Below are positions 1 to 64,000 of a DNA stretch of 64,000 bases, one piece after another. The position numbers were made by a program, and so were the translations under genes. The DNA lies in NCBI RefSeq assembly GCF_028021195.1, contig NZ_CP115668.1, forward strand, positions 868,001 through 932,000. The letters run 5' to 3'. The DNA comes from Cutibacterium equinum. Its GTDB lineage: Bacteria; Actinomycetota; Actinomycetes; Propionibacteriales; Propionibacteriaceae. How positions within the stretch are numbered: the first letter of the stretch is position 1; every line of letters starts with the position of its first letter. The notes under the pieces were generated by a model. It worked only from the letters and a program-made list of their open reading frames with translations. It made no database searches and was not told the origin of the DNA.

Positions 1-1499
1 GGCTTGGATTCGATCTGCGTGACACCACGAACGCCGAGGCTCTCCCACCCGACTGCCACGGCTGCGTCGTCACCTATGCCCAGGTGGCCCAGAAACCTGC
101 GTTGCACGCTGCCCGGGCGACCAACATGCGCACCCTCGTCATCTTCGACGAGATCCACCACGCCGGCGACGTCATGAGCTGGGGTTCTGGGGTCATCGAG
201 GCCTTCTCGGGTGCACAGCGACGCCTTGGTGTCACCGGAACTCCGTTCCGTTCCGACGAGGCCAAGATTGCCCACGTCCGCTACGAGGAGGTTGGTGATG
301 GCGTCTTCGAGTCGGTGGCCGACTACACCTATGGCTACGGTGACGCCTTGCGCGACGGGGTCGTGCGTCCCGTCACCTTCGCCACCTACACCGGACGATC
401 CACCTGGACTGACGCGGTGGGGGAGACCCACACCGCCATTCTCGGTGACTCCGAACTGACCAAGGCCAACGAGGAGATGGCCTGGCGTACCGCGTTGGAC
501 TCCGACGGGGAGTGGATCGCCCACGTCATGGCGGCGGCGTGGGCGCGCGTCAACCAACTGCGCGAGTCCGGGACGATTCCGCACGCCAAGGTGCTCATCC
601 CGGCCTCGAACCAGAAGGTGGCCAAGGAATACGCCGAGGTCTGGCGAGACGTCACTGGCAATGAGCCTTCGGTGATCCTGTCCGAGGATGCGGCCTCGGC
701 CAAGAAACTCACCGCCTACCGCGACGATCCCGACGCGATCTGCGCAGTCTGTGTGCGCCTCATCACCGAGGGCGTCGACGTTCCCGACGCCGCGGTGCTG
801 ATCTACTCGACGACGGCCTCCACCCCGCTGTTCTTCGCCCAGATGGTGGGGCGTGTGGTCCGTGCACGCAATCGTCGCGAGCGTGCCACGGTCTTCCTTC
901 CGGCGGTGGGACGTCTGCTCGACCTGGCCTCCGAGATGGAGGAGACCCGTGACCACGTCATTGGGCCACCACAGGAGCCCGACCTCATCGAGGAGTTCGA
1001 CACCCGGGAGCGTTCCGAGCCTGATCCCGACGCCGGGACTTGGCAGGCGGTCGCCTCCGACGCCATCCTCGGCGAGGTCATTGACACCTATGCCCCCACG
1101 CCGTCTGATGGCGGACTGTTCGCCCTTGACGGGCTTCTCAGCCCCGAGCAGGAACGCGCCCTGCTGGCCCGTGACGAGAAGATCCGCGCCGAGCAGGCTC
1201 GCCGCGTCGCCTCAGCTCGCCGTGCCTCCAAGGCGTCCCAGGCGGAGCAGGAGAGGCAGGCCCGACGTGACGACCTCGTCGCCCTGCAGCGCCAAGGTGG
1301 TTCGGTGTATGACACCATCAGCGATCCGCGTGAGATGCGCCGAGAGATCCATCGAGCCCTGCTCGACTACTCCCGCCACCACGACCTCACCCCGCAGGCA
1401 GGGTGGGGGCAGCTCTATCGGGAGGTGCCCGGCCCCAAGAACGAGTCGGCACCGATGGATCTGTTACGCGCCCGATTGGAGTGGCTGCACTCTCACTGA
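1..1499 (+). CDS. Superfamily II DEAD/DEAH-box helicase, 5' truncated by the window edge
   Basis: The reading frame is already open at the first base, so the N-terminus, including the Walker A motif, is missing. Motif II reads IFDEIHHAGD, followed by a motif III-like VTGTPF. A RecA-like second domain ends in a motif VI-like QMVGRVVRARNRRER with its arginine fingers, showing an ATP-dependent SF2 helicase or translocase. The last ~150 residues are charged and Ala/Arg-rich, probably coiled coil, and carry no domain I recognise. It resembles the stand-alone actinobacterial helicases annotated only as DEAD/DEAH box helicase. The substrate is unknown. holA follows after 65 bp on the same strand. 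Confidence 0.85.
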   Translation, partial: LGFDLRDTTNAEALPPDCHGCVVTYAQVAQKPALHAARATNMRTLVIFDEIHHAGDVMSWGSGVIEAFSGAQRRLGVTGTPFRSDEAKIAHVRYEEVGDGVFESVADYTYGYGDALRDGVVRPVTFATYTGRSTWTDAVGETHTAILGDSELTKANEEMAWRTALDSDGEWIAHVMAAAWARVNQLRESGTIPHAKVLIPASNQKVAKEYAEVWRDVTGNEPSVILSEDAASAKKLTAYRDDPDAICAVCVRLITEGVDVPDAAVLIYSTTASTPLFFAQMVGRVVRARNRRERATVFLPAVGRLLDLASEMEETRDHVIGPPQEPDLIEEFDTRERSEPDPDAGTWQAVASDAILGEVIDTYAPTPSDGGLFALDGLLSPEQERALLARDEKIRAEQARRVASARRASKASQAEQERQARRDDLVALQRQGGSVYDTISDPREMRREIHRALLDYSRHHDLTPQAGWGQLYREVPGPKNESAPMDLLRARLEWLHSH

Positions 1500-1564
1500 G
1501 TCCTTGACCAGGCAGAACATCGCCGGAGGCGATCTCGACGGCGTCCTCTGGCATCCTTGGGAAG

Positions 1565-2530
1565 GTGAGTTCGGTCTACGGCAGAGCATTGTTGGTCCAG
1601 GGGTCAGAGACCCTGCTGTCGGACAGGGCAGTCGACTCCCGGGTGAAGGCCGCCCGACGAGAAGCCCCGGAGGCTGAACTCGTCGAGTTGGTCGGTCGCG
1701 AGGTCGATGCCGGTCGTTTCGTGGAAGCCACCGGAGGATCGCTGTTCAGCGAGGCGACGATCGTCATCGTCGACTCCATCGCCGATCTCGACAAGGATCT
1801 GTTCGACCTGGTTGCCACCACCGCAGCGCACCCCTCGGAGGACCTGTGTCTCATCCTCGTCCATCCCGGAGGGGTGAAGGGGAAGGGGCTGCTCACCAAA
1901 CTCTCCAAAGCCAAGATCGAGACGGTGAAGGCCGATTCCCCCAAGCCGTGGGCCATCCCCGAGTTCATCGCCACGGAGGCCCGTCGAGCCCATCTCGACA
2001 TGGATCATGACGCCGCCGACGCCTTGCACCAGGCCCTCGGCAATGACCTGCGCACCTTGGCTGCTGCCATTGACCAGCTCGCCAGTGATTCACCCGACGG
2101 GCGGATTGACGCTCAAGCTGTCACGACCTATTTCGGCGGCAGGGCGGAAATCTCGGCCTTCAGCGTGGCCGATGCCAGCTTGGAGGGGCGACTTCCAGAT
2201 GCGTTGGAAACCTTGCGATGGGGGTTGTCGACCGGAGTCCAGCCGGCAGCGGTGACGGCTGCGATGGCACTCGGGCTGCGTTCCCTGGGGTTGTTCCTGG
2301 ACATGCGCAGTTCTCGGATGGGCGACAAGCAGTTGGCTCAGGCGATCGGCGTCTCGCCGTGGAAACTCAAGGCTCTCAACAAGCAGGGGCGGTCGTGGAG
2401 CAAGGCCGGGGTGGCCAGGGCAATTCGGCTGGTCAATAGCTGCGACGGTGCTGTCAAAGGTGCCGCAGTGGATGCCAACTACGCCTTGGAGTCGATGCTC
2501 ATCGACGTCGAGAAAGCCCGGCAGGAGTAA
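1565..2530 (+). CDS. holA: DNA polymerase III subunit delta
   Basis: Delta is the clamp-loader subunit that opens the beta sliding clamp. The 321-residue length is normal for HolA. The N-terminal part has the decayed AAA+ fold typical of delta, with no Walker A, and the SLFSEATIVIVDSI segment aligns with the family. The C-terminal part has the helical collar region, where AMALGLRSL and IGVSPWKLKALNKQGRSWS match actinobacterial delta. The GTG start is preceded by GGAAG. The gene faces rpsT with a hairpin between them, a common actinobacterial neighbourhood (holA-rpsT-lepA). Confidence 0.88.
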   Translation: MSSVYGRALLVQGSETLLSDRAVDSRVKAARREAPEAELVELVGREVDAGRFVEATGGSLFSEATIVIVDSIADLDKDLFDLVATTAAHPSEDLCLILVHPGGVKGKGLLTKLSKAKIETVKADSPKPWAIPEFIATEARRAHLDMDHDAADALHQALGNDLRTLAAAIDQLASDSPDGRIDAQAVTTYFGGRAEISAFSVADASLEGRLPDALETLRWGLSTGVQPAAVTAAMALGLRSLGLFLDMRSSRMGDKQLAQAIGVSPWKLKALNKQGRSWSKAGVARAIRLVNSCDGAVKGAAVDANYALESMLIDVEKARQE

Positions 2531-2640
2531 ACGTCCGGATGGTCGCGCCGGAGGACCCCGGACCGTCTGGCTGTCTGACGGGGTGGGTTGGGCTGCGATG
2601 GTTGGCCGGGTCCTGAGCGTGGTTCACAGCAGGCACGTCA

Positions 2641-2672
2641 AGCGCCTCGACCACCCAGTGGGTCGAGGCGCT
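2641..2672. terminator. Bidirectional hairpin between holA and rpsT
   Basis: A perfect 12-bp stem (2641-2652 with 2661-2672) has an 8-nt loop. It lies between the converging 3' ends of holA and rpsT. There is no strong U-tract on either side, so it may terminate both genes inefficiently. Confidence 0.65.
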
Positions 2673-2704
2673 GTGTGTGTCCCCTGACGGGGAGAGAAAA
2701 ATAC

Positions 2705-2971
2705 TCAGGCGGCCAGCGAGTTGAGCTTCTTGGAGATGGCCGACTTGCGGTTGGCGGCCTGGTTCTTGTGGATGACGCCCTTGGACACGGCTTTGTCGAG
2801 CTGACGGTTGGCGATCCTGGCGGCCTTGGTGGCAGCCTCGACGTCTCCGGCCTCAGCGGCGCGACGGAAGTTACGCACGTAGGTGCGCAGGGCAGACTTG
2901 ACGGCCTTGTTGCGCTGGCGCGCCTTCTCGTTGGTCTTCACGCGCTTCATCTGCGACTTGATGTTGGGCAC
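2705..2971 (-). CDS. rpsT: 30S ribosomal protein S20
   Basis: This small basic protein of the 30S subunit binds 16S rRNA. The 88-residue product begins (V/M)[17 protein letters not shown], the hallmark S20 N-terminus, and ends in [12 protein letters not shown]. The start is set at the GTG at 2971: the frame stays open further upstream, but S20 proteins begin at the PNIKSQ motif. It is divergent from lepA, as in many actinobacteria. Confidence 0.96.
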
Positions 2972-3237
2972 TGGGCAGCCTCTGATTTCTTGATCGATGT
3001 ACGTGGAAAGCGCCAGACAGGCGCGACAGGACACATTACCAAATCAACACGGCAGCCCCAAATCAGTGGACTTTCTCGTGGCAGCCCTACCCCCGGCGTC
3101 GTCCGTCGTGCTCAGATGCGTTCGCATGTGAGCCCCCGACGTGAGCCCCCCGAGATGAGCGCGGTGTCGCTGGTGCGTGAGAGACTGATAGTTGAGCCGG
3201 TCACCCCGGCACCCACCGTCGAGACATGAGGGAGCAG
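2972..3237. other. Divergent rpsT-lepA intergenic region
   Basis: This 266-bp gap separates the divergent starts of rpsT and lepA and must hold promoters for both. I see no RNA gene or convincing small ORF. Open frames crossing it are extensions of shadow frames. Confidence 0.6.
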
Positions 3238-5073
3238 ATGTCCGCGCCTCAGCCTGGCAGCACAGATCCGGCCATCATTCGGAACTTCTGCATCATTGCG
3301 CACATTGACCACGGCAAGTCGACCCTGGCCGACCGCATGTTGCAGATCACCGGTGTCCTTGACGATCGCAGCGCCCGCGCCCAGTACTTGGACCGGATGG
3401 ACATCGAGCGGGAACGCGGCATCACCATCAAGTCCCAGGCAGTGCGGATGCCGTGGCAGGTCGATGGCGTCACCCACATTCTCAACATGATCGACACCCC
3501 TGGTCACGTCGACTTCTCCTACGAGGTGTCGCGGTCCCTCCAGGCTTGCGAGGGGGCGATCCTGCTCGTTGACGCAGCCCAGGGCATCGAGGCCCAGACC
3601 TTGGCCAACCTGTACCTGGCCCTGGAAGCCGACCTGGAGATCATCCCGGTTCTCAACAAGATCGACCTCCCGGGAGCCGAACCGGATCGCCACGCTGCTG
3701 AGATCGCCGGGATCATCGGTTGCGACGAATCCGAGGTGCTGCGTGTCTCCGCGAAGACCGGTGACGGGGTCGACGACCTGCTCAACACCATCGTCGCCAA
3801 GGTCCCGGCCCCCGAGGGAGTGGCCGACGCCCCCGCTCGCGCCCTCATCTTCGATTCGGTTTACGACACCTACCGCGGCGTCGTCACCTATGTTCGCGTC
3901 GTCGACGGCGCGCTGAATCACCGCGAGAAGATCCTCATGATGAGCACCGGGGCCGCCCATGAGGTGCTTGAAATTGGTGTCATTTCCCCGGAGATGGTTC
4001 CCGCTGACGGGCTGTCCGTCGGTGAGGTTGGGTACCTCATCACCGGCGTGAAGGATGTTCGTCAATCCCGAGTCGGCGACACCGTTACCAATGCCGCCAA
4101 ACCTTCCGAGACCGATCTCGGTGGCTACCAGCACCCCAAGCCGATGGTGTACTCGGGGCTCTTCCCGATTGACGCCAAGGACTTCCCGGAGCTGCGTGAC
4201 GCCCTCGACAAGTTGCAGCTCAATGACGCGGCCCTGGTCTACGAACCCGAGACCTCGACGGCCCTGGGATTTGGTTTCCGCGTCGGTTTCCTCGGACTGC
4301 TGCACATGGAGATCGTGCGTGAGCGCCTGGAACGTGAGTTCGACCTTGACCTCATCTCCACCGCCCCCTCCGTCGTGCACCACGTTCTCATGGAGGACGG
4401 GTCGACCGTCACCGTCACCAATCCGTCGGAATACCCGACCTCCGGACGTATCGCCGAGGTGCGCGAGCCCATCGTCGATGCCACCATCCTCAGCCCCGCC
4501 GAGTACATCGGCACCATCCTCGAGCTGTGCCAGCAGCGTCGCGGGGTCCAGCAGGGGCTGGATTACCTGTCCTCAGATCGCGTGGAAATTCGGTACCAGT
4601 TGCCACTCTCGGAGATCGTCTTCGACTTCTTCGACCAGCTCAAGTCCCGCACCAAGGGGTACGCCTCGCTGGATTACCACGAGGCAGGCGAGCAGGCCGC
4701 TGACCTCGTCAAGGTCGACATCCTGCTCAATGGCGATCCGGTCGACGCCCTCAGCTCGATCGTTCACCGCGACAAGTCCTATTCCTATGGCGTCGCCATG
4801 GCAGCCAAGCTCAAGGAACTCATCCCACGCCAGCAGTTCGAGGTGCCGATCCAGGCCGCCATCGGTGCCAGGGTCATCGCCCGCGAGACCATCCGCGCCG
4901 TCCGTAAGGACGTGCTGGCCAAGTGTTACGGCGGTGACATCTCCCGCAAGCGCAAGCTGTTGGAGAAGCAGAAGGCCGGTAAGAAGCGGATGAAGGTCGT
5001 CGGCTCGGTCGAGGTGCCCCAGGAAGCCTTCGTGGCCGCCCTGCGCACTGGTGAGGCGACGGAGAAGAAGTGA
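3238..5073 (+). CDS. lepA: Elongation factor 4 (LepA), back-translocating GTPase
   Basis: This ribosome-binding GTPase acts on stalled or mistranslocated ribosomes. G1 is AHIDHGKST (about residues 20-28), G3 is DTPGH near 86 and G4 is NKID near 140. The C-terminal LepA-specific domain carries [24 protein letters not shown]-type sequence, split here by its two basic patches. The start at 3238 is chosen because GAGGGAG lies just upstream. An in-frame ATG at 3226 would add four residues but has no ribosome binding site. The stop overlaps the menC GTG by 4 bp, so lepA and menC-menD are probably co-transcribed. Confidence 0.95.
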
Positions 5074-6086
5074 GTGCCCATCTGCGGGCCTACCGGTTGC
5101 ACGTTCCGCCGCTGCTGGCCGACCGCGGTATTGATGAGGTCATCGCCTTCACCGTGCCGCTCACGGTGAGATTCCGCGGCATCGAGGTGCGCGAGGGCAC
5201 CCTGCTGCACGGCCACGAAGGGTGGGGGGAATGGTCCCCGTTCTGGGACTACGACCCGGTTGAGTCCGCATCCTGGTTACGAGCTGGGATCGAGGGGGCC
5301 ACCGAACCTGTCCCAGCGCCCCGACGAGACCGCATCCCGGTCAACGTCACCATCCCTGTCGTCGACGCGGATCGGGCTCGGACGATGGCGGCCCAGTCGT
5401 CCTGCACCACTGCCAAGGTCAAGGTTGCCGATCCCCGCAGTGACCTGCGCGAGGACTGCCGGCGTGTCGCTGCGGTACGCGAGGCGATGCCGGCGGGCCG
5501 GATTCGGGTGGACGCCAATGGCGCCTGGGACGTCGAGACAGCAGTGCGGGCCATCACCGAGCTCGACGCCGCCGCCGAAGGGCTGGAATACGTCGAGCAG
5601 CCCTGCCCCCAGGTCGAAGATCTTGCCCGGGTGCGCCGGCGGGTCGATGTTCCGGTGGCCGCTGACGAGTCGGTGCGTCGCGCCGAGGACCCAGTGGCGG
5701 TGGCACGAGCCGGAGCAGCCGACCTCATCATCGTCAAGGCCCAACCGCTGGCCGGCATCTCGCGCGCCCTGGAGGTCATCGACGCTGCCGGATTGCCCGC
5801 CGTCGTCTCCTCAGCCCTGGACACCAGCATCGGCATCGGGCTGGCCACACACCTGGCGGCTGCCCTGCCACACCTCGACCATGCCTGCGGGTTGGGGACC
5901 CTGCGGCTGTTCCGCGGTGACGTCAGTGACTCGCCCCTGACTCCCGTCGATGGTTACCTGAGGCCCCAGCGAGGGGTTGTCGACGTCGTGGCCGACGACC
6001 CCGACGACGACCTGTGCCCCAGATGGGCCCAGCGTCTGGATCTCACCGTGGCCGCCTGGGCCGAGATGGAACGGAGACGACCGTGA
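5070..6086 (+). CDS. menC: o-Succinylbenzoate synthase
   Basis: MenC dehydrates SHCHC to o-succinylbenzoate in menaquinone biosynthesis. It belongs to the enolase superfamily. The TTAKVKVAD segment supplies the paired catalytic lysines. [15 protein letters not shown] and VAADESV supply the three metal ligands (Asp, Glu, Asp), and [10 protein letters not shown] carries the second-half lysine. Its 338 residues fit the short actinobacterial OSBS type. The GTG start overlaps the lepA stop by 4 bp and its stop overlaps the menD start by 4 bp, suggesting translational coupling. Confidence 0.9.
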
Positions 6087-7627
6087 ACCCCTCCACCGCA
6101 GTGGCCCGCCGACTGGTCAGTGCCCTTGCCGCAGCCGGGGTCGAACATGTCGTCTACTGTCCTGGCTCCCGCGACGCCCCCATCGGTTATGCCCTGGCTG
6201 ACGCCGAGGCCGCCGGGTGGCTGCGCGTGCATGTGCGCCTCGACGAGCGTTCCGCCGGATTCGTCGCCCTGGGCCTGTCGCGGGCCTCGGTCATGGAGGG
6301 GCTGTGGCGTCCGGCCGTCGTCGTGACGACCTCGGGGACGGCCGTGGCGAACCTGCATCCTGCGGTCCTGGAGGCCGACGCCAGTGGGGTTCCGCTCATC
6401 GTGTGCTCTGCCGATCGTCCCCACGAGATGTGGCAGACCGGCGCCAATCAGACCACCACCCAAGAGGGGATTTACGGGACGGCACCGAGATTCTTCGGCG
6501 CCATCCCCGCCGGTTTCCCCGCCGATGACCGCCTCGACGGGCTCGTGCTGCGTGCCGTCACGGCGGCCAGCGGGGCACTGTCGGCTGACCCCGGACCGGT
6601 CCACCTCAACGTTGGATTCCGTGACCCGCTCGTGCCCGACGAGCCGTGGCAGCCGTGTCTACCGAAGCCTCGAGTCGTGGATAGGGTTTCCCGACCGGCG
6701 ACCCCGGTCTCCATGCCCCCTCACACCGTCGTCGTCGCCGGTGATGGTGCCGGACGCGACGCCGTGACCGCCGCTGAGGAAGGATGTTGGCCCCTCCTGG
6801 CTGAGCCGAGTTCTGGGGCCAGGCTGGGCCACAACGCCCTCACCGACTACCAGGGTATCCTCGGCACCGATCTGGCCGAGGAGGTCGAGGCCGTCCTCGT
6901 TCTCGGCCATCCCACTTTGTCACGACCCGTGTCACGGCTGTTGGCGAATCATCGCGTCACCGTCGTCGCCAAGCGGCCCCAGTGGACTGACGTTGCTGGG
7001 GATGCCCGGGTCGTCCCCGGACCCATCACCGTGCGCACCAGCAGCCAGAACGAGGGATGGCTCGCTCGGTGGAAACGCGCCGACCATCCGGCGGCCCTCA
7101 CCCTCAAAGACCAGATCTGTGCGGCCATCTGGGCCGATGCCTGCCGTGGGGTGGGACCACTTCTCGTGCTCGGCGCATCCGCTGTCATCCGATCCTTCGA
7201 CCGGTGCGCGGTTCCCCAGCAGCGCGGGCCGGTGGCCATCGCCAACCGCGGAGTGGCCGGAATCGACGGCACCGTCTCGACGGGTGTCGGACTGCACCTG
7301 GGGCTGGGAATGCCGGTGCGAGTTGTCGTCGGAGACCTCACCGCTGCTCACGATGCGACCGCCCTGCTCAAGGGAGCGGCTGAACGAGATGTCGACGTCC
7401 AGGTCGTCGTGCTCAATGACGCCGGGGGAGCGATCTTTGCCGGGCTGGAACACGCTGCTGCTCCTCGTCCGGTGTTGGAGAGGTTCTTCCTCACCCCGCA
7501 GGACTTCTATCTGGAGGGGCTGGCCAAGGCCGTGGGTGCCCGCTACCAGCGCGCCGACACCACCGATTTCCTGGCCGAACCTGTTCGGGGACGAAGCATC
7601 GTCGAGGTGACCCTGCCCCCGGTCTGA
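6083..7627 (+). CDS. menD: SEPHCHC synthase (2-succinyl-5-enolpyruvyl-6-hydroxy-3-cyclohexene-1-carboxylate synthase)
   Basis: MenD is the thiamine-diphosphate enzyme that joins 2-oxoglutarate to isochorismate, the committed step of menaquinone synthesis. The N-terminus begins [19 protein letters not shown] followed by [14 protein letters not shown], the MenD signature. The cofactor-binding domain shows GDLTAAHD followed by [16 protein letters not shown] (the GD...N motif). The 514-residue length is normal. The GTG at 6083 is chosen because it overlaps the menC stop; the frame is open further upstream within menC. Confidence 0.94.
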
Positions 7628-7656
7628 GTAGGGCCGAAGGTCTGTGGCAAGGGTTC

Positions 7657-8892
7657 CTAGCCCTCCAACACCGACGTGAAGGCCTCCATCTTGGCCCGGG
7701 TCTCGATCCATTCCTTGTCCGGGTCAGAACTGGGCATGATCCCGGCGCCGGCATGAACTCGTACGGATTGGTTGTCAGGGGAGAACTGACCGCAACGCAG
7801 GGCCAGGGCCCACTGGCCCGATCCGTCCGGCGACATCCATCCGACTGGGCCGGCGAACCGTCCTCGGTCGATGGTCTCGGTCTGCTCGATGAGCTGGTAG
7901 GCCAGTTCTCGCGGGGTACCGCACACGGCTGCCGTGGGGTGAATGACGTCGACGATGTGTGCCGCGTTCGTCGTGGTGACCCTGGCCGTGATGTCGGTGG
8001 CCAAGTGGGTCACATTGGGTAGTTCCAGCAGGAAGGGTCCTCGAACAGCAGGTTCGGACAGCCCTGCCTCGGCCAGTCGCCCCGTCACGGAAGCCACCGC
8101 GAGTTCGTGCTCACGGTGCTCCTTGGGATCGTGCAACAACTCATGGGACCACGAAGGCTTGCGGGTGCCCGCGAGCACCCGGCAACGAAACAGGCCATCG
8201 CGGCAGTCGACGAGCAGCTCGGGAGTCGCCCCAACCAAACCGTCATGGCAGTAGGTCCAGCAGCCGCTGAACTTGCCCGAGAGCCGGGCGGCGACCAGTC
8301 CACGGTCCATGGGGGCGGATGCTCGCACACTCACCGACCGCGAGAGCACCACCTTTTCCAGCTCCGAGTCCTGCGACAGCCGAGTCGTCGCGGTGGTGAC
8401 GGCATGGCGCCACTGATCGGCGTCAAGGTCGAGAAGCAGGGTGTCGATGACCGGCAGGTCGCCATCGCGCCGATGAAGCTGGGGGGAGTCTGCGCCGAAG
8501 ACGACAGTGCTCTCGCCCAGGTGACGACGCACGAGGAGGACAGCGGGGACGACGAGGAATCCGTCGGCGTCACGGGAGAACGGGAAGGACCCAAACGCCA
8601 CGGGGGCTGCGTCGGGGTGCTCGGCAGCCCACGACGAATAGGCCGTGAAGGCCTTCTCGGCGGCGCCATGCCCGTGCGCGGTGAAACGGGCCTGCTCACC
8701 CCAACCGACCATGGCCGGGGCATCGTCGGTGTCAGGAGCGACCCAGATCCACGGGTCGACCTGCGGCGGGCAGTAGCGACGCACGGCGTCCAACCATCGT
8801 GCCCCACTCGCAGCAGACAGATCGACATCGCAGGACAAGGTGTGCACGAGGGCAGATGCTACTCCGGTGCGCCTCGCCTCAGGGGCGATCAT
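7657..8892 (-). CDS. menF: Isochorismate synthase
   Basis: MenF isomerises chorismate to isochorismate, the first step to menaquinone. The C-terminal chorismate-binding domain has IHPTAAVCGTPRE and DRGRFAGPVGWM, both diagnostic. At 411 residues it is normal size. A siderophore-type isochorismate synthase is excluded by context: it overlaps menE by 4 bp and lies opposite menD. Confidence 0.92.
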   Translation of the reverse strand: MIAPEARRTGVASALVHTLSCDVDLSAASGARWLDAVRRYCPPQVDPWIWVAPDTDDAPAMVGWGEQARFTAHGHGAAEKAFTAYSSWAAEHPDAAPVAFGSFPFSRDADGFLVVPAVLLVRRHLGESTVVFGADSPQLHRRDGDLPVIDTLLLDLDADQWRHAVTTATTRLSQDSELEKVVLSRSVSVRASAPMDRGLVAARLSGKFSGCWTYCHDGLVGATPELLVDCRDGLFRCRVLAGTRKPSWSHELLHDPKEHREHELAVASVTGRLAEAGLSEPAVRGPFLLELPNVTHLATDITARVTTTNAAHIVDVIHPTAAVCGTPRELAYQLIEQTETIDRGRFAGPVGWMSPDGSGQWALALRCGQFSPDNQSVRVHAGAGIMPSSDPDKEWIETRAKMEAFTSVLEG

Positions 8893-10058
8893 CGCGTCCA
8901 GGCAGATCCCTCCGCCCGGGCCTGCTCGGCCAGCCTGATCACCTCACGGCGATCCACCTTCCCAGGAGCCAACATGGGAATGGCCTCAGCCGTCACAACC
9001 ACCTGCGGACGCAATTGCCGTGGCAGATCGACGGCTTCTCGGACGCGATGCGGCTCCGCACACCCCGTGACGACAGCCGTGACAACCTGACCCCACCTCT
9101 CATCAGGTAGCCCCACGACCACACACTCAGCCGCCAACCCGGTCGAAGTGACGGCATGGGCCACGTGACCAGGGGAAATCTTGAGACCGCCGGAGATGAT
9201 GAGGTCATCGGCCCGACCATCGACGACGAGACGGCCATCCTGCCAGTGGGCGATGTCCCCGGTGCGGTACCACTGCCCGGTCGGGCCCTCGTCGAGGTAT
9301 CCCGACATCACCATGGGACCTGACAGGGACACTCGCCCGTCCTCGTCCAGACTCACCTGCACACCGTCGAGCGGAACCCCGTCGTAGACGCACCCGCCAC
9401 AGGTCTCGCTCATCCCGTAGGTCAGCACGATCGGTATTCCGGCCGCCCGAGCCTCAGCAACCAGCTCTGGAGAGGCCGCAGCACCCCCGACGAGGATCGC
9501 CGCACACCTCGCCAAGGCCACCCGAGCAACCGGATCACCCATGCAATCGGTCAACTGGGTTGGCACCAACGACAGGTACACCCGATCCTTCGGGTCCTTC
9601 TGAACTGCGGCATCGATGGCCTCAGCAAGGGCTCCAGGAGTGACCTTTCCCTCGACGACGACCACCGAACGATCCCCGACTGCGGCACGGGCGACGACCT
9701 GCAGACCGGCAATGTGGTGGGGAGGAAGGGCGAGCACCCACGTTCCGGCCCCGCCGAGTCGGGCATCCGTGGCGTTGATGGATGCCAGCAGCTGAGACGC
9801 TGAGATACCGACAAGACGCCCGTGAGCAGATGTCGACCCAGACGTCCTCAGGACCAGCCCGACCTCATCGGGCAGGAAGACCGTCCGTCTCTCGATGTTC
9901 TCGAGGGTGGCCACGAGGTTCTCCTCGCCCCCGGCCGGCACGAGAACTGACCTCGTCGAACCATGAAGGAACTTTCTCAAGCGCTCTGTCAGCCAGTCGA
10001 CGTCTGCTTGGGTGCGCTCCACCCTGACGACGTGCAGTCGTGCGGTCTCGGCCATCAA
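8889..10058 (-). CDS. menE: o-Succinylbenzoate-CoA ligase
   Basis: MenE is an ANL-superfamily adenylating enzyme that activates o-succinylbenzoate with CoA. Visible motifs are LTYGMSETCGG (A5), YRTGDIAHW (A7), DDLIISGGLKISP (A8) and a C-terminal PGKVDRREV carrying the catalytic Lys. The P-loop reads RTSGSTSAHGRLV, without the usual TGxPK lysine, and the protein is short (389 residues). Both features occur in compact actinobacterial MenE proteins. The stop overlaps the menF start. menB lies 36 bp upstream on the same strand. Confidence 0.88.
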   Translation of the reverse strand: MMAETARLHVVRVERTQADVDWLTERLRKFLHGSTRSVLVPAGGEENLVATLENIERRTVFLPDEVGLVLRTSGSTSAHGRLVGISASQLLASINATDARLGGAGTWVLALPPHHIAGLQVVARAAVGDRSVVVVEGKVTPGALAEAIDAAVQKDPKDRVYLSLVPTQLTDCMGDPVARVALARCAAILVGGAAASPELVAEARAAGIPIVLTYGMSETCGGCVYDGVPLDGVQVSLDEDGRVSLSGPMVMSGYLDEGPTGQWYRTGDIAHWQDGRLVVDGRADDLIISGGLKISPGHVAHAVTSTGLAAECVVVGLPDERWGQVVTAVVTGCAEPHRVREAVDLPRQLRPQVVVTAEAIPMLAPGKVDRREVIRLAEQARAEGSAWTR

Positions 10059-10094
10059 GCCTCCTGTCGGGTCGTGGTGTCCGCCGGTGAGGGA

Positions 10095-11084
10095 TCAGTA
10101 GTAGTACGGGTAGGCCGACCAGTCGGGGGAGCGGTGCTCGAGGAAGGCGTCTCGACCCTCCTGGGCCTCCTCGGTCATGTACGCCATGCGCGTCGCCTCC
10201 CCGGCGAAGGCCTGCTGACCGGCGATGCCGTCGTCAACCATGTTGAAGGCGTATTTGAGCATCCGGATGGCCTGCGGGGACTTGCCGGCGATCGTCAAGC
10301 CCCACTCGATGGCGATGGTCTCCAGCTCGGCGTGGTCGACGGCGCGGTTGATGACACCCCACTGCTCGGCCTGTTCGGCGGTGTAGGTCTGGGCCAGGAA
10401 GAAGATTTCACGGGCCCTCTTGTCACCGATCTGGCGAGCCAGCAGGGCCGAACCGTATCCGGCGTCGAAGGAGCCGACGTTGGCGTCGACCTGCTTGAAC
10501 CGTGCATTCTGCCGACTGGCCACGGCCATGTCAGCCACCACCATGAGGGAGTGGCCGCCACCGGTCGTCCAGCCAGGAATGGCAGCAATGATCGGTTTGG
10601 GGGTGGCGCGCATGAGGCGCTGCACCTCGAGGATGTGCAGACGCCCCAGTCGTCCCTTGGCGATCCGCTCCCGGCGTGCGTCAGTGGCCAGGTCCTCGTC
10701 GCCGGCAGCCTCCTGGGACTCATACTGGTAACCGGCTGCCCCCCGAATGCGCTGGTCACCGCCGGAGCAGAAGGAGTACCCGCCGTCGCGCGGGGAGGGC
10801 CCGTTGCCGGTCAGGATGATGGCGGCCACGTCGGGAGTGCAGCGGGCGGTGTCGATGCAGCGGTACAGCTCGTCGACGGTGTGCGGTCGGAAGGCGTTGC
10901 GGATCCCCGGACGGTCGAAGGCGATGCGTACCACCGGCAGATCCTCGCCGGCCGGGGCGTGATCGACCTCACCTCGCGAGATGAGCCGGTGGAAGGTCAT
11001 GTCGGTCAGGGGATCGCCGGAAAGGCTGACCTCGCGCCAGCGGTCTGCGTCGAAGGTGTCGGAGACGAAAGGAAGGGTGCTCAC
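10095..11084 (-). CDS. menB: 1,4-Dihydroxy-2-naphthoyl-CoA synthase
   Basis: MenB is the crotonase-fold enzyme that closes the second naphthoquinone ring. FCSGGDQRIRG forms the oxyanion-hole loop. PGWTTGGGHSLMVVADM and FKQVDANVGSFDAGYG are MenB-specific stretches, and the C-terminus SPDWSAYPYYY is typical. It has 329 residues. A TAGCTT hexamer lies 7 nt before the GTG start, suggesting a leaderless transcript that heads menB-menE-menF. Confidence 0.95.
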   Translation of the reverse strand: MSTLPFVSDTFDADRWREVSLSGDPLTDMTFHRLISRGEVDHAPAGEDLPVVRIAFDRPGIRNAFRPHTVDELYRCIDTARCTPDVAAIILTGNGPSPRDGGYSFCSGGDQRIRGAAGYQYESQEAAGDEDLATDARRERIAKGRLGRLHILEVQRLMRATPKPIIAAIPGWTTGGGHSLMVVADMAVASRQNARFKQVDANVGSFDAGYGSALLARQIGDKRAREIFFLAQTYTAEQAEQWGVINRAVDHAELETIAIEWGLTIAGKSPQAIRMLKYAFNMVDDGIAGQQAFAGEATRMAYMTEEAQEGRDAFLEHRSPDWSAYPYYY

Positions 11085-11097
11085 TCGGTGGAAGCTA
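11085..11097 (-). promoter_or_regulatory. Putative leaderless promoter of menB
   Basis: A TAGCTT -10-like hexamer (11092-11097 on the reverse strand) is separated from the GTG by 7 nt, so transcription would start at or near the start codon. No clear -35 is visible. Confidence 0.4.
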
Positions 11098-11117
11098 CCA
11101 CCCTTGGCTGGGCTGCC

Positions 11118-11735
11118 TCATCTGCGATGGCGTGCCAGCCATGACGCCGCGAGCACGCCACCGATGGCACCACCCAGATGGGCCTGCCAGGAGATCCCGG
11201 CCTGCCCGGGTAGGACACCCCACAGCACTGATCCGTAGATGAGGAAGACGACGATGGCCACGACGATGTCGCGCAGCCTCTTGGTGAACAGACCTCGGAC
11301 GAGCAAATAGGTCAACCATCCGAAGACAATTCCGGAGGCTCCGAGGGTGATGGTCCCCGGGGCGCTGAGGAACCAGGCGAACAGTCCCGAGCACACCGTG
11401 ATCATGAGTCCCGAGACGACCCAGGTTCGCGTCGACTCCATGTAGACGAGCATGCCGAGGACGAAGAGTGGCACGGAGTTCCCGGCCAGGTGGGCCCAGC
11501 CGTAGTGCAGCCACGGGGCAGTGAAGATCTCCCACAGCCCCTCGGCAGTCCAGGAGTGGATCCCGAACTGATCGAGGGTGTTGCCGAGCGCAGTGTCGAC
11601 CACCTCGAGGATCCACATGATCGCGACGACGACAGTCATCACGCCAGCACTGCTGGCGATGGAGTTCGTGCGGCTCGGCGGTTGGGCCTGACGTCGACGG
11701 ACAGGGGTGGACGTCGGAGGCGGGTAGGAAGTCAT
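11118..11735 (-). CDS. Rhomboid-family intramembrane serine protease
   Basis: This polytopic membrane protein has 205 residues and about six hydrophobic segments. The catalytic serine lies in ITLGASGIVFGWL (GxSG motif) and the histidine in SWQAHLGGAIGGVLAA. WLHYGWAHLAGNSVPLFVLG matches the conserved HxxxN-type region of rhomboids. The cytoplasmic N-terminus is Arg/Pro-rich. Substrates are unknown. It is divergent from the first acs gene and stands alone downstream of menB. Confidence 0.9.
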   Translation of the reverse strand: MTSYPPPTSTPVRRRQAQPPSRTNSIASSAGVMTVVVAIMWILEVVDTALGNTLDQFGIHSWTAEGLWEIFTAPWLHYGWAHLAGNSVPLFVLGMLVYMESTRTWVVSGLMITVCSGLFAWFLSAPGTITLGASGIVFGWLTYLLVRGLFTKRLRDIVVAIVVFLIYGSVLWGVLPGQAGISWQAHLGGAIGGVLAASWLARHRR

Positions 11736-11762
11736 GTATCCAGTGTGTCAAAGAAGAATCGG

Positions 11763-11786
11763 GATAATTCTGTGATTTTGGTCACA
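11763..11786 (+). promoter_or_regulatory. Perfect CRP/GlxR-type operator with an adjacent -10-like GATAAT
   Basis: TGTGA-N6-TCACA (11771-11786) matches the cAMP-receptor-protein family consensus exactly. It lies about 82 bp before the ATG of the first acs gene and just downstream of a GATAAT hexamer (11763-11768). Acetate-activation genes are classic CRP/GlxR targets, so regulation of acs by a cAMP-type regulator is the natural inference. Whether it activates or represses depends on the real start site. Confidence 0.6.
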
Positions 11787-11867
11787 AAAGACCCCCTGTT
11801 GTGGTTCCATCGTTTCCAACATGCGAAACGGATGCCGCGAGAGTGGCAGAAGGTCGAGGAGGACCGT

Positions 11868-13754
11868 ATGACCGACCAGCACGACGTCTTTCAACCTGAT
11901 CAGAGCATCATCGACAATGCCTGGGTCTCGGACTGGAAGACGCTTGAGGAGAAGGCCAAGGCCGACCCGGTGGCGTACTGGGAGGAACAGGCCCGCAATC
12001 TTGAGTGGTCCAAGCCGTGGGACAAGGTCCTCGACGATTCCGGCAAGCCCTTCTTCAAGTGGTTCACCGGAGCCAGGACGAATATCGTCACCAACGCGGT
12101 GGATCGTCACCTCAACACCGCTCGTCGTAACAAGTTGGCCCTCATCTGGGTCGGTGAGAACACCGACGAGGTGCGCACCTTCTCCTACTTCGCCCTCAAC
12201 CGTGAGGTCGAGCAGATGGCCAACGTCCTCAAGGCCATGGGCGTGCGCAAGGGCGACGTCGTCACCATCTACCTGCCGCGCATCCCAGAGATCTTCTTCG
12301 CGATGCTGGCCTGTGCCAAGATCGGTGCGGTGCACTCGGTGGTGTTCGCCGGGTACTCGTCGGAGGCCCTCAATCAGCGTATTGACGGTTCGGAGTCCAA
12401 GGTCGTCATCACCGCTGACGGGTCGTGGATCAACGGCAAGGTCTTTCCGATGAAGCAGATCGTCGATGATGCCGTGAAGTTCTCGCCGACCGTCGAGAAT
12501 GTCATCGTCGTGCGCAACACCAAGTCTGACGTCGCCATGGATTCCACCCGCGACCACTGGTATCACGAGCTGTGCAAGCTGCCGATCGCCAAGGGCAAGT
12601 GCCAGACCGTCCAGGTGGACGCCGAGGATCCGCTGTTCATCCTCTACACCTCCGGGTCGACCGGCAAGCCGAAGGCCATCGTCCACACCCACGGTGGCTA
12701 CCAGGTTGGTACCTACACCACCCTCAGGAACTGCTTCGACATCAAGGAAGAGGACCGTTGGTGGTGTACCGCCGATCCGGGCTGGATCACCGGTCACTCC
12801 TACCTCGTCTACGGCCCCCTGCTCAACGGGGCCACCGTCTTCATGCATGAGGGCGGCCCGACCTACCCGTATCCCGACGGATGGTGGCAGCTCATCGAGC
12901 ATTACGGCATCACGAGTTTCTACACCGCTCCGACGGCCATCCGCACCTTGATGCGCTTCGGCGAGGCCTGGGTGCGCAAGCACGACCTGTCCAGCCTTCG
13001 CATCCTCGGCTCGGTCGGTGAGCCGATCAACCCGGAGGCCTGGCGATGGTTCCACGATGTCGTCGGCAACGGCAAATGCCCCATCACCGACACCTGGTGG
13101 CAGACCGAGACCGGAATGTTCCAGATCACCACGGTTCCCGCGATGCCTCTCAAGCCCGGCGCTGCTGGTCGGCCGGTCTTTGGTCAGGAGGCCGCCGTCA
13201 TGGACGAGGAGGGTAACGAGCTGCCCCCGGGTCAGGAGGGCTTCCTGGTGCTCAAAAACCCCTGGCCATCCATGATGCGGACCCTGTACAAGGATCCCGA
13301 CCGCTACCTCGACACCTACTGGAAGAAGTACCCGGGGCTCTACCTCACCGGCGACTCCGCCCGTATCGACGAGGACGGCTACATCTGGATCATCGGTCGC
13401 ACCGACGACGTCATCAAGGTCTCCGGTCACCGCATCGGCACTGCCGAGGTCGAGTCCGCCCTCGTCTCTCACCCGGCGGTTGCCGAGGCCGCGGCCATCG
13501 GCTTGCCGCACGAGGTCAAGGGAAACTCCATCCATTGCACCGTGATCCTCGCTCAGGGTTACGAGCCTTCCAAACAGCTCACCGCCGACCTACGCGCCCA
13601 CGTCGCCGAGGTGCTCTCCCCGATCGCCAAGCCCGACAGCTTCGACTTCGTTGAGAAACTGCCGAAGACCCGTTCAGGCAAGATCATGCGTCGCGTCCTC
13701 AAGGCACGCGCCCTGGGCCAGGACGAAGGAGACTTGTCCACCTTGGACGACTGA
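11868..13754 (+). CDS. acs: Acetyl-CoA synthetase, first of two tandem paralogues
   Basis: Acs converts acetate, ATP and CoA to acetyl-CoA, with an acetyl-AMP intermediate. The 628 residues include FILYTSGSTGKPKAIVHTHG (A3, about 258-276), WWCTADPGWITGHSYLVYGP, DTWWQTETG (A5), YLTGDSARIDEDGYIW (A7), DDVIKVSGHRIGTAEVE (A8) and PKTRSGKIMRRVLK, with the acetylatable catalytic lysine near the C-terminus. The ATG at 11868 has GAGGAGGA upstream. The downstream paralogue is closely related. VHSVVFAGYSSEAL and the Trp in DTWWQTETG fit acetate or propionate as substrate. Confidence 0.9.
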   Translation: MTDQHDVFQPDQSIIDNAWVSDWKTLEEKAKADPVAYWEEQARNLEWSKPWDKVLDDSGKPFFKWFTGARTNIVTNAVDRHLNTARRNKLALIWVGENTDEVRTFSYFALNREVEQMANVLKAMGVRKGDVVTIYLPRIPEIFFAMLACAKIGAVHSVVFAGYSSEALNQRIDGSESKVVITADGSWINGKVFPMKQIVDDAVKFSPTVENVIVVRNTKSDVAMDSTRDHWYHELCKLPIAKGKCQTVQVDAEDPLFILYTSGSTGKPKAIVHTHGGYQVGTYTTLRNCFDIKEEDRWWCTADPGWITGHSYLVYGPLLNGATVFMHEGGPTYPYPDGWWQLIEHYGITSFYTAPTAIRTLMRFGEAWVRKHDLSSLRILGSVGEPINPEAWRWFHDVVGNGKCPITDTWWQTETGMFQITTVPAMPLKPGAAGRPVFGQEAAVMDEEGNELPPGQEGFLVLKNPWPSMMRTLYKDPDRYLDTYWKKYPGLYLTGDSARIDEDGYIWIIGRTDDVIKVSGHRIGTAEVESALVSHPAVAEAAAIGLPHEVKGNSIHCTVILAQGYEPSKQLTADLRAHVAEVLSPIAKPDSFDFVEKLPKTRSGKIMRRVLKARALGQDEGDLSTLDD

Positions 13755-13811
13755 TTCCCGACGCTGCTTGCGCAGGTACATCGGACACCACCACATATGG
13801 ACAACTGAAAA

Positions 13812-13847
13812 GGGTCTCGACGCTGGGTACGCCAGGCGTCGAGACCC
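13812..13847 (+). terminator. Hairpin terminator between the two acs genes
   Basis: A 12-bp perfect stem (13812-13823 with 13836-13847) has a 12-nt loop and lies 57 bp after the first acs stop. It suggests the two paralogues can be transcribed separately. Confidence 0.7.
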
Positions 13848-13897
13848 CACCCATATCCAGTTCAGATTCACCAAACCCGAGTGTCAAGGAGGACACC

Positions 13898-15781
13898 ATG
13901 ACTGACGAGACCATTGTTGACCCACCCCAACCCGTCGTCGATGTCGCCAATGTGGGCGATTGGAACACGCTGCTCGAATCTGCCGTCGCTGATCCCGAAG
14001 GTTTCTGGGAGGCCGAGGCCCAGGAACTTGAGTGGTCCAAGCCGTGGGACAAGGTGTTGGATCGTTCCGACGCCCCGTTCTTCAAGTGGTTCACCGGAGC
14101 CAGGACGAATATCGTCACCAACGCGGTGGATCGTCACCTCAACACCGCTCGTCGTAACAAGTTGGCCCTCATCTGGGTTGGTGAGGACACCTCGAAGGTG
14201 CGCACCTTCTCGTACTTCTCGCTGGCTCGTGAGGTCGAGCAGATGGCCAACATCCTGCTCTCGATGGGTGTGCGCAAGGGTGACGTCGTGACCATCTACC
14301 TGCCGCGCATCCCGGAATTGTTCTTCGCGATGCTGGCGTGCGCCAAGATTGGTGCGGTGCACTCGGTGGTCTTTGCCGGGTATTCGTCGGAGGCTCTCAA
14401 TCAGCGTATTGACGGTTCGGAGTCGAAGGTCGTCATCACTGTCGACGGGTCGTGGATCAACGGCAAGGTGTTCCCGATGAAGCAGATTGTCGACGATGCT
14501 GTGAAATTTTCCCCGACCGTCGAGAATGTCATCGTCGTGCGCAACACAGAGTCTGAGGTCACCATGGATCCGACCCGTGATCACTGGTATCACGAGCTGT
14601 GCAAGCTGCCGATTGCCAAGGGCAGATGCGAGACCGTCCAGGTGGACGCCGAGGATCCGCTGTTCATCCTCTACACCTCCGGGTCGACGGGCAAGCCGAA
14701 GGGAGTCGTCCACACCCACGGTGGCTATCAGGTGCACCTGTCGGCGACCATGAAGTACTGCATGGACATCCACGAGGAAGATCGTTGGTGGTGTACCGCC
14801 GATCCGGGCTGGATCACCGGCACCTCCTACGTCATTTATGCCCCGCTGCTGCGTGGCGCGACTACCTTCATGGCTGAGGGCAGCCCGGTCTTCCCGTACC
14901 CGGACGTGTGGTGGCAGCTCATCGAGCATTACGGGATCAACAGCATGTTCACCGCTCCGACGGCCATCCGTACCCTGATGCGTTTCGGTGACGCTTGGGT
15001 GCGCAAGCATGACCTGTCCAGTCTGCGCATCCTCTTCAGTGCCGGTGAGCCTCTCAATCCGGAGGCCTGGCAGTGGTTCCACGATGTTGTTGGCAATGGA
15101 AAGTGCGCCGTCATCGACACCTGGTTCCAAACCGAGACTGGTGCTATGCAGCTCACCAGCCTCCCCACGATGCCAAAGAAGCCGGGATCGGCGGGCAAGC
15201 CCATCCCCGGTCAGGAGGTTGCCGTCGTTGACGAGGACGGCAAGGAGGTTCCGCCGGGCACTGACGGCTTCCTGGTCCTCAAGAACCCGTGGCCGTCGAT
15301 GCTGCGCACGCTCTACAAGGAGCCGGAGCGCTATGTCGACACCTACTGGTCGAAGTACCCGGGGGTCTACCTCACCGGTGACTCGGCCCGTATTGACGAG
15401 GACGGCTATGTCTGGATCATCGGTCGGACCGACGACGTCATCAAGGTTTCTGGTCACCGCATCGGGACTGCTGAGGTCGAGACGGCTGTTGGCTCCCACC
15501 CAGCCGTCGCCGAGTGCGCCGCCATCGGTCTGCCGCACGAGGTCAAGGGCAATGCGATCCACATGGTCGTGGTGCTCCACACCGGATATGAGCCGTCCAA
15601 GGACCTCATCGCCGACATCCGCGCCCACGTCGCTGAGACCCTCTCGCCGATCGCCAAGCCCGACACCATTGATTTCGTCGAGAAGCTGCCGAAGACTCGC
15701 TCGGGCAAGATCATGCGTCGGGTCCTCAAAGCCCGTGCCCTCGGCGAGGACGAGGGAGACCTGTCGACCCTCGACGACTGA
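13898..15781 (+). CDS. acs: Acetyl-CoA synthetase, second tandem paralogue
   Basis: This 627-residue ANL ligase has the same motif series as the upstream paralogue: FILYTSGSTGKPKGVVHTHG, DTWFQTETG and PKTRSGKIMRRVLK. Differences cluster in the substrate-facing region: DTWFQTETG instead of DTWWQTETG, and LFSAGEPLNPEAW instead of LGSVGEPINPEAW. In the Acs/Prp family the Trp of this motif restricts the acyl pocket, so a Phe could admit propionate or longer acids; that is inference. AGGAGG precedes the ATG. A 101-bp stretch (14078-14178) is identical to the upstream copy. Confidence 0.88.
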   Translation: MTDETIVDPPQPVVDVANVGDWNTLLESAVADPEGFWEAEAQELEWSKPWDKVLDRSDAPFFKWFTGARTNIVTNAVDRHLNTARRNKLALIWVGEDTSKVRTFSYFSLAREVEQMANILLSMGVRKGDVVTIYLPRIPELFFAMLACAKIGAVHSVVFAGYSSEALNQRIDGSESKVVITVDGSWINGKVFPMKQIVDDAVKFSPTVENVIVVRNTESEVTMDPTRDHWYHELCKLPIAKGRCETVQVDAEDPLFILYTSGSTGKPKGVVHTHGGYQVHLSATMKYCMDIHEEDRWWCTADPGWITGTSYVIYAPLLRGATTFMAEGSPVFPYPDVWWQLIEHYGINSMFTAPTAIRTLMRFGDAWVRKHDLSSLRILFSAGEPLNPEAWQWFHDVVGNGKCAVIDTWFQTETGAMQLTSLPTMPKKPGSAGKPIPGQEVAVVDEDGKEVPPGTDGFLVLKNPWPSMLRTLYKEPERYVDTYWSKYPGVYLTGDSARIDEDGYVWIIGRTDDVIKVSGHRIGTAEVETAVGSHPAVAECAAIGLPHEVKGNAIHMVVVLHTGYEPSKDLIADIRAHVAETLSPIAKPDTIDFVEKLPKTRSGKIMRRVLKARALGEDEGDLSTLDD

Positions 15782-15819
15782 GTCACGTCGCTGATGTGAC
15801 AGGGCCAGGAGTGAGAGGA

Positions 15820-15842
15820 CCGGGACACTTCAGGTGTCCCGG
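15820..15842 (+). terminator. Hairpin terminator after the second acs
   Basis: A 9-bp perfect stem (15820-15828 with 15834-15842) with a 5-nt loop lies 39 bp after the stop. The IS481 element begins ~47 bp further on, so the insertion spared the acs unit. Confidence 0.7.
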
Positions 15843-15888
15843 CCCTCGTCATGGTTCCCGGCGGCGTGGGCAGCCACGCTCCTGGGAA

Positions 15889-17015
15889 TGTGAGGGGGCA
15901 GGTCCTCGACAGGATGGGAGTTGCGACACATCCATCCGAACGAGGAGCCTGCCTTTGAGACACCACCGTAATGCCGCCTTGACCTTCGAAGCACGTCGCC
16001 GGCTGGTCCAGCGCTGCCACCATCGTCTGATCGCCCACGTGGCAGCCGAGGCTGGCGTGTCACGGGCGTGCTTGTCGAAATGGGTGAACCGCTACCGCCG
16101 GTTCGGGCAGGCCGGCCTGGTCGATGGTTCCAGCCGTCCCCGCACCAGCCCGACCATGACCAGCCCTGAGGTAGTCGACCTGATCGATACCTGGGGTCGT
16201 GACCACACGTGGTCGGCCGCCCGGATCAGTGTGGAGTTGGGGGTCAAGGGCCACCAGCTGTCTGTCTCCACGGTGACCCGCTGGCTGCGGAAACTCGGGC
16301 TAAACCAGCGCCGCTTCCTCGACGTCGATGGCACCTCTACCCGCAAGCCTGGCCGTACCACCGCCCGGTTGCCAGGCCACATGGTCCACATTGATGTCAA
16401 AAAGGTCGGCACGATCCCCGAGAGCGGGGGCTGGCGCATCCACGGCAGGGGCACCGACACGTCAGGTCCCACACGGGGAATCGGTTACACGTTCCTGCAC
16501 ACCGCCATCGACGGGTTCAGCCGCTTGGCCTACACCGAGGCCCTGCCCGATGAAAAGACCCAGACCACGGTCGGGTTCCTTGCCCGGGCCCGGGTCTGGT
16601 TCGCCGCCCACGGCATCACCCGCATCCTCAAGGTGATCACCGACAATGGCAACGCCTACCGCTCAGCAGTGTTCGCCACAGCGCTGGCCGCCACCCGGAC
16701 CCGTCACCAGCGGATCCGGCCCTACACCCCCGCCACAACGGGAAGGTTGAGCGCTGCCACCGGATCCTGGCCGAGGAACTCCTGTATGCCCGGCCCTACC
16801 GGTCAGAAGCCGAGAGGAACCGGGCCATCGCCGTCTGGAACATCCACGACAACTACCATCGACCCCACACCGCCTGCCGAGACCAGCCACCAGCCACACG
16901 CGTCCACGAACGCGTAACCAACGTCATGACCTCTTACAGTTAGTGTGGGTCCTTTCTTTCTTCGGATGACGGCTTAGACGCCACTCATCCTGACGGGGAG
17001 ACCTGCCCCCTCACA
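15889..17015 (+). mobile_element. IS481-family insertion sequence (about 1.13 kb)
   Basis: The element is bounded by imperfect inverted repeats of about 28-30 bp. The outer 16 bases (TGTGAGGGGGCAGGTC at 15889-15904) are perfectly repeated in reverse complement at 17000-17015. The ends are TGT...ACA, as in IS481. It carries one transposase gene. I see no clear target-site duplication. Confidence 0.82.
15955..16943 (+). pseudogene. IS481 transposase, frameshifted before the catalytic glutamate
   Basis: The frame starts at a TTG with GAGGAG upstream and encodes an N-terminal HTH (VSRACLSKWVNRYRRFGQ) and the rve/DDE core. The aspartates are in HMVHIDVKKVG and VITDNGNAYRS. After IRPYTP the frame departs from the family. 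Adding one base to the five-C run at 16727-16731 restores RHNGKVERCHRILAEELLYA and a normal end at the TAG at 16941. The catalytic Glu of the DDE triad lies in that displaced frame, so the product as written (ending at 16917) is inactive. A sequencing error in the C run cannot be excluded. Confidence 0.85.
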
Positions 17016-17016
17016 T

Positions 17017-17640
17017 CCCCGGCCGCGTCTATAACGTCATGGACCGCAACGCCTAGACGCGAGGAGTTGCGGGGCCTGGCTGTTGAGCGGAGCATGGCTG
17101 TTGATAGGGGAGCCAGACACAGGCGCGATAGTAGCCGCTCCACGATAGTTTCGTGATCGACTCCGTTTGAGGGCGCGGCGCGCTAACAGACATGCCTCAG
17201 AGGATTGAGCCTTCAGCGGAGGACACGAGACGGACACCGCTCCCGGCTGTTTCCCCCCGAGCGTAGGCAGGCAGCGGTCGCCAGCTTCCTGCGGCAGACG
17301 GGCCGTCTCCATGGTGTCTTGTCTGCAACCGCAACCGATACGCTTTCGCGATGACCTTACTGACGCCCGCGCAGCGTCCGATAGCCGAATCCTCCTGCGC
17401 TCAGACACCGATCATGCCCTCACAACCGCCCTGCCGGAAAGCTCGACGGTAGATCATCCTGTTCGCGATGATTAAGAACCGGTCGCCCGGTTGGATCCCC
17501 GCCTCGACACCAGAATTATCACCCGTTCCCCTCGTCGCTTGACGAGGAAGGTAAAGACACCCCGGTACCAGACGAAGCCTTTCGCAGACGGTGGTGATGA
17601 GGGCGTTTTCCGCCAGATTGGGATTCCCCCTGCGTAGTCA
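17017..17640. other. 624-bp stretch with no recognised gene, right of the IS481
   Basis: The stretch looks less GC-rich than the core genome and has no convincing codon bias. The 123-codon open frame at 17037-17408 on the reverse strand matches nothing I know. A start-less open frame of about 75 codons runs directly after the kinase stop on the reverse strand (about 17640 down to 17402); it reads somewhat protein-like and could be a decayed gene. No tRNA or terminator was seen. Confidence 0.5.
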
Positions 17641-18210
17641 TCAGCCACGAAGTCGAAGTAGGGCTTTCTGCATAACCAACTCGAAGGGTTCTAGGCCGTC
17701 GATTGGATTCAGCGCCGTAGGGACCGGTTCGTAGCGGGCGATGAAGTCCTGTAGAGCCGATTCGGTGACGTGCAGGGCATCCGCATGAGTCTCCCGATTT
17801 CTCGCTGCCAGACGCTGGCGGAGTACGTCGATAGGGGGTTCAAATTTGACCAGAACAGGGACTCCTCCCGCTCGTGAAACGAGGCGTACCCACTCCAGAC
17901 GATCATCGTCCGTCCACAGTCCGTGATCTAGGACCACGCGCTTTTCCCGGCCGATCTCATCGAGCAGCTGTCTCCGTGCAGTCTCTAAAGCTCTACGCTC
18001 AAACTCGGGATATAGAGGCTCAGGGTAGTCAACTCCGTAACGTCCGAATTCGTCAAAAACCAGCTGGTCGACCGAGATGCGAATCCCGCCCTTTGAAGCC
18101 ACCCTCTTTGCGAAGGTAGACTTCCCAGAACCTGTCAGCCCTGCGAGAAGGAGACAAAGGGTTCGATGTCTTTCGGTGGAGGGCATCTGCTCCGTGTGGG
18201 GAACGTCCAT
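17641..18210 (-). CDS. Orphan P-loop ATP-binding protein (AAA_33/zeta-like small kinase)
   Basis: A Walker A motif, LLAGLTGSGKSTFAKRV, sits ~20 residues from the start. RVVLDHGLWTDDDRLEW resembles the second Asp-containing motif of AAA_33 kinases and chloramphenicol-phosphotransferase-like proteins. The C-terminal region has an Arg-rich lid (LRQRLAARNRETHAD). About 189 residues. The start at 18210 is chosen because a TACCAT hexamer lies exactly 6 nt upstream; the longer frame would run into the IS3 remnant. Substrate unknown: a small-molecule kinase, a tRNA or nucleotide kinase, or a lone zeta-type toxin are possible. It lies in an IS-rich island and looks acquired. Confidence 0.7.
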   Translation of the reverse strand: MDVPHTEQMPSTERHRTLCLLLAGLTGSGKSTFAKRVASKGGIRISVDQLVFDEFGRYGVDYPEPLYPEFERRALETARRQLLDEIGREKRVVLDHGLWTDDDRLEWVRLVSRAGGVPVLVKFEPPIDVLRQRLAARNRETHADALHVTESALQDFIARYEPVPTALNPIDGLEPFELVMQKALLRLRG

Positions 18211-18222
18211 GGTGGCATGGTA
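18211..18222 (-). promoter_or_regulatory. Putative leaderless promoter of the orphan kinase
   Basis: TACCAT on the reverse strand (18217-18222) is followed by 6 nt and the ATG at 18210. Confidence 0.4.
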
Positions 18223-18271
18223 CTGAATCGCTCCGGTATGTCCGGCGACTCCGAACTTTGGGAAGGTTGGA

Positions 18272-18766
18272 GTCGTATCGGGCAACACGAGCAAGCGCTA
18301 CCCGACTGAGTTGGCGCGGGTGGTGCGGATGTATCACGAGACCCGCCCGGAGTACGAAGGTGACTGGCCGGCTGTGGTCAAGGTCGCCCAACTTGTCGGT
18401 GTCTCGACCCGGAGACCCTGCGGCGCTGGGGGCCGTCAGGACGAGGTCGACCAAGGACAGCGTCGGAGTGTTAGCAGCGAGGAGTCGTCCGAGGCCGCAC
18501 GGTTGAAGCGTGAGAATGCGGAACTGAGAAGGGCGAATGCGATCTTGAAGGCGGCGTCGGCTTTCTTTGGTGGCCGAGCTCTACCGGCCGGGGCAGTGAT
18601 CGTCGACTTCATCCGCGAGCACGCCGGCAGGCGTGAGGCGGATGGGTTGCGGTGGGATGCCGAGTCGATCTGCCAGATCCTGCGGGTTCATGGCATCGAG
18701 ATCGCCCCATCGGCCTACTACGAGTGGCGCGACAAGCCCTTCGGTAAGCGTGAGCAGCGCGTCTAG
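18272..18766 (+). pseudogene. IS3-family transposase remnant (OrfA and truncated OrfB)
   Basis: KRYPTELARVVRMYHETRPE, QDEVDQGQR and RLKRENAELRRANAILKAAS are the IS3 OrfA HTH and leucine-zipper signatures. A deleted base and a later added base scramble the few residues between VGVST and QDEVDQG. After AILKAASAFF the frame passes into OrfB (VIVDFIREH...IAPSAYYEW) but stops after about 60 of the usual ~290 residues. All of the DDE catalytic core is missing. The 3' side abuts an IS110 remnant, probably the event that truncated it. Confidence 0.75.
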
Positions 18767-18896
18767 ACGGTATGGGTGACTCTGTTTCGGGGGTGAGGGT
18801 CTGGTGGGCTGGGGTCTTGCCGCGTGACGATTCGTGGGTTGCCGGGCGGGGTGGGCCCCTCTGGCCTTTCCGTCATGTGTGGGGGCTTGGTTGTTT

Positions 18897-19971
18897 ATCG
18901 AGCGTAGGAGTGTTGGTTTGGATGTGTATGCCCGGTCCGTGGTGGTGCATGTGATGGACGTCCAGACCGGAGGAGTCTTCAAGGCCAGGCTGTGTCCCGA
19001 TCCTGGGGGGAGGTGACGGCGTGGGTCACGGCTTTGCCCGGGCTAGCTGCGGTGATCTTGGAGGCTGGCCCGACCGGTTATGGGCTGGCTCGAACTCTCC
19101 TGTGGTACGGCATCCGGACGGTCGTCGCGGCCCCGTCCAAGTTGCAGCGGCCTTCGGGGGCGAGGGTGAAGACTGATGCGATTGACGCCGAACACCTGTC
19201 GACCCTGTTGCGGCTGGATGGGTTCACTGCAGTCACTGTCCCCGACGAGTTCACCGAGGCTGCCCGCGGCCTCGTCAGGGCTCGGGAAGACTGCCGCAGT
19301 GACCTGATGCGAGCCTGTCATCGAGGCTCGAAGCTCCTGGCGCGTCATGGGGTCGTCTACTCGGGTGGGTAGGCCTGGAGTAACGCGCATGATGCTTGGC
19401 TTCAGCGGTAACGGTTCGACTCTGTGCTGGTCCAGGCCGCGTTCGATGAGGCCTATGACAGTGTGATCACGATCACGGCGCGCCGATTGTCTCGACCAGC
19501 GCATCACCGTCATGGCCCAGAACAGCCTGTGGGCCGACACGGTTCACCGGCTTGGCTGCCTGCGGCCAATCTCGACCCTGACCGGGTTTGGCCTGGTGGT
19601 CGAGATCGGCGACTGGGCCAGGTTCACTGGCAACTCGATTGGCTCGTTCGTCGGTGTGGTCCCGTCGGAGAACTCCTCGGGGCAGTCATGATCGCCGGGC
19701 CGATCACGAAGACCGGTAACGGTCATGCCGCCGGCTGCTGGTCGAGGCCGTGTGGCACCACCAGCACCGTTACGTGGCGGGCACGACGATGCGTGAGCGT
19801 TGGGACCTCGCATCCCCAGCGGCCCGGGCCCGCGGTGACCTGGGCAACCGTCGTCTCCACTACCGCTGGGACCAGTTCACGAAGCGTAGCAAGCCCAGCA
19901 ACGTCGCCGATGCTGCGATCGCCCGCGAGTTGGCGGGTTGGTGCTGGTCGCTGGCTGTCCTCGAGGAATAA
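18897..19971 (+). pseudogene. IS110-family transposase remnant with several frameshifts
   Basis: Pieces of one IS110 transposase are spread over all three forward frames. VGLDVYARSVVVHV holds the first catalytic Asp. EAGPTGYGLARTLLWYGI and APSKLQRPSGARVKTDAIDAEHL hold further DEDD residues (18992-19372). Later pieces are DSVITITARR, LGCLRPISTLTGFGLVVEIG and the C-terminal ITKTGNGHA and ARELAGWCWSLAVLEE (to 19971). Shifts are needed near 19005, 19485 and 19690, and a stop interrupts at 19370. The gene is dead. IS110 elements lack long inverted repeats, so its ends cannot be fixed by eye. Confidence 0.78.
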
Positions 19972-20220
19972 CCGGCTCGAGGCTCACACACTTGGCTCGA
20001 AGACCGGCCGGTCACGGGGTGAGGTAGCGACCGGAACGACCCGCGATACACCATGAGCAGCCGACACCAACGTGTCGGCGATGCTCGATCCTAGACGCGC
20101 GTGAGGTTGCGAGCCGAAAACATCGTCCTGCGGTATCCAGCCCGCGAATATCAGACTGACATGGCCGTGGTACAGACACGCGGAACCCCTGACCACAACC
20201 ACTTCGGGTTAACACAAGGC
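19972..20220. other. Flank of the IS110 remnant, no gene seen
   Basis: This is probably the 3' non-coding tail of the IS110 element followed by old chromosomal DNA. Short open frames on both strands have no recognisable content. Confidence 0.45.
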
Positions 20221-20253
20221 AGGCGCCGCCAGACATCCAGCCCGGTGGCGCCT
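20221..20253 (-). terminator. Terminator of the sugar ABC importer operon
   Basis: A 10-bp stem (20221-20230 with 20244-20253, one G-T pair) has a 13-nt loop. Read on the reverse strand it is followed by a T-rich tail (TGCCTTGTGTT). It lies ~100 bp after the last permease gene. Confidence 0.6.
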
Positions 20254-20355
20254 CGTCCTGCCCTCTTGACAAAGCCTGCACCCATACCAGGTGTTGCGGT
20301 GCATGACGTTGGTTACGCGCCGGGGTGTGAGGGGCACGGATCGAGGTGGGAGGTC

Positions 20356-21210
20356 TCAGTCCATGCCAGAGGTCTCCAAGCCCTGCACCAGATAGCGCTG
20401 CAGGACGAGGAAAACGATGACGACCGGCACGATCGCCACCAAGGCTCCGGCGAACAACTTGGGGTAATTGACTCCCTGGCTCGTCATGAATCGGCTCAAG
20501 GTGAGCTGGATGGTCATGGTGTTGTCGCGGGCCACCAGAAGTGGCCACAGGAAGGAGTTCCAGGCACCGATGAAGGTGATCGTCGTCACGGCCGCGATGA
20601 TTCCCTTGGAATTGGGGACGACTATGCGCCACATCGTCGTCCACGGGTTGGCTCCGTCGAGATTCGCGGCCTCTTCCAGCTCGTGGGGGAACTCCAGCAG
20701 GGACTGTCGGAACATGTAGGTTGCGAAGGCCGAGAACATCATCGGGATGATGAGGCCTCGGTAGGAATCGATCCACCCGAACCGGGTCGTCATGATGAAA
20801 CTCGGCACGAAGGTGACGGCAGTCGGCACCATGAGGGTGAGCACCGTCAGCCGTAGCACCACTGTCGCGGCCTTGTTGGGGAACCTCGCCAGCCCGTAAC
20901 CAGCCATGAAACTGACGAGGACCGTCAGCAGCGTCTGGCCGACGGCCTGGATGGCCGAGTGGAGCATCGCTGCGGGCAGGTTGAGGTCAGTGTCGCTGAA
21001 CAGATCCCGCAGTACCGAGAAGTCGAGGTTGTCAGGCAGCCACGTCCATTCTGCGGCGACGAAGGCTTCCGAGCTGGTGAAGGCATTTCGGAAGATGACG
21101 TAGAAGGGCAGCAGGAACAGCAGGGCCAAGATGAACAGCACGACGATCTTGAGGCCGTGCAGGAATCTCCCGGAGCGGCCCGTGACCATGTGGGAACGTT
21201 CCTCAGCCAT
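20356..21210 (-). CDS. Carbohydrate ABC transporter permease, MalG type
   Basis: This CUT1-family inner-membrane permease has six predicted membrane segments. The EAA loop reads EEAANLDGANPWTTMWRIVV, which docks the ATPase subunit. RYLVQGLETSGMD near the C-terminus is typical (YxxGLxxGAxKG variant). 284 residues. It overlaps the upstream permease gene by 8 bp and is third in the order binding protein, MalF type, MalG type. Sugar specificity cannot be read from sequence. Confidence 0.9.
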   Translation of the reverse strand: MAEERSHMVTGRSGRFLHGLKIVVLFILALLFLLPFYVIFRNAFTSSEAFVAAEWTWLPDNLDFSVLRDLFSDTDLNLPAAMLHSAIQAVGQTLLTVLVSFMAGYGLARFPNKAATVVLRLTVLTLMVPTAVTFVPSFIMTTRFGWIDSYRGLIIPMMFSAFATYMFRQSLLEFPHELEEAANLDGANPWTTMWRIVVPNSKGIIAAVTTITFIGAWNSFLWPLLVARDNTMTIQLTLSRFMTSQGVNYPKLFAGALVAIVPVVIVFLVLQRYLVQGLETSGMD

Positions 21211-22207
21211 GGGACACCTCCTCGCGACGATCCTGGGCGGTCGGCGTGATGGCCTTCTTCTCGCGACGCTCCTGGCCGGTCACCAGCCAGTTCTGGGCCA
21301 GGCCGAACAGCACGATGATGCCGGTGACGATGACCGTTCCGGCCCCGCCCATGCCAAGATCCTGATCGGCCCCACCGACGCTGATGAGGTACAGGTGCAC
21401 CAGCGGGGGACGCGCGTACGGCGGATAGGTGCCCGAGGAGGACAACAGGTTGTAGAACTCGTCGAATGCCTGGAAAGCACCGATGAGCAGCAGCATGAGG
21501 ACCGCAGCGCTGACTGCGCGCAGTTGCGGCAGGGTGACGTGACGCAGGGTCGCCCACCGGCCCGCGCCGTCAATGGCAGCAGCTTCATAGGTGTCAGTCG
21601 GAATGCGGTTGAGACCGGCGATGAGCAGGATCATGTAGTAGCCGACCTGCAGCCACAGTCGCAGTGAGACCAGCGCGATCCAGTACCAGTAGCCCACCCC
21701 GGACAGCCAGTCGATGTTGCTGCCACCGACCTTGCGCAGCAGGGAGTTGACCAGGCCGAACCGTGCTCCGTTGAAGAAGCTGAGCCGCCAGACCATCGCC
21801 GCGACGACATAGGAACAGGCCGTCGGGATGAAGAAGGAGGAGCGGAAGAAAGCCCGCAAGGTGCCGACGTTGTTGAGTGCCAGCGCAAGGGCCAGGGAAC
21901 ACACGTAGGTGAGAGGGACGATGAACACCGCGAAGACGATGAAAACCAGCATCGACTTGCGGAACAAGGGGTCGGTCAACAGGTTCTGGTAGTTGGCGAA
22001 ACCGACGAACGTCGTGGGGGACAGGGTCGCCCGAGCATCGAAGAACGACAGGTAGGCGCTCCAGATAATGGGGATGCAGACGAAGATCAGCAGCCCGATC
22101 AGGAACGGCGCAACGAACAGGGCAAACCAGAGGTTACGTCCCTGGCGCCCCCGAACTCGCTGCCAGAAACTGCGGGGCGGGGGCTTCGAGAGTGTCGACG
22201 AACTCAC
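21203..22207 (-). CDS. Carbohydrate ABC transporter permease, MalF/UgpA type
   Basis: This 334-residue polytopic permease has an EAA motif, YEAAAIDGAGRWATLRHVTLP, in the cytoplasmic loop. PFLIGLLIFVCIPIIWSAYLS forms the first membrane helix. It overlaps the binding-protein gene by 4 bp. It forms the heterodimeric channel with the MalG-type protein. Confidence 0.9.
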   Translation of the reverse strand: MSSSTLSKPPPRSFWQRVRGRQGRNLWFALFVAPFLIGLLIFVCIPIIWSAYLSFFDARATLSPTTFVGFANYQNLLTDPLFRKSMLVFIVFAVFIVPLTYVCSLALALALNNVGTLRAFFRSSFFIPTACSYVVAAMVWRLSFFNGARFGLVNSLLRKVGGSNIDWLSGVGYWYWIALVSLRLWLQVGYYMILLIAGLNRIPTDTYEAAAIDGAGRWATLRHVTLPQLRAVSAAVLMLLLIGAFQAFDEFYNLLSSSGTYPPYARPPLVHLYLISVGGADQDLGMGGAGTVIVTGIIVLFGLAQNWLVTGQERREKKAITPTAQDRREEVSHG

Positions 22208-23496
22208 TTGTTGACGCGCTTGAGTTCAGCCTTGGCCGTCGACTGCACTCCCGCAAAGGCCGATTTCGGGTCTTCACCCTTCTTGACGACGTTCGTCAGC
22301 GCGGCGCTGTAGGCGTCGGAAATCTTGGAGGTCCAGAACAGGCTCGGGGCCTTGCCATACTTGTCGACCATCTTGGCGGCGTCCTTGCCGGGGCCGCTGT
22401 TGATCTGGGAGCACTTCTCGGTGAGGTCAGGCTGGGACGGGATGTGCGTTCCGAAGGAGTTGGCGAAGTCGACCTGCTTGTCAGTCTGATCGACCCACAG
22501 CCACTTGGCAAACTTCCGGGCAGCCTCGACGTCGTTGCTCGTCCCCTTGGCAGCGACACAGGAGCCGTAGGCACCGAAGGGGACGGCCTGCTTGCCGGAT
22601 GCGCCGATGGCCGGGAATGCGATGACGCCGAAGTCGTCCTGCCATTTCTTGGCGATGTCGCGGAGGGACCACAGGCCACCCCACTGCATGGCGGTCTCGC
22701 CGTTGACGAAGGGGGCGGGGTCGAACCAGTCCTTCGATGCGGCGGTCAGCAGAGCACCGGACTGGTGGAAGTCACGGTAGGCGGACACGGCGTCGAAGAA
22801 GGGTTGCTCCATGAAGGCGACGTCGGTGTGGTCGTCATTGAGCTGGTCGAAGCCGGAGGCCCAGATGAGGAGGTTGCCGAGCACACCGACGCCACCGTCG
22901 TTGCCGGCGAAGAACCCGCCCATGTCGTTGGTCTTGACGGCCTTGGCAGCCTCGACGAGTTGCTCGAAGGTGGTCGGGGCCGACAGCTTGGCCTTCTCCA
23001 GTACTGACTTGCGGTAGTAGAGCAGCTGCATGTCGACGACCTGGGGGATCGCGTAGATCTTGCCGTCGAGGGTCATACGATCCAGCACCGGCTGGGAGAA
23101 CGTGGACTTGGCGTCACCGATGGTGTCGGTGAGGTTAACGACCTGGCCCTTCTGGATCATGTCAAGGGTGGCGCCGTACTCGGACTCGAAGACATCGGGG
23201 ACGCCCGATCCGGACAGCAGGGTGGTGCCCAGCAGCTTCATGTAGTCGGTGCCGGGGTTCCATTTCACGGTGACCGAGGCGTCCTTGTAATCCTTGGCGT
23301 AGCGATTGACGGCTTCCTGGACACCTTTCTCGCCGTACTCGTGGTACCACTGGACGATCTTTCCGGAGCCACCCGACGTGGAGCTGGACTTCGAGCCGGT
23401 GGATACCCCACCGGTGTTCGACCCGCACGCGGTCAGGACGGCGGCAGTGGCCAGGCCGGCAGAGGCGCTGAGGAGACGACGGCGAGAGACATTCAT
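22204..23496 (-). CDS. Extracellular sugar-binding lipoprotein of an ABC importer
   Basis: This family-1 extracellular solute-binding protein of 430 residues starts RRRLLSASAGLATAAVLTAC. The Arg-rich n-region, hydrophobic core and LTAC lipobox show it is a lipid-anchored protein, and twin arginines are present. A Ser/Gly-rich linker follows. The body has FESEYGATLDMIQKGQVV and QWGGLWSLRD, as in maltose- and UgpB-like binding proteins. It is first in the operon. No MsmK/UgpC-type ATPase gene is present here, so a shared ATPase elsewhere is likely. Confidence 0.9.
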   Translation of the reverse strand: MNVSRRRLLSASAGLATAAVLTACGSNTGGVSTGSKSSSTSGGSGKIVQWYHEYGEKGVQEAVNRYAKDYKDASVTVKWNPGTDYMKLLGTTLLSGSGVPDVFESEYGATLDMIQKGQVVNLTDTIGDAKSTFSQPVLDRMTLDGKIYAIPQVVDMQLLYYRKSVLEKAKLSAPTTFEQLVEAAKAVKTNDMGGFFAGNDGGVGVLGNLLIWASGFDQLNDDHTDVAFMEQPFFDAVSAYRDFHQSGALLTAASKDWFDPAPFVNGETAMQWGGLWSLRDIAKKWQDDFGVIAFPAIGASGKQAVPFGAYGSCVAAKGTSNDVEAARKFAKWLWVDQTDKQVDFANSFGTHIPSQPDLTEKCSQINSGPGKDAAKMVDKYGKAPSLFWTSKISDAYSAALTNVVKKGEDPKSAFAGVQSTAKAELKRVNK

Positions 23497-23531
23497 GAAG
23501 GCAGCTTAAACCTCGAACTGTTGAAATTTCA
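23497..23531 (-). promoter_or_regulatory. Leaderless-type -10 and palindromic operator candidate upstream of the sugar importer
   Basis: On the reverse strand TAAGCT (23503-23508) is followed by 6 nt and the ATG. A perfect 10-bp palindrome, TGAAATTTCA (23522-23531), lies 13 bp further upstream, near where a -35 would be. This is a plausible repressor site, but no regulator gene is adjacent. Confidence 0.4.
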
Positions 23532-23648
23532 CCCGTCGCCCTTGGTGTTCGCCATTCGGATAGCCAGAAGGTGTGGTGGCTCGGCCCCACCCGCCCCAGA
23601 TGGCATCATGCAAGAGCGACATCTCAACCCCTGGGACTGAGGAGGACC

Positions 23649-24827
23649 ATGACGCCCCCAGACGGACACCTGCCAGCCCTCCAGCCCGCTGACGGGCCAT
23701 GGAGTATCTACGTGCACGTGCCGTTCTGCGCGTCTCGGTGTGGCTACTGCGACTTCAACACCTATGTCCTCTCGGCCATGGGGGATGATGCCGTCTCCGG
23801 TTACCTGGCCGCCGCTCATCGCGAGATGGATCGTGCTGCTCAGGTGTTGGGGCAGCGTCCGGCGGTGTCCACGATCTTCTTCGGTGGTGGGACTCCGACG
23901 ATGCTCACTGCCGATCAACTGGGGGAGCTCGTCGACCACGTGCGTACGGTGTGGGGGATTAACGACGATGCCGAGATCACCACGGAGGCCAATCCGGAAA
24001 CCCTCGACGAGGATGTGCTGTCCGGGTTGCTCGAGGCGGGGATCAACCGGTTGTCCATGGGTATGCAGTCCTCCGACGAGCACGTCCTGACGATCCTCGA
24101 TCGTCGTCACCGGCCCGGGCGTGCGGTGGAGATGGCGCAACTGGCCCGCCGGGTGGGATTTGACGACGTCAGTCTCGACCTCATCTTCGGCACTCCAGGT
24201 GAGGATCTGGACTCGTGGCGACGCAGCCTCGATGCGGCGTTGACGGCCGAGCCCGATCACGTCTCCGCCTATTCCCTCATCGTCGAGGAGGGCACCAGAC
24301 TGGCGGCACGCATTCGGCGTGGCGATGTGCCGATGACTGACGAGGACGACCTGGCCGACAAGTACCTCATCGCCGAGAAGACCCTCACCGAGGCGGGGTA
24401 CGTCAACTACGAGGTGTCGAACTGGGGCCGGCCCCGCAACGGTCGTGACCACCGGTGTCGTCACAACATGGCGTACTGGCTGGGACACGACTGGTGGGGG
24501 ATCGGTCCGGGAGCCCATTCGCACGTCAACGGGACACGGTGGTGGAACGTCAAGCACCCGGCGACGTATCGCAGCCGGTTGGCCGATGGTCGGCTGCCCG
24601 TCGAGGACCATGAGGTTCTTGACGCCCAACAGCGCCACGAGGAAACGGTGCTGTTGCGGCTGCGCCTGGCTGACGGGTTGGCCTTGTCCCAGTTGACGCC
24701 GGTGGAACGTCACCGGGCTGAGCAGATCGCAGAGCAGGGGCTTGGGGCATTTGAGGATGACTGCTTGGTCCTCAACCTGTCGGGTCGGATGGTGGCCGAC
24801 CGGATCATCACGGATCTGTTGATGTGA
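23649..24827 (+). CDS. hemW: HemW-type radical SAM protein (coproporphyrinogen-III-oxidase-like haem chaperone)
   Basis: The radical SAM cluster motif is CASRCGYCDF (CxxxCxxC) about 30 residues from the start, and IFFGGGTPTML is the GGGTP SAM-binding segment. The HemN_C domain follows. HemW-type proteins lack the extra N-terminal region of true HemN oxidases and act as haem chaperones, though they are often annotated as coproporphyrinogen oxidase. The ATG at 23649 is preceded by GAGGAGG. 392 residues. Placement before the hrcA-dnaJ cluster is a common bacterial arrangement. Confidence 0.9.
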   Translation: MTPPDGHLPALQPADGPWSIYVHVPFCASRCGYCDFNTYVLSAMGDDAVSGYLAAAHREMDRAAQVLGQRPAVSTIFFGGGTPTMLTADQLGELVDHVRTVWGINDDAEITTEANPETLDEDVLSGLLEAGINRLSMGMQSSDEHVLTILDRRHRPGRAVEMAQLARRVGFDDVSLDLIFGTPGEDLDSWRRSLDAALTAEPDHVSAYSLIVEEGTRLAARIRRGDVPMTDEDDLADKYLIAEKTLTEAGYVNYEVSNWGRPRNGRDHRCRHNMAYWLGHDWWGIGPGAHSHVNGTRWWNVKHPATYRSRLADGRLPVEDHEVLDAQQRHEETVLLRLRLADGLALSQLTPVERHRAEQIAEQGLGAFEDDCLVLNLSGRMVADRIITDLLM

Positions 24828-24876
24828 GCGTGTCGCGGTCCTACCGGGGATTTTTCGGCTGGTGATCGACGACGTG

Positions 24877-24911
24877 TTGTCATGGCCATGGGTGGCAATA
24901 CAGTGGCTACC
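24877..24911 (+). promoter_or_regulatory. Promoter for the DUF3097 gene, apparently leaderless
   Basis: TTGTCA (24877-24882), a 16-nt spacer and TACAGT (24899-24904) form the best -35/-10 pair in the window. The GTG start at 24912 follows the -10 by 7 nt, the spacing expected when transcription begins on the start codon. Confidence 0.6.
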
Positions 24912-25781
24912 GTGATCGACCGGTACTCCCACGATGTGCTCGCAAGCGGCTGGCGCACCTCTCACATGAAAAGCAGCGTAGACATGCCGTTGGAACTCGA
25001 CATGGTCGTCGAGGATCCCTCGAGCGGATATGTCGGGGCCGTCGTCGCGTGGCACAACGGCCTGGTTGTGCTCGAGGATCGCAAGGGCAAACGCAAGTCC
25101 TTCCCTATCGGTCCTGGGTTCTGGGTCGACGGCACACCCGTCACTCTGCGCATTCCCTCGCGTCAGGGCAGTGCGAGTATCACGCACACGGCGTCAGGAT
25201 CGGTTGCTGGGCCGGCCGAACCTGCCAGGGTCGCTCTTCCCAGCCGCATCTACGTCGAAGGTCGCCACGACGCCGAACTCGTCGAGAAGATCTGGGGTGA
25301 CGACCTGCGCCACGTCGGGGTCGTCGTGGAATACATGGGTGGTATGGACGATCTGGTTGGGATCGTCGCCGAGTTCAGGCCGGGGCCAGGGCATCGCCTG
25401 GGAGTGCTCGTCGACCATCTCGTGGCCGGGACCAAGGAATCCCGCGTGGCAGACGAGGTTCGGCGCGGAGGATATGGCGAGTACGTCATGATCACCGGCC
25501 ACCGGTTCATCGACATCTGGCAGGCCATCAAACCCGAGCGGATCGGCCGGAAGGAATGGCCGCAGGTTCCCATGGACGAGGACTTCAAGCTCGGCACCCT
25601 GAAACGCCTCGGCCTGCCGCACTCCACACAGGCCGACGTCGGCAAGGCCTGGCAGGCCATGTTGCACCGGGTGCGTGACTGGCACGACCTGGATCCGCGA
25701 TTCAACACCGAGATGGAGAAACTCATCGATTTCGTCACCTGTGACCACGTCGATGAGCTCGACGATGAGGAGATGGCATGA
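24912..25781 (+). CDS. DUF3097 family protein, TOPRIM-like
   Basis: This is an actinobacteria-restricted family of unknown biochemical role. The motif RIYVEGRHDAELVEKIWGDDL resembles the acidic first motif of TOPRIM domains, as in RNase M5 and DnaG. GVLVDHLVAG and VMITGHRFIDIWQAIKPE follow, as further conserved blocks. The GTG at 24912 is preferred over the ATG at 24882 because it matches the usual family N-terminus (DRYSHDVLASGWR) and sits just after a promoter. That start gives 289 residues. The stop overlaps the phosphatase ATG by 4 bp. Confidence 0.8.
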   Translation: MIDRYSHDVLASGWRTSHMKSSVDMPLELDMVVEDPSSGYVGAVVAWHNGLVVLEDRKGKRKSFPIGPGFWVDGTPVTLRIPSRQGSASITHTASGSVAGPAEPARVALPSRIYVEGRHDAELVEKIWGDDLRHVGVVVEYMGGMDDLVGIVAEFRPGPGHRLGVLVDHLVAGTKESRVADEVRRGGYGEYVMITGHRFIDIWQAIKPERIGRKEWPQVPMDEDFKLGTLKRLGLPHSTQADVGKAWQAMLHRVRDWHDLDPRFNTEMEKLIDFVTCDHVDELDDEEMA

Positions 25782-26539
25782 ACATTGACGCTCAGAGTGT
25801 CGGCGATCTCATCCGCGACGTCGCAGCCAGGGTCATCGATCCGCGGTTCCGGTCCTTGCAGGATCACCAGATCCACGAGAAGAAACCCGGTGACTTCGTC
25901 ACCGATGCCGATCGTCAGGCTGAGGAGGAGCTGGGTGCGGCGTTGATCGCGTATGCGGGTGGGGTTGTCGTCGGGGAGGAGGCCGCCTTCGCCGACCCGA
26001 CCATTCTCGACGCCCTTCCCGACGCCGACCTGGCCTGGGTCATCGATCCCATCGACGGCACGAGAAACTTCGTGCGCGGATCGGAGGACCACGGGGTGAT
26101 GCTCGCCCAGCTCAATCATGGCGAAACGGTGAGGGCCTGGATCTGGCAGCCCCAGCACGGCCACATGTGGTGTGCTGAGCGTGGCGCAGGGGTCACCTGT
26201 GACGGTGAGACGGTGAGACGAGGAGGCTCCCAGGTCCCGATTCGCGCCGCGACGACCCATGAGGCATACAAGATCGCCTCACCGCAGGTCGAGTGGCAGA
26301 TGTCGAAGTGGTGCTGCGCGGTGGACTACCCGCTGATCTGCCTGGGACAGACCGACGTCACCGTGTATCAACACTCCCATCCGTGGGATCACCTGGCTGG
26401 AGCCCTCATGGTGCGTGAGCTCGGTGGGGTCGTCCGCAGCGCCGATGGGGTCGAGTACGGGCCAGCCGGCATGGCGGGAAAGCTCGTCGTCGCGGCTGAT
26501 GAGCAGGCTTACCGGGTGGTCGCTGATCTGCTGGGTTGA
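25778..26539 (+). CDS. Inositol monophosphatase family phosphatase (HisN/SuhB-like)
   Basis: Mg-dependent sugar-phosphatase fold. Metal ligands are visible in VVGEEAAF (the GEE motif), WVIDPIDGTRNFVRG (DPIDGT) and the C-terminal HPWDHLAGALMVRELGG (WDxAxG variant). 253 residues. Substrate is uncertain: actinobacterial relatives include histidinol-phosphate phosphatase and inositol phosphatases. It is translationally coupled to the DUF3097 gene. Confidence 0.85.
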   Translation: MNIDAQSVGDLIRDVAARVIDPRFRSLQDHQIHEKKPGDFVTDADRQAEEELGAALIAYAGGVVVGEEAAFADPTILDALPDADLAWVIDPIDGTRNFVRGSEDHGVMLAQLNHGETVRAWIWQPQHGHMWCAERGAGVTCDGETVRRGGSQVPIRAATTHEAYKIASPQVEWQMSKWCCAVDYPLICLGQTDVTVYQHSHPWDHLAGALMVRELGGVVRSADGVEYGPAGMAGKLVVAADEQAYRVVADLLG

Positions 26540-26559
26540 GCGGTGTGGGGCGGCCGGCC

Positions 26560-27243
26560 TCAGGCCAGCTGGGGAGGAATGTGCTGGCCCACCGGGGTGA
26601 GGGGAATCTCGACGGGGATTCTCTCGGCCAGGTCGCCGCGTTGTTCCATGACGGCGACGGCATCGACTGGGCGCCCGTGGCCAGGCACGTAGACGCCCAC
26701 GCCATCGGTGCCCGTGATGACCGCGTCAATGGCGCGCGGCCAGCCTCGCACATCGGTTGTCTCGTCGGACTGTGGTGGCCCGGCGGTCTCGACCAGATCC
26801 CCGACGAAGGTCACCTTCTCCTCGCGGATGATGACGACGAGGTCCCCGTCGGTGTGTCCAGGGCCCGGGTGAATGACCTCGGCGCCGAGACCACCCAGAT
26901 CGACATAGGCCATCAGGGCGATGGGGTGGTCAACACGCAGGCCGGGGCAGTGAGCCACCGCAGCCTCGTGCATCCAGCTCTGGGCCCCATCAATTCCTGC
27001 AAGTCCGCCACTGTGGTCATCGTGGTGGTGGGTGACGACGACCCGATCGACCGGGCGGCCCAGCATGGCTGCTGCCGACATTGCCAGGCGTGCCCCCTGC
27101 TCAGGAGAGGATCCAGTGTCGATGAGGAGAACGTGATCGTCGCCGGCCACCAATCCACAGGTGACGGTTTCCGGTTCGATCGTCGTCGTCCACACTCTGG
27201 CCGTCAGAGCGGTCCACTCGGGATTCTGGGGATTGGTCGACAT
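26560..27243 (-). CDS. MBL-fold metallo-hydrolase
   Basis: The metallo-beta-lactamase fold is shown by THHHDDHSGG (HxHxDH), the later GPGHTDGDLVV (His ligand) and LIDTGSS near the N-terminus. A further His is in YVPGHGRPVD. 227 residues, with the ATG at 27243; the frame extends upstream but that would run through the CIRCE-hrcA promoter area. Substrate unknown; relatives include glyoxalase II-like and quinone-related hydrolases. Confidence 0.85.
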   Translation of the reverse strand: MSTNPQNPEWTALTARVWTTTIEPETVTCGLVAGDDHVLLIDTGSSPEQGARLAMSAAAMLGRPVDRVVVTHHHDDHSGGLAGIDGAQSWMHEAAVAHCPGLRVDHPIALMAYVDLGGLGAEVIHPGPGHTDGDLVVIIREEKVTFVGDLVETAGPPQSDETTDVRGWPRAIDAVITGTDGVGVYVPGHGRPVDAVAVMEQRGDLAERIPVEIPLTPVGQHIPPQLA

Positions 27244-27320
27244 GGCCACCAGTGTGGCACGTCTGGGGAAATGCGCTGCCAGCGAGAGAAGCAGAAGGAT
27301 TCCAGACGAACGCGATAAAG

Positions 27321-27345
27321 TGGCACTCGGCACCTGAGAGTGCCA
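27321..27345. promoter_or_regulatory. CIRCE operator (HrcA binding site)
   Basis: TGGCACTC, a 9-nt spacer and GAGTGCCA form a perfect inverted repeat. This fits the CIRCE consensus (TTAGCACTC-N9-GAGTGCTAA) in its high-GC form. It lies 42 bp before the hrcA GTG, consistent with autorepression of the hrcA-dnaJ unit and heat induction. Confidence 0.9.
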
Positions 27346-27386
27346 AAGTGAGGCTTGTACCCGATGAGGTCGCGTGAGGAGGGATT

Positions 27387-28415
27387 GTGCTCGACGACCG
27401 CAAGCTCGACGTGCTCAAGGCCATCGTCACCGACTATGTCTCCAGCAAGGAGCCGGTGGGCTCCAAAGCCCTGGTGGAACGTCACGGCCTGGGGGTGTCC
27501 CCGGCAACAGTGCGTAATGACATGGCTGTGCTGGAGGAGGAAGGCTACATCACCCACCCTCACACCAGCGCCGGTCGTATCCCGACTGACAAGGGGTATC
27601 GCCTCTTCGTTGACCGAATCGCCACCGTCAAGCCGCTGTCTGGGCCAGAGCGTCGAGCCATCCATGCCTTCATGAGCGGGGCCGTCGACCTTGATGACAT
27701 CGTGCGCCGCACGGTGCGACTTCTCGCCCAGATCACCCACCAGGTGGCGATCATGCAATACCCGGTGGCGACGACGGCCACGATCCGTCACCTCGAACTG
27801 GTGAGCCTGTCGACCGACCGCGTCCTCATCGTCGTCATCATGTCGTCGGGGTCGGTGGAGCAGCGGATCGTGGAGCTTCCCGGCCACGACGAGCAGAATC
27901 TTGCTGGGCTTCGCACCAGGCTCAACGAGGCCCTCGTCGGCCTGACGGTTGCACAGGCCGCTGACTCCCTCAATCGGCTTCTTGACGAGTTCGACGAGTT
28001 CGGACCAGCCGAGAGCCAGCACGCAACCTCGGTCGTCGCGACTGTCCTGGAAATCCTCGCCGTCGATCCGTCCGCCCGTGTGGTCGTCGCCGGAGTTCCC
28101 AATCTCACCGCGTTCGGTGCACAGTGGGAGACGATGGTGCGTCCGGTCCTGGAAGCCCTCGAGGAGCAGGTCGTCCTCATGCGACTGCTCGGCGAGGTCA
28201 CCGCCGGGGAAGCCGGCGAGGTCACGGTGCGTATTGGTGCCGAGAACACTGACGTGCCCTTCCAGTCCACCTCATTGGTGGCAAGCACATACGGTCCTGA
28301 CGATGCCCTGTCAAGCCTCGGTGTCGTCGGACCCACCCGAATGGACTACCCCTCAACCATGGCAGCCGTGCGAGCCGTGGCCTGTTATGTGGGCCGGTTC
28401 CTGGCAGAAGGATGA
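27387..28415 (+). CDS. hrcA: Heat-inducible transcription repressor HrcA
   Basis: HrcA represses chaperone genes at CIRCE sites and needs GroE for activity. The 342-residue protein begins [20 protein letters not shown], a winged-helix N-terminus with the recognition stretch [20 protein letters not shown], and ends with the conserved [18 protein letters not shown]. The GTG start has GAGGAGGGA upstream. dnaJ starts 3 bp after the stop. Confidence 0.96.
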
Positions 28416-28418
28416 TCC

Positions 28419-29594
28419 TTGAGCAACGACTATTACGAGATTCTCGGCGTTTCCCGGGATGCCAGTTCCGACGACATCAAGAAGGCTTATCGCCGCAAGG
28501 CCATGAAACTTCACCCCGATGTCGCTGGGCCGGGATCGGAGGACGAGTTCAAGAAGGTCCAGGAAGCCTATGAGGTGCTCCAGGACCCGCAGAAGCGCGC
28601 CGTCTTCGACCGTGGCGGAGACCCGAACGCCCGCATGGGTGGATTCGGCGAGGGCGGATTCAGCACTGCCGGATTCGACTTCACCAACCTCGTGGACGCC
28701 ATGTTCGGTGGCGGAACCTCCTTTGGTGGTGGCGGACGTGGGCCCCGCTCCCGGACCCGACGCGGCCAGGACGCCTTGGTGCGGATGCGCCTGAGCTTGG
28801 CTGAGGCGGTGTTCGGCGTCACCAAACCGCTGGACGTCGACACCGCGGTGGTGTGTCCGAAGTGTCAAGGTAAGGGAGCACAGTCCGGCTCGGAGCCGGT
28901 GACCTGCCACACCTGTGAAGGGCGCGGCGAGGTCATCACGGTGCAGCGGTCCCTCCTTGGTGACATTCGCACGAGCCAGCCCTGCCCGACCTGTCGTGGC
29001 TACGGCACGGTGATCCCCGATCCGTGCCAGGAGTGCTCCGGTGAGGGGCGGGTGCGCACCACCCGCACCATCAACGTCAAGATCCCTGCCGGAGTTGCTG
29101 ACGGCAACCGGATCCACCTGGATTCCCAGGGAGAGGTGGGCCCCGGTGGTGGCCCGGCCGGCGACCTCTACATCGAGATGACGGTCAGCCCGCACGAGGT
29201 GTTCACCCGAGAGGGAGACAACCTCGAGATGATCGTGACGATCCCGATGACGGCGGCTGCGCTGGGGAGCAAGGTGCCGGTTCACACCTTGGAAGCCGAT
29301 CGCGAGGACTTCGCGGACTCCGAGAAGTCGGTCACCGTCGAGGTGCCATCGGGAACCCAGTCGGGCGATCGCATCGTCATCCCCGATCGTGGCGTGCCGC
29401 GACTGCGCCGTGGTGGCCGGGGTGACCTGGGTGTCACTGTCATCGTGCAGACTCCGACCAAGCTCGATTCCCACCAGAAGGAGTTGTTGCGTCAGCTGGC
29501 CGAGGCTCGGGGGGAGACCGATGCGTCGGCGTTCGTGGAGAAGTCCGGGGCACGCGGCATGTTTTCTCGCATCAAGGAAGCGTTCGGCGGATGA
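28419..29594 (+). CDS. dnaJ: Chaperone protein DnaJ (HrcA-linked type)
   Basis: Co-chaperone of DnaK. J domain: [20 protein letters not shown] and the HPD motif in [11 protein letters not shown] Gly/Phe-rich segment follows (about 65-110). Four CxxCxGxG zinc motifs are present: [24 protein letters not shown] and CQECSGEG. C-terminal substrate-binding domain. The start codon is TTG. 391 residues. Actinobacteria usually have a second DnaJ next to dnaK-grpE; this one corresponds to the hrcA-linked copy (DnaJ2 in mycobacteria). Its stop overlaps the rsmE start by 4 bp. Confidence 0.95.
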
Positions 29595-30325
29595 GTGACC
29601 CCTGCTTCCTCGGTGAGGTTGCTGGAGCCACGCCCGGAACAGTGGTCGACATCACCGGGGCGGAAGGCCACCACGCCAGTTCGGTACGCCGTATTCGGGT
29701 GGGGGAGTCCGTTCTCGTCACCGATGGCCAGGGCCATGCAGTGCGCGGACCTGCCATCGAGGTGACGAAGGGATCGGTGAGAGTCGAGGTGGTCGAGGTG
29801 CTCGAAGCCCCCGTCACCGCTCATCGCTGGGTTGGTGTCCAGGCCCTGCCGAAGTCTGACCGCGCCGAGCTTGCCGTGGCGACTCTCACCGAGATGGGCG
29901 TTCACGAGATCCTGGCATGGCAGGCCGATCGCAGCATCGTGCGCTGGAAGGGCGACAAGCAGGCCAAGGGCGTGGCCAAGTGGCAGGCGGCTGCTCGTGA
30001 GGCCACCAAACAGTCGCGCAGATTCCTTGTTCCCCCGGTTGCGCTGGCTCAGACCGAGGATGTGGTGGACAGGATTCGTGGCGCAGCCGCGGCCTATGTG
30101 TTCCACGAGTCAGCCACCGAACCCCTGGTGCGTCAGAACCTGCCGGAGTCTGGTGAGGTGATGTTCATCGTCGGGCCTGAAGGTGGCATCACCGACCAGG
30201 AAGTTGAGGCCTTCGTGGCTGCCGGCGCTCATCCGGTGACCATCTGTGACGCAGTGTTGCGGACCTCGACGGCCGGCGTGGTTGGGCTGACCCAACTTCG
30301 GGCCATGGCCGACCACGCCGGGTGA
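29591..30325 (+). CDS. rsmE: 16S rRNA (uracil-1498-N3)-methyltransferase
   Basis: This SPOUT-class methyltransferase modifies U1498 of 16S rRNA. The SAM-binding knot is visible as [18 protein letters not shown] and [14 protein letters not shown] at the C-terminus. [13 protein letters not shown] near the N-terminus is the PUA-like domain signature. 244 residues. It is coupled to dnaJ by a 4-bp overlap, an order shared with mycobacteria. Confidence 0.93.
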
Positions 30326-30339
30326 CCTTCCGCGCTGTT

Positions 30340-30369
30340 CCATACCTGACATGGCCATACCTGATATGG
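30340..30369. repeat. Two tandem 15-bp repeats before the rsmE terminator
   Basis: CCATACCTGACATGG (30340-30354) is followed directly by CCATACCTGATATGG (30355-30369), with one mismatch. The second unit is a 5-bp inverted repeat, CCATA-N5-TATGG. Function unknown. Confidence 0.6.
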
Positions 30370-30370
30370 C

Positions 30371-30404
30371 GATGGGGCCGGACGGGTTTCCGTCCGGCCC
30401 CATC
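30371..30404. terminator. Strong bidirectional terminator between rsmE and the doxX-like gene
   Basis: A perfect 15-bp GC-rich stem (30371-30385 with 30390-30404) closes on a GTTT tetraloop. It sits between converging genes and probably ends both the hrcA-dnaJ-rsmE transcript and the doxX-like transcript. Confidence 0.88.
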
Positions 30405-30447
30405 GGTGTGGAGGGGGATTGCCGTCGCGTGACGGCAGTTCACTGGC

Positions 30448-30855
30448 TCACTTCTTGGTGGCACCACCCAGAGCAACGGCGAGCAGGCCACCGATGAGGC
30501 TGATGTTCTTGAAGAACTGGATCTGCTCGCCGGCCTTCTCATCGCCGTCCTTCTCCCAGAAGGGGTGTCCGGCAAGAGTGACGGGGACGAGCTGGGCGGC
30601 CAGGATGGTGGCGGCCAGACGCGGCTTGATGCCAAGGGCCAGCATGGATCCTGCGGTCACCATGGTGCCGCCGTTGACCTTGACCAGCAGGCTGGGATCA
30701 ACATCGGGGATCTGGGAGCGAACTGCCTCGGGCATCTTCCCGAAGAGTCCGTCGACAGCTCCGGAAAGGTAATCGGCGCTCGTGACCTGGCCGAGGCCTC
30801 CCTTGATGAAGATGGCGGACAGAGCGGAACGGGCGATGAACTTGGCAAGAGACAT
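30448..30855 (-). CDS. DoxX family membrane protein
   Basis: This 135-residue membrane protein has about four hydrophobic segments. ARSALSAIFIKGGLGQV at the N-terminus and HPFWEKDGDEKAGEQIQFFKN match the DoxX family (HPFW and the FxKN block). Family members are often linked to redox or thiol stress, but no specific reaction is established for this protein. AGGAGG precedes the ATG. Monocistronic. Confidence 0.85.
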   Translation of the reverse strand: MSLAKFIARSALSAIFIKGGLGQVTSADYLSGAVDGLFGKMPEAVRSQIPDVDPSLLVKVNGGTMVTAGSMLALGIKPRLAATILAAQLVPVTLAGHPFWEKDGDEKAGEQIQFFKNISLIGGLLAVALGGATKK

Positions 30856-31013
30856 GAATCCTCCTAGGTACTAGGTGCTACTTCCATCGTGCCCTATCAA
30901 GGCTCGCGAAGGTGCCACGTTCGCGTTTAGGTGACGAATCCACTACTTTTTCGTGGTCTCGCTCAGGGATAGTGGCGCACGCGGACGAGTGGTTGGCGGG
31001 GAAGTGCCGGGTC

Positions 31014-33164
31014 TCAGTGGGTCAGCGCGAGGGCCAGCGGCAGGACGGGGCCTGACCCAGCTCGTCTCAACACCCGTGCGGCGACAGCCATCGTCCATCG
31101 ACTCGAGATGACGTCATCGACGAGAAGTACTGGGGCACCGCCGAGGTGGGACAGCCGTGACATGAGTTGCGGTCCGACGTTGAAACGGTCGTGCACATCT
31201 CGAAGGCGGTAAGCCGAATTCGTCGATGAATCGAGGCGTGGGGCGTTGTGTTCCAGATCGAGCCAGCCAAGGTCTTGGAGCTGACCGACTCGGGCCAGCC
31301 CCGAGGCCAGGGAGTCGATGAGGCGAGGCCGGGTGACCGATGGCACTCGGACCACGGCGGCCGGGCGATGTCCCCAATCCCATTCGGCCAGGACCTTGAG
31401 GCAGGCCTTGGCCAGTGCCGGGGTGATCTCGGCGTCGATGGGAACGCCGTTGGCATCGTTGCGCAGCAGGTCTCGCAGCGGCCCTCCCCAACCCAGGTCG
31501 GAGAGCCTGGCGATGACGCGGCCCTCCTCGGCCATCTCCTCGGTGCCGATACGGCCCTTGAGACCAACTCCCAAGGTGTCCATCCCCGATGGCCAGGTGG
31601 TGCGCGGCTCGATGGGAACACCGACCCTGTCGAGGATGGTTGTCGCCGAGCAGGATGCCGCCGGGTCGATGTCCGTCGGGTACCACGGGCCAGCGCAGAC
31701 GTCGCAGCGGCCGCATGGTGACGCGGAGGGATCGTCGAGCTGGCCGGTGAGGAAGGCCATCCGGCAGGTGTCCAGATGCTCGTAAGTGAGCATGGCCTGC
31801 TGCTCGTCGTGGCGTGCCTGAAGGATTCGCTGATAGCGCTGGGTGTCATGAACCCACCCATTCCCGGTGGCTCTCCAGCCACCACGAACCTTCTCGACCG
31901 CCCCGTCCACCGCCATCACCTTGAGCAGCAGATCAAGCTGACTGCGTCTGATGTCGACGCGGGCCTCCAACGCCGGAACAGAGAGCACCTGCCCCTCGGA
32001 CAGTGCTCCCAGCACAGCGTCGGCACGCTCCTGGGTGGGCATGGCTGCGGTGGCGAAGTACGTCCAGATGTCCTGATCCTCCGGGCCGGGAAGCAGCAGG
32101 ACGTCGGCGTTCTCGGTGGCCCGGCCTGCTCGACCGACCTGCTGGTAATACGCGATCGGAGAGCTCGGCGCTCCCAGGTGCACCACAAAACCGAGGTCGG
32201 GCTTGTCGAACCCCATTCCCAGGGCACTGGTTGCTACCAAGGCCTTGACCTGGTTGTCACGTAGGGCTTCCTCGAGGGTTGACCGTTCCTCGGGGTCAGT
32301 GCGTCCGGTGTAGGCCCGCACGTCGTGACCTGCTTCGACCAGTGCGCGAGCGGTGTCCTCGGCCGCGGAAATGGTCAGACAGTAGATGATCCCGGATCCT
32401 GGCAGGTCATCCAGATGTTGCACGAGCCAGCCCAGACGATCAGTTGGGTTTGGCAGGTTGAGCACACCGAGCCGCAGGGAGGCCCGGGCCAACGGTCCGC
32501 GCAACACGAAGACATCATCGAGATCACGAGCCGGAGCGATCTGTTCTGCCACGTCCTGAACGACTCGCGAATTGGCGGTGGCTGTCGTCGCCAGCACCGG
32601 TATGGTGTCGGGCAGGGCTGAGACAAGGTCGCGGATACGTCGGTAATCGGGTCGGAAATCGTGGCCCCAGTCCGAGATGCAGTGGGCCTCGTCGATGACA
32701 AGCATCCCCAGTCGTCCCACCAGATCGGGCAGGTGCTCCGTGGCGAACGTCGGATTGACGAGTCGTTCCGGAGACACCAGCAGGACGTCGATCTCGTCAG
32801 CATCGAGCTGCCTGGTGATGTCGGCCCACTCGGTGACATTGGCTGAGGAGATTGCAGCAGCCCGCACGCCAGCGTGTTCTGCAGCGGCCACCTGGTCGCG
32901 CATGAGGGCGATGAGCGGGGAGACAATGAGGGTTGGTCCGAATCCGGCAGCTCGCTGCAACAACGCAGCGACGAAGTAGACCGCTGACTTTCCCCAGCCG
33001 GTGCGTTGCACCACCAGCGCACGACGGCGATGGGCGACAAGGGCCTCGATGGCCTCCCACTGGCCGGGGTGGAACTCGGCATCGTCGCGACCGACGAGAC
33101 GACGCAGGATCGCCAATCCGCGGTCATGCAGGGTGTTGTTCGGTGTGTTGAACGGTGTCGTCAT
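31014..33164 (-). CDS. recQ: RecQ-type ATP-dependent DNA helicase with C-terminal phosphoribosyltransferase-like domain
   Basis: 3'-5' helicase. Walker A is RTGWGKSAVY (about 54-63), motif II IDEAHCISDWGHDFRPDYR (about 157-175) and motif VI QQVGRAGRA. A RecQ zinc cluster is formed by CRMAF...CGRCDVC near 465-490. HRDC is absent. The last ~150 residues end in PQLMSRLSHLGGAPVLLVDD, the PRPP-type loop of a PRTase fold. This helicase-PRTase fusion occurs in actinobacterial RecQ-like proteins; its purpose is unknown. 716 residues, GGGAGGGG before the ATG. Confidence 0.9.
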   Translation of the reverse strand: MTTPFNTPNNTLHDRGLAILRRLVGRDDAEFHPGQWEAIEALVAHRRRALVVQRTGWGKSAVYFVAALLQRAAGFGPTLIVSPLIALMRDQVAAAEHAGVRAAAISSANVTEWADITRQLDADEIDVLLVSPERLVNPTFATEHLPDLVGRLGMLVIDEAHCISDWGHDFRPDYRRIRDLVSALPDTIPVLATTATANSRVVQDVAEQIAPARDLDDVFVLRGPLARASLRLGVLNLPNPTDRLGWLVQHLDDLPGSGIIYCLTISAAEDTARALVEAGHDVRAYTGRTDPEERSTLEEALRDNQVKALVATSALGMGFDKPDLGFVVHLGAPSSPIAYYQQVGRAGRATENADVLLLPGPEDQDIWTYFATAAMPTQERADAVLGALSEGQVLSVPALEARVDIRRSQLDLLLKVMAVDGAVEKVRGGWRATGNGWVHDTQRYQRILQARHDEQQAMLTYEHLDTCRMAFLTGQLDDPSASPCGRCDVCAGPWYPTDIDPAASCSATTILDRVGVPIEPRTTWPSGMDTLGVGLKGRIGTEEMAEEGRVIARLSDLGWGGPLRDLLRNDANGVPIDAEITPALAKACLKVLAEWDWGHRPAAVVRVPSVTRPRLIDSLASGLARVGQLQDLGWLDLEHNAPRLDSSTNSAYRLRDVHDRFNVGPQLMSRLSHLGGAPVLLVDDVISSRWTMAVAARVLRRAGSGPVLPLALALTH

Positions 33165-33247
33165 GGCCCCTCCCTTCGCCCCTCATCCTGACCGCGACCA
33201 CCGACGGTTTGGCGTCGAGATGCCGGAACACGAGGAGAACAGCGAAG

Positions 33248-34465
33248 TCAGAACGGCAACAGAAGCTGGTCGATGACCTCTTGGGCCTGGGACTGCTGGG
33301 TGGAGACGATGCTGCCGAGCCACTCGACAATGGCGTTCTGGGTGGCTTCGTCGAATCCTCGCACGACGTCGAGATACTCGGCGCCACCGTTCGCGGCAGC
33401 GCCACAGGTTTTCACGACGTCACCGGGGGCCGGGGAGTCGAGGACGTCGAGGGCGGTCAGGAAGGCATCGCGATTCTCGATCAGTTGAGCTCGGCCGGCG
33501 TCAGTCGGCTGGACCTTGCCGATGAGTGACTTGAGCCTCTTGATCCGCTCGGTGCGCGCCGAGGCGAGGTTGTCGAGGGCTCCCTGCCACACCAGTTCGG
33601 ACAGCCGGTCGCGAGACATGAAGAGACGACGGATGTGGAGATACCAAGCTTGCAGGGCAGACAGGTTGCCCAGGTAGGTGACGTTGTGGGCGATGATGCG
33701 ATCCAGTTTGCGATAGCTGGTCGGGGTTACCGGGCGCTGTCGACCGGTGGGCGGAGGAGGCAGGACGAGCTGGTCGTCGTCGAGGATGTCGTCGCGCAGG
33801 ATTGACCCAGCCCCGACCACGGTGCCGAATCCGGTCGTCACTGGGCCAACTGTTCCGCCCTGACCGCCCAGGAAGATTGGATGCTGGTTGAGCAGCACTC
33901 CGTGTGGGACGTCACCGAAGAGAGAGGCCGTGGTCTTGTCGCCGTCAGGAGTGAAGTTGAAGTGAATGTAGGACGACCCGACCTCGGAGTGATCCGACCG
34001 AGATGTGCCACCGGCCATGAGGGCATCACAGAAGTTGATGAGGCTGCCGAGGGTGACGAAGGGCAGCAGAATGGTCTGCTTGAGGCCGACGGTGTGGGCC
34101 CCGTTGGCCTTCTCCTCGAGGATGGTGCCGCCACGGACGTGGGCTCCCGATCCCATGCTCGCCCCGGAAAGGAATACGGCGTCTTGGGCGAAGCCTCCCT
34201 TGAGTGTGACCCCGGTGCCCAGTTGGCAGTCCTGAATCGTCATGGGGGTCTCGTCGCCGAGCACGCACCCGGCAGAGATAACGGTGCGACGGCCACGAAT
34301 CCGACATCCGGGGCCGATGACGACGCCCTCACCGCTGATGTTGTCGACGTTGATGTCCTCGTCGATGTCGACGGTCAACGGGTTGGGAATGTGCACCCCC
34401 TTGTCGATGAGCTCGGCTATCTTCTCCAGGCCACGCGGCTGAAGCGTAGGGAAGTTGACGTCCAT
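33248..34465 (-). CDS. Left-handed beta-helix (hexapeptide-repeat) protein, function unassigned
   Basis: Residues ~30-230 show hexapeptide-like turns (GVVIGPGCRIRG, TVISAGCVLGD, MGSGAHVRGGTI, TVVGAGSILRD), the fold of acyltransferases and of the GlmU C-terminal domain. No nucleotidyltransferase signature (GxGTRM) is present, so annotations as UDP-GlcNAc pyrophosphorylase would be over-reach. SDHSEVGSSYIHFNFTPDGD and LPFVTLGSLINFCDALMAGG are long conserved-looking blocks inserted between turns. The C-terminal ~150 residues are alpha-helical. 405 residues, GGAAAGGA before the ATG. It lies 82 bp upstream of recQ on the same strand. Confidence 0.7.
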   Translation of the reverse strand: MDVNFPTLQPRGLEKIAELIDKGVHIPNPLTVDIDEDINVDNISGEGVVIGPGCRIRGRRTVISAGCVLGDETPMTIQDCQLGTGVTLKGGFAQDAVFLSGASMGSGAHVRGGTILEEKANGAHTVGLKQTILLPFVTLGSLINFCDALMAGGTSRSDHSEVGSSYIHFNFTPDGDKTTASLFGDVPHGVLLNQHPIFLGGQGGTVGPVTTGFGTVVGAGSILRDDILDDDQLVLPPPPTGRQRPVTPTSYRKLDRIIAHNVTYLGNLSALQAWYLHIRRLFMSRDRLSELVWQGALDNLASARTERIKRLKSLIGKVQPTDAGRAQLIENRDAFLTALDVLDSPAPGDVVKTCGAAANGGAEYLDVVRGFDEATQNAIVEWLGSIVSTQQSQAQEVIDQLLLPF

Positions 34466-34636
34466 CGGTGGTCCTTTCCGGGGGGCGGGTCCGTACCCAA
34501 CAGGGTAGCCATAGGTGCTGGCGGCTATGGGTCATGGGCAGGGCCGCCGATGGCAACCGCATGGCAACTGTGCCCTGCGCTCATTTCTGGGCCATGGAGG
34601 TCGTGGTCAACGAGGTTTCGTGGTGAAGCGGGGGTC

Positions 34637-35869
34637 TCAGGGGGGTGTTAGCAAGGCGAATCCTGACAGAAATAGGCCAGAGAAGATGCCCCCGGAGCGT
34701 TCGTGGGCTTCCTTGGCTGCTGATGAGTCCACTTCTTTGATCATGGCTCCGGTTTCCAGATCGTAAAGGCGGATGGTGGGGGTGTCGGTGGAGGTGTCGA
34801 TCACTCCGACGGTTTTGCCTTGGATCCGAGGTGGTTTCCCTTGGTCTGTGGCCAGGTCGGTGTTCACGATGAGGCGGGATTTTCCAGTGGTCAGGTCAGT
34901 GGCCACGACCTGTCCGGACAGGAGGGTCCAGATGAATTCATGTCCCATGATGACCGCGTCTGAACCGGTAGGGCCCATGCTGTCTTCGCGGACTCCTCCG
35001 CCGTCGATCGTATTGAGGGGTTTTCCGTGTTCATCGGTGATCGGGATTTGCCGGGCTGATCCTGTTTTCAGGTCGAAGAATGCCAGGGTGGTTTGCGGAT
35101 ATGTCGCCTTCTTGTTCCATGACGTTGCGCCCAGTCGCACGACGAGATCTTTCCCGTGACATGCGAGGCCGCTTTCGGGAGTCAACCCCCACCGGGGTGT
35201 CATAAGAGGCCCGAGGTCTACTGTCTTGCGGTGCTGTCGGTCGACACGGAAGAATTGCACTCCTGAAGGGCTATGGTATGCGTTGTGGGAAATCCCATAT
35301 ATCTGATTGTTGCACATTGTAATATCAGACACCCAGTGTGGTATGTGCATTGATGTGCCGTCGGTGAATTCGAGGAGGAATGTGTATTTGTCGGGATTTG
35401 ATGGATCGTCACCCCAATTCGACAAGAATGCGAATTCTCCGCCACCGAGGGGATAGGGGTAGATGAATTGCGAATCTGGTACGTAAGGATCTGTCCGGGG
35501 TATGATCCTGGTTCCTGATTTCCCCATGACGTACATGTTGGAGAAGTCAATAAAGGCAACGTTCCCATCAGTATCGGAGCCGACGCTAGTGTATCGGGGC
35601 GCGTTGTCCAATTTTTTGACTGCATGGGTAGTGTCGCCGTCGAGGGACAAGAGCCCCGGACGATTGAAGATGGGGTCATCCGGTTGGCTCCAAGATGTGG
35701 CGATCCTGACATCGGCGGGAAGCGTATCGGTTTCACCGATGGGCGTCGTCTGGACCCTTGCGCAGGCGGTGGTCGTGACGAGACAGGTCACCGCCACCGT
35801 AAAGGTCGCAAGCCTCGTGCGCTTGCGTCGTTTATTGAGTGATTTCATGATGATTGATGCGGTTTCCAT
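34637..35869 (-). CDS. Exported protein of unknown function, probably beta-propeller-like
   Basis: The N-terminus (KSLNKRRKRTRLATFTVAVT) is a basic n-region plus hydrophobic core, ending VTTTAC, a weak lipobox. The body has repeated strand-like units (NVAFIDFSNMYVMGKSG, VVATDLTTGKSR, PTIRLYDLETGAM) suggesting a beta-propeller. The C-terminal GIFSGLFLSGFALLTPP is hydrophobic. The gene is clearly less GC-rich than its neighbours, especially 35220-35600, suggesting transfer. An ATG at 35848 is an alternative start; neither start has a well-spaced ribosome binding site. 410 residues, no family recognised. Confidence 0.65.
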   Translation of the reverse strand: METASIIMKSLNKRRKRTRLATFTVAVTCLVTTTACARVQTTPIGETDTLPADVRIATSWSQPDDPIFNRPGLLSLDGDTTHAVKKLDNAPRYTSVGSDTDGNVAFIDFSNMYVMGKSGTRIIPRTDPYVPDSQFIYPYPLGGGEFAFLSNWGDDPSNPDKYTFLLEFTDGTSMHIPHWVSDITMCNNQIYGISHNAYHSPSGVQFFRVDRQHRKTVDLGPLMTPRWGLTPESGLACHGKDLVVRLGATSWNKKATYPQTTLAFFDLKTGSARQIPITDEHGKPLNTIDGGGVREDSMGPTGSDAVIMGHEFIWTLLSGQVVATDLTTGKSRLIVNTDLATDQGKPPRIQGKTVGVIDTSTDTPTIRLYDLETGAMIKEVDSSAAKEAHERSGGIFSGLFLSGFALLTPP

Positions 35870-35975
35870 CCTCGGTAATTCACGGGCTGACCGTAGATTA
35901 TCAGTAGGTCCCGTGCCGGCGAGGGGGCGGTGTCGTGGCCCCGCCGATGGCGAGCGCTCGGGGTGGACTCGTCAA

Positions 35976-35988
35976 TACAATGACGCCC
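35976..35988 (+). promoter_or_regulatory. Putative leaderless promoter of tgt
   Basis: TACAAT (35976-35981) is followed by 7 nt and the ATG at 35989. No ribosome binding site precedes either nearby ATG, which supports leaderless translation. Confidence 0.45.
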
Positions 35989-37230
35989 ATGCCATTCGGA
36001 TTCGACGTCACCTCACATCTCGATGATTCCCACGGGCGCACCGGCGTCATCCACACTCCACACGGTGACATCGAGACGCCGGCCTTCGTCGTCGTCGGGA
36101 CCAAGGCGACCGTTAAGTCCCTGCTACCTGAATCCGTGGCGGCACTGGGGGCTCAGGCCGTGCTGGCCAACGCCTACCACCTTTTCCTGCAGCCAGGACC
36201 AGAACTTGTCGATGAGGCCGGAGGACTGGGCCAGTTCATGAACTGGAGCGGGCCTACTTTCACCGATTCCGGTGGCTTCCAGGTGCTCAGCCTCGGCGCC
36301 GGGTTCAAGAAGACTCTGGCGATGGACATCTCCGAGCTGACCGAGGATGACGTCATGGCTGCCGACGCCGACCGCAAGGCCATGGTCGACGAGGACGGCG
36401 TCACCTTCCGCAGTCCCCTCAACGGGGACCGTCATCGGTTCACCCCCGAGGTGTCCATGAGGATCCAGCATCAGCTCGGCGCCGACATCATGTTCGCCTT
36501 CGACGAGTTGACCACACTCATGAACACCCGTGCCTACCAGGAGGAGGCGTTGGAGCGGACCCGACGCTGGGCAGAGCACTGCCTGGCCGAACACCGGCGC
36601 CTGACCGAGGCCAGGGCGTCAAAGCCGTACCAGGCCCTCTTCGGAGTCATTCAGGGAGCCCAGTACGAGGACCTGCGTCGCAAGGCGTGCCGCGATCTGT
36701 CCGAGATGGAGATTGACGGCCAGCGGTTCGACGGCTTCGGTCTAGGAGGGGCCATCGAGAAGGTCAACCTCGGGCGAATCGTCACCTGGTGTGCCGAGGA
36801 GCTGCCCGATGATCGTCCCCGTCACCTGCTGGGCATCTCCGAGCCCGACGACCTCTTTGCCGCTTGCCGGGCCGGTGCCGACACCTTCGACTGCGTCAAC
36901 CCCTCCAGAGTGGCGCGTAATGCCGCGATTTACACCGTCGACGGGCGCTACAACATCAACACCGCTCGATTCCGGCGCGATTTCGGCCCGCTGGAGGAGG
37001 GTTGCGACTGTTACACCTGCACCCATTACTCCCGCGCCTACCTTCACCATCTCTTCAAGGCCAAGGAGATGCTCGCCAACACCTTGGCAACGATTCACAA
37101 CGAACGCTGGACGGTGCGGCTGGTCGACCAGATCCGCGTCGCCATGCGTGGCGGAGATCTGGACGCCCTCGAGACGGAGTTCATGGGTCGCTGGAATGCC
37201 AACGCTGGAAGGCTGGCCAAGGCCGACTGA
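35989..37230 (+). CDS. tgt: Queuine/preQ1 tRNA-ribosyltransferase (tRNA-guanine transglycosylase)
   Basis: Tgt exchanges guanine-34 of GUN-anticodon tRNAs for a queuosine precursor. FTDSGGFQVLSLG carries the first catalytic Asp. FDCVNPSRVARNA carries the second (the C-V-N variant is usual). CDCYTCTHYSRAYLHHLFK holds the zinc ligands. I place the start at 35989 (PFGFDVTSHL), preceded by a -10 hexamer; frames open to 35935 add residues with no family match. 413 residues. A queuosine-precursor transporter gene lies 5 kb downstream. Confidence 0.94.
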   Translation: MPFGFDVTSHLDDSHGRTGVIHTPHGDIETPAFVVVGTKATVKSLLPESVAALGAQAVLANAYHLFLQPGPELVDEAGGLGQFMNWSGPTFTDSGGFQVLSLGAGFKKTLAMDISELTEDDVMAADADRKAMVDEDGVTFRSPLNGDRHRFTPEVSMRIQHQLGADIMFAFDELTTLMNTRAYQEEALERTRRWAEHCLAEHRRLTEARASKPYQALFGVIQGAQYEDLRRKACRDLSEMEIDGQRFDGFGLGGAIEKVNLGRIVTWCAEELPDDRPRHLLGISEPDDLFAACRAGADTFDCVNPSRVARNAAIYTVDGRYNINTARFRRDFGPLEEGCDCYTCTHYSRAYLHHLFKAKEMLANTLATIHNERWTVRLVDQIRVAMRGGDLDALETEFMGRWNANAGRLAKAD

Positions 37231-37277
37231 CAAGCCTGTTCTGTGACATCTCATCCTCACGACGGAGGAGACTGGGG

Positions 37278-38627
37278 GTGCCACTCGCTACGCTCAGTGG
37301 CGTGCGAGAGGCAATCGTGTCCTTCATGGCGATGGACGATCTGTGGCGCCGCCGAGTGCCGGATACACGGGGCTGGCGAGTCCCGAGGGTGGGGTTCCTA
37401 CCCGCTGTTGACGTGCTCGTCGGGGCGCTCGTGGCCCTCGCCGTGGGTGCCGGTGGGCTCTTGCTGGCCGCTCTTCAAGACCGCCTTGACGTTCTCGGAG
37501 TAGGTGACGTCATCGTCGTCATCGCCCTTGCTGTGGTGCTGTCCTTCCGGCGAGTGGCACCGGTCACCTCGGCCGCCCTCATCACTGTCATCTGGGTCAT
37601 CGGAGCCTATGCGACGCCGTACATGGCGGCCAACTGGGTGTCGACCCTGGCCGTCTTCTTCTCCTACGACTCCCTCATGGGGTGGGCGCGGACCCGCCGT
37701 CTCGCCTGGGGGTCCATGCTGGCAGTCTTCGTCGTCATCATGGGGTGGGTTGCCCTCACGATGGCATTCGGGAACTCGCTCACCAAGCAGATCGAAGCCA
37801 TCAATCCTGACAGCAATGGGGAGGGGATCATTTATCTCGTCCTCACCTATGTCATCATCAACGTCACCTTCGTCATCGGCGCAGCGTTGGCGGGTCAGGT
37901 GTCCTGGCTGCGGGCACGGGACCTGGCCGAGGTCCGCCGTCAGGCTGCCACGATCGAACGACAGCGCACCCAACTGGCCGAGCAGGCCGTTCTCGACGAG
38001 AGGTTGCGGATCGCCAGGGAGATGCATGACTCGGTGGCCCACCACGTGTCGGTGGTGGGTATCCATGCCGCTGGTGCTCGTCGAGCCCTCGACATTGATC
38101 CGGATCTGGCCCGCGACGCCTTGGCCACCGTGGAATCGGAGTCACGGGCGGTCGTCACCGAGATACGTTCCCTGCTGGGATCCTTGCGCGCCGGTGGTGA
38201 ACCACGTGCCCGCCTCGGCCTGGCCGACCTTGACCGTCTGTGCGAGGAGCAGCGACGTGCGTCGGTGCGATTGCTGCGAGTGGGAGACGACTCCATGGTC
38301 GGCCCCCTGCTGGGCCACACCTGTTACCGGATCGTCCAGGAATCCCTCAACAATGTGGAGGCCCATTCCAGCGCCACCGAGGTGACGGTGTCGTTGCGGT
38401 GCAATGATGACGAGGTCGAGGTGGAGATCACCGACAACGGCCGCCCGATTCGCTCCGGCCCCTCGACCGGGGTGGGGATCGTCGGTATGTCCGAGCGGGT
38501 CGAGGTGCTGGGCGGGACCATCGAGGTGGGCCCGCGCAAGGTCGGTGGATGGCGAGTGCGGGCCGTCATGCCATTGCGTCAGGGTGAAAAGACGAGGGCC
38601 GAGGACATCGAGGACGGAGTGGACTGA
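37278..38627 (+). CDS. Two-component sensor histidine kinase, HisKA_3/NarL-partner type
   Basis: The N-terminal ~180 residues hold about five membrane helices (VDVLVGALVALAVGAGGLLL and others) with little extracytoplasmic sequence. A linker coiled coil follows, then the DHp box ERLRIAREMHDSVAHHVSVV with the phospho-His, and a HATPase with ITDNGRPIRSG and GIVGMSERVEVLGG. 449 residues from the GTG at 37278, which has GGAGGAG 7 nt upstream; the frame runs further back into tgt. Signal unknown. The partner regulator overlaps by 1 bp, and an ABC exporter follows. Confidence 0.88.
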   Translation: MPLATLSGVREAIVSFMAMDDLWRRRVPDTRGWRVPRVGFLPAVDVLVGALVALAVGAGGLLLAALQDRLDVLGVGDVIVVIALAVVLSFRRVAPVTSAALITVIWVIGAYATPYMAANWVSTLAVFFSYDSLMGWARTRRLAWGSMLAVFVVIMGWVALTMAFGNSLTKQIEAINPDSNGEGIIYLVLTYVIINVTFVIGAALAGQVSWLRARDLAEVRRQAATIERQRTQLAEQAVLDERLRIAREMHDSVAHHVSVVGIHAAGARRALDIDPDLARDALATVESESRAVVTEIRSLLGSLRAGGEPRARLGLADLDRLCEEQRRASVRLLRVGDDSMVGPLLGHTCYRIVQESLNNVEAHSSATEVTVSLRCNDDEVEVEITDNGRPIRSGPSTGVGIVGMSERVEVLGGTIEVGPRKVGGWRVRAVMPLRQGEKTRAEDIEDGVD

Positions 38628-39283
38628 TGCGCGTCGTGCTGGTTGATGACCAGAAATTGGTCCGTCAGGGATTTCGTCTCATTCTCGCGGTGGAGCCCGA
38701 CATCACGGTCGTCGGGGAAGCCGCCAATGGGGCCGAGGCCGTGGACGTGGTGAGGGAAACTGCTCCCGACGTCGTCCTCATGGACGTCCAGATGCCCGTC
38801 ATGGACGGTATCGCGGCCACCGCGAAGATCCGCGAGTTCAGCGATGTCAAGATCGTCATCCTCACCACCTTCGACCGAGACGACTACCTTTTTGCTGCCC
38901 TCGATGCGGGGGCCAGCGGATTCATGCTCAAGAACGCCGACGCCGAGTCCTTGGTAGCAGGTCTGCGGCAGGTGGCAGACGGGCATGCCTTGCTCGCCCC
39001 CGAGGTCACCAGACGAGTCATCGCCCGATCCTCGCGGCTGGGCAAGATGGCGACCGACAGCAGGATCGAACAGCTCACCGCCCGCGAGATTGAGGTCGCC
39101 AAATTGGTGGCGCGGGGTCTGTCCAATGCCGAGATCGCGGCGAAGCTCGTCGTCTCCGAAGCCACTGTCAAAACCCATGTTTCTAACTGCCTCATGAAGT
39201 GCGACCTGCGCGACCGGGTCCAGCTCGTGGCTTTGGCCTACGAGTCGGGACTCATTCGTGTGGGGGAGACATCTGCCGACTGA
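38627..39283 (+). CDS. LuxR/NarL-family response regulator
   Basis: The receiver domain has the acidic pocket VLVDDQKLV, phospho-acceptor VVLMDVQMPVMDG and TTFDRDDYLFAAL. The C-terminal LuxR HTH is LTAREIEVAKLVARGLSNAE followed by VSEATVKTHVSNCLMK. 218 residues. It shares one base with the kinase stop and would control the downstream ABC-2 exporter genes, by analogy with similar loci. Confidence 0.93.
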   Translation: MRVVLVDDQKLVRQGFRLILAVEPDITVVGEAANGAEAVDVVRETAPDVVLMDVQMPVMDGIAATAKIREFSDVKIVILTTFDRDDYLFAALDAGASGFMLKNADAESLVAGLRQVADGHALLAPEVTRRVIARSSRLGKMATDSRIEQLTAREIEVAKLVARGLSNAEIAAKLVVSEATVKTHVSNCLMKCDLRDRVQLVALAYESGLIRVGETSAD

Positions 39284-39367
39284 AATCCGTCGTACCGCTG
39301 ATGCGTGAAGGCCGCGACTTGGATGTGATGGTCATGTGATCGCAGGTCAAGGACGTAGGAGGTAGCC

Positions 39368-40300
39368 ATGATCGACACAGACATGCGCCACCGAGAACCG
39401 GTGTCAATTCGGGTTGACGAACTCACCCGAAGTTTCGGGGAACTGGTGGCCGTTGACCATCTCAACTTCGAGATCCCCTCGGGTCAGATGACCGGTTTCG
39501 TGGGAGCCAACGGCGCTGGCAAGACGACGACGATGCGGATGATCGTCGGGGTGCTCAAGCCCGTTTCCGGTCAGGTGTTGTGGTCGGGCAAGCCGATCAC
39601 GGCGAAGGACCGTCGCACCATCGGGTACATGCCCGAGGAACGAGGGCTGTATCCCAAGCAGCCGGTCATTGACCAGCTCGTCTATCTCGCTCGGATCAAG
39701 GGGGCCTCGGCCGGAAGCGCTCGCACCCAGGCCATGGAGTATCTGGAGAGGTTCGGCCTGGCTGATCGCGCCCGTGACCAGGTGCAGAAGCTGTCCTTGG
39801 GCAATCAGCAGCGGGTCCAGGTGACGGCCTCACTGCTCGCTGATCCGTCAGTTCTCATCCTCGACGAGCCCTTCTCCGGACTCGATCCGGTGGCCGTTGA
39901 CGCGATGGCCGACGTGTTGAGGGAGAAGACCGGCCAAGGGGTCCCGGTCCTGTTCAGCTCCCATCAGCTTGACCTCATCGACCGGCTGTGTGACCGCATG
40001 GTCATCATGCACAAGGGACGAATGGTTACCAACGGCACCACAGAGGAATTGCGCGAGGTCGGCCCTCGACGCTACCGAGTGGAGGCGCGCGGCGATCTCG
40101 GCTGGCTGCGATCTCTGCCAGACCTGACGGTCGTCGACGTCGGCGGCACCACCGCTGTCATCGAGTTCCCGAATCCCGCCCAGATCGATCATCTCCTCGA
40201 CGTCATCGTCACCGAGTCGATGAACCGTGGCGGACTGATCGAGTTGACCCACATTCGCCCGAGCCTGGGCGAGATCTACCGAGAGGTGGCCCAGTCATGA
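39368..40300 (+). CDS. ABC exporter ATP-binding protein, NatA-like
   Basis: Walker A is VGANGAGKTTTMRM, the signature reads LSLGNQQRVQV and Walker B is LILDEPFSGLDPVAV. The C-terminal NatA/CcmA-type extension (DUF4162-like) ends in THIRPSLGEIYREV. 310 residues. ATP subunit for the permease that overlaps it by 4 bp. Exporters of this class handle Na+, drugs or antimicrobial peptides; the substrate here is unknown. Confidence 0.92.
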   Translation: MIDTDMRHREPVSIRVDELTRSFGELVAVDHLNFEIPSGQMTGFVGANGAGKTTTMRMIVGVLKPVSGQVLWSGKPITAKDRRTIGYMPEERGLYPKQPVIDQLVYLARIKGASAGSARTQAMEYLERFGLADRARDQVQKLSLGNQQRVQVTASLLADPSVLILDEPFSGLDPVAVDAMADVLREKTGQGVPVLFSSHQLDLIDRLCDRMVIMHKGRMVTNGTTEELREVGPRRYRVEARGDLGWLRSLPDLTVVDVGGTTAVIEFPNPAQIDHLLDVIVTESMNRGGLIELTHIRPSLGEIYREVAQS

Positions 40301-41508
40301 CGAGCACATCATCGACCTGGCGTCTTGTCGCATCCCGAGAGATCGGCGTCAAACTGCGCGACAAAGGATTCATCATCTCGATGATCATCACGGTGGTTCT
40401 CATCCTGGCGATCCCGGTGGTGTCATCCATCATCTCCTCCCATCACGACCATGACGGCGTGGTCGTGACCGACGACAAGGCCGCCGCCGTCGTCAAGGTG
40501 GCTCAGCAGGACCTGGCTGCCCGTGGATCGGGCGACAAGATCGAGGTGGTTCGGGCGGCCGACGAGGCCGAGGCCCACCGCAAGCTCCACGATGACGACG
40601 ACATGGTTTATCTGCACCAGAAGGATGGCCAGTGGCATCTCGACGGCTACGACAAGACCCCTTCGGCTGACGGGTCGTCCACGCGAGTCATGGAGGCGGC
40701 GGTGGCCCGAGCAGCCGTCGCCGACAACGCCGAGGCTGCTGGAGCTGATGCCACGGCCATGACCAGGGGAATGTCCCTCCAGACCGGACAAGTCAAGGCA
40801 TCTGAGGGCACCTCGGAGGCTGTCGGATACATGCTGGCCGTCGTTTTCAGCATCCTGTTCATGATGTCGGCGATCTCCTACGGCATGATGATTGCCAACT
40901 CAGTGGTCGAGGAGAAGCAGTCCAGGATCGTGGAGATCTTGTTGACCGGAGTACCTGCCCGGCAGCTGCTCATCGGCAAGATCGTCGGAAATACGGTGTT
41001 GGCCGTCGGACAGCTCGTCATCATCTGCGGGTTGGGCATGCTCGCTGTGTCCTTCTCGTCATGGTCGGACGTCATCACGGTCGCGATGTCGTGGTCTGTG
41101 CTGTGGTTCGTGCTGTTCTTCCTCATCGGATTCGTGGCGCTGGCAAGCCTGTACGCGGCTGCAGGATCGATGGCCTCGCGCACCGAGGACCTTCAGAGCA
41201 CCGCAATGCCACTGATGTACCTCGTCATGATCATCTACTTCTGGGTGGTGATGTCGATGTCGAACCTTGACGGCCTCAGCGCCAGGATCGGCAGCTACGT
41301 CCCGATCGCCTCGGTGGTATTCATGCCGCTGCGCATGCTTGGTCATCGCGCAACGTGGTGGGAACCGATCATCTCGATCATCATCACCCTCGGCTTCACG
41401 GCGTTCGCCGTGCTGGTCGGAGAAAGGATCTACCGACGCTCGATCCTGCAGACGAACGGTCGGGTGAGCTTCAAGAACGCATGGAGGCACAACGAGTCAG
41501 TGGCGTGA
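40297..41508 (+). CDS. ABC-2 type permease, NatB-like
   Basis: One N-terminal membrane helix (KGFIISMIITVVLILAIPVV) is followed by an extracytoplasmic stretch of about 130 residues and five or six C-terminal helices. SVVEEKQSRIVEILLTGVPA is the conserved cytoplasmic loop (EEK...ILLT) of ABC-2 permeases. 403 residues. Partner of the preceding ATPase and third function in the kinase-regulator-exporter cluster. Confidence 0.9.
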   Translation: MTSTSSTWRLVASREIGVKLRDKGFIISMIITVVLILAIPVVSSIISSHHDHDGVVVTDDKAAAVVKVAQQDLAARGSGDKIEVVRAADEAEAHRKLHDDDDMVYLHQKDGQWHLDGYDKTPSADGSSTRVMEAAVARAAVADNAEAAGADATAMTRGMSLQTGQVKASEGTSEAVGYMLAVVFSILFMMSAISYGMMIANSVVEEKQSRIVEILLTGVPARQLLIGKIVGNTVLAVGQLVIICGLGMLAVSFSSWSDVITVAMSWSVLWFVLFFLIGFVALASLYAAAGSMASRTEDLQSTAMPLMYLVMIIYFWVVMSMSNLDGLSARIGSYVPIASVVFMPLRMLGHRATWWEPIISIIITLGFTAFAVLVGERIYRRSILQTNGRVSFKNAWRHNESVA

Positions 41509-41521
41509 CGTCGTGCACGGT

Positions 41522-41558
41522 ATGACGGTGCGGGTCCCGATGTGGTCCGCATCGTCAT
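41522..41558. terminator. Hairpin between the ABC-2 permease gene and the yhhQ-like gene
   Basis: A 12-bp stem (41522-41533 with 41547-41558, one G-T pair) has a 13-nt loop just after the permease stop. It is followed by direct repeats rather than a U-tract. Confidence 0.55.
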
Positions 41559-41581
41559 GGCTGCCAGAGAACGTGGCGGAT

Positions 41582-41636
41582 GTCGCGAATACCTGAGGTG
41601 GCGGATGCCCTGCGGTCGTGAATACCTGAGGTGGCG
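41582..41636. repeat. Two direct 22-bp repeats spaced 33 bp
   Basis: The 22-mers at 41582-41603 and 41615-41636 (core GAATACCTGAGGTGGCG) differ at one base. They sit between converging genes, right at the 3' end of the yhhQ-like gene. Function unknown. Confidence 0.6.
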
Positions 41637-41638
41637 CG

Positions 41639-42364
41639 TCACTCCTGGGTCGCCGTCAGTCTCTCCTGGTAGGTCGGCTCGTGCTTCTTGATCCAGGCGA
41701 TGATCCGAGTCGTGATCGGGATGCAGGCGTACTCGACGAGGGTCTTCCACAAGAACCCGAAGAAGGCGTAGTTGCACCACTGACCGAAGCTGGTGATGCC
41801 CACCACCGGTGCCGCGACGGTACAGAAGATGACGGTGTCGACGGCCTCACCCGCGCCCGTGGACCCCATGAGCCGACCGACGAGGCCACGCTCCAACCAC
41901 GTGGCCTTGAGTCGAACCATGATGACCGAGTTGGTGAACTGGCCAGCGAGGAATCCGCACGCCCCGGCCAGCACCATCTGCCACACCGGCCCCAGCGACA
42001 TCTCCAAGGCGGCGTCACGAGCCACCGAGTACGGGTCGTTGAACCCCGGCAGGGCAATGACCCCCCAGAAGCACAGCACCGAGAGAATCGCGCAGATGAA
42101 GCCCATGACGATGGTGCGGCGAGCTGCCTTCATCCCGTAGACCTCGGTGGTGATGTCTCCCATGACGTAGGCGAGCGGGAACAAGAAGAACCCGCCGTCA
42201 GTGGTGATGGGGCCAAGTTGGACTCCCTTCGACCCGCCGATGTTGGACAGGATGACCACGACACACATGAGAGTCAGCAGGATGTCGTAGTGCCCGGATC
42301 CCCGATCGGCATAGGTCGGTCGAGCAGTGGCAAATGACCTGCGGCTGGTGGAGTCTGACGTCAC
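41639..42364 (-). CDS. yhhQ: Queuosine precursor transporter, YhhQ/COG1738 family
   Basis: This integral membrane protein of about 241 residues has six hydrophobic segments. The signature GGFFLFPLAYVMGDITTEVYG (inner half shown) is diagnostic for the family, as are FLAGQFTNSVIMVRLK and STGAGEAVDTVIFCTVA. Family members import preQ0, preQ1 or related deazaguanines for queuosine salvage. The GTG at 42364 is chosen because TACCAT lies 6 nt upstream; the frame is open further back. Together with tgt it suggests salvage rather than full synthesis. Confidence 0.85.
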   Translation of the reverse strand: MTSDSTSRRSFATARPTYADRGSGHYDILLTLMCVVVILSNIGGSKGVQLGPITTDGGFFLFPLAYVMGDITTEVYGMKAARRTIVMGFICAILSVLCFWGVIALPGFNDPYSVARDAALEMSLGPVWQMVLAGACGFLAGQFTNSVIMVRLKATWLERGLVGRLMGSTGAGEAVDTVIFCTVAAPVVGITSFGQWCNYAFFGFLWKTLVEYACIPITTRIIAWIKKHEPTYQERLTATQE

Positions 42365-42396
42365 GGCGAAATGGTAACGGTGTTGGCGCATACCAT
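42365..42396. promoter_or_regulatory. Divergent promoters of yhhQ and pip
   Basis: On the reverse strand TACCAT (42371-42376) precedes the yhhQ GTG by 6 nt (leaderless type). On the forward strand another TACCAT (42391-42396) lies 32 nt before the pip GTG, leaving room for a leader with a ribosome binding site. Confidence 0.45.
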
Positions 42397-42428
42397 CGAG
42401 GTGACGATCGCAACCACAGGAGGTTTCC

Positions 42429-43433
42429 GTGACCCTTGCAACCTCGGAACTCAACATCAGCCCGCAGCGGGGCCTGTACCCGCCGATCGAGCCCTACGAC
42501 ACCCGGATGGTCGATGTGGGGGAGGGCCAGCAGCTCTACGTCGAGCAGTGCGGCAACCCTGACGGCAAGCCGGTGGTCTTCCTCCACGGCGGCCCAGGCG
42601 GTGGTGGCGGCACCGAACGGCGCCGTTTCTTCGACCCCGAGGCCTACCGCATCATCGTGTTCGATCAGCGTGGCTGTGGCCTGTCAACGCCGCAAATCGC
42701 CAAGGCGCGCACCCCTGAGGAGATGGCCAACAACACGACGTGGAAGCTCGTGGAGGATCTGGAGAAGATTCGCCAGCTGCTGGACATTGAGCGTTGGCAG
42801 GTCTTTGGCGGGTCATGGGGGTCGTGTCTGGCCTTGGCCTACGCCCAGACCCACCCCGAGCGCGTCACCGAGCTGGTGCTGCGCGGCATCTTCACCCTGC
42901 GTGAGCAGGAACTCGACTGGTACTACAACTTCGGTGCCTCTGAGGTCTTCCCGGAGCTGTGGGACATGTTCTGCGAGCCGCTGCGCCGAGCCGGACACGA
43001 TTTCTCCCGCGACAACATCGCCGCCTACTACGACCTGCTCTGGGACGACGACCCCGACGTCCACGGCCCCGCAGCCGTGGCATGGACAACCTGGGAGGGG
43101 GCGACGACCTCGCTGTCCTTCGACCCGTCCCACGTCGAGGAGTTCTCGGACCCACAGTTCGCGTTGGCCTTCGCTCGCATCGAGAACCACTACTTCGTCA
43201 ACCACGGATTTATGGTCGAGGGGCAATTATTGCGCGACGCCCACAAGCTCGCCGACATCCCGACCGTCATCGTCCAGGGCCGCTACGACATGTGCTGCCC
43301 TGACGTCACCGCCGTCGACCTGTCCAAGGCCCTACCGAGCGCCGACCTGCGCATCGTGCTGGCAGGTCACTCAGCCTTCGAGCCCCTCATCGCCTCCGAG
43401 CTGGTCAAGGCCACCGATCAATTCCGCGGCTGA
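42429..43433 (+). CDS. pip: Proline iminopeptidase
   Basis: This alpha/beta-hydrolase (peptidase S33) releases N-terminal proline from peptides. The oxyanion region reads VFLHGGPGGGGG, the nucleophile elbow GGSWGSCLALAYA and the catalytic His lies in VLAGHSAFEP; FDQRGCGLS matches the family. Asp is in IVQGRYDMCCP. 334 residues, cytoplasmic (no signal peptide). AGGAGG precedes the GTG. The specificity call rests on the family signature. Confidence 0.93.
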   Translation: MTLATSELNISPQRGLYPPIEPYDTRMVDVGEGQQLYVEQCGNPDGKPVVFLHGGPGGGGGTERRRFFDPEAYRIIVFDQRGCGLSTPQIAKARTPEEMANNTTWKLVEDLEKIRQLLDIERWQVFGGSWGSCLALAYAQTHPERVTELVLRGIFTLREQELDWYYNFGASEVFPELWDMFCEPLRRAGHDFSRDNIAAYYDLLWDDDPDVHGPAAVAWTTWEGATTSLSFDPSHVEEFSDPQFALAFARIENHYFVNHGFMVEGQLLRDAHKLADIPTVIVQGRYDMCCPDVTAVDLSKALPSADLRIVLAGHSAFEPLIASELVKATDQFRG

Positions 43434-43448
43434 GATGTGAATCCGACA

Positions 43449-43474
43449 GGGCCGGCGTCTAGCGACGTCGGCCC
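43449..43474. terminator. Bidirectional hairpin between pip and the phosphotransferase gene
   Basis: An 11-bp stem (43449-43459 with 43464-43474, one G-T pair) closes on a TAGC loop. It lies between converging genes and immediately outside the phosphotransferase stop. Confidence 0.7.
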
Positions 43475-43477
43475 GTG

Positions 43478-44572
43478 TCATGTCCGGGTCATCTGCGCAA
43501 AACAGGGGACCGTCTCCAATTCCGATGGCCATCCCCACTCCTGGACGGCCAGATCAGCCGCCCGACCACACATGAGGGCCAACTGTGGTGTCCTCCCCGG
43601 ATGGTCGGCCACCCACCGCCACCGTGAGACCAGACGCTGACGTCCACTGCCGAACCGGCCGGGGGCATCGCGACGCTGCAATGGTTCCAGTGACAACTCG
43701 GTCGTCTGCAAGGTGGCCGCAGTCGCAGCCAGGGCAATCATGTCGTCGCTGACGGCGGGTCCGACCTCCCGATACCCAGCCATGGCGGCATCCCGGAAGG
43801 TCCCGTTCACCTGTCCGGAGTCGTCACAACTGACCCACGGCACCTGCAGATGAGCGACGTCGACCGCTGGGTGGTGGACGCTGCTGGCCTCGAAGTCGAT
43901 GAAGGTGGCGTCGGGGGCATCGGCAGGAATCACGATGTTTCCCGGGCACGGATCGGCCTGGGTGAGGACGGCATCGTCCCCGCCCGCCAGCTCGGCGAAC
44001 AGCCCGACCTCGGCCGTCGCCTCCTCGCTGAGTACGCCGTCGTCGAGCAGATCGGCAAGCCGAGACGCCCCACGACCGGGCAGTCGAGGAGATGCCGGAC
44101 CGCCAGCCGACAAGGTCTGCGGATCGGCGGTCCTGACGAGGCGCCGGAAGGTCGCGACATCGGCACCGCGCATCGTCGCGCCCAGCCCGCGACCCCACGC
44201 CCGACCAGCTTCCACAGCGGCATCGGGATCAGATCCGCCCAGCACGTCGGCAAGGGTCGTCACCTCACCAAGATCAGCCATGACGATGACCCCCAGATCC
44301 AGGTCGGCGGCCAACATCTGCGGCGCCCCTGGGATCGTCGCCAATCCGGCCCACTCCCGCACGATCCCGAAACCGCCGGAATTGTGGGCCATCGCCTTGG
44401 AGTGAAAACACTTGGCAATGACGGTGTGGGCTCCCTGACTGGCCACGGTGGAACCGTCCACCCAGCACCGGGCCACACTGGTGCGCACCCCGTCTCGTAG
44501 CACCTCGTCGAGGGACAACTCCGTACCCAGCACGAACGCGGCATCATCGAGCCAGCCCAGTCCCATGTCCAC
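43478..44572 (-). CDS. APH-family phosphotransferase-like protein
   Basis: The fold of aminoglycoside/choline phosphotransferases is suggested by LTQADPCPGNIVI, a variant of the HxDxxxxN catalytic loop with Gln in place of His, and by TFIDFEASSVHHPAVDVAHL (DFE metal-binding region). The N-lobe is poorly conserved. Substrate unknown; nothing points to antibiotic resistance. 364 residues, GGAGGTGG before the ATG. Divergent from phoH. Confidence 0.72.
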   Translation of the reverse strand: MDMGLGWLDDAAFVLGTELSLDEVLRDGVRTSVARCWVDGSTVASQGAHTVIAKCFHSKAMAHNSGGFGIVREWAGLATIPGAPQMLAADLDLGVIVMADLGEVTTLADVLGGSDPDAAVEAGRAWGRGLGATMRGADVATFRRLVRTADPQTLSAGGPASPRLPGRGASRLADLLDDGVLSEEATAEVGLFAELAGGDDAVLTQADPCPGNIVIPADAPDATFIDFEASSVHHPAVDVAHLQVPWVSCDDSGQVNGTFRDAAMAGYREVGPAVSDDMIALAATAATLQTTELSLEPLQRRDAPGRFGSGRQRLVSRWRWVADHPGRTPQLALMCGRAADLAVQEWGWPSELETVPCFAQMTRT

Positions 44573-44719
44573 CTCCGGAACACCGCAGCGATCAAGTCAG
44601 TCGTCAGCTCCGTCTACAGTGGGAGAGTACACATTCACCCCACCCCGGAGAGAACCCTGACCACCACCGCGCACTCCCACAACACCGATATCGGCACACA
44701 CGGCCCAGCGCGCCGAGTC

Positions 44720-45697
44720 GTGACGGTGCCCGCATCCATTCCCATGGTCACCCTGGTCGGACCCAACGACGAGTTCCTCAAGCATCTCGAGAACGCTCTG
44801 GGTGCCGACATCCTGGTACGGGGCAATGAGATCCACCTCGCGGGACATCCTGCCGATCTTGCCGACGCCAATGACATCCTCACCGAGATGATCACCATCA
44901 TCCGTACCGGGCAAGGGCTGTCGGCTGACGACGTCGACCGGATCGTCGCGATGACCCGCAACGGAGAAGGACCGGCCGAGATCATGACGGCCGACATCCT
45001 CAGCAACCGTGGCAAGACGGTCCGCCCCAAGACCCTCAACCAGAAGCGTTACGTCGACGCCATTGACGCCAACACCGTCACCTTCGGTATCGGCCCTGCT
45101 GGCACGGGCAAGACCTATCTGGCGATGGCCAAGGCGGTGCAGGCCCTCCAGACCAAACAGGTGAGCCGGATCCTTCTCACCCGCCCGGCCGTTGAGGCGG
45201 GGGAGAAGATCGGCTTCCTGCCTGGCACCCTGTCGGAGAAGATCGACCCCTACCTGCGCCCGCTCTACGACGCGCTGCGTGACATGGTCGACCCGGACTC
45301 CATCCCGCGTCTCATGGCAGCCGGCACCGTCGAGGTGGCACCACTGGCCTACATGCGTGGCCGCACCCTCAACGACGCCTTCGTCATCCTCGACGAGGCG
45401 CAGAACACCTCACCTCAGCAGATGAAGATGTTCCTCACCCGTCTGGGTTTTGGGTCCAAGATCGTCGTCACCGGTGACATCACCCAGGTTGACCTTCCCG
45501 GCGGGGTGACCTCGGGTCTGCGAGTGGTGCAGGGCATCCTCGACGGCATTGACGACATCGCCTTCTGCAACCTCACCAGCCGTGACGTCGTCCGTCACCG
45601 CCTCGTCGGCAAAATCGTCGCCGCCTACGACCGCTATGACATCGACACTGCGCCGCAAAGTCCCAGGAACCCGCGCAAGAACAGGAAGACCCGATGA
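44720..45697 (+). CDS. phoH: PhoH family P-loop ATPase
   Basis: [20 protein letters not shown] is Walker [21 protein letters not shown] is Walker B and [12 protein letters not shown] follows. An N-terminal KH-like segment precedes the ATPase, as in actinobacterial PhoH1. 325 residues from the GTG at 44720. That start has no clear ribosome binding site. An in-frame CTG at 44657 with GGAGAG 6 nt upstream would add 21 residues and may be the true start. PhoH is linked to RNA metabolism. Overlaps ybeY by 4 bp. Confidence 0.9.
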
Positions 45698-46161
45698 TTG
45701 ACATCACCAATGAGTCCGGCTCCCCGGCCGATGAGGAGAGGCTCGTCGGACTGGCGACCTTTGCTCTCGATTGGCTGCGCATCCACCCCTCCTCGGAGCT
45801 GTCCATCATCCTCGTCGACGAGGACACGATGGCGGCCTACCACGAGAAGTTCATGGGACTGCCCGGCCCCACCGACGTGCTGAGCTTCCCCATGGACGAG
45901 ATGCGCGCTCCCGACAACGACGAGGACCCGCCCTCCGGTCTGCTCGGCGACATCGTGCTGTGCCCAACCGTCACAGCTCGGCAGGCCGCACAGAACGGTC
46001 GTACCCCTGACGGGGAGGCGGAATACCTCCTCATCCACGGTTTGCTTCACCTGCTCGGTCACGACCACGCCGAACCCGACGAGAAGCGGATCATGTTCGG
46101 ACTCAACGATCAGATCATCGCCGCATGGGATGATCATCGAGAACAGGCAGGTCAGCGGTGA
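45694..46161 (+). CDS. ybeY: Endoribonuclease YbeY
   Basis: Zinc-dependent RNase for 16S rRNA 3'-end maturation and ribosome quality control. The signature HGLLHLLGHDHAEPDE supplies the three His ligands. GPTDVLSFPMDEMR is the second conserved block. 155 residues. Coupled by 4-bp overlaps to phoH and to the CBS-domain protein gene, the standard phoH-ybeY-corC-era order. Confidence 0.95.
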   Translation: MIDITNESGSPADEERLVGLATFALDWLRIHPSSELSIILVDEDTMAAYHEKFMGLPGPTDVLSFPMDEMRAPDNDEDPPSGLLGDIVLCPTVTARQAAQNGRTPDGEAEYLLIHGLLHLLGHDHAEPDEKRIMFGLNDQIIAAWDDHREQAGQR

Positions 46162-47456
46162 CGCAGCAGGAATGGGTCGTTGTCGCGATCGCCTTCCTCT
46201 TCACGGTGTTGGCGAGCCTCAACGTGGCCATGGAGACGGCCCTTCAGCACATGTCCCACTCCAAGGCCGAGGAGCTGGCCGCCGACGGGCGCAAGCCTCA
46301 CCTGCGAGTGCAGGACATGGTGGCCGACCCGGCTCCCTTCATCAACACCGCGATGCTGGTGAGGGTCATCTCGGAGGCGACGGCGACGACGCTTGTCGCC
46401 CTGATCATCTTCAGCCATTTTGATGTGCTCTGGGAACAGGTGCTCGTCGTCGTGGCGGTCATGGTCTTCGTCGACTTCCTGGCCTGGGGGGTGGCTCCGC
46501 GTACCCTGGGTCGCCAGCATGACAGCGCGATCTGCACCTTCTGGGCGCGTCCGTGGAGCGTCTTGGCCCAGATTCTGGGACCCGTTGCGGCCTTGCTCAT
46601 TCTCATCGGTAATGCGTTGACCCCCGGCAAGGGATTTGCCGAGGGGCCGTTCACCTCCGAGGCCGAGCTGCGCGAGATGGTCGACTACGCCGAGGCCTCC
46701 GACCTCATCAAGGCCGGTGAGCGCGAGATGATCCACTCGGTCTTCGAGTTGGGCGATACTCTCACCAAGGAGGTCATGGTCCCGCGCACCGACGTCGTCT
46801 TCATTCCGCAGTCCAAGAATCTGCGTCAGGCCATGAGCTTGGCCCTGCGTTCGGGTTTCTCTCGGGTCCCGGTCATTGGTGAGGGTCTCGACGATGTTCG
46901 CGGCGTTGTCTACCTCAAGGATCTCTCCCGGCGCGTCCTCGACAATCCGGGCGGGTACGCGGCTGAGACCGTGGAGTCGATCATGCGTCCGGCGGTCGTC
47001 GTCCCCGATTCCAAGCCTGTTGACCAGGTGCTGCGCGAAATGCAGCGCGACCGCAATCACCTGGTCATCGTCGTCGACGAGTTCGGTGGCACCGCCGGCC
47101 TGGTGACGATCGAGGACATCGTCGAGGAGATCGTCGGCGAAATCGTCGACGAGTACGACGCCGAGCCCACCCTCACCGAGGAGATCGAGGACGGGGTGTT
47201 CCGCATCTCCTCGCGCCTGCCGGTCGACGACCTGGGTGAGCTGTTCGACCTCAAGGTTGACGATGACGACGTCGAGACCGTCGGAGGCCTCATGGCCAAG
47301 GAGCTGTCTGTCGTGCCCATCCCCGGATCTGTCATCATCTGGGAGGGGCTGGAAATCACCGCCGAGAAGGCAACCGGTCGACGTCACCAGGTGGACACCT
47401 GCCTGGTGAGGCGTGCCCCGGAAGGAACCCCCAAGGAGGAGGACGACGATGAGTGA
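46158..47456 (+). CDS. CNNM/CorC-type membrane protein with CBS domains
   Basis: The N-terminal DUF21/CNNM domain has about four membrane segments (residues 1-150). Paired CBS domains follow: VMVPRTDVVFIP and VVDEFGGTAGLVTIEDIVEE are typical. The C-terminal CorC_HlyC domain includes VGGLMAKELSVVPIPG. 432 residues. Often called hemolysin-like, but the family is more likely in Mg2+ or Co2+ efflux. It overlaps era by 8 bp. Confidence 0.9.
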   Translation: MTQQEWVVVAIAFLFTVLASLNVAMETALQHMSHSKAEELAADGRKPHLRVQDMVADPAPFINTAMLVRVISEATATTLVALIIFSHFDVLWEQVLVVVAVMVFVDFLAWGVAPRTLGRQHDSAICTFWARPWSVLAQILGPVAALLILIGNALTPGKGFAEGPFTSEAELREMVDYAEASDLIKAGEREMIHSVFELGDTLTKEVMVPRTDVVFIPQSKNLRQAMSLALRSGFSRVPVIGEGLDDVRGVVYLKDLSRRVLDNPGGYAAETVESIMRPAVVVPDSKPVDQVLREMQRDRNHLVIVVDEFGGTAGLVTIEDIVEEIVGEIVDEYDAEPTLTEEIEDGVFRISSRLPVDDLGELFDLKVDDDDVETVGGLMAKELSVVPIPGSVIIWEGLEITAEKATGRRHQVDTCLVRRAPEGTPKEEDDDE

Positions 47457-48471
47457 CGACGAGATGCCCTCACTGGCCGAACTCATGGACGGTGACGACG
47501 AGGAGATCTCCGACGTCGACTATGTGGCTGCCAGGGTAGCTGAGTCCACCCGAGCTGGATTCCACTCCGGGTTCGTGTGTTTCGTCGGACGCCCCAATGC
47601 AGGAAAGTCGACCCTGACGAATGCCCTGGTCGGATCCAAGATTGCCATCGCTTCCTCGAAGCCTCAGACCACCCGCCACGTCATCCGTGGGGTCGTCACC
47701 GACGAGGATTCCCAGATCGTCGTCATCGACACCCCAGGACTCCACAAGCCGCGCACCCTTCTGGGACAGCGGCTCAACGATCTCGTCTTCGACACCTGGA
47801 CCCAGGTCGACGTCATCGGGGTGTGCCTGCCCTCCAACCAGCGGATCGGGCCGGGGGACACCTACCTCGTCACGCAGATCGCAGACCTGCCCAAGAAGCC
47901 TGCCCTCATTGCCTTGGCAACCAAGTCGGACCTCGTGTCCTCGGCTCGAATGGCGCAGCACCTCACGGCCATTGACAAGCTGCAGGAGGAGGTCGGCATC
48001 GAGTTTGCCGAGATCATCCCCTGCTCAGCGGTCTCCGGTGAGCAGGTCGATGAGGTCCACGACGCGATCACATCCCTGCTGCCCGAGGGGCCGGCCTACT
48101 ACCCTGACGGCGAGGTCACCGACGAGCCGACCGAGACCCTCGTCGCCGAGCTCATCCGAGAAGCAGCCCTGGAAGGAGTGCGCGAGGAGCTCCCGCACTC
48201 ACTGGCCGTGGAAATCGTGGAAATGGGCCTGCGCGAGGGACGACCGGAGGACCGCCCGCTGCTTGATGTCCACGCATCCCTCATCGTCGAGCGTGAATCC
48301 CAGAAGGGAATCATGATCGGCCACCGCGGATCTCACATCAAGGAAGTCGGCACCCAGGCTCGCCAACAGATCTCTGCTCTCCTGGGAACCCCGATTCACC
48401 TGGACCTCCAGGTCAAGGTGCTGCCGAACTGGCAGTCCGACCCCAAGTACCTCAACCGGCTGGGGTTCTGA
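47449..48471 (+). CDS. era: GTPase Era
   Basis: Era binds the 3' end of 16S rRNA during 30S assembly. Motifs: G1 GRPNAGKSTL, G2 region SSKPQTTRHVIRG, G3 DTPGLH, G4 as TKSD. The C-terminal KH domain contains KGIMIGHRGSHIKEVGTQAR. The ATG at 47449 has GGAGGA upstream; it gives 340 residues with an acidic N-terminal tail of about 40 residues before the GTPase domain. Confidence 0.95.
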   Translation: MSDDEMPSLAELMDGDDEEISDVDYVAARVAESTRAGFHSGFVCFVGRPNAGKSTLTNALVGSKIAIASSKPQTTRHVIRGVVTDEDSQIVVIDTPGLHKPRTLLGQRLNDLVFDTWTQVDVIGVCLPSNQRIGPGDTYLVTQIADLPKKPALIALATKSDLVSSARMAQHLTAIDKLQEEVGIEFAEIIPCSAVSGEQVDEVHDAITSLLPEGPAYYPDGEVTDEPTETLVAELIREAALEGVREELPHSLAVEIVEMGLREGRPEDRPLLDVHASLIVERESQKGIMIGHRGSHIKEVGTQARQQISALLGTPIHLDLQVKVLPNWQSDPKYLNRLGF

Positions 48472-48510
48472 GACCGATCCCGGCCCTCACCTTCGAAGAG
48501 ACCACTACCG

Positions 48511-50235
48511 ATGACGCGAATTCAGCCTCGCCCCTGCCAGCTGACCAGCTCCATGCCCATCGGTCGTTACAAGCCCTTCGTCGCCCAGAAGCTGGATGAT
48601 CGCACCTGGCCTGACAAGACCTTGGACCATGCCCCTCGCTGGTTGTCCACCGATCTGCGGGACGGCAACCAGGCCCTTGTCGACCCCATGACTCCGGCTC
48701 GCAAGATGCGCATGTTCGAGCTGCTCGTCGAGATGGGTTACAAGGAGATCGAGATCGGTTTCCCATCCGCGTCCCAGGCTGATTTCGACTTCGTCCGTCA
48801 GGTCATCGAGTCCGGCATCATCCCCGATGACGTCACCATCTCGGTCCTGACCCAGGCTCGTGAGGACCTCATTGAGCGCACTGCGCAGAGCTTGATCGGC
48901 GCCCACCGCGCCACCATCCACATGTACAACGCGGTGGCCGAACTCTTCCGCCGCGTCGTGTTCACGATCGACGAGAACCAGTGCATTGACATGGCCCGTT
49001 GCGGCACCGAGTGGGTCGTCACGTACGCCGAGAAGTACCTCGATGACGTCGAGTTCGGCTATGAGTACTCACCGGAGATGTTCAGCCAGACTCCCACAGA
49101 CTTCGCCATCGAGGTCTGTCATGGCGTCATGGACGTGTGGCAGCCCGGCCCCGACCGCCAGATCATTCTCAATCTTCCGGCCACCGTCGAGATGAGCACC
49201 CCGAACATCTACGCCGACCAGGTCGAGTATTTCTGCCGCACCATCCGCGACCGCGAGAACGTGTGCGTCTCCCTGCACCCCCACAACGACCGTGGCACCG
49301 CTGTCGCGGCCGCCGAGTTCGCGCAGATGGCCGGTGCCGACCGCGTTGAGGGCTGCCTGTTCGGTCACGGCGAGCGCACCGGCAACGTTGACCTGGTCAC
49401 CTTGGGCGTGAACCTCGTCAGCCAGGGGGTTGACGCCGGCATCGACTTCTCCGACCTGCCCACGATTCGACGCACCGTCGAGTACTGCACCGGTTTGCCG
49501 GTCCCGGCCCGTCAGCCGTACTCGGGAGATCTGGTTTTCACCGCCTTCTCCGGCTCTCACCAGGACGCCATCAAGAAGGGGCTGGAAGATCTGACTCGGC
49601 GCGCCGAGGAGCAGGGGATCGACGTCCACGAGATCGACTGGCAGGCTCCTTACCTGCCCGTCGACCCGCACGATCTGGGCCGTAGTTATGAGGCCGTCAT
49701 CCGCGTCAACAGTCAGTCCGGCAAGGGTGGCATGGCATACCTCATGAAGACCGAGCACCAGGTCGACCTGCCGCCTCGTCTGCAGATCGAGTTCTCCCGC
49801 GCGGTGCAGACCTACACCGATGACCAGGCCCGCGAGGTCTCCCACGACGAGATCTGGGACCTGTTCAACCGCGAGTACTTGCAGGTGCCCGGTATTGAGC
49901 TGGCCAGCCAGACGACCTCGACGGAGTCTGGGACCTACCAACTCACCGCGAACCTGCGGATCAACGGCACACAAACCCAGATCCACGGTGAGGGCAACGG
50001 CGCGGTCTCTGCCTTCATCGACGCCTTGTCCTGCCTCGACGTCGCTGTGCAGGTGCTCGACTACTGCGAGCACGCCATGACCTCGGGTGGCGCTGCGAAG
50101 GCCGCCGCCTATGTTGAGTGCGAGGTTGGTGACGGGGAGACCTCGCAGATCCTCTGGGGTGTCGGAATCGATCCCGACATCACTCAGGCATCCCTGAAAG
50201 CCGTTGTCAGCGCAGTGAATCGCTCCCGTCGCTGA
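48511..50235 (+). CDS. leuA: 2-Isopropylmalate synthase
   Basis: First committed enzyme of leucine synthesis: condenses acetyl-CoA with 2-ketoisovalerate. LSTDLRDGNQALVDPM and VSLHPHNDRGTAVAAAE are the HMGL-type TIM-barrel signatures (DGNQ and HxH metal site). The C-terminal LeuA dimer domain for leucine feedback begins near residue 440. 574 residues, the long actinobacterial form. It lies 39 bp after era with no leader peptide visible, so any attenuation must act elsewhere. Confidence 0.95.
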   Translation: MTRIQPRPCQLTSSMPIGRYKPFVAQKLDDRTWPDKTLDHAPRWLSTDLRDGNQALVDPMTPARKMRMFELLVEMGYKEIEIGFPSASQADFDFVRQVIESGIIPDDVTISVLTQAREDLIERTAQSLIGAHRATIHMYNAVAELFRRVVFTIDENQCIDMARCGTEWVVTYAEKYLDDVEFGYEYSPEMFSQTPTDFAIEVCHGVMDVWQPGPDRQIILNLPATVEMSTPNIYADQVEYFCRTIRDRENVCVSLHPHNDRGTAVAAAEFAQMAGADRVEGCLFGHGERTGNVDLVTLGVNLVSQGVDAGIDFSDLPTIRRTVEYCTGLPVPARQPYSGDLVFTAFSGSHQDAIKKGLEDLTRRAEEQGIDVHEIDWQAPYLPVDPHDLGRSYEAVIRVNSQSGKGGMAYLMKTEHQVDLPPRLQIEFSRAVQTYTDDQAREVSHDEIWDLFNREYLQVPGIELASQTTSTESGTYQLTANLRINGTQTQIHGEGNGAVSAFIDALSCLDVAVQVLDYCEHAMTSGGAAKAAAYVECEVGDGETSQILWGVGIDPDITQASLKAVVSAVNRSRR

Positions 50236-50239
50236 CGTG

Positions 50240-50259
50240 TGGTCGGCCAGTGACGACCA
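50240..50259. terminator. Weak hairpin between leuA and uppS
   Basis: A 6-bp stem (50240-50245 with 50254-50259) has an 8-nt loop in the 29-bp gap between converging genes. Weak evidence. Confidence 0.35.
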
Positions 50260-50264
50260 GCAGA

Positions 50265-51071
50265 TCAGGTGGTGGGGGTGACCTCGTTGGGGATGGCCCC
50301 ACCGAACCTGCGGTCCCGCTTCGCGTACTCCACGACAGCATCCCACAGGTCTCGACGGTCCACGTCGGGCCACAGCACGTCGGAGAACACCATCTCGGCG
50401 TAGGCCGACTGCCACAGCAGGAAGTTCGAGGTCCGCTGCTCTCCGGAGGAGCGCCAGAACAGGTCGACGTCGGGAATCTCCGGCTCGTCGAGGTGGGTGC
50501 GGAAGGTCTTCTCGGTGATGTGATCCGGGTCGATCTTTCCCTCGGCCGCCAGCCTTGCAACGTCACGCACCGCGTCGACGATCTCAGCGCGACCGCCGTA
50601 ATTCACGCAGAACTGCAGGGTGAGCACGGTGTTGTCGGCTGACTGCTGCTCAGCCGACTCCAGCTCCTTGAGGACCGACTTCCACAACTTGGGACGACGG
50701 CCGGCCCATCGGATACGCACTCCCATGGCGTCAAGCTGGTCGCGGCGGCGATGGATGACGTCACGGTTGAACCCCATCAACCAACGCACCTCGTCGGGGG
50801 AGCGCTTCCAGTTCTCGGTGGAGAAGGCGTAGGCGCTCAGGTAGGGGATGCCCATCTCGATGGCTCCCTCGATGACGTCAAAGAGGGCATCCTCGCCACG
50901 GGCATGCCCCTCGGTGCGTTTGAGACCGCGCTGCTTGGCCCACCGACCGTTGCCGTCCATGACGATGGCGACATGCTGGGGGATGAGGTCGGGCGGCAGT
51001 TCCGGAGGACGAGCTCCGGACGGATGCGGCAGGGGGCCGCGCTTCGGGGGTCGCGGTGTGGTGTGGGCCAT
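50265..51071 (-). CDS. uppS: Isoprenyl transferase (undecaprenyl/polyprenyl diphosphate synthase family)
   Basis: This cis-prenyltransferase makes the lipid carrier for cell-wall synthesis. [14 protein letters not shown] holds the catalytic Asp and the structural G loop. [10 protein letters not shown], the RxxR region IRWAGRR and [18 protein letters not shown] are all family hallmarks. 268 residues. Chain length (C50 or C55) cannot be read. TACGCT lies 7 nt before the ATG, suggesting leaderless transcription. Confidence 0.93.
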
Positions 51072-51084
51072 GGGTCACAGCGTA
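51072..51084 (-). promoter_or_regulatory. Putative leaderless promoter of uppS
   Basis: TACGCT on the reverse strand (51079-51084) is followed by 7 nt and the ATG at 51071. Confidence 0.4.
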
Positions 51085-51121
51085 GTGGGGTCGTACTCGT
51101 CTGGTGGGCCTGTCCCCACCG

Positions 51122-51787
51122 TCACAGGGTCGTCGCGACGATGATGATTCCCGAGCAGAGACAGGTGATGATCGAGGCGATACTGGTCCAATGATTGACC
51201 CGTTCTCGGGTGCGTCCGGAGATACCCGAGGAATTGGGTCGCACACGATCGACGACGACCGGCAGCCATGCCGGAATGAGGACGATCCACCACGAGACGA
51301 TGAAGGTGAGGATGCGCACGATGAGGGGCAGCGCGGCTGTTCCAATGCGCTGGCTGGAGGAGATGAACAGCGGAATCGTCGTGAAATTGGTGGCCATGCC
51401 GAGAGCACCCCAGGTGAACATGCCGTGGAAGCCCGTGGATCGGGGACCTGCCGATTTCTTGCGCCGGAATGTCTGGACGCGATGGGAGCCCCATTTCTTC
51501 CATGCCAGGTGACAGCCGAAGAGGAAGAGCAGAATGCCCAGTACCCGGTCGACGGTGTGGGAGGCCAACTGACGGGAGGCGAAGTCGGTGGCGCCATTTC
51601 CCAGTAAGCCGAAACTCGTGATGCCGATGGCGCCGATCACCAGACCCGCCCCAGACACGAAGGCCCAGCCGTAGTTGTGTTCCTGGCCGTGCACGGCGAC
51701 GCTGGCATTGAGGATCATGACCGGGCTGATGGCTGCCAGGAGTACCAGGTACCACACGCTGCTCAGCAGCGCGACAAAGGTGTCCAT
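51122..51787 (-). CDS. GAP/Sap-like membrane protein (LysE-type fold)
   Basis: This 221-residue integral membrane protein has about six hydrophobic segments. LAAISPVMILNASVAVHG resembles the (A/S)P start of helix one in GAP and LysE-type proteins. GILLFLFGCHLAWKKWG and MFTWGALGMATNFTTIPLFI match the GAP family, known mainly from mycobacterial glycolipid export loci. Role here unknown. AGGAGA precedes the ATG. It lies upstream of uppS on the same strand. Confidence 0.72.
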   Translation of the reverse strand: MDTFVALLSSVWYLVLLAAISPVMILNASVAVHGQEHNYGWAFVSGAGLVIGAIGITSFGLLGNGATDFASRQLASHTVDRVLGILLFLFGCHLAWKKWGSHRVQTFRRKKSAGPRSTGFHGMFTWGALGMATNFTTIPLFISSSQRIGTAALPLIVRILTFIVSWWIVLIPAWLPVVVDRVRPNSSGISGRTRERVNHWTSIASIITCLCSGIIIVATTL

Positions 51788-51929
51788 GGGGCTTCTCCTA
51801 GGGCAGGGTTCGCGACAACGTTACTGGGTGGGGCGCTCCCAGTGTCGCCGGACACCCCTGACGGAGGTGCCCAAAGATCGTTGAGCAGTATTTTCGTGTG
51901 CGCACGGTGACGGGGAGACAATGGGTGTC

Positions 51930-52670
51930 ATGCCCACCTACCGCGACCAAGCCGTCGTCCTGCGCACGCACAAGCTGGGCGAAGCTGATCGTATCGTCTC
52001 CATGCTGTCTCGGGAGCACGGCAAGATTCGCGCAGTGGCCAGGGGGGTGCGCCGTACCTCGAGCAAATTCGGGGCCCGACTGGACCCTTTCAATCTTGTC
52101 GATCTGCAGTTGGTGCAGGGACGAAACCTCGATGTCGTCGCCCAGGTGGAATGTCTTCACCCGTATTCGGCACCATTGCGCCAGGACTATCGGCTCTTCA
52201 CGGCCGCAGAGGTCATGGTCGAGGCGGCCGATCACTTGGTCCCAGTGGACCGGGAGCCGGCTCCGGCCCAGTATCGATTGCTTGCCGGCGGGTTGCGGGT
52301 TCTTGGTCAGGGGACGACAGACGGTCCGCGTCCCCCTGAGATGGTGTTGGACTCCTATCTGCTGCGCTCCTTGTCGGCGTCGGGGTATGCCCCTGATCTG
52401 GTCGATTGTGTGCGTTGTGGAGCTCCCGGACCGCACCCTGGGTTCTCGCCCAGCCTGGGAGGGGTGGTGTGCATCACCTGTCAGCCACCCGGCACGCCAC
52501 ACCCCCATGAGGAGACCATCGCCTACCTGCGGGCGCTGCTGGTGGGGGATTGGCCCGCTACCCGTGAGGTGACGTGGCCGAGGATTCGGGAAGGATCGGG
52601 CCTCGTCGCTGCCTTCGTGTCCTGGCACATGGATCGAGGACTGCGTTCGTTGCCTTTCCTGGAACGTTGA
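51930..52670 (+). CDS. recO: DNA repair protein RecO
   Basis: RecO helps load RecA at gaps (RecFOR). The N-terminus PTYRDQAVVLRTHKLGEADR is the RecO OB-fold signature. The C-terminal zinc motif appears as CVRCGAPG and CITCQPPG. About 246 residues. I place the start at the ATG at 51930, matching family N-termini, with a GACAAT 7 nt upstream; an ATG at 51921 would add three residues. Confidence 0.92.
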   Translation: MPTYRDQAVVLRTHKLGEADRIVSMLSREHGKIRAVARGVRRTSSKFGARLDPFNLVDLQLVQGRNLDVVAQVECLHPYSAPLRQDYRLFTAAEVMVEAADHLVPVDREPAPAQYRLLAGGLRVLGQGTTDGPRPPEMVLDSYLLRSLSASGYAPDLVDCVRCGAPGPHPGFSPSLGGVVCITCQPPGTPHPHEETIAYLRALLVGDWPATREVTWPRIREGSGLVAAFVSWHMDRGLRSLPFLER

Positions 52671-52680
52671 CTCGGTCTGG

Positions 52681-53856
52681 TCAGTTTTCGCGAACGGGTT
52701 TGGCTCGCGGGATTCGTGCATCGACGACCCACCAGCCGTTGTGTAGGCCAATGGAGATTTCTCCGCGCAGCAAGGAGACGCGTTCTTTGAGTCGCGCAAT
52801 ACCCATTCCGGTGGAACGGACGGGTTCAATGTCAGAGTCAGTGACGGGGTTGGACACGGTGACGACGACATCATCGCCGTCGTCACGGACAATGATCTTT
52901 ACGGTGGCCGGGCCATTGTGTTTGATGGCGTTTGCCGTCGACTCGTCGAGGATTCGGTTGACGGCGTCGGAAACGCTCACGGGCATCGGTTCGCATTCAA
53001 CCGACGACTCGACTTTCCATCCCAAGGTTTCCAGCCGTGTCACCATCGCTGCCACGGTGGCCTCGACGGAGTCCTCGTGGGTCGGGGAGGACACCAGCGG
53101 AAGATTCTGGTTGCGCAGCACCAGGAGGAGACGCTGAAGGTCGTCGAGGGCTGTCCGCGAGGTCGTCTCGATGGATTTCGACGCATCGATGACGCTCTCA
53201 TCGGCCGTGTTGAGACGCAGGGAACCTGCCAGCATCGTGATGACGGTGAGGTCCTTGGCCACGACGTCGTGGAGTTCGGCTGCCAACTGTTGGCGCTCTT
53301 CCTCTCGGGCGTGGGCTGCCTGTTCAAGGGCGTCGGCTGCCTGCTCCTCAGCTTGCTCCCGACGACCGTCGAGCCAGCGAAAGGCGGACCCCAAGGCGGC
53401 TCCAATGCTAGCAGCGGCGATGGCGACGAATAAGGCGGAGGTCCATTGCGCCGTGTGTGAATGGAAAACTGACCGCAGTGTTATGACGACGACGCCGAGG
53501 ACAATGGGCGTCCAGTGGCGTTTCAGGCCATGTTGGCCTGCCACGAATGCCAGCAAGCCGAGAATGGGTGGGCCGAGAGGAGCCTTCCCGACGACGACAC
53601 AACCGAGGAGTGCAATGAGAAGTAAGAGTTCCTGTACCTGGGGCCATTTGGAGCACAGTAAAGCGATGATGCTGAGAACATAGACCCCCACAGCCACTGC
53701 AAGTGTGCCCGGGTGATCGCCGGCCTGGATAAAAAGTCGCAGGTCGTCGATCCCGGACAGCACAAGAAAGGTGATGGCAACTGCAGCCACGCTGATATTT
53801 CGGCTGAGGTGACCTTCGCTGCTATGGGGATGTCGTGTCGTTGAACCGGTGGTCAT
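52681..53856 (-). CDS. Sensor histidine kinase next to a secreted peptide gene
   Basis: Residues ~20-160 hold five or six membrane helices (ISVAAVAITFLVLSGI, TLAVAVGVYVLSIIALL, VQELLLLIALLGCVVVG and others) with only short loops, so any ligand must be sensed by the membrane domain. The coiled coil EEQAADALEQAAHAREEERQ leads to the DHp box QLAAELHDVVAKDLTVITML. The HATPase is short: DESTANAIKHNGPATVKI and GMGIARLKERVSLLRGE. 391 residues. The peptide gene lies 36 bp upstream on the same strand, and the likely partner regulator is divergent. The kinase architecture is HisKA_3, not AgrC. Confidence 0.88.
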   Translation of the reverse strand: MTTGSTTRHPHSSEGHLSRNISVAAVAITFLVLSGIDDLRLFIQAGDHPGTLAVAVGVYVLSIIALLCSKWPQVQELLLLIALLGCVVVGKAPLGPPILGLLAFVAGQHGLKRHWTPIVLGVVVITLRSVFHSHTAQWTSALFVAIAAASIGAALGSAFRWLDGRREQAEEQAADALEQAAHAREEERQQLAAELHDVVAKDLTVITMLAGSLRLNTADESVIDASKSIETTSRTALDDLQRLLLVLRNQNLPLVSSPTHEDSVEATVAAMVTRLETLGWKVESSVECEPMPVSVSDAVNRILDESTANAIKHNGPATVKIIVRDDGDDVVVTVSNPVTDSDIEPVRSTGMGIARLKERVSLLRGEISIGLHNGWWVVDARIPRAKPVREN

Positions 53857-53892
53857 ATGTGACGAATCCCCATGAATGAACGGGAAAATGAA

Positions 53893-54075
53893 TCAGTCGC
53901 ACCAACTGGGGTAGTAGTCGCAGAACGCGAACATGAGTCCCTGGGTCTGGGTGCCGGTCTGGGTGGAGACACGGTGCTGAAGGGAAGCGGATGTCGGAGC
54001 AGCCTGGGCGGGGGCGGCGATGGAGAAGGATGTGATGGTCAGGGCAGCCAAGGCGGCTGTGATGAGTTTCTTCAT
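53893..54075 (-). CDS. Small secreted two-cysteine peptide, candidate signalling pheromone
   Basis: The 60-residue product begins MKKLITAALAALTITSFS, a clear Sec signal peptide with an AQA cleavage site near residue 25. The mature part would be 35 residues, Ser/Thr/Gln-rich, ending GLMFAFCDYYPSWCD. Two cysteines six residues apart could close a small aromatic loop, as in secreted cyclic peptides. The start at 54075 begins the signal peptide; a longer frame to 54381 would bury it internally. GGAG lies 13 nt upstream. It sits between a kinase and a regulator gene. No known family is recognised, and its being a signal is inference. Confidence 0.7.
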   Translation of the reverse strand: MKKLITAALAALTITSFSIAAPAQAAPTSASLQHRVSTQTGTQTQGLMFAFCDYYPSWCD

Positions 54076-54411
54076 GGGAGAAGGGTATCTCCTCGCAGGG
54101 CCATCTCCAACGCTCTTCCAGCAAGGGAGGTCACCAAAAATGACGTCAGTGAGAGACCCCGCGTCGTGCCGGGTTTTCCCGACCGTATGGGCACGGCTGC
54201 TTCCACATTGTGGACGTTTGGCCATCGAGGGCGTGATTTTGGTAACGAGCTGCTCGTGAACTGTTCTCACGTGCGAGGATGGAGGTCCGCGAGGTGGTCC
54301 GGCTAGCTCGGGCTGATGGCGGTACATGGTTGAGCGCTGGAAGCTCTCACCCTTGTGGTCATTCCCCCGGCCAGGAGACAATGGCTTCCAGCTAAAGCAT
54401 AGGGAGGTGCG
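54076..54411. promoter_or_regulatory. Divergent control region between the peptide and response-regulator genes
   Basis: This 336-bp region must drive both directions. It holds a perfect 8-bp palindrome, TGACGTCA (54141-54148), 65 bp before the peptide start, and an inverted repeat, CGTGA-N7-TCACG (54255-54271). Either could be a response-regulator site. GGGAGGTG precedes the regulator ATG. No other gene is visible. Confidence 0.5.
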
Positions 54412-55083
54412 ATGTCAGTTCGACTCGTCGTCACTGACGATCATCCGATCATGAGGCAGGCCCTGGCTGGCTATTTCTCCCGCCTTGAGGACATGGAGGT
54501 TGTCGGTCAGGCCTCCAACGGCCGTGAAGCCGTCGAGCTCGTCGACGAGCTGGAGCCCGACGTTGTCCTCATGGATCTCAAGATGCCCGAGATGGACGGT
54601 CTGACGGCGACTCGCATGATCGTCTCACGTCATCCTTCGGTGCGCGTCGTCGCCTTGACGACCTTCGCTCGTCGAGACATCGTCGTCGAGGCCATCCTTG
54701 CCGGCGCGGCCGGATACCTCCTCAAGGAGTCCGAGCCAGAGGCCGTCATCGCCGGAGTACGCGCTGTCATGGCCGGTCAGGTGAGCGTCTCCCCGGAGAT
54801 TGCTCGAGGGGTGGTCGAGGCCTTCGCGGCGCAGTCCAAGGACAATGAGACACGCCAGGTTGACTTGGCCCCGGTGGAACTGTCCGAGTCCGACAGTGCT
54901 GTGCTCAAGCTGCTTGCCGAGGGATTGTCCAACGCTGCCATCGCCGAAGAACTGTGCCTCAGCGAGTCCGCCGTCAAACAGCGCATTGGTCACCTGGCGA
55001 AGAAGTTGGGTGTGCGCAGCCGACTCGAGGTGCTGGTGCGAGCCTGCGAGCTGGGGCTGGCAACCCCTCGGCTGCGTCGCTGA
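54412..55083 (+). CDS. LuxR/NarL-family response regulator, likely partner of the divergent kinase
   Basis: The receiver domain has VVTDDHPIM, the phospho-acceptor VVLMDLKMPEMDG and TTFARRDIVVEAILAGA. The LuxR-type HTH is LLAEGLSNAAIAEELCLSES followed by AVKQRIGHLAKKLGV. 223 residues. It starts 336 bp from the divergent peptide-kinase unit and abuts the fur-family gene tail to tail, without a gap. Confidence 0.92.
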   Translation: MSVRLVVTDDHPIMRQALAGYFSRLEDMEVVGQASNGREAVELVDELEPDVVLMDLKMPEMDGLTATRMIVSRHPSVRVVALTTFARRDIVVEAILAGAAGYLLKESEPEAVIAGVRAVMAGQVSVSPEIARGVVEAFAAQSKDNETRQVDLAPVELSESDSAVLKLLAEGLSNAAIAEELCLSESAVKQRIGHLAKKLGVRSRLEVLVRACELGLATPRLRR

Positions 55084-55491
55084 TCAGGAGTCCGCGCGCT
55101 GCGCTGAGCAATCCGAGCAGATCCCGAACAACTCCAGTTCGTGACCGGTCTCACTGAACCCGTGCGCGGCGGCGATGTCGCGCGCCCAGTCCTCCACGAT
55201 CTTGTCCGAGCTGATCTCGACGGCCTTGCCACAATTGCGGCACACCAGGTGGTGGTGGTGAACCGAGGAACAGCGCCGATAGGTCATCTCACCGTCCTCG
55301 GAGCGGATGGCATCGAGCTCGCCATCCTCGGCCATCGTCTGCAAATTTCGGTACACCGTGGCCAGACCGACCTGCTCCCCGCGCTCCTTCAGCTGGTCGT
55401 GGACTTGCTGGGACGTCAGGAAGAAGGACTCGTCGTCAAACAGGGCACGAATGGCAAGGCGCTGTTTGGTCGTGCGCCGCCTATTCTCCAC
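55084..55491 (-). CDS. zur: Fur-family metal regulator, probably Zur
   Basis: The winged helix contains LTSQQVHDQLKERGEQVGLA and TVYRNLQTMAEDGEL. HHHHLVCRNCGKAVEI and the C-terminal ICSDC hold the structural CxxC zinc site and the metal-sensing His cluster. 135 residues from the GTG at 55491, preceded by GAGGTG with 6-nt spacing; a GTG at 55500 is less well placed. The Zur assignment comes from synteny: zur (furB) sits next to glyS in mycobacteria. Fur or PerR cannot be excluded by sequence alone. Confidence 0.82.
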   Translation of the reverse strand: MENRRRTTKQRLAIRALFDDESFFLTSQQVHDQLKERGEQVGLATVYRNLQTMAEDGELDAIRSEDGEMTYRRCSSVHHHHLVCRNCGKAVEISSDKIVEDWARDIAAAHGFSETGHELELFGICSDCSAQRADS

Positions 55492-55721
55492 TGTGATCAC
55501 CTCACTGCTTGGGCATGGAATTGGCTCAAATGTACCCCCAACCGCTTGTGGGAACACGTTTGGCCGCTGTGAGGCCGGTTGGGTGGTCATTGCTCTGGGG
55601 GTTCACCTGTAGGCTGGTCCGTGGCCTCGCTGCCCGGAGCTGCACATCCGTCGGTGGCGCTGCCCGCGTGGGCACCATCCGGGTGTCCACTCCAATGAGG
55701 ACTTGGAAGAAAGGGACGGCC

Positions 55722-57113
55722 ATGGCCTCCACCAGCACACTCGACAACGTCATCAACCTCTGCAAACGTCGCGGATTCGTGTTCCCCTGCGGCGAGATTT
55801 ACGGCGGCACGCGCGCCGCCTGGGATTACGGCCCATTCGGCGTCGAGCTCAAGGAGAACATCAAGAGGCAATGGTGGCGTTACATGGTCACCCGTCGCGA
55901 CGACGTCGTCGGGCTCGACTCCTCGGTCATCCTGCCCCGCGAGGTGTGGGTTGCATCCGGTCACGTCGGCGTCTTCAACGATCCGCTGACCGAGTGCCTG
56001 GCCTGCCACAAGCGCATGCGTGCTGACCACCTTCAGGAGGGCCACGCCGCCAAGCACGGGATTGACGATCCGGACTCTGTCCCGCTGGAGGAGATCCACT
56101 GCCCCAACTGTGGCAACAAGGGCCAGTGGACCGAGCCTCGCGACTTCAACATGATGCTCAAGACCTACCTCGGCCCGGTCGAGGACGAGTCTGGTCTGCA
56201 CTACCTGCGCCCCGAGACCGCTCAGGGTATTTTCGTCAACTTCCAGAACGTGCTCACCAGCGCTCGCAAGAAGCCGCCCTTCGGTATTGCCCAGACCGGT
56301 AAGTCCTTCCGCAACGAGATCACCCCCGGTAACTTCATCTTCCGCACCCGTGAGTTCGAGCAGATGGAGATGGAGTTCTTCGTCGAGCCCGGCACCGACG
56401 AGGAGTGGCACCAGTACTGGATCGACACCCGCACGGCCTGGTACACCGACCTCGGCATCAACCCGGACAATCTGCGTCACTACGAGCATCCCAAGGAGAA
56501 GCTCTCCCACTACTCGAAGCGCACCGTCGACATCGAGTACAAGTTCGGGTTCGCTGGCTCCGACTGGGGCGAGCTCGAGGGTATTGCCAACCGCACCGAC
56601 TTCGACCTGGGCACCCACTCGAAGCACTCCGGCAAGGACCTGTCGTACTTCGACCAGGCCAACAACAAGCGCTACCTGCCTTATGTCATTGAGCCGGCGG
56701 CTGGTCTGACCCGCTCGCTCATGGCCTTCATGGTTGACGCTTATACCGAGGATGAGGCCCCGAATGCCAAGGGCGGGGTCGACAAGCGCACCGTCCTCAA
56801 GTTGGATCCGCGTCTGTCTCCGGTGAAGGCTGCCGTGTTGCCGCTGAGTCGTAACTCTGACCTGTCTCCGAAGGCTCGGGATTTGGCGGCTCGTCTGCGT
56901 CAGCATTGGAATGTTGATTTCGATGATGCTCAGGCCATCGGCAAGCGTTATCGCCGTCAGGATGAGATCGGTACTCCGTTCTGCATCACTGTTGACTTTG
57001 ATTCCCTCGAGGATGATGCTGTGACGATTCGTGAGCGCGACTCGATGGGTCAGGAGCGTATCGGCATCGACAAGGTCGAGGAGTTCCTCGCAGGAAAGCT
57101 GCTTGGCTGCTGA
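55722..57113 (+). CDS. glyS: Glycyl-tRNA synthetase (single-chain, alpha2 type)
   Basis: Class II aaRS. Motif 2 region [40 protein letters not shown] and motif 3 [18 protein letters not shown] are present. [12 protein letters not shown] and CPNCGNKG pair forms a zinc-binding insert. 463 residues. The ATG at 55722 is used, preceded by GAAAGGGA; the frame is open upstream but that would cross the zur-glyS gap. Confidence 0.95.
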
Positions 57114-57136
57114 TCGTTTGGTTCGATCAAGCTGAG

Positions 57137-57171
57137 GGGGTCGGGGTATCCAGTGGGGATACCCCGACCCC
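57137..57171 (+). terminator. Strong terminator after glyS
   Basis: A perfect 15-bp GC-rich stem (57137-57151 with 57157-57171) with a 5-nt loop lies 24 bp after the glyS stop and 65 bp before sdhC. Confidence 0.82.
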
Positions 57172-57235
57172 GGTGTATTCGGCGAAAACGTCATCCTTTA
57201 GTCTGTTGGGACAGCAGCGAAAGGGTGATGACTCC

Positions 57236-58006
57236 ATGAGCGTGCCTGACGTTCGACAGCGACGTGGACGTGAACGACGGGGGGATGCTGTAGCCATTCA
57301 TGCGCACAGCGCAGCGCGTCCCTCCAATGTCACACTGAAATTGATCATGGCCATTACGGGGACGATCTTCGCATTGTTCGTCTTCGTTCACATGGTCGGA
57401 AACCTCAAGGCCTTCATGGGCCCAGGCGATTACAACGCCTACGCGCAGTTCCTCCGCACGATCTTGTACCCGCTGTTTCCCATAGGCGGAGTGCTGTGGT
57501 GCTTCCGGATCGTCCTGCTGGTCTGTCTGGTCCTGCATGTGTGGGCCGCCCTGACGATCTGGGCACGAGGACGACGAGCCCGCGGACGGTTCTCCCGGCA
57601 CAACATGAAGACGCTGGGATGGGGAGCCCGCACGATGGTGCTGTCGGGCCTGGTCATCCTGGCCTTCATCGTGGTGCACATCCTCGACCTGACCTTGGGC
57701 AAGGGTGTCGCGTCCTCATCCTTCCGCGCTCCGGTCAATGAGGGAACCCCCGACATCCAGATCAGCGCGTACCAGAACCTCATCGCCAGCCTGTCGCGCC
57801 CGTGGATGGCGACCTTCTACACCGTCGTCATGGTCATCATCGGGTTGCACATCTGCCAAGGTGTGCGCAACACCATCAACGATTTCGGCGGAACCGGCCG
57901 TCGCCTGCGTGTCATCTGGACGGTGATCGGCCTGCTCATCGCACTGGCCATCGTGGTGTGCAACGGCGCACTTCCCATGCTCATTCTCGCCGGGGTGATC
58001 TCATGA
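57236..58006 (+). CDS. sdhC: Succinate dehydrogenase/fumarate reductase cytochrome b subunit
   Basis: This membrane anchor has five hydrophobic segments and binds haem and menaquinone. KLIMAITGTIFALFVFVHMV carries an early haem-ligand His; later His residues are in VLHVWAAL, VHILDLT and GLHICQGVRN. It is the single-chain anchor type of non-classical (epsilon/actinobacterial) SDH, so no separate SdhD is needed. 256 residues, ATG at 57236 with an AAGGG upstream. Its stop overlaps the sdhA ATG by 4 bp. Confidence 0.92.
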   Translation: MSVPDVRQRRGRERRGDAVAIHAHSAARPSNVTLKLIMAITGTIFALFVFVHMVGNLKAFMGPGDYNAYAQFLRTILYPLFPIGGVLWCFRIVLLVCLVLHVWAALTIWARGRRARGRFSRHNMKTLGWGARTMVLSGLVILAFIVVHILDLTLGKGVASSSFRAPVNEGTPDIQISAYQNLIASLSRPWMATFYTVVMVIIGLHICQGVRNTINDFGGTGRRLRVIWTVIGLLIALAIVVCNGALPMLILAGVIS

Positions 58007-60150
58007 AAAACGTCATCGATGCCATCAAGAAACCTCTCGCCAAGACATCTCTCAGGAAGATTGTCGGTCGCCACGGTGAGGAGGCCGGCGACGAGACGGC
58101 CACAACCGTGGTCAAGGCCGAACGGCCCCAGATGTGTCGGGCCGAGGCGAAGGCGCCACGGCGAGTCGTCAGCAAGGGCGCCAAGGCCCGCGACACCCTG
58201 GGGCCAGCCCAGAAGAAGGCCGGATACCTCGTCGGTGACGACGTGGACGGCAAGGCTCCCGACGGCGACCCACTGACCGCGTGGACCCGTCGTCAAAGCG
58301 AGTACAAACTGGTCAACCCCGCCAACCGTCGCAAGATGAACGTCATCGTCGTGGGAACCGGACTGGCGGGGTCCGGAGTCGCGGCAACCCTGGGCCAGCT
58401 CGGTTACCACGTCGATGCCTTCTGCTTCCACGACTCCCCACGTCGGGCCCACTCGGTGGCAGCCCAGGGAGGCATCAACGCCGCTCGCGCCCGCAAGGTT
58501 GACGGCGACTCTCTCAAGAGATTCGTCAAGGACACCGTCAAGGGTGGCGACTACCGAGGACGTGAGGCCGACGTCGTTCGACTTGGCACCGAGTCGGTCC
58601 GGGTCATCGACCACATGTACGCCATCGGCGCCCCGTTTGCCCGCGAGTACGGGGGCCAGCTGGCCACCCGATCCTTCGGTGGAGTCCAGGTCTCTCGAAC
58701 CTATTACACCCGCGGCGAGACCGGCCAGCAGCTCGAGGTGGCCTGCTCTCAGGCCCTCCAGGCGCAGATCGACGCTGGCTCGGTGACGATGCACAACCGC
58801 ACCGAAATGCTCGACCTCATCGTCGCTGACGGCAAGGCTCAAGGCATTGTCACCCGTGACCTCCTCACCGGTGAGATCAAGGCATGGACGGCCCACGTCG
58901 TCATCCTGTGCACCGGCGGATACGGGTCGGTCTACCACTGGTCCACCCTCGCCAAGGGATCCAACGCCACCGCGACCTGGCGAGCCCACCGTCAAGGGGC
59001 CTACTTCGCCAGCCCCTGCTTCGTGCAGTTCCACCCGACAGCCCTGCCCGTCAGCACCCACTGGCAGTCCAAGACGACCCTCATGAGTGAGTCGCTGCGC
59101 AATGACGGCCGGATCTGGGTGCCGAAGAAGGCCGGCGACGACCGTCCGGCCAATGACATCCCCGAAGAGGAACGCGACTACTACCTGGAGCGCAAATACC
59201 CCGCCTTCGGCAACCTGACGCCCCGAGACGTCGCCTCCCGCAACGCCCGAACCCAGATCGACAGCGGCCACGGCGTCGGCCCGCTCAAGAACTCGGTGTA
59301 CCTGGACTTCCGGGACGCCATCCAGCGCCTGGGCAAGGAGACCATTGCCGAGCGCTACGGCAACCTGTTCGACATGTACCTCGATGCCACCGGGGAGAAT
59401 CCCTACGAGATGCCGATGCGTATCGCCCCCGGAGCCCACTTCACGATGGGCGGCCTGTGGGTCGACTACGACCAGATGAGCACCATCCCGGGGCTGTTCG
59501 TCGGCGGCGAGGCCTCGAACAACTACCACGGCGCCAACCGGCTGGGGGCCAACTCCCTGCTGTCGGCCAGCGTCGACGGGTGGTTCACCCTGCCACTGGC
59601 AGTGCCGAACTATCTGGCCGGATTCGTCGGGAAACCGGTGCTGCCCCTGGACGCCCCCGAAGTCAGCGCGGCCATCGACAGGGTTCACAAGCGCACTGAA
59701 GCCCTGCTCAACTGTGGCGGTACGCACCGCCCGGAGTGGTTCCATCGCGCGCTCGGTGACATCCTCTACGAGCACTGCGGAGTCTCCCGTGATGAGGCCG
59801 GTCTGCTCGAGGGGCTGTCCAAGGTGCGTCAACTGCGAGACGAGTTCTGGCGCGACGTCAAGGTCGTCGGAAGCGGCGACCGGCTCAACCAAGAGCTGGA
59901 AAAGGCGGGCCGGGTCGCTGACTTCATCGAACTCGGCGAGGTCATGATCCTCGACGCCTTGGACCGCCGGGAATCGGCGGGCGCGCACTTCCGCACCGAA
60001 TACGCCACCGAGGCTGGCGAGGCCAAACGCAACGATGACGACTGGTGCACGGTGTCGGCATGGGAGACACGACCCGACGGCACCCACGTTCGTCACAGCG
60101 AACCACTGACGTTCTCGTTGATCGATCTGCAGGTGAGGGATTACCGATGA
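58003..60150 (+). CDS. sdhA: Succinate dehydrogenase/fumarate reductase flavoprotein subunit
   Basis: The FAD-binding subunit interconverts succinate and fumarate. NVIVVGTGLAGSGVAATLG is the dinucleotide loop, and RRAHSVAAQGGINAA holds the His that binds FAD covalently. CFVQFHPTALP and PGAHFTMGGLWVDYD hold active-site His/Arg residues. 715 residues. The first ~110 residues are a Lys/Arg-rich extension before the flavin domain; the last part of it (YKLVNPANRRKM) is family sequence, the rest is poorly conserved. The order C-A-B is the actinobacterial one. Confidence 0.95.
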   Translation: MKNVIDAIKKPLAKTSLRKIVGRHGEEAGDETATTVVKAERPQMCRAEAKAPRRVVSKGAKARDTLGPAQKKAGYLVGDDVDGKAPDGDPLTAWTRRQSEYKLVNPANRRKMNVIVVGTGLAGSGVAATLGQLGYHVDAFCFHDSPRRAHSVAAQGGINAARARKVDGDSLKRFVKDTVKGGDYRGREADVVRLGTESVRVIDHMYAIGAPFAREYGGQLATRSFGGVQVSRTYYTRGETGQQLEVACSQALQAQIDAGSVTMHNRTEMLDLIVADGKAQGIVTRDLLTGEIKAWTAHVVILCTGGYGSVYHWSTLAKGSNATATWRAHRQGAYFASPCFVQFHPTALPVSTHWQSKTTLMSESLRNDGRIWVPKKAGDDRPANDIPEEERDYYLERKYPAFGNLTPRDVASRNARTQIDSGHGVGPLKNSVYLDFRDAIQRLGKETIAERYGNLFDMYLDATGENPYEMPMRIAPGAHFTMGGLWVDYDQMSTIPGLFVGGEASNNYHGANRLGANSLLSASVDGWFTLPLAVPNYLAGFVGKPVLPLDAPEVSAAIDRVHKRTEALLNCGGTHRPEWFHRALGDILYEHCGVSRDEAGLLEGLSKVRQLRDEFWRDVKVVGSGDRLNQELEKAGRVADFIELGEVMILDALDRRESAGAHFRTEYATEAGEAKRNDDDWCTVSAWETRPDGTHVRHSEPLTFSLIDLQVRDYR

Positions 60151-60905
60151 GGGTGACACTGGATATTTGGCGTCAGGACGGCCCGAACGCCAAGGGACAT
60201 TTCGAACGCCACGTCGTCGAGGACGCCGAGCCGCAATGGAGCATCCTCGAACTGCTCGACCGGCTCAACGACCAGATCATCGACAATGGCGGTGATCCGA
60301 TCGTCTTCGAGTCCGACTGCCGAGAGGGAGTGTGCGGCTGCTGCGGATTTGTCGTCAACGGCAAACCACACGGGCCGCTGCCCAACACCCCGGCGTGTCG
60401 TCAACACCTGAGGGCCTTCCCCCACATCACCCACTTCAAGATCGAGCCCTTCCGCTCGGCAGCCTTCCCGGTCATCCGTGACCTGGCCATCGACCGAACG
60501 AGCCTGGATCGCCTCGTGCAAGCCGGGGGAACCGTCGACGTCATGACCGGAACTGCTCCCGACGCCGACTCGATACCTCAGCCCCACAAGGAGGCCGAGC
60601 AGGCCCTCGACTTCGCCTCCTGCATCGGGTGCGGAGCCTGCGTGGCCGCCTGCCCCAACGGTGCAGCCATGCTCTTTGCCGGTGCGAAGCTGTCACACCT
60701 GGCGATGATGCCCCAAGGTCGCCAGGAACGCTCGAAGCGAGCCCGTCGCATGGTCAACGCCCTCGACGAGAACTTCGGCCCCTGCTCCTTGTACGGAGAA
60801 TGCGTCGAGGCGTGCCCGGTCAGCATCCCGCTGGTCGCCGTCGCCCGGGTCAACCGGGAGCGCTGGCGTGCCGGGTTCCGGGGAGCGCGCAGCAAGGACA
60901 ACTGA
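60147..60905 (+). CDS. sdhB: Succinate dehydrogenase/fumarate reductase iron-sulfur subunit
   Basis: Electron-transfer subunit. The [2Fe-2S] site is CREGVCGCCGFVVNG plus a later Cys in NTPACRQH. The ferredoxin domain has CIGCGACVAACPNG and CSLYGECVEACPVSI for the 4Fe-4S and 3Fe-4S clusters. 252 residues from the ATG at 60147, which overlaps the sdhA stop. In propionic acid bacteria this complex runs mainly as fumarate reductase in the Wood-Werkman cycle. Confidence 0.95.
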   Translation: MRVTLDIWRQDGPNAKGHFERHVVEDAEPQWSILELLDRLNDQIIDNGGDPIVFESDCREGVCGCCGFVVNGKPHGPLPNTPACRQHLRAFPHITHFKIEPFRSAAFPVIRDLAIDRTSLDRLVQAGGTVDVMTGTAPDADSIPQPHKEAEQALDFASCIGCGACVAACPNGAAMLFAGAKLSHLAMMPQGRQERSKRARRMVNALDENFGPCSLYGECVEACPVSIPLVAVARVNRERWRAGFRGARSKDN

Positions 60906-60909
60906 CCAG

Positions 60910-60937
60910 CGCCTCCAGCAAACTTGGCCTCGAGGCG
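60910..60937 (+). terminator. Possible hairpin after sdhB
   Basis: CGCCTC (60910-60915) can pair with GAGGCG (60932-60937), with a 16-nt loop, right after the stop. A small inverted repeat, CTAACG-AC-CGTTAG (60943-60956), follows. Modest evidence. Confidence 0.4.
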
Positions 60938-60995
60938 TTGGCCTAACGACCGTTAGTCGGGGTGGTTCAGTGCCCCCAGCAAACCTGGCCTCGAG
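60915..60995. repeat. Two direct 20-bp repeats flanking a small inverted repeat
   Basis: CCAGCAAACTTGGCCTCGAG (60915-60934) and CCAGCAAACCTGGCCTCGAG (60976-60995) differ at one base and lie 61 bp apart, between the converging sdhB and bluB-cobT genes. Confidence 0.6.
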
Positions 60996-61015
60996 ACAGC
61001 GGCGTCTGGTAATCC

Positions 61016-62782
61016 TCAGTGCGTGCGCGCTGCGGTGCGTCGCACCTGCAGACCGGTGAGGATCGTCTGGGCTCCCAGACAGGCGCCGACCCCCTCACCG
61101 GCCCGCATCCGCAGTGCCATGAGGGGCTCCAGCCCAAGCTCGGCGAGAACAGCTTGGTGAGCGTGTTCCCGGGAAACATGGGAGGCGACGAGCCAGCCGT
61201 GGAGACCGGGGGCCAGGGTCGCGGCGATGAGGGCAGCGATGCTGGTGGCCAACCCGTCCAACACGATGGGGGATCCGGTCTGCGCCGCTCCCAGACACAC
61301 CCCCGCGAGCACGACGAACTCGGGTCCACCGAGAGCTGCCAGAAGATGCTCGGGGTCGTCAGGGGTTGCATGAGCACGCGCCAGCGCAGCCGTGATGACC
61401 TCAGCCTTGCGCTCAACCATGGCGGTGTCGCTGCCAGCCCCCAGACCAACGGCCTTTTTGGGGTCCAGGTCGGCCAGGGCGCAGGCCAGGGCAGTGGCGA
61501 CAGTGGTGTTTGCGACACCAACCTCTCCCAGACACACCAGGCCCGCCTCGGCAGCCTCCTTGCCCAGAGCTTGACCGTCGCGCAGCAGGGCCTCGACCTG
61601 GGTGGGGGACATGGCGTCGGTGTGGAGGAGGTCGCCGCGGCGGCCTGGAACGCGCATGGACCGGGCCCCGGCCACCGGCTGGGCGACCCCCGCGTCGATG
61701 ACGAGATGGGACAGCCCAGCGGCGGTGGCCGTCGAGACGCCAAGTCCAGTCCCAGCGACCGAGGCCGCCATGACGTCATGGGTGACGGTGGGATCGAAGG
61801 CCGTCACACCCAGATCGGCGACGGGGTGGTCAGCTCCGACGAGGACGAGGGTGCCGCCGGTGATCTCGGCTCCACCTGCTGCCTCGACGCGATCCAAGGT
61901 CTGGTCGAGCAGACCGAGGGAGCCGGGCGGAGTGAGGAGCTGGTCGGCGTCGTCATGGGCTGCCACCACCCGGTGACGGTCAGGGGAGTGCAGGGTCTGC
62001 CGGAGGGCGGAGATGGGGGAGTCGGGCTGGCCGTCAGCAGGCCAACGATCAGCCAGGGTGACCTCGGACAGGGGAAGCCGTCGGGACCAGCCACGTCGCT
62101 CGAGTCCAGGGGCCGGCGGACGTTCATCAGGCCATCCCAGGCACAACCATCCCAGGGTCTCCACGCCTTCGGGCAGACCGAGCAGCGCAGCGAGCTCCTC
62201 GGGTTCGAAGAGGGTCACCCATCCCATTCCCAGGCCGTGCGCACGGGCCGTCAGCCACATGTTCTCCACGGCGCAGGCGCAACTCCACATGTCGGCGTCG
62301 GTGAAGGTGTTGCGCCCCAGCACTCCGGATGCGGGGGTACGGCGATCGCAGGCCACCACGATGCCAACCGGGGCCTCGCGGATTCCTTCGAGCTGCAGGT
62401 CAAGAAGTCGGGCGCGACGATCGGGGGTCAGCAGCTCGGCCTGACGTAGTCTCTGGCGGTCGGCCATGACGGCGGCGCGGTCGCGGGTGTCGGCGTCGCG
62501 TACCACGATGAACCGCCATGGCTGGCTGTGACCGACGCTGGGGGCGCGGTGGCCAGCCCACAGGACGGTGGTGACGAGGTCCTCGGGGACGTCGTCGTGG
62601 CGGTAGCGACGGATGTCACGCCGGGCGTCGATGGCGGCGTCAAGACCCTGCTGCACCTGGTCGCCCAGGCACCACCCAGCGGGATCGGCGGCGCGGGCGG
62701 CCGAGGAGGTGGTGTCGCCGATCTTGGGGATCGGGCGGGCCCAACGCTGGCTGGTGGGTGCAGTCTCATCAGGGGTGCTCAC
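61016..62782 (-). CDS. bluB/cobT: BluB-CobT fusion: DMB synthase plus nicotinate-nucleotide:DMB phosphoribosyltransferase
   Basis: Residues 1 to ~245 form a nitroreductase-like BluB domain: IDARRDIRRYRHDDVPEDLV, RAPSVGHSQPWRFIVVRD and AHGLGMGWVTLFEPEEL. It would make 5,6-dimethylbenzimidazole from reduced flavin. From ~255 on, CobT follows: TPPGSLGLLD, GEVGVANTTVATALACALAD and the C-terminal SREHAHQAVLAELGLEP. That part makes alpha-ribazole phosphate. The pair supplies the B12 lower ligand. The fusion is known in Propionibacterium. The GTG at 62782 has TACCCT 6 nt upstream. 588 residues. Confidence 0.93.
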   Translation of the reverse strand: MSTPDETAPTSQRWARPIPKIGDTTSSAARAADPAGWCLGDQVQQGLDAAIDARRDIRRYRHDDVPEDLVTTVLWAGHRAPSVGHSQPWRFIVVRDADTRDRAAVMADRQRLRQAELLTPDRRARLLDLQLEGIREAPVGIVVACDRRTPASGVLGRNTFTDADMWSCACAVENMWLTARAHGLGMGWVTLFEPEELAALLGLPEGVETLGWLCLGWPDERPPAPGLERRGWSRRLPLSEVTLADRWPADGQPDSPISALRQTLHSPDRHRVVAAHDDADQLLTPPGSLGLLDQTLDRVEAAGGAEITGGTLVLVGADHPVADLGVTAFDPTVTHDVMAASVAGTGLGVSTATAAGLSHLVIDAGVAQPVAGARSMRVPGRRGDLLHTDAMSPTQVEALLRDGQALGKEAAEAGLVCLGEVGVANTTVATALACALADLDPKKAVGLGAGSDTAMVERKAEVITAALARAHATPDDPEHLLAALGGPEFVVLAGVCLGAAQTGSPIVLDGLATSIAALIAATLAPGLHGWLVASHVSREHAHQAVLAELGLEPLMALRMRAGEGVGACLGAQTILTGLQVRRTAARTH

Positions 62783-62794
62783 AGCACGAGGGTA
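62783..62794 (-). promoter_or_regulatory. Putative leaderless promoter of bluB-cobT
   Basis: TACCCT on the reverse strand (62789-62794) is followed by 6 nt and the GTG. A leaderless start leaves no room for a cobalamin riboswitch, and none was seen. Confidence 0.4.
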
Positions 62795-62907
62795 GTGGTC
62801 AGCCTGTCGCGGGTTGCTGCCGGGATGGTGTGGTGATGTGGGTGGTGATGGGTTGAGGTGCCATCTGGGCTGGCACGACGGGTTCGGCTCACCCGGTATG
62901 CCACGTC

Positions 62908-62919
62908 TACCATGGGCGG
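62908..62919 (+). promoter_or_regulatory. Putative leaderless promoter of dus
   Basis: TACCAT (62908-62913) is followed by 6 nt and the GTG at 62920. No ribosome binding site is present. Confidence 0.4.
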
Positions 62920-64000
62920 GTGCCTTTGAACCCCTTGACCCTGACTGCGCCCTCTGGCGGCACCGTGTCGGTGGACACCCCGGTGGTGTTGGCGCCGATG
63001 GCCGGCGTCACCAATGCCGCCTTCCGTCAGCTGTGCGCTGAGCAGGGGGCAGGGCTCTACGTCTGCGAGATGATCACCTCTCGCGGCCTGGTCTACGGCG
63101 ATCACAAGACCCACGACATGCTGGCCTTCGCCGACTGCGAAGATGTGCGCTCGGTGCAGTTGTACGGGGTTGACCCCGCAATGGTCGGTGAGGCGACGTC
63201 GATCCTGTGTGAGAAGTACGGGGTGAACCACGTCGACCTCAATTTCGGCTGCCCGGTGCCCAAGGTCACCCGCAAGGGTGGTGGGGGAGTCCTGCCCTGG
63301 AAGCGTGACCGGTTCGCCGCCGTCGTCTCCGCTGCCGTCCAGGCCGGCGACGCCCACGGGGTTCCGGTCACCGTCAAGACTCGTATCGGCATCGACCCCG
63401 ACCACATCACCTATCTCGACTCTGCCCGCATCGCCGTCGACTCCGGATCCGCTGGGGTGTGCTTGCACGCGCGCACCGTAGCCGAGGCCTATGCCGGGCA
63501 CTCTCACTGGGACGCCATCGGAGACCTCGTCGAGGCTGTCGACGTCCCGGTCATCGGGAATGGCGACATCTGGGAGGCCAGTGACGCCATGACCATGGTC
63601 GAGCAGACCGGGTGCGCCGGGGTCGAGGTCGGGCGTGGCTGCCTGGGCCGCCCTTGGCTGTTCCGTGACCTGGCTGACGCCTTCGCTGGTCGTGACACGA
63701 CCACCTTGCCGACCTTGGGTGAGGTGTGCACGATGATCCGACGTCACGCCGAATTGCTCGTGAAATACCAGGGAATCCACGGCCTGGTCGACATGCGCAA
63801 GCACATGGCCTGGTACCTCAAGGGTTTCCCGGTGGGTGGGCAGACCCGCCACGCTCTGGGTCAGATTTCCAGCTTCGAGGAACTCGACGCGCTGTTGGCC
63901 ACCTTGGACCACGACGCGCCCTTCCCGGTCAAAGAGCTTGGCAAGGCCCGCGGGCGGCAAGGGGCCCCGCGTCGCAAAGTCGTCATGCCGCACGGTTGGC
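62920..64000 (+). CDS. dus: tRNA-dihydrouridine synthase, 3' truncated by the window edge
   Basis: This FMN enzyme reduces uridines in the tRNA D-loop. VVLAPMAGVTNAAFRQLC is the N-terminal TIM-barrel signature. The catalytic Cys is in HVDLNFGCPVPKVTRKGGG. KTRIGID, LHARTVAEAY and IGNGDIWEASDA form the phosphate-binding region. 360 residues are visible with no stop. The C-terminal helical domain is present (DMRKHMAWYLKGFP). It is divergent from bluB-cobT. Confidence 0.92.
   Translation, partial: MPLNPLTLTAPSGGTVSVDTPVVLAPMAGVTNAAFRQLCAEQGAGLYVCEMITSRGLVYGDHKTHDMLAFADCEDVRSVQLYGVDPAMVGEATSILCEKYGVNHVDLNFGCPVPKVTRKGGGGVLPWKRDRFAAVVSAAVQAGDAHGVPVTVKTRIGIDPDHITYLDSARIAVDSGSAGVCLHARTVAEAYAGHSHWDAIGDLVEAVDVPVIGNGDIWEASDAMTMVEQTGCAGVEVGRGCLGRPWLFRDLADAFAGRDTTTLPTLGEVCTMIRRHAELLVKYQGIHGLVDMRKHMAWYLKGFPVGGQTRHALGQISSFEELDALLATLDHDAPFPVKELGKARGRQGAPRRKVVMPHGW

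Follow-up and report, generated by a model that had tools for sequence, protein, structure and literature searches.

Organization of the locus

The window considered here, that is, the whole stretch of 64,000 nucleotides that was analyzed from Cutibacterium equinum (contig NZ_CP115668.1, positions 868,001 to 932,000), carries three adjacent genes that encode a peptide precursor, a sensor histidine kinase and a response regulator. The peptide gene (53893-54075, minus strand; 60 amino acids) lies upstream of the kinase gene (52681-53856, minus strand; 391 amino acids), with a gap of 36 bp between them (53857-53892), and the regulator gene (54412-55083, plus strand; 223 amino acids) is divergent from the peptide gene. 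The 336 bp that separate these two genes (54076-54411, no strand assigned) constitute a divergent promoter region that evolves fast, according to both the alignment and the sliding identity. The three genes are orthologues of C. acnes pqsB, pqsA and pqsC, respectively. A preliminary description of this DNA had placed a 60-residue precursor with a Sec signal and a Cys-x6-Cys pair 36 bp upstream of a kinase, had noted a LuxR-type regulator in divergent orientation, and had assigned to the kinase a HisKA_3 domain and almost no extracytoplasmic domain; all of these elements were recovered, with the genes at the same coordinates, the last one as far as a low-confidence structural model can indicate.

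The peptide precursor

The precursor reads MKKLITAALAALTITSFSIAAPAQA before and APTSASLQHRVSTQTGTQTQGLMFAFCDYYPSWCD after the predicted cleavage site, which was located by eye from the AQA motif. Codons 1-25 (54001-54075, minus strand) would encode a Sec signal peptide, as suggested by the KK pair, the hydrophobic core and the AxA motif, and this segment is conserved in an alignment of seven species. In the mature part, a Cys-x2-Tyr-Pro-x-Trp-Cys loop (53899-53922, minus strand) extends from C52 to C59, a cysteine pair with x6 spacing. C52, Y55, P56, W58 and C59 are invariant across the seven peptides (motif C-x2-Y-P-x-W-C), the QPK linker is kept in six of them, and the two cysteines would be expected to form a disulfide.

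Orthologues of the peptide are present at the same site in six other species (45-52% identity, E values of 1e-12 to 1e-16), and none of the seven frames, which have 60-69 codons, contains a stop or a frameshift. The mean pN/pS is 0.32 for the signal peptide and 0.48 for the mature part; the non-coding DNA that flanks it, in contrast, has diverged to approximately 40-60% identity between groups. Judging from the orthologues in place, the intact frames and these pN/pS values, the ORF is a real gene and goes beyond a chance ORF. No significant family match was obtained for the peptide in Pfam and NCBIfam, and its AlphaFold model is of low confidence (pLDDT 58). A terminator-like hairpin at the stop codon (53894-53908) was also considered and was set aside, as it is near the chance level.

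The kinase and the regulator

In Pfam, the kinase matches HisKA_3 (E 1.3e-11) and, weakly, HATPase_c, and the regulator matches Response_reg and GerE, that is, a receiver and a LuxR-type domain. The H-box of the kinase (ELHD.VAKD) is intact in all seven species and its N-box reads N[AV]IKHN; the phosphoacceptor context of the regulator (LMDLKMPE) is likewise conserved. A low-confidence AlphaFold model of the kinase (mean pLDDT 65) contains six membrane-length helices connected by short loops, which correspond to a hypervariable membrane sensor domain (codons 18-165; 53362-53805, minus strand). The kinases of the six other species are 69-72% identical to the window copy. By sequence, the solved structures nearest to the kinase core are those of DesK, and LiaS is found among the distant NCBIfam matches of the kinase.

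In C. acnes G003, the regulator gene (the pqsC orthologue) carries a frameshift in the linker between the receiver and the DNA-binding domain (L035:4522-5191), with the peptide and the kinase intact. It may be peculiar to this strain, reflect phase variation or result from an error in the assembly. A second two-component kinase of the same genome is split into two frames near residue 200 (L052, G003:C1:2154005-2154643), so the frameshift in the regulator may be no special event.

The promoter and the intergenic region

A putative promoter of the peptide gene (54082-54110, minus strand) consists of a -35-like TTGGAG (54105-54110), a 17 bp spacer and a -10 box, TACCCT (54082-54087), that ends 6 nt before the ATG. 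Each of the seven species has a TANNNT box 6-7 nt before the peptide ATG (at -12 or -13), and a TTG-box precedes it by 17 bp in the window and by 18 bp in C. avidum. The position of the predicted promoter would give a leaderless peptide mRNA in C. equinum. A leaderless transcription start site has been measured for pqsB of C. acnes (PMC3848588), and in C. acnes only; for the other species, the position of the box is known.

When the intergenic region was footprinted in search of a regulator-binding palindrome, two conserved blocks were found, neither of them convincing. A block at 54260-54290 that is conserved in the aligned species (CATCCTCGCA and close variants) stands inside the fast-evolving divergent region and is possibly the promoter of the regulator or its binding site. 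For C. acnes, PMC3848588 also mentions a second transcription start site upstream of pqsB and a possible antisense transcript across the 5′ end of this gene; the analogous position in the window is 54020-54110 (plus strand).

Distribution of the three genes

Occurrence was compared among nine Cutibacterium species, with one genome per species. The trio is located between recO and fur in seven of them, namely C. equinum (the window), the species represented by genome G004, C. avidum, C. porci, C. modestum, C. acnes (G003) and C. namnetense; that is, six of the eight species other than C. equinum have the peptide orthologue, and the same six have the kinase and the regulator. The gene order recO, kinase, peptide, regulator, fur, glyS is the same in the C. 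equinum window and in C. acnes G003. The whole trio is missing from the remaining two species (G002 and G008), where fur is present. In G008, the end of recO and fur are separated by 46 bp, and thus the trio is either present or missing as a single block. The preliminary description had named, as an observation that would speak against its proposal, the loss or frameshift of the peptide in relatives that keep the kinase and the regulator; instead, the peptide frame is intact in 7/7 kinase-bearing species. Since the seven holders probably form one clade, this co-occurrence represents one history of gain or loss and not seven independent events.

Outside Cutibacterium, a profile search with the peptide in 199 Propionibacteriaceae genomes returned only signal-peptide-like noise. 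Profile searches with the kinase gave no match outside Cutibacterium in these 199 genomes of the family (E 1e-45) and none in 395 class-wide genomes (1e-40), and no relatives were found in the viral contigs and plasmids searched. A second peptide-kinase pair was sought at the other kinase loci of G000, with no convincing candidate. As for the species that lack the trio, G008 has a small protein of 104 residues, monooxygenase-like by eye, between fur and glyS (L111:4554-4868), and G002 has a similar ORF close to fur (L110:5541-5846).

Hypervariability of the sensor domain

The two halves of the kinase differ strongly in their conservation. Mean identity between species is approximately 50% for the membrane domain but 87% for the catalytic half and 89% for the regulator; for the peptide, it is 76% in the signal sequence and 55% in the mature part. 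As controls, recO and glyS are 93-98% and 93-96% identical to the window copy, respectively, and two membrane proteins, the flanking polytopic membrane protein and SdhC, are 80-88% and 88-91% identical to it. In a second HisKA_3 kinase from the same species, the membrane half is 66% and the catalytic half 86% identical; on the species set of this control, the kinase of the trio has values of 47% and 87%. The membrane half of the kinase is, consequently, an outlier even when compared with membrane controls.

A swapped genealogy in the sensor

In addition to being variable, the sensor has a genealogy of its own. Trees of the flanks, the regulator and the catalytic half separate, with high support, {window, G004, avidum} from {porci, modestum, acnes, namnetense}, whereas the tree of the membrane domain separates, with full support, {window, G004, modestum} from {avidum, porci, acnes, namnetense}. 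In AU tests, the membrane domain was incompatible with the species split (p = 0.0004), and the swapped split was rejected both for the catalytic half (p = 3e-7) and for the flanks (p = 5e-6), these p values being somewhat generous as the swapped split was chosen after inspection of the trees. Site patterns, which are model-free, point in the same direction. Pooled over quartets, some of which overlap, the sites favoring the species, swapped and third splits number 87/275/82 in the membrane part, as opposed to 318/51/35 in the catalytic half, 256/44/44 in the regulator and 220/34/15 in recO; in a single quartet, the counts are 11/40/13 for the membrane part and 58/9/5 for the catalytic half. 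The genealogy switches near codons 178-188 of the kinase, directly before the H-box, and the tract with the swapped genealogy, as delimited by the quartet site patterns and the AU tests with a breakpoint near codon 180, covers 53317-53805 (minus strand).

A long-branch artefact or pure convergence was considered as the source of this conflict. In the membrane part, the third positions of codons with identical amino acids show no species signal (13 species, 26 swapped and 12 third), which speaks against pure convergence, and a two-residue indel in the kinase is common to the swapped group. Leaving out C. modestum weakens the conflict considerably (AU p = 0.14), which indicates that it rests mainly on the C. 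modestum and C. avidum sequences together. The simplest reading would be recombination at the sensor domain or ancestral alleles that were kept there for a long time. The idea of a cassette, in which the promoter, the peptide and the sensor would have entered C. avidum together, was suggested by the sliding identity; the site patterns of the peptide and of the intergenic region do not support it, and our claim is, therefore, limited to the exchange of the sensor.

Does the peptide follow the sensor?

The preliminary description had proposed examining whether the peptide co-varies with the membrane domain of the kinase, and weak support for this was obtained. Distances of the mature peptide and of the sensor are correlated (Mantel r = 0.59, p = 0.045, marginal with seven taxa), and the correlation persists after removing the catalytic-domain distance (0.58, p = 0.044). 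The site counts of the peptide ORF (19/14/24 for the species, swapped and third splits) favor no split, and the AU test of the swapped split gives p = 0.39 for the peptide, whose sequence is not long enough to demonstrate joint travel with the sensor. C. modestum has a sensor of the window group and a peptide that, overall, is like those of the C. acnes group. Two positions after the first Cys of the loop, one sensor group has Ile or Leu where the other has Tyr or Ala, a match that, among 35 mature positions, is only suggestive.

Relationship to known systems

Both primers reported in PMC3848588 match G003 with 0 mismatches, within the peptide and regulator genes, which identifies G003 as C. 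acnes and the trio as pqsB, pqsA and pqsC. In C. acnes KPA171202, these genes are pqsB-pqsA/pqsC (PPA0946-0945/PPA0947), as described in 2013 by Lin et al. (PMC3848588), who refer to a Leeds thesis of 2011. That article regards the locus as a two-component system with a likely role in quorum sensing, places pqsB in one transcription unit with the kinase, and documents transcription but not signalling. Thus, the circuit proposed by the preliminary description is in agreement with the anatomy of the locus and with the joint retention of its genes but is not new, as it was published in 2013 for C. acnes (PMC3848588). Polymorphism of the locus between species is not described in the consulted passages of PMC3848588, and no later study of the locus turned up in the literature collection that was searched; the pherotype-like evolution of the sensor appears to be the new part. 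The window shares with the C. acnes locus the orthologous trio, its order, orientation and synteny, and the position of the predicted promoter, and differs from it in the peptide (47% identical), the kinase (approximately 71%) and the group of sensor alleles.

Regarding the Com system of Bacillus subtilis, the preliminary description had set the trio apart from ComX. ComA is a LuxR-type regulator, as is the GerE-containing regulator described here. ComP likewise belongs to the HisKA_3 kinases (PMC4008528), so that both the kinase and the regulator of the trio match the ComP-ComA kind; the contrast is overstated, and the difference is confined to the route of the peptide. ComP, too, is polytopic, with a variable N-terminal membrane domain and a conserved cytoplasmic kinase half, and ComX is made as a short precursor with a Trp near its C-terminus (PMC4008528). 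Unlike ComQXPA, the trio combines a Sec signal peptide with a Cys pair, its regulator gene is divergent, and it lacks ComQ: no ORF for such an isoprenyl transferase is found between recO and fur, and a nearby uppS-like gene (50265-51071) has a counterpart in G008, the genome devoid of the trio where recO and fur are 46 bp apart. The peptide has no Pfam match to the ComX family (PF05952).

Agr systems share with the trio a six-helix polytopic sensor, a small peptide, presumably cyclic in the trio as it is in Agr, and sensor polymorphism of the sort seen in specificity groups. In contrast to Agr, the trio has HisKA_3 and HATPase_c instead of an AgrC-type ATPase, GerE instead of LytTR, and predicted Sec export; AgrB (PF04647) was found in none of the nine Cutibacterium genomes. 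DesK-DesR has, by sequence, the closest solved kinase core and a small polytopic sensor, which in DesK responds to membrane fluidity, but no peptide gene. Since ComQ, the ComX family, AgrB, an AgrC-type ATPase and LytTR are all lacking, the trio, which would work like ComX-ComP-ComA and Agr, is a member of neither and belongs to the type of the C. acnes pqs locus.

A model for the circuit and its alternatives

We consider it reasonably probable that the trio is a peptide-pheromone two-component circuit, orthologous to C. acnes pqsBA-pqsC. In this model, the 60-residue precursor would be exported by Sec and cut by signal peptidase after AQA. The mature peptide would then probably be oxidized to an 8-residue Cys...Cys loop that displays the invariant Tyr-Pro-x-Trp, preceded by a tail of approximately 26 residues that may be trimmed further. 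Once outside the cell, the peptide would be recognized by the kinase through the helices of its six-helix membrane domain and the short loops between them, and the kinase would alter the phosphorylation state of the LuxR-type regulator. The regulator, in turn, would act on the intergenic region that it shares with the peptide gene, a case of autoregulation, and on further targets. A signal and its receptor need to fit only each other, which would explain why the peptide and the sensor drift fast as a block, and why species exchange sensor alleles, while the output half is conserved. A fast sensing half, together with exchange between species, is as expected for a private chemical language. Nevertheless, fast-evolving membrane sensor domains also occur outside pheromone receptors, a point against the circuit. 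The frameshifted regulator of G003 and the failure of the peptide ORF to follow the swapped genealogy likewise weigh against it.

Other explanations have to be weighed against this model. The peptide could be an effector, antimicrobial or host-interacting, that is co-transcribed with a two-component system and controlled by it, the input of this system being some other cue in the membrane; the peptide would then be its output. Antimicrobial activity is frequent among small secreted peptides with a Cys loop. The single transcription unit with the kinase in C. acnes (PMC3848588) would suit this possibility as well; we regard it as unlikely, as the hypervariability and exchange affect the sensor domain of the kinase in addition to the peptide, which has no significant family match. 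Both functions might also be combined, as in nisin-type antimicrobials that induce their own synthesis, with a peptide that acts against competitors and, at the same time, serves as the input of its own kinase. The same gene order would serve, and rapid divergence of sensor and peptide also fits antagonistic coevolution, but the core of the C-terminal loop is invariant while linker residues vary, and of all the explanations we give this one the least credence. Among the ORFs between recO and fur, moreover, there is no immunity, transporter or dedicated export gene, which speaks against an effector and against a self-inducing antimicrobial alike.

Alternatively, the kinase could sense membrane stress or state in the manner of DesK or LiaS, in which case the peptide would assist or inhibit the kinase locally, no signal would pass between cells, and the sensor would evolve fast because of a loose constraint on its helices. 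The relationship to DesK and the distant LiaS match are in line with this idea, as is the faster membrane half of the control kinase (66%). However, relaxed constraint by itself does not generate a swapped genealogy bounded within one gene, and the three membrane controls are far more conserved, so this explanation seems quite improbable. Returning to the pheromone circuit, a more detailed version can be advanced tentatively, as a possibility that we would rate somewhat below even: a Sec-exported, disulfide-looped pheromone (C-x2-YP-x-WC) would act on a ComP/DesK-like kinase, the exchange of sensor domains would maintain at least two receptor specificity groups (pherotypes) among the species, and skin species that share a follicle may hear, ignore or jam each other.

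Implications for Cutibacterium

Little has been documented on quorum sensing by peptides in Actinobacteria, and a 2016 review lists Propionibacterium with AI-2 only (PMC4748050). If the circuit is real, the commonest skin genus would have a genetically encoded signal with specificity groups at the level of species, and C. acnes, C. avidum and C. modestum would have a possible route to influence each other. The swapped sensor predicts cross-talk of C. avidum with C. acnes, C. porci and C. namnetense, and none between C. modestum and C. acnes. The 35-residue peptide and its kinase would be defined targets if the circuit works as proposed.
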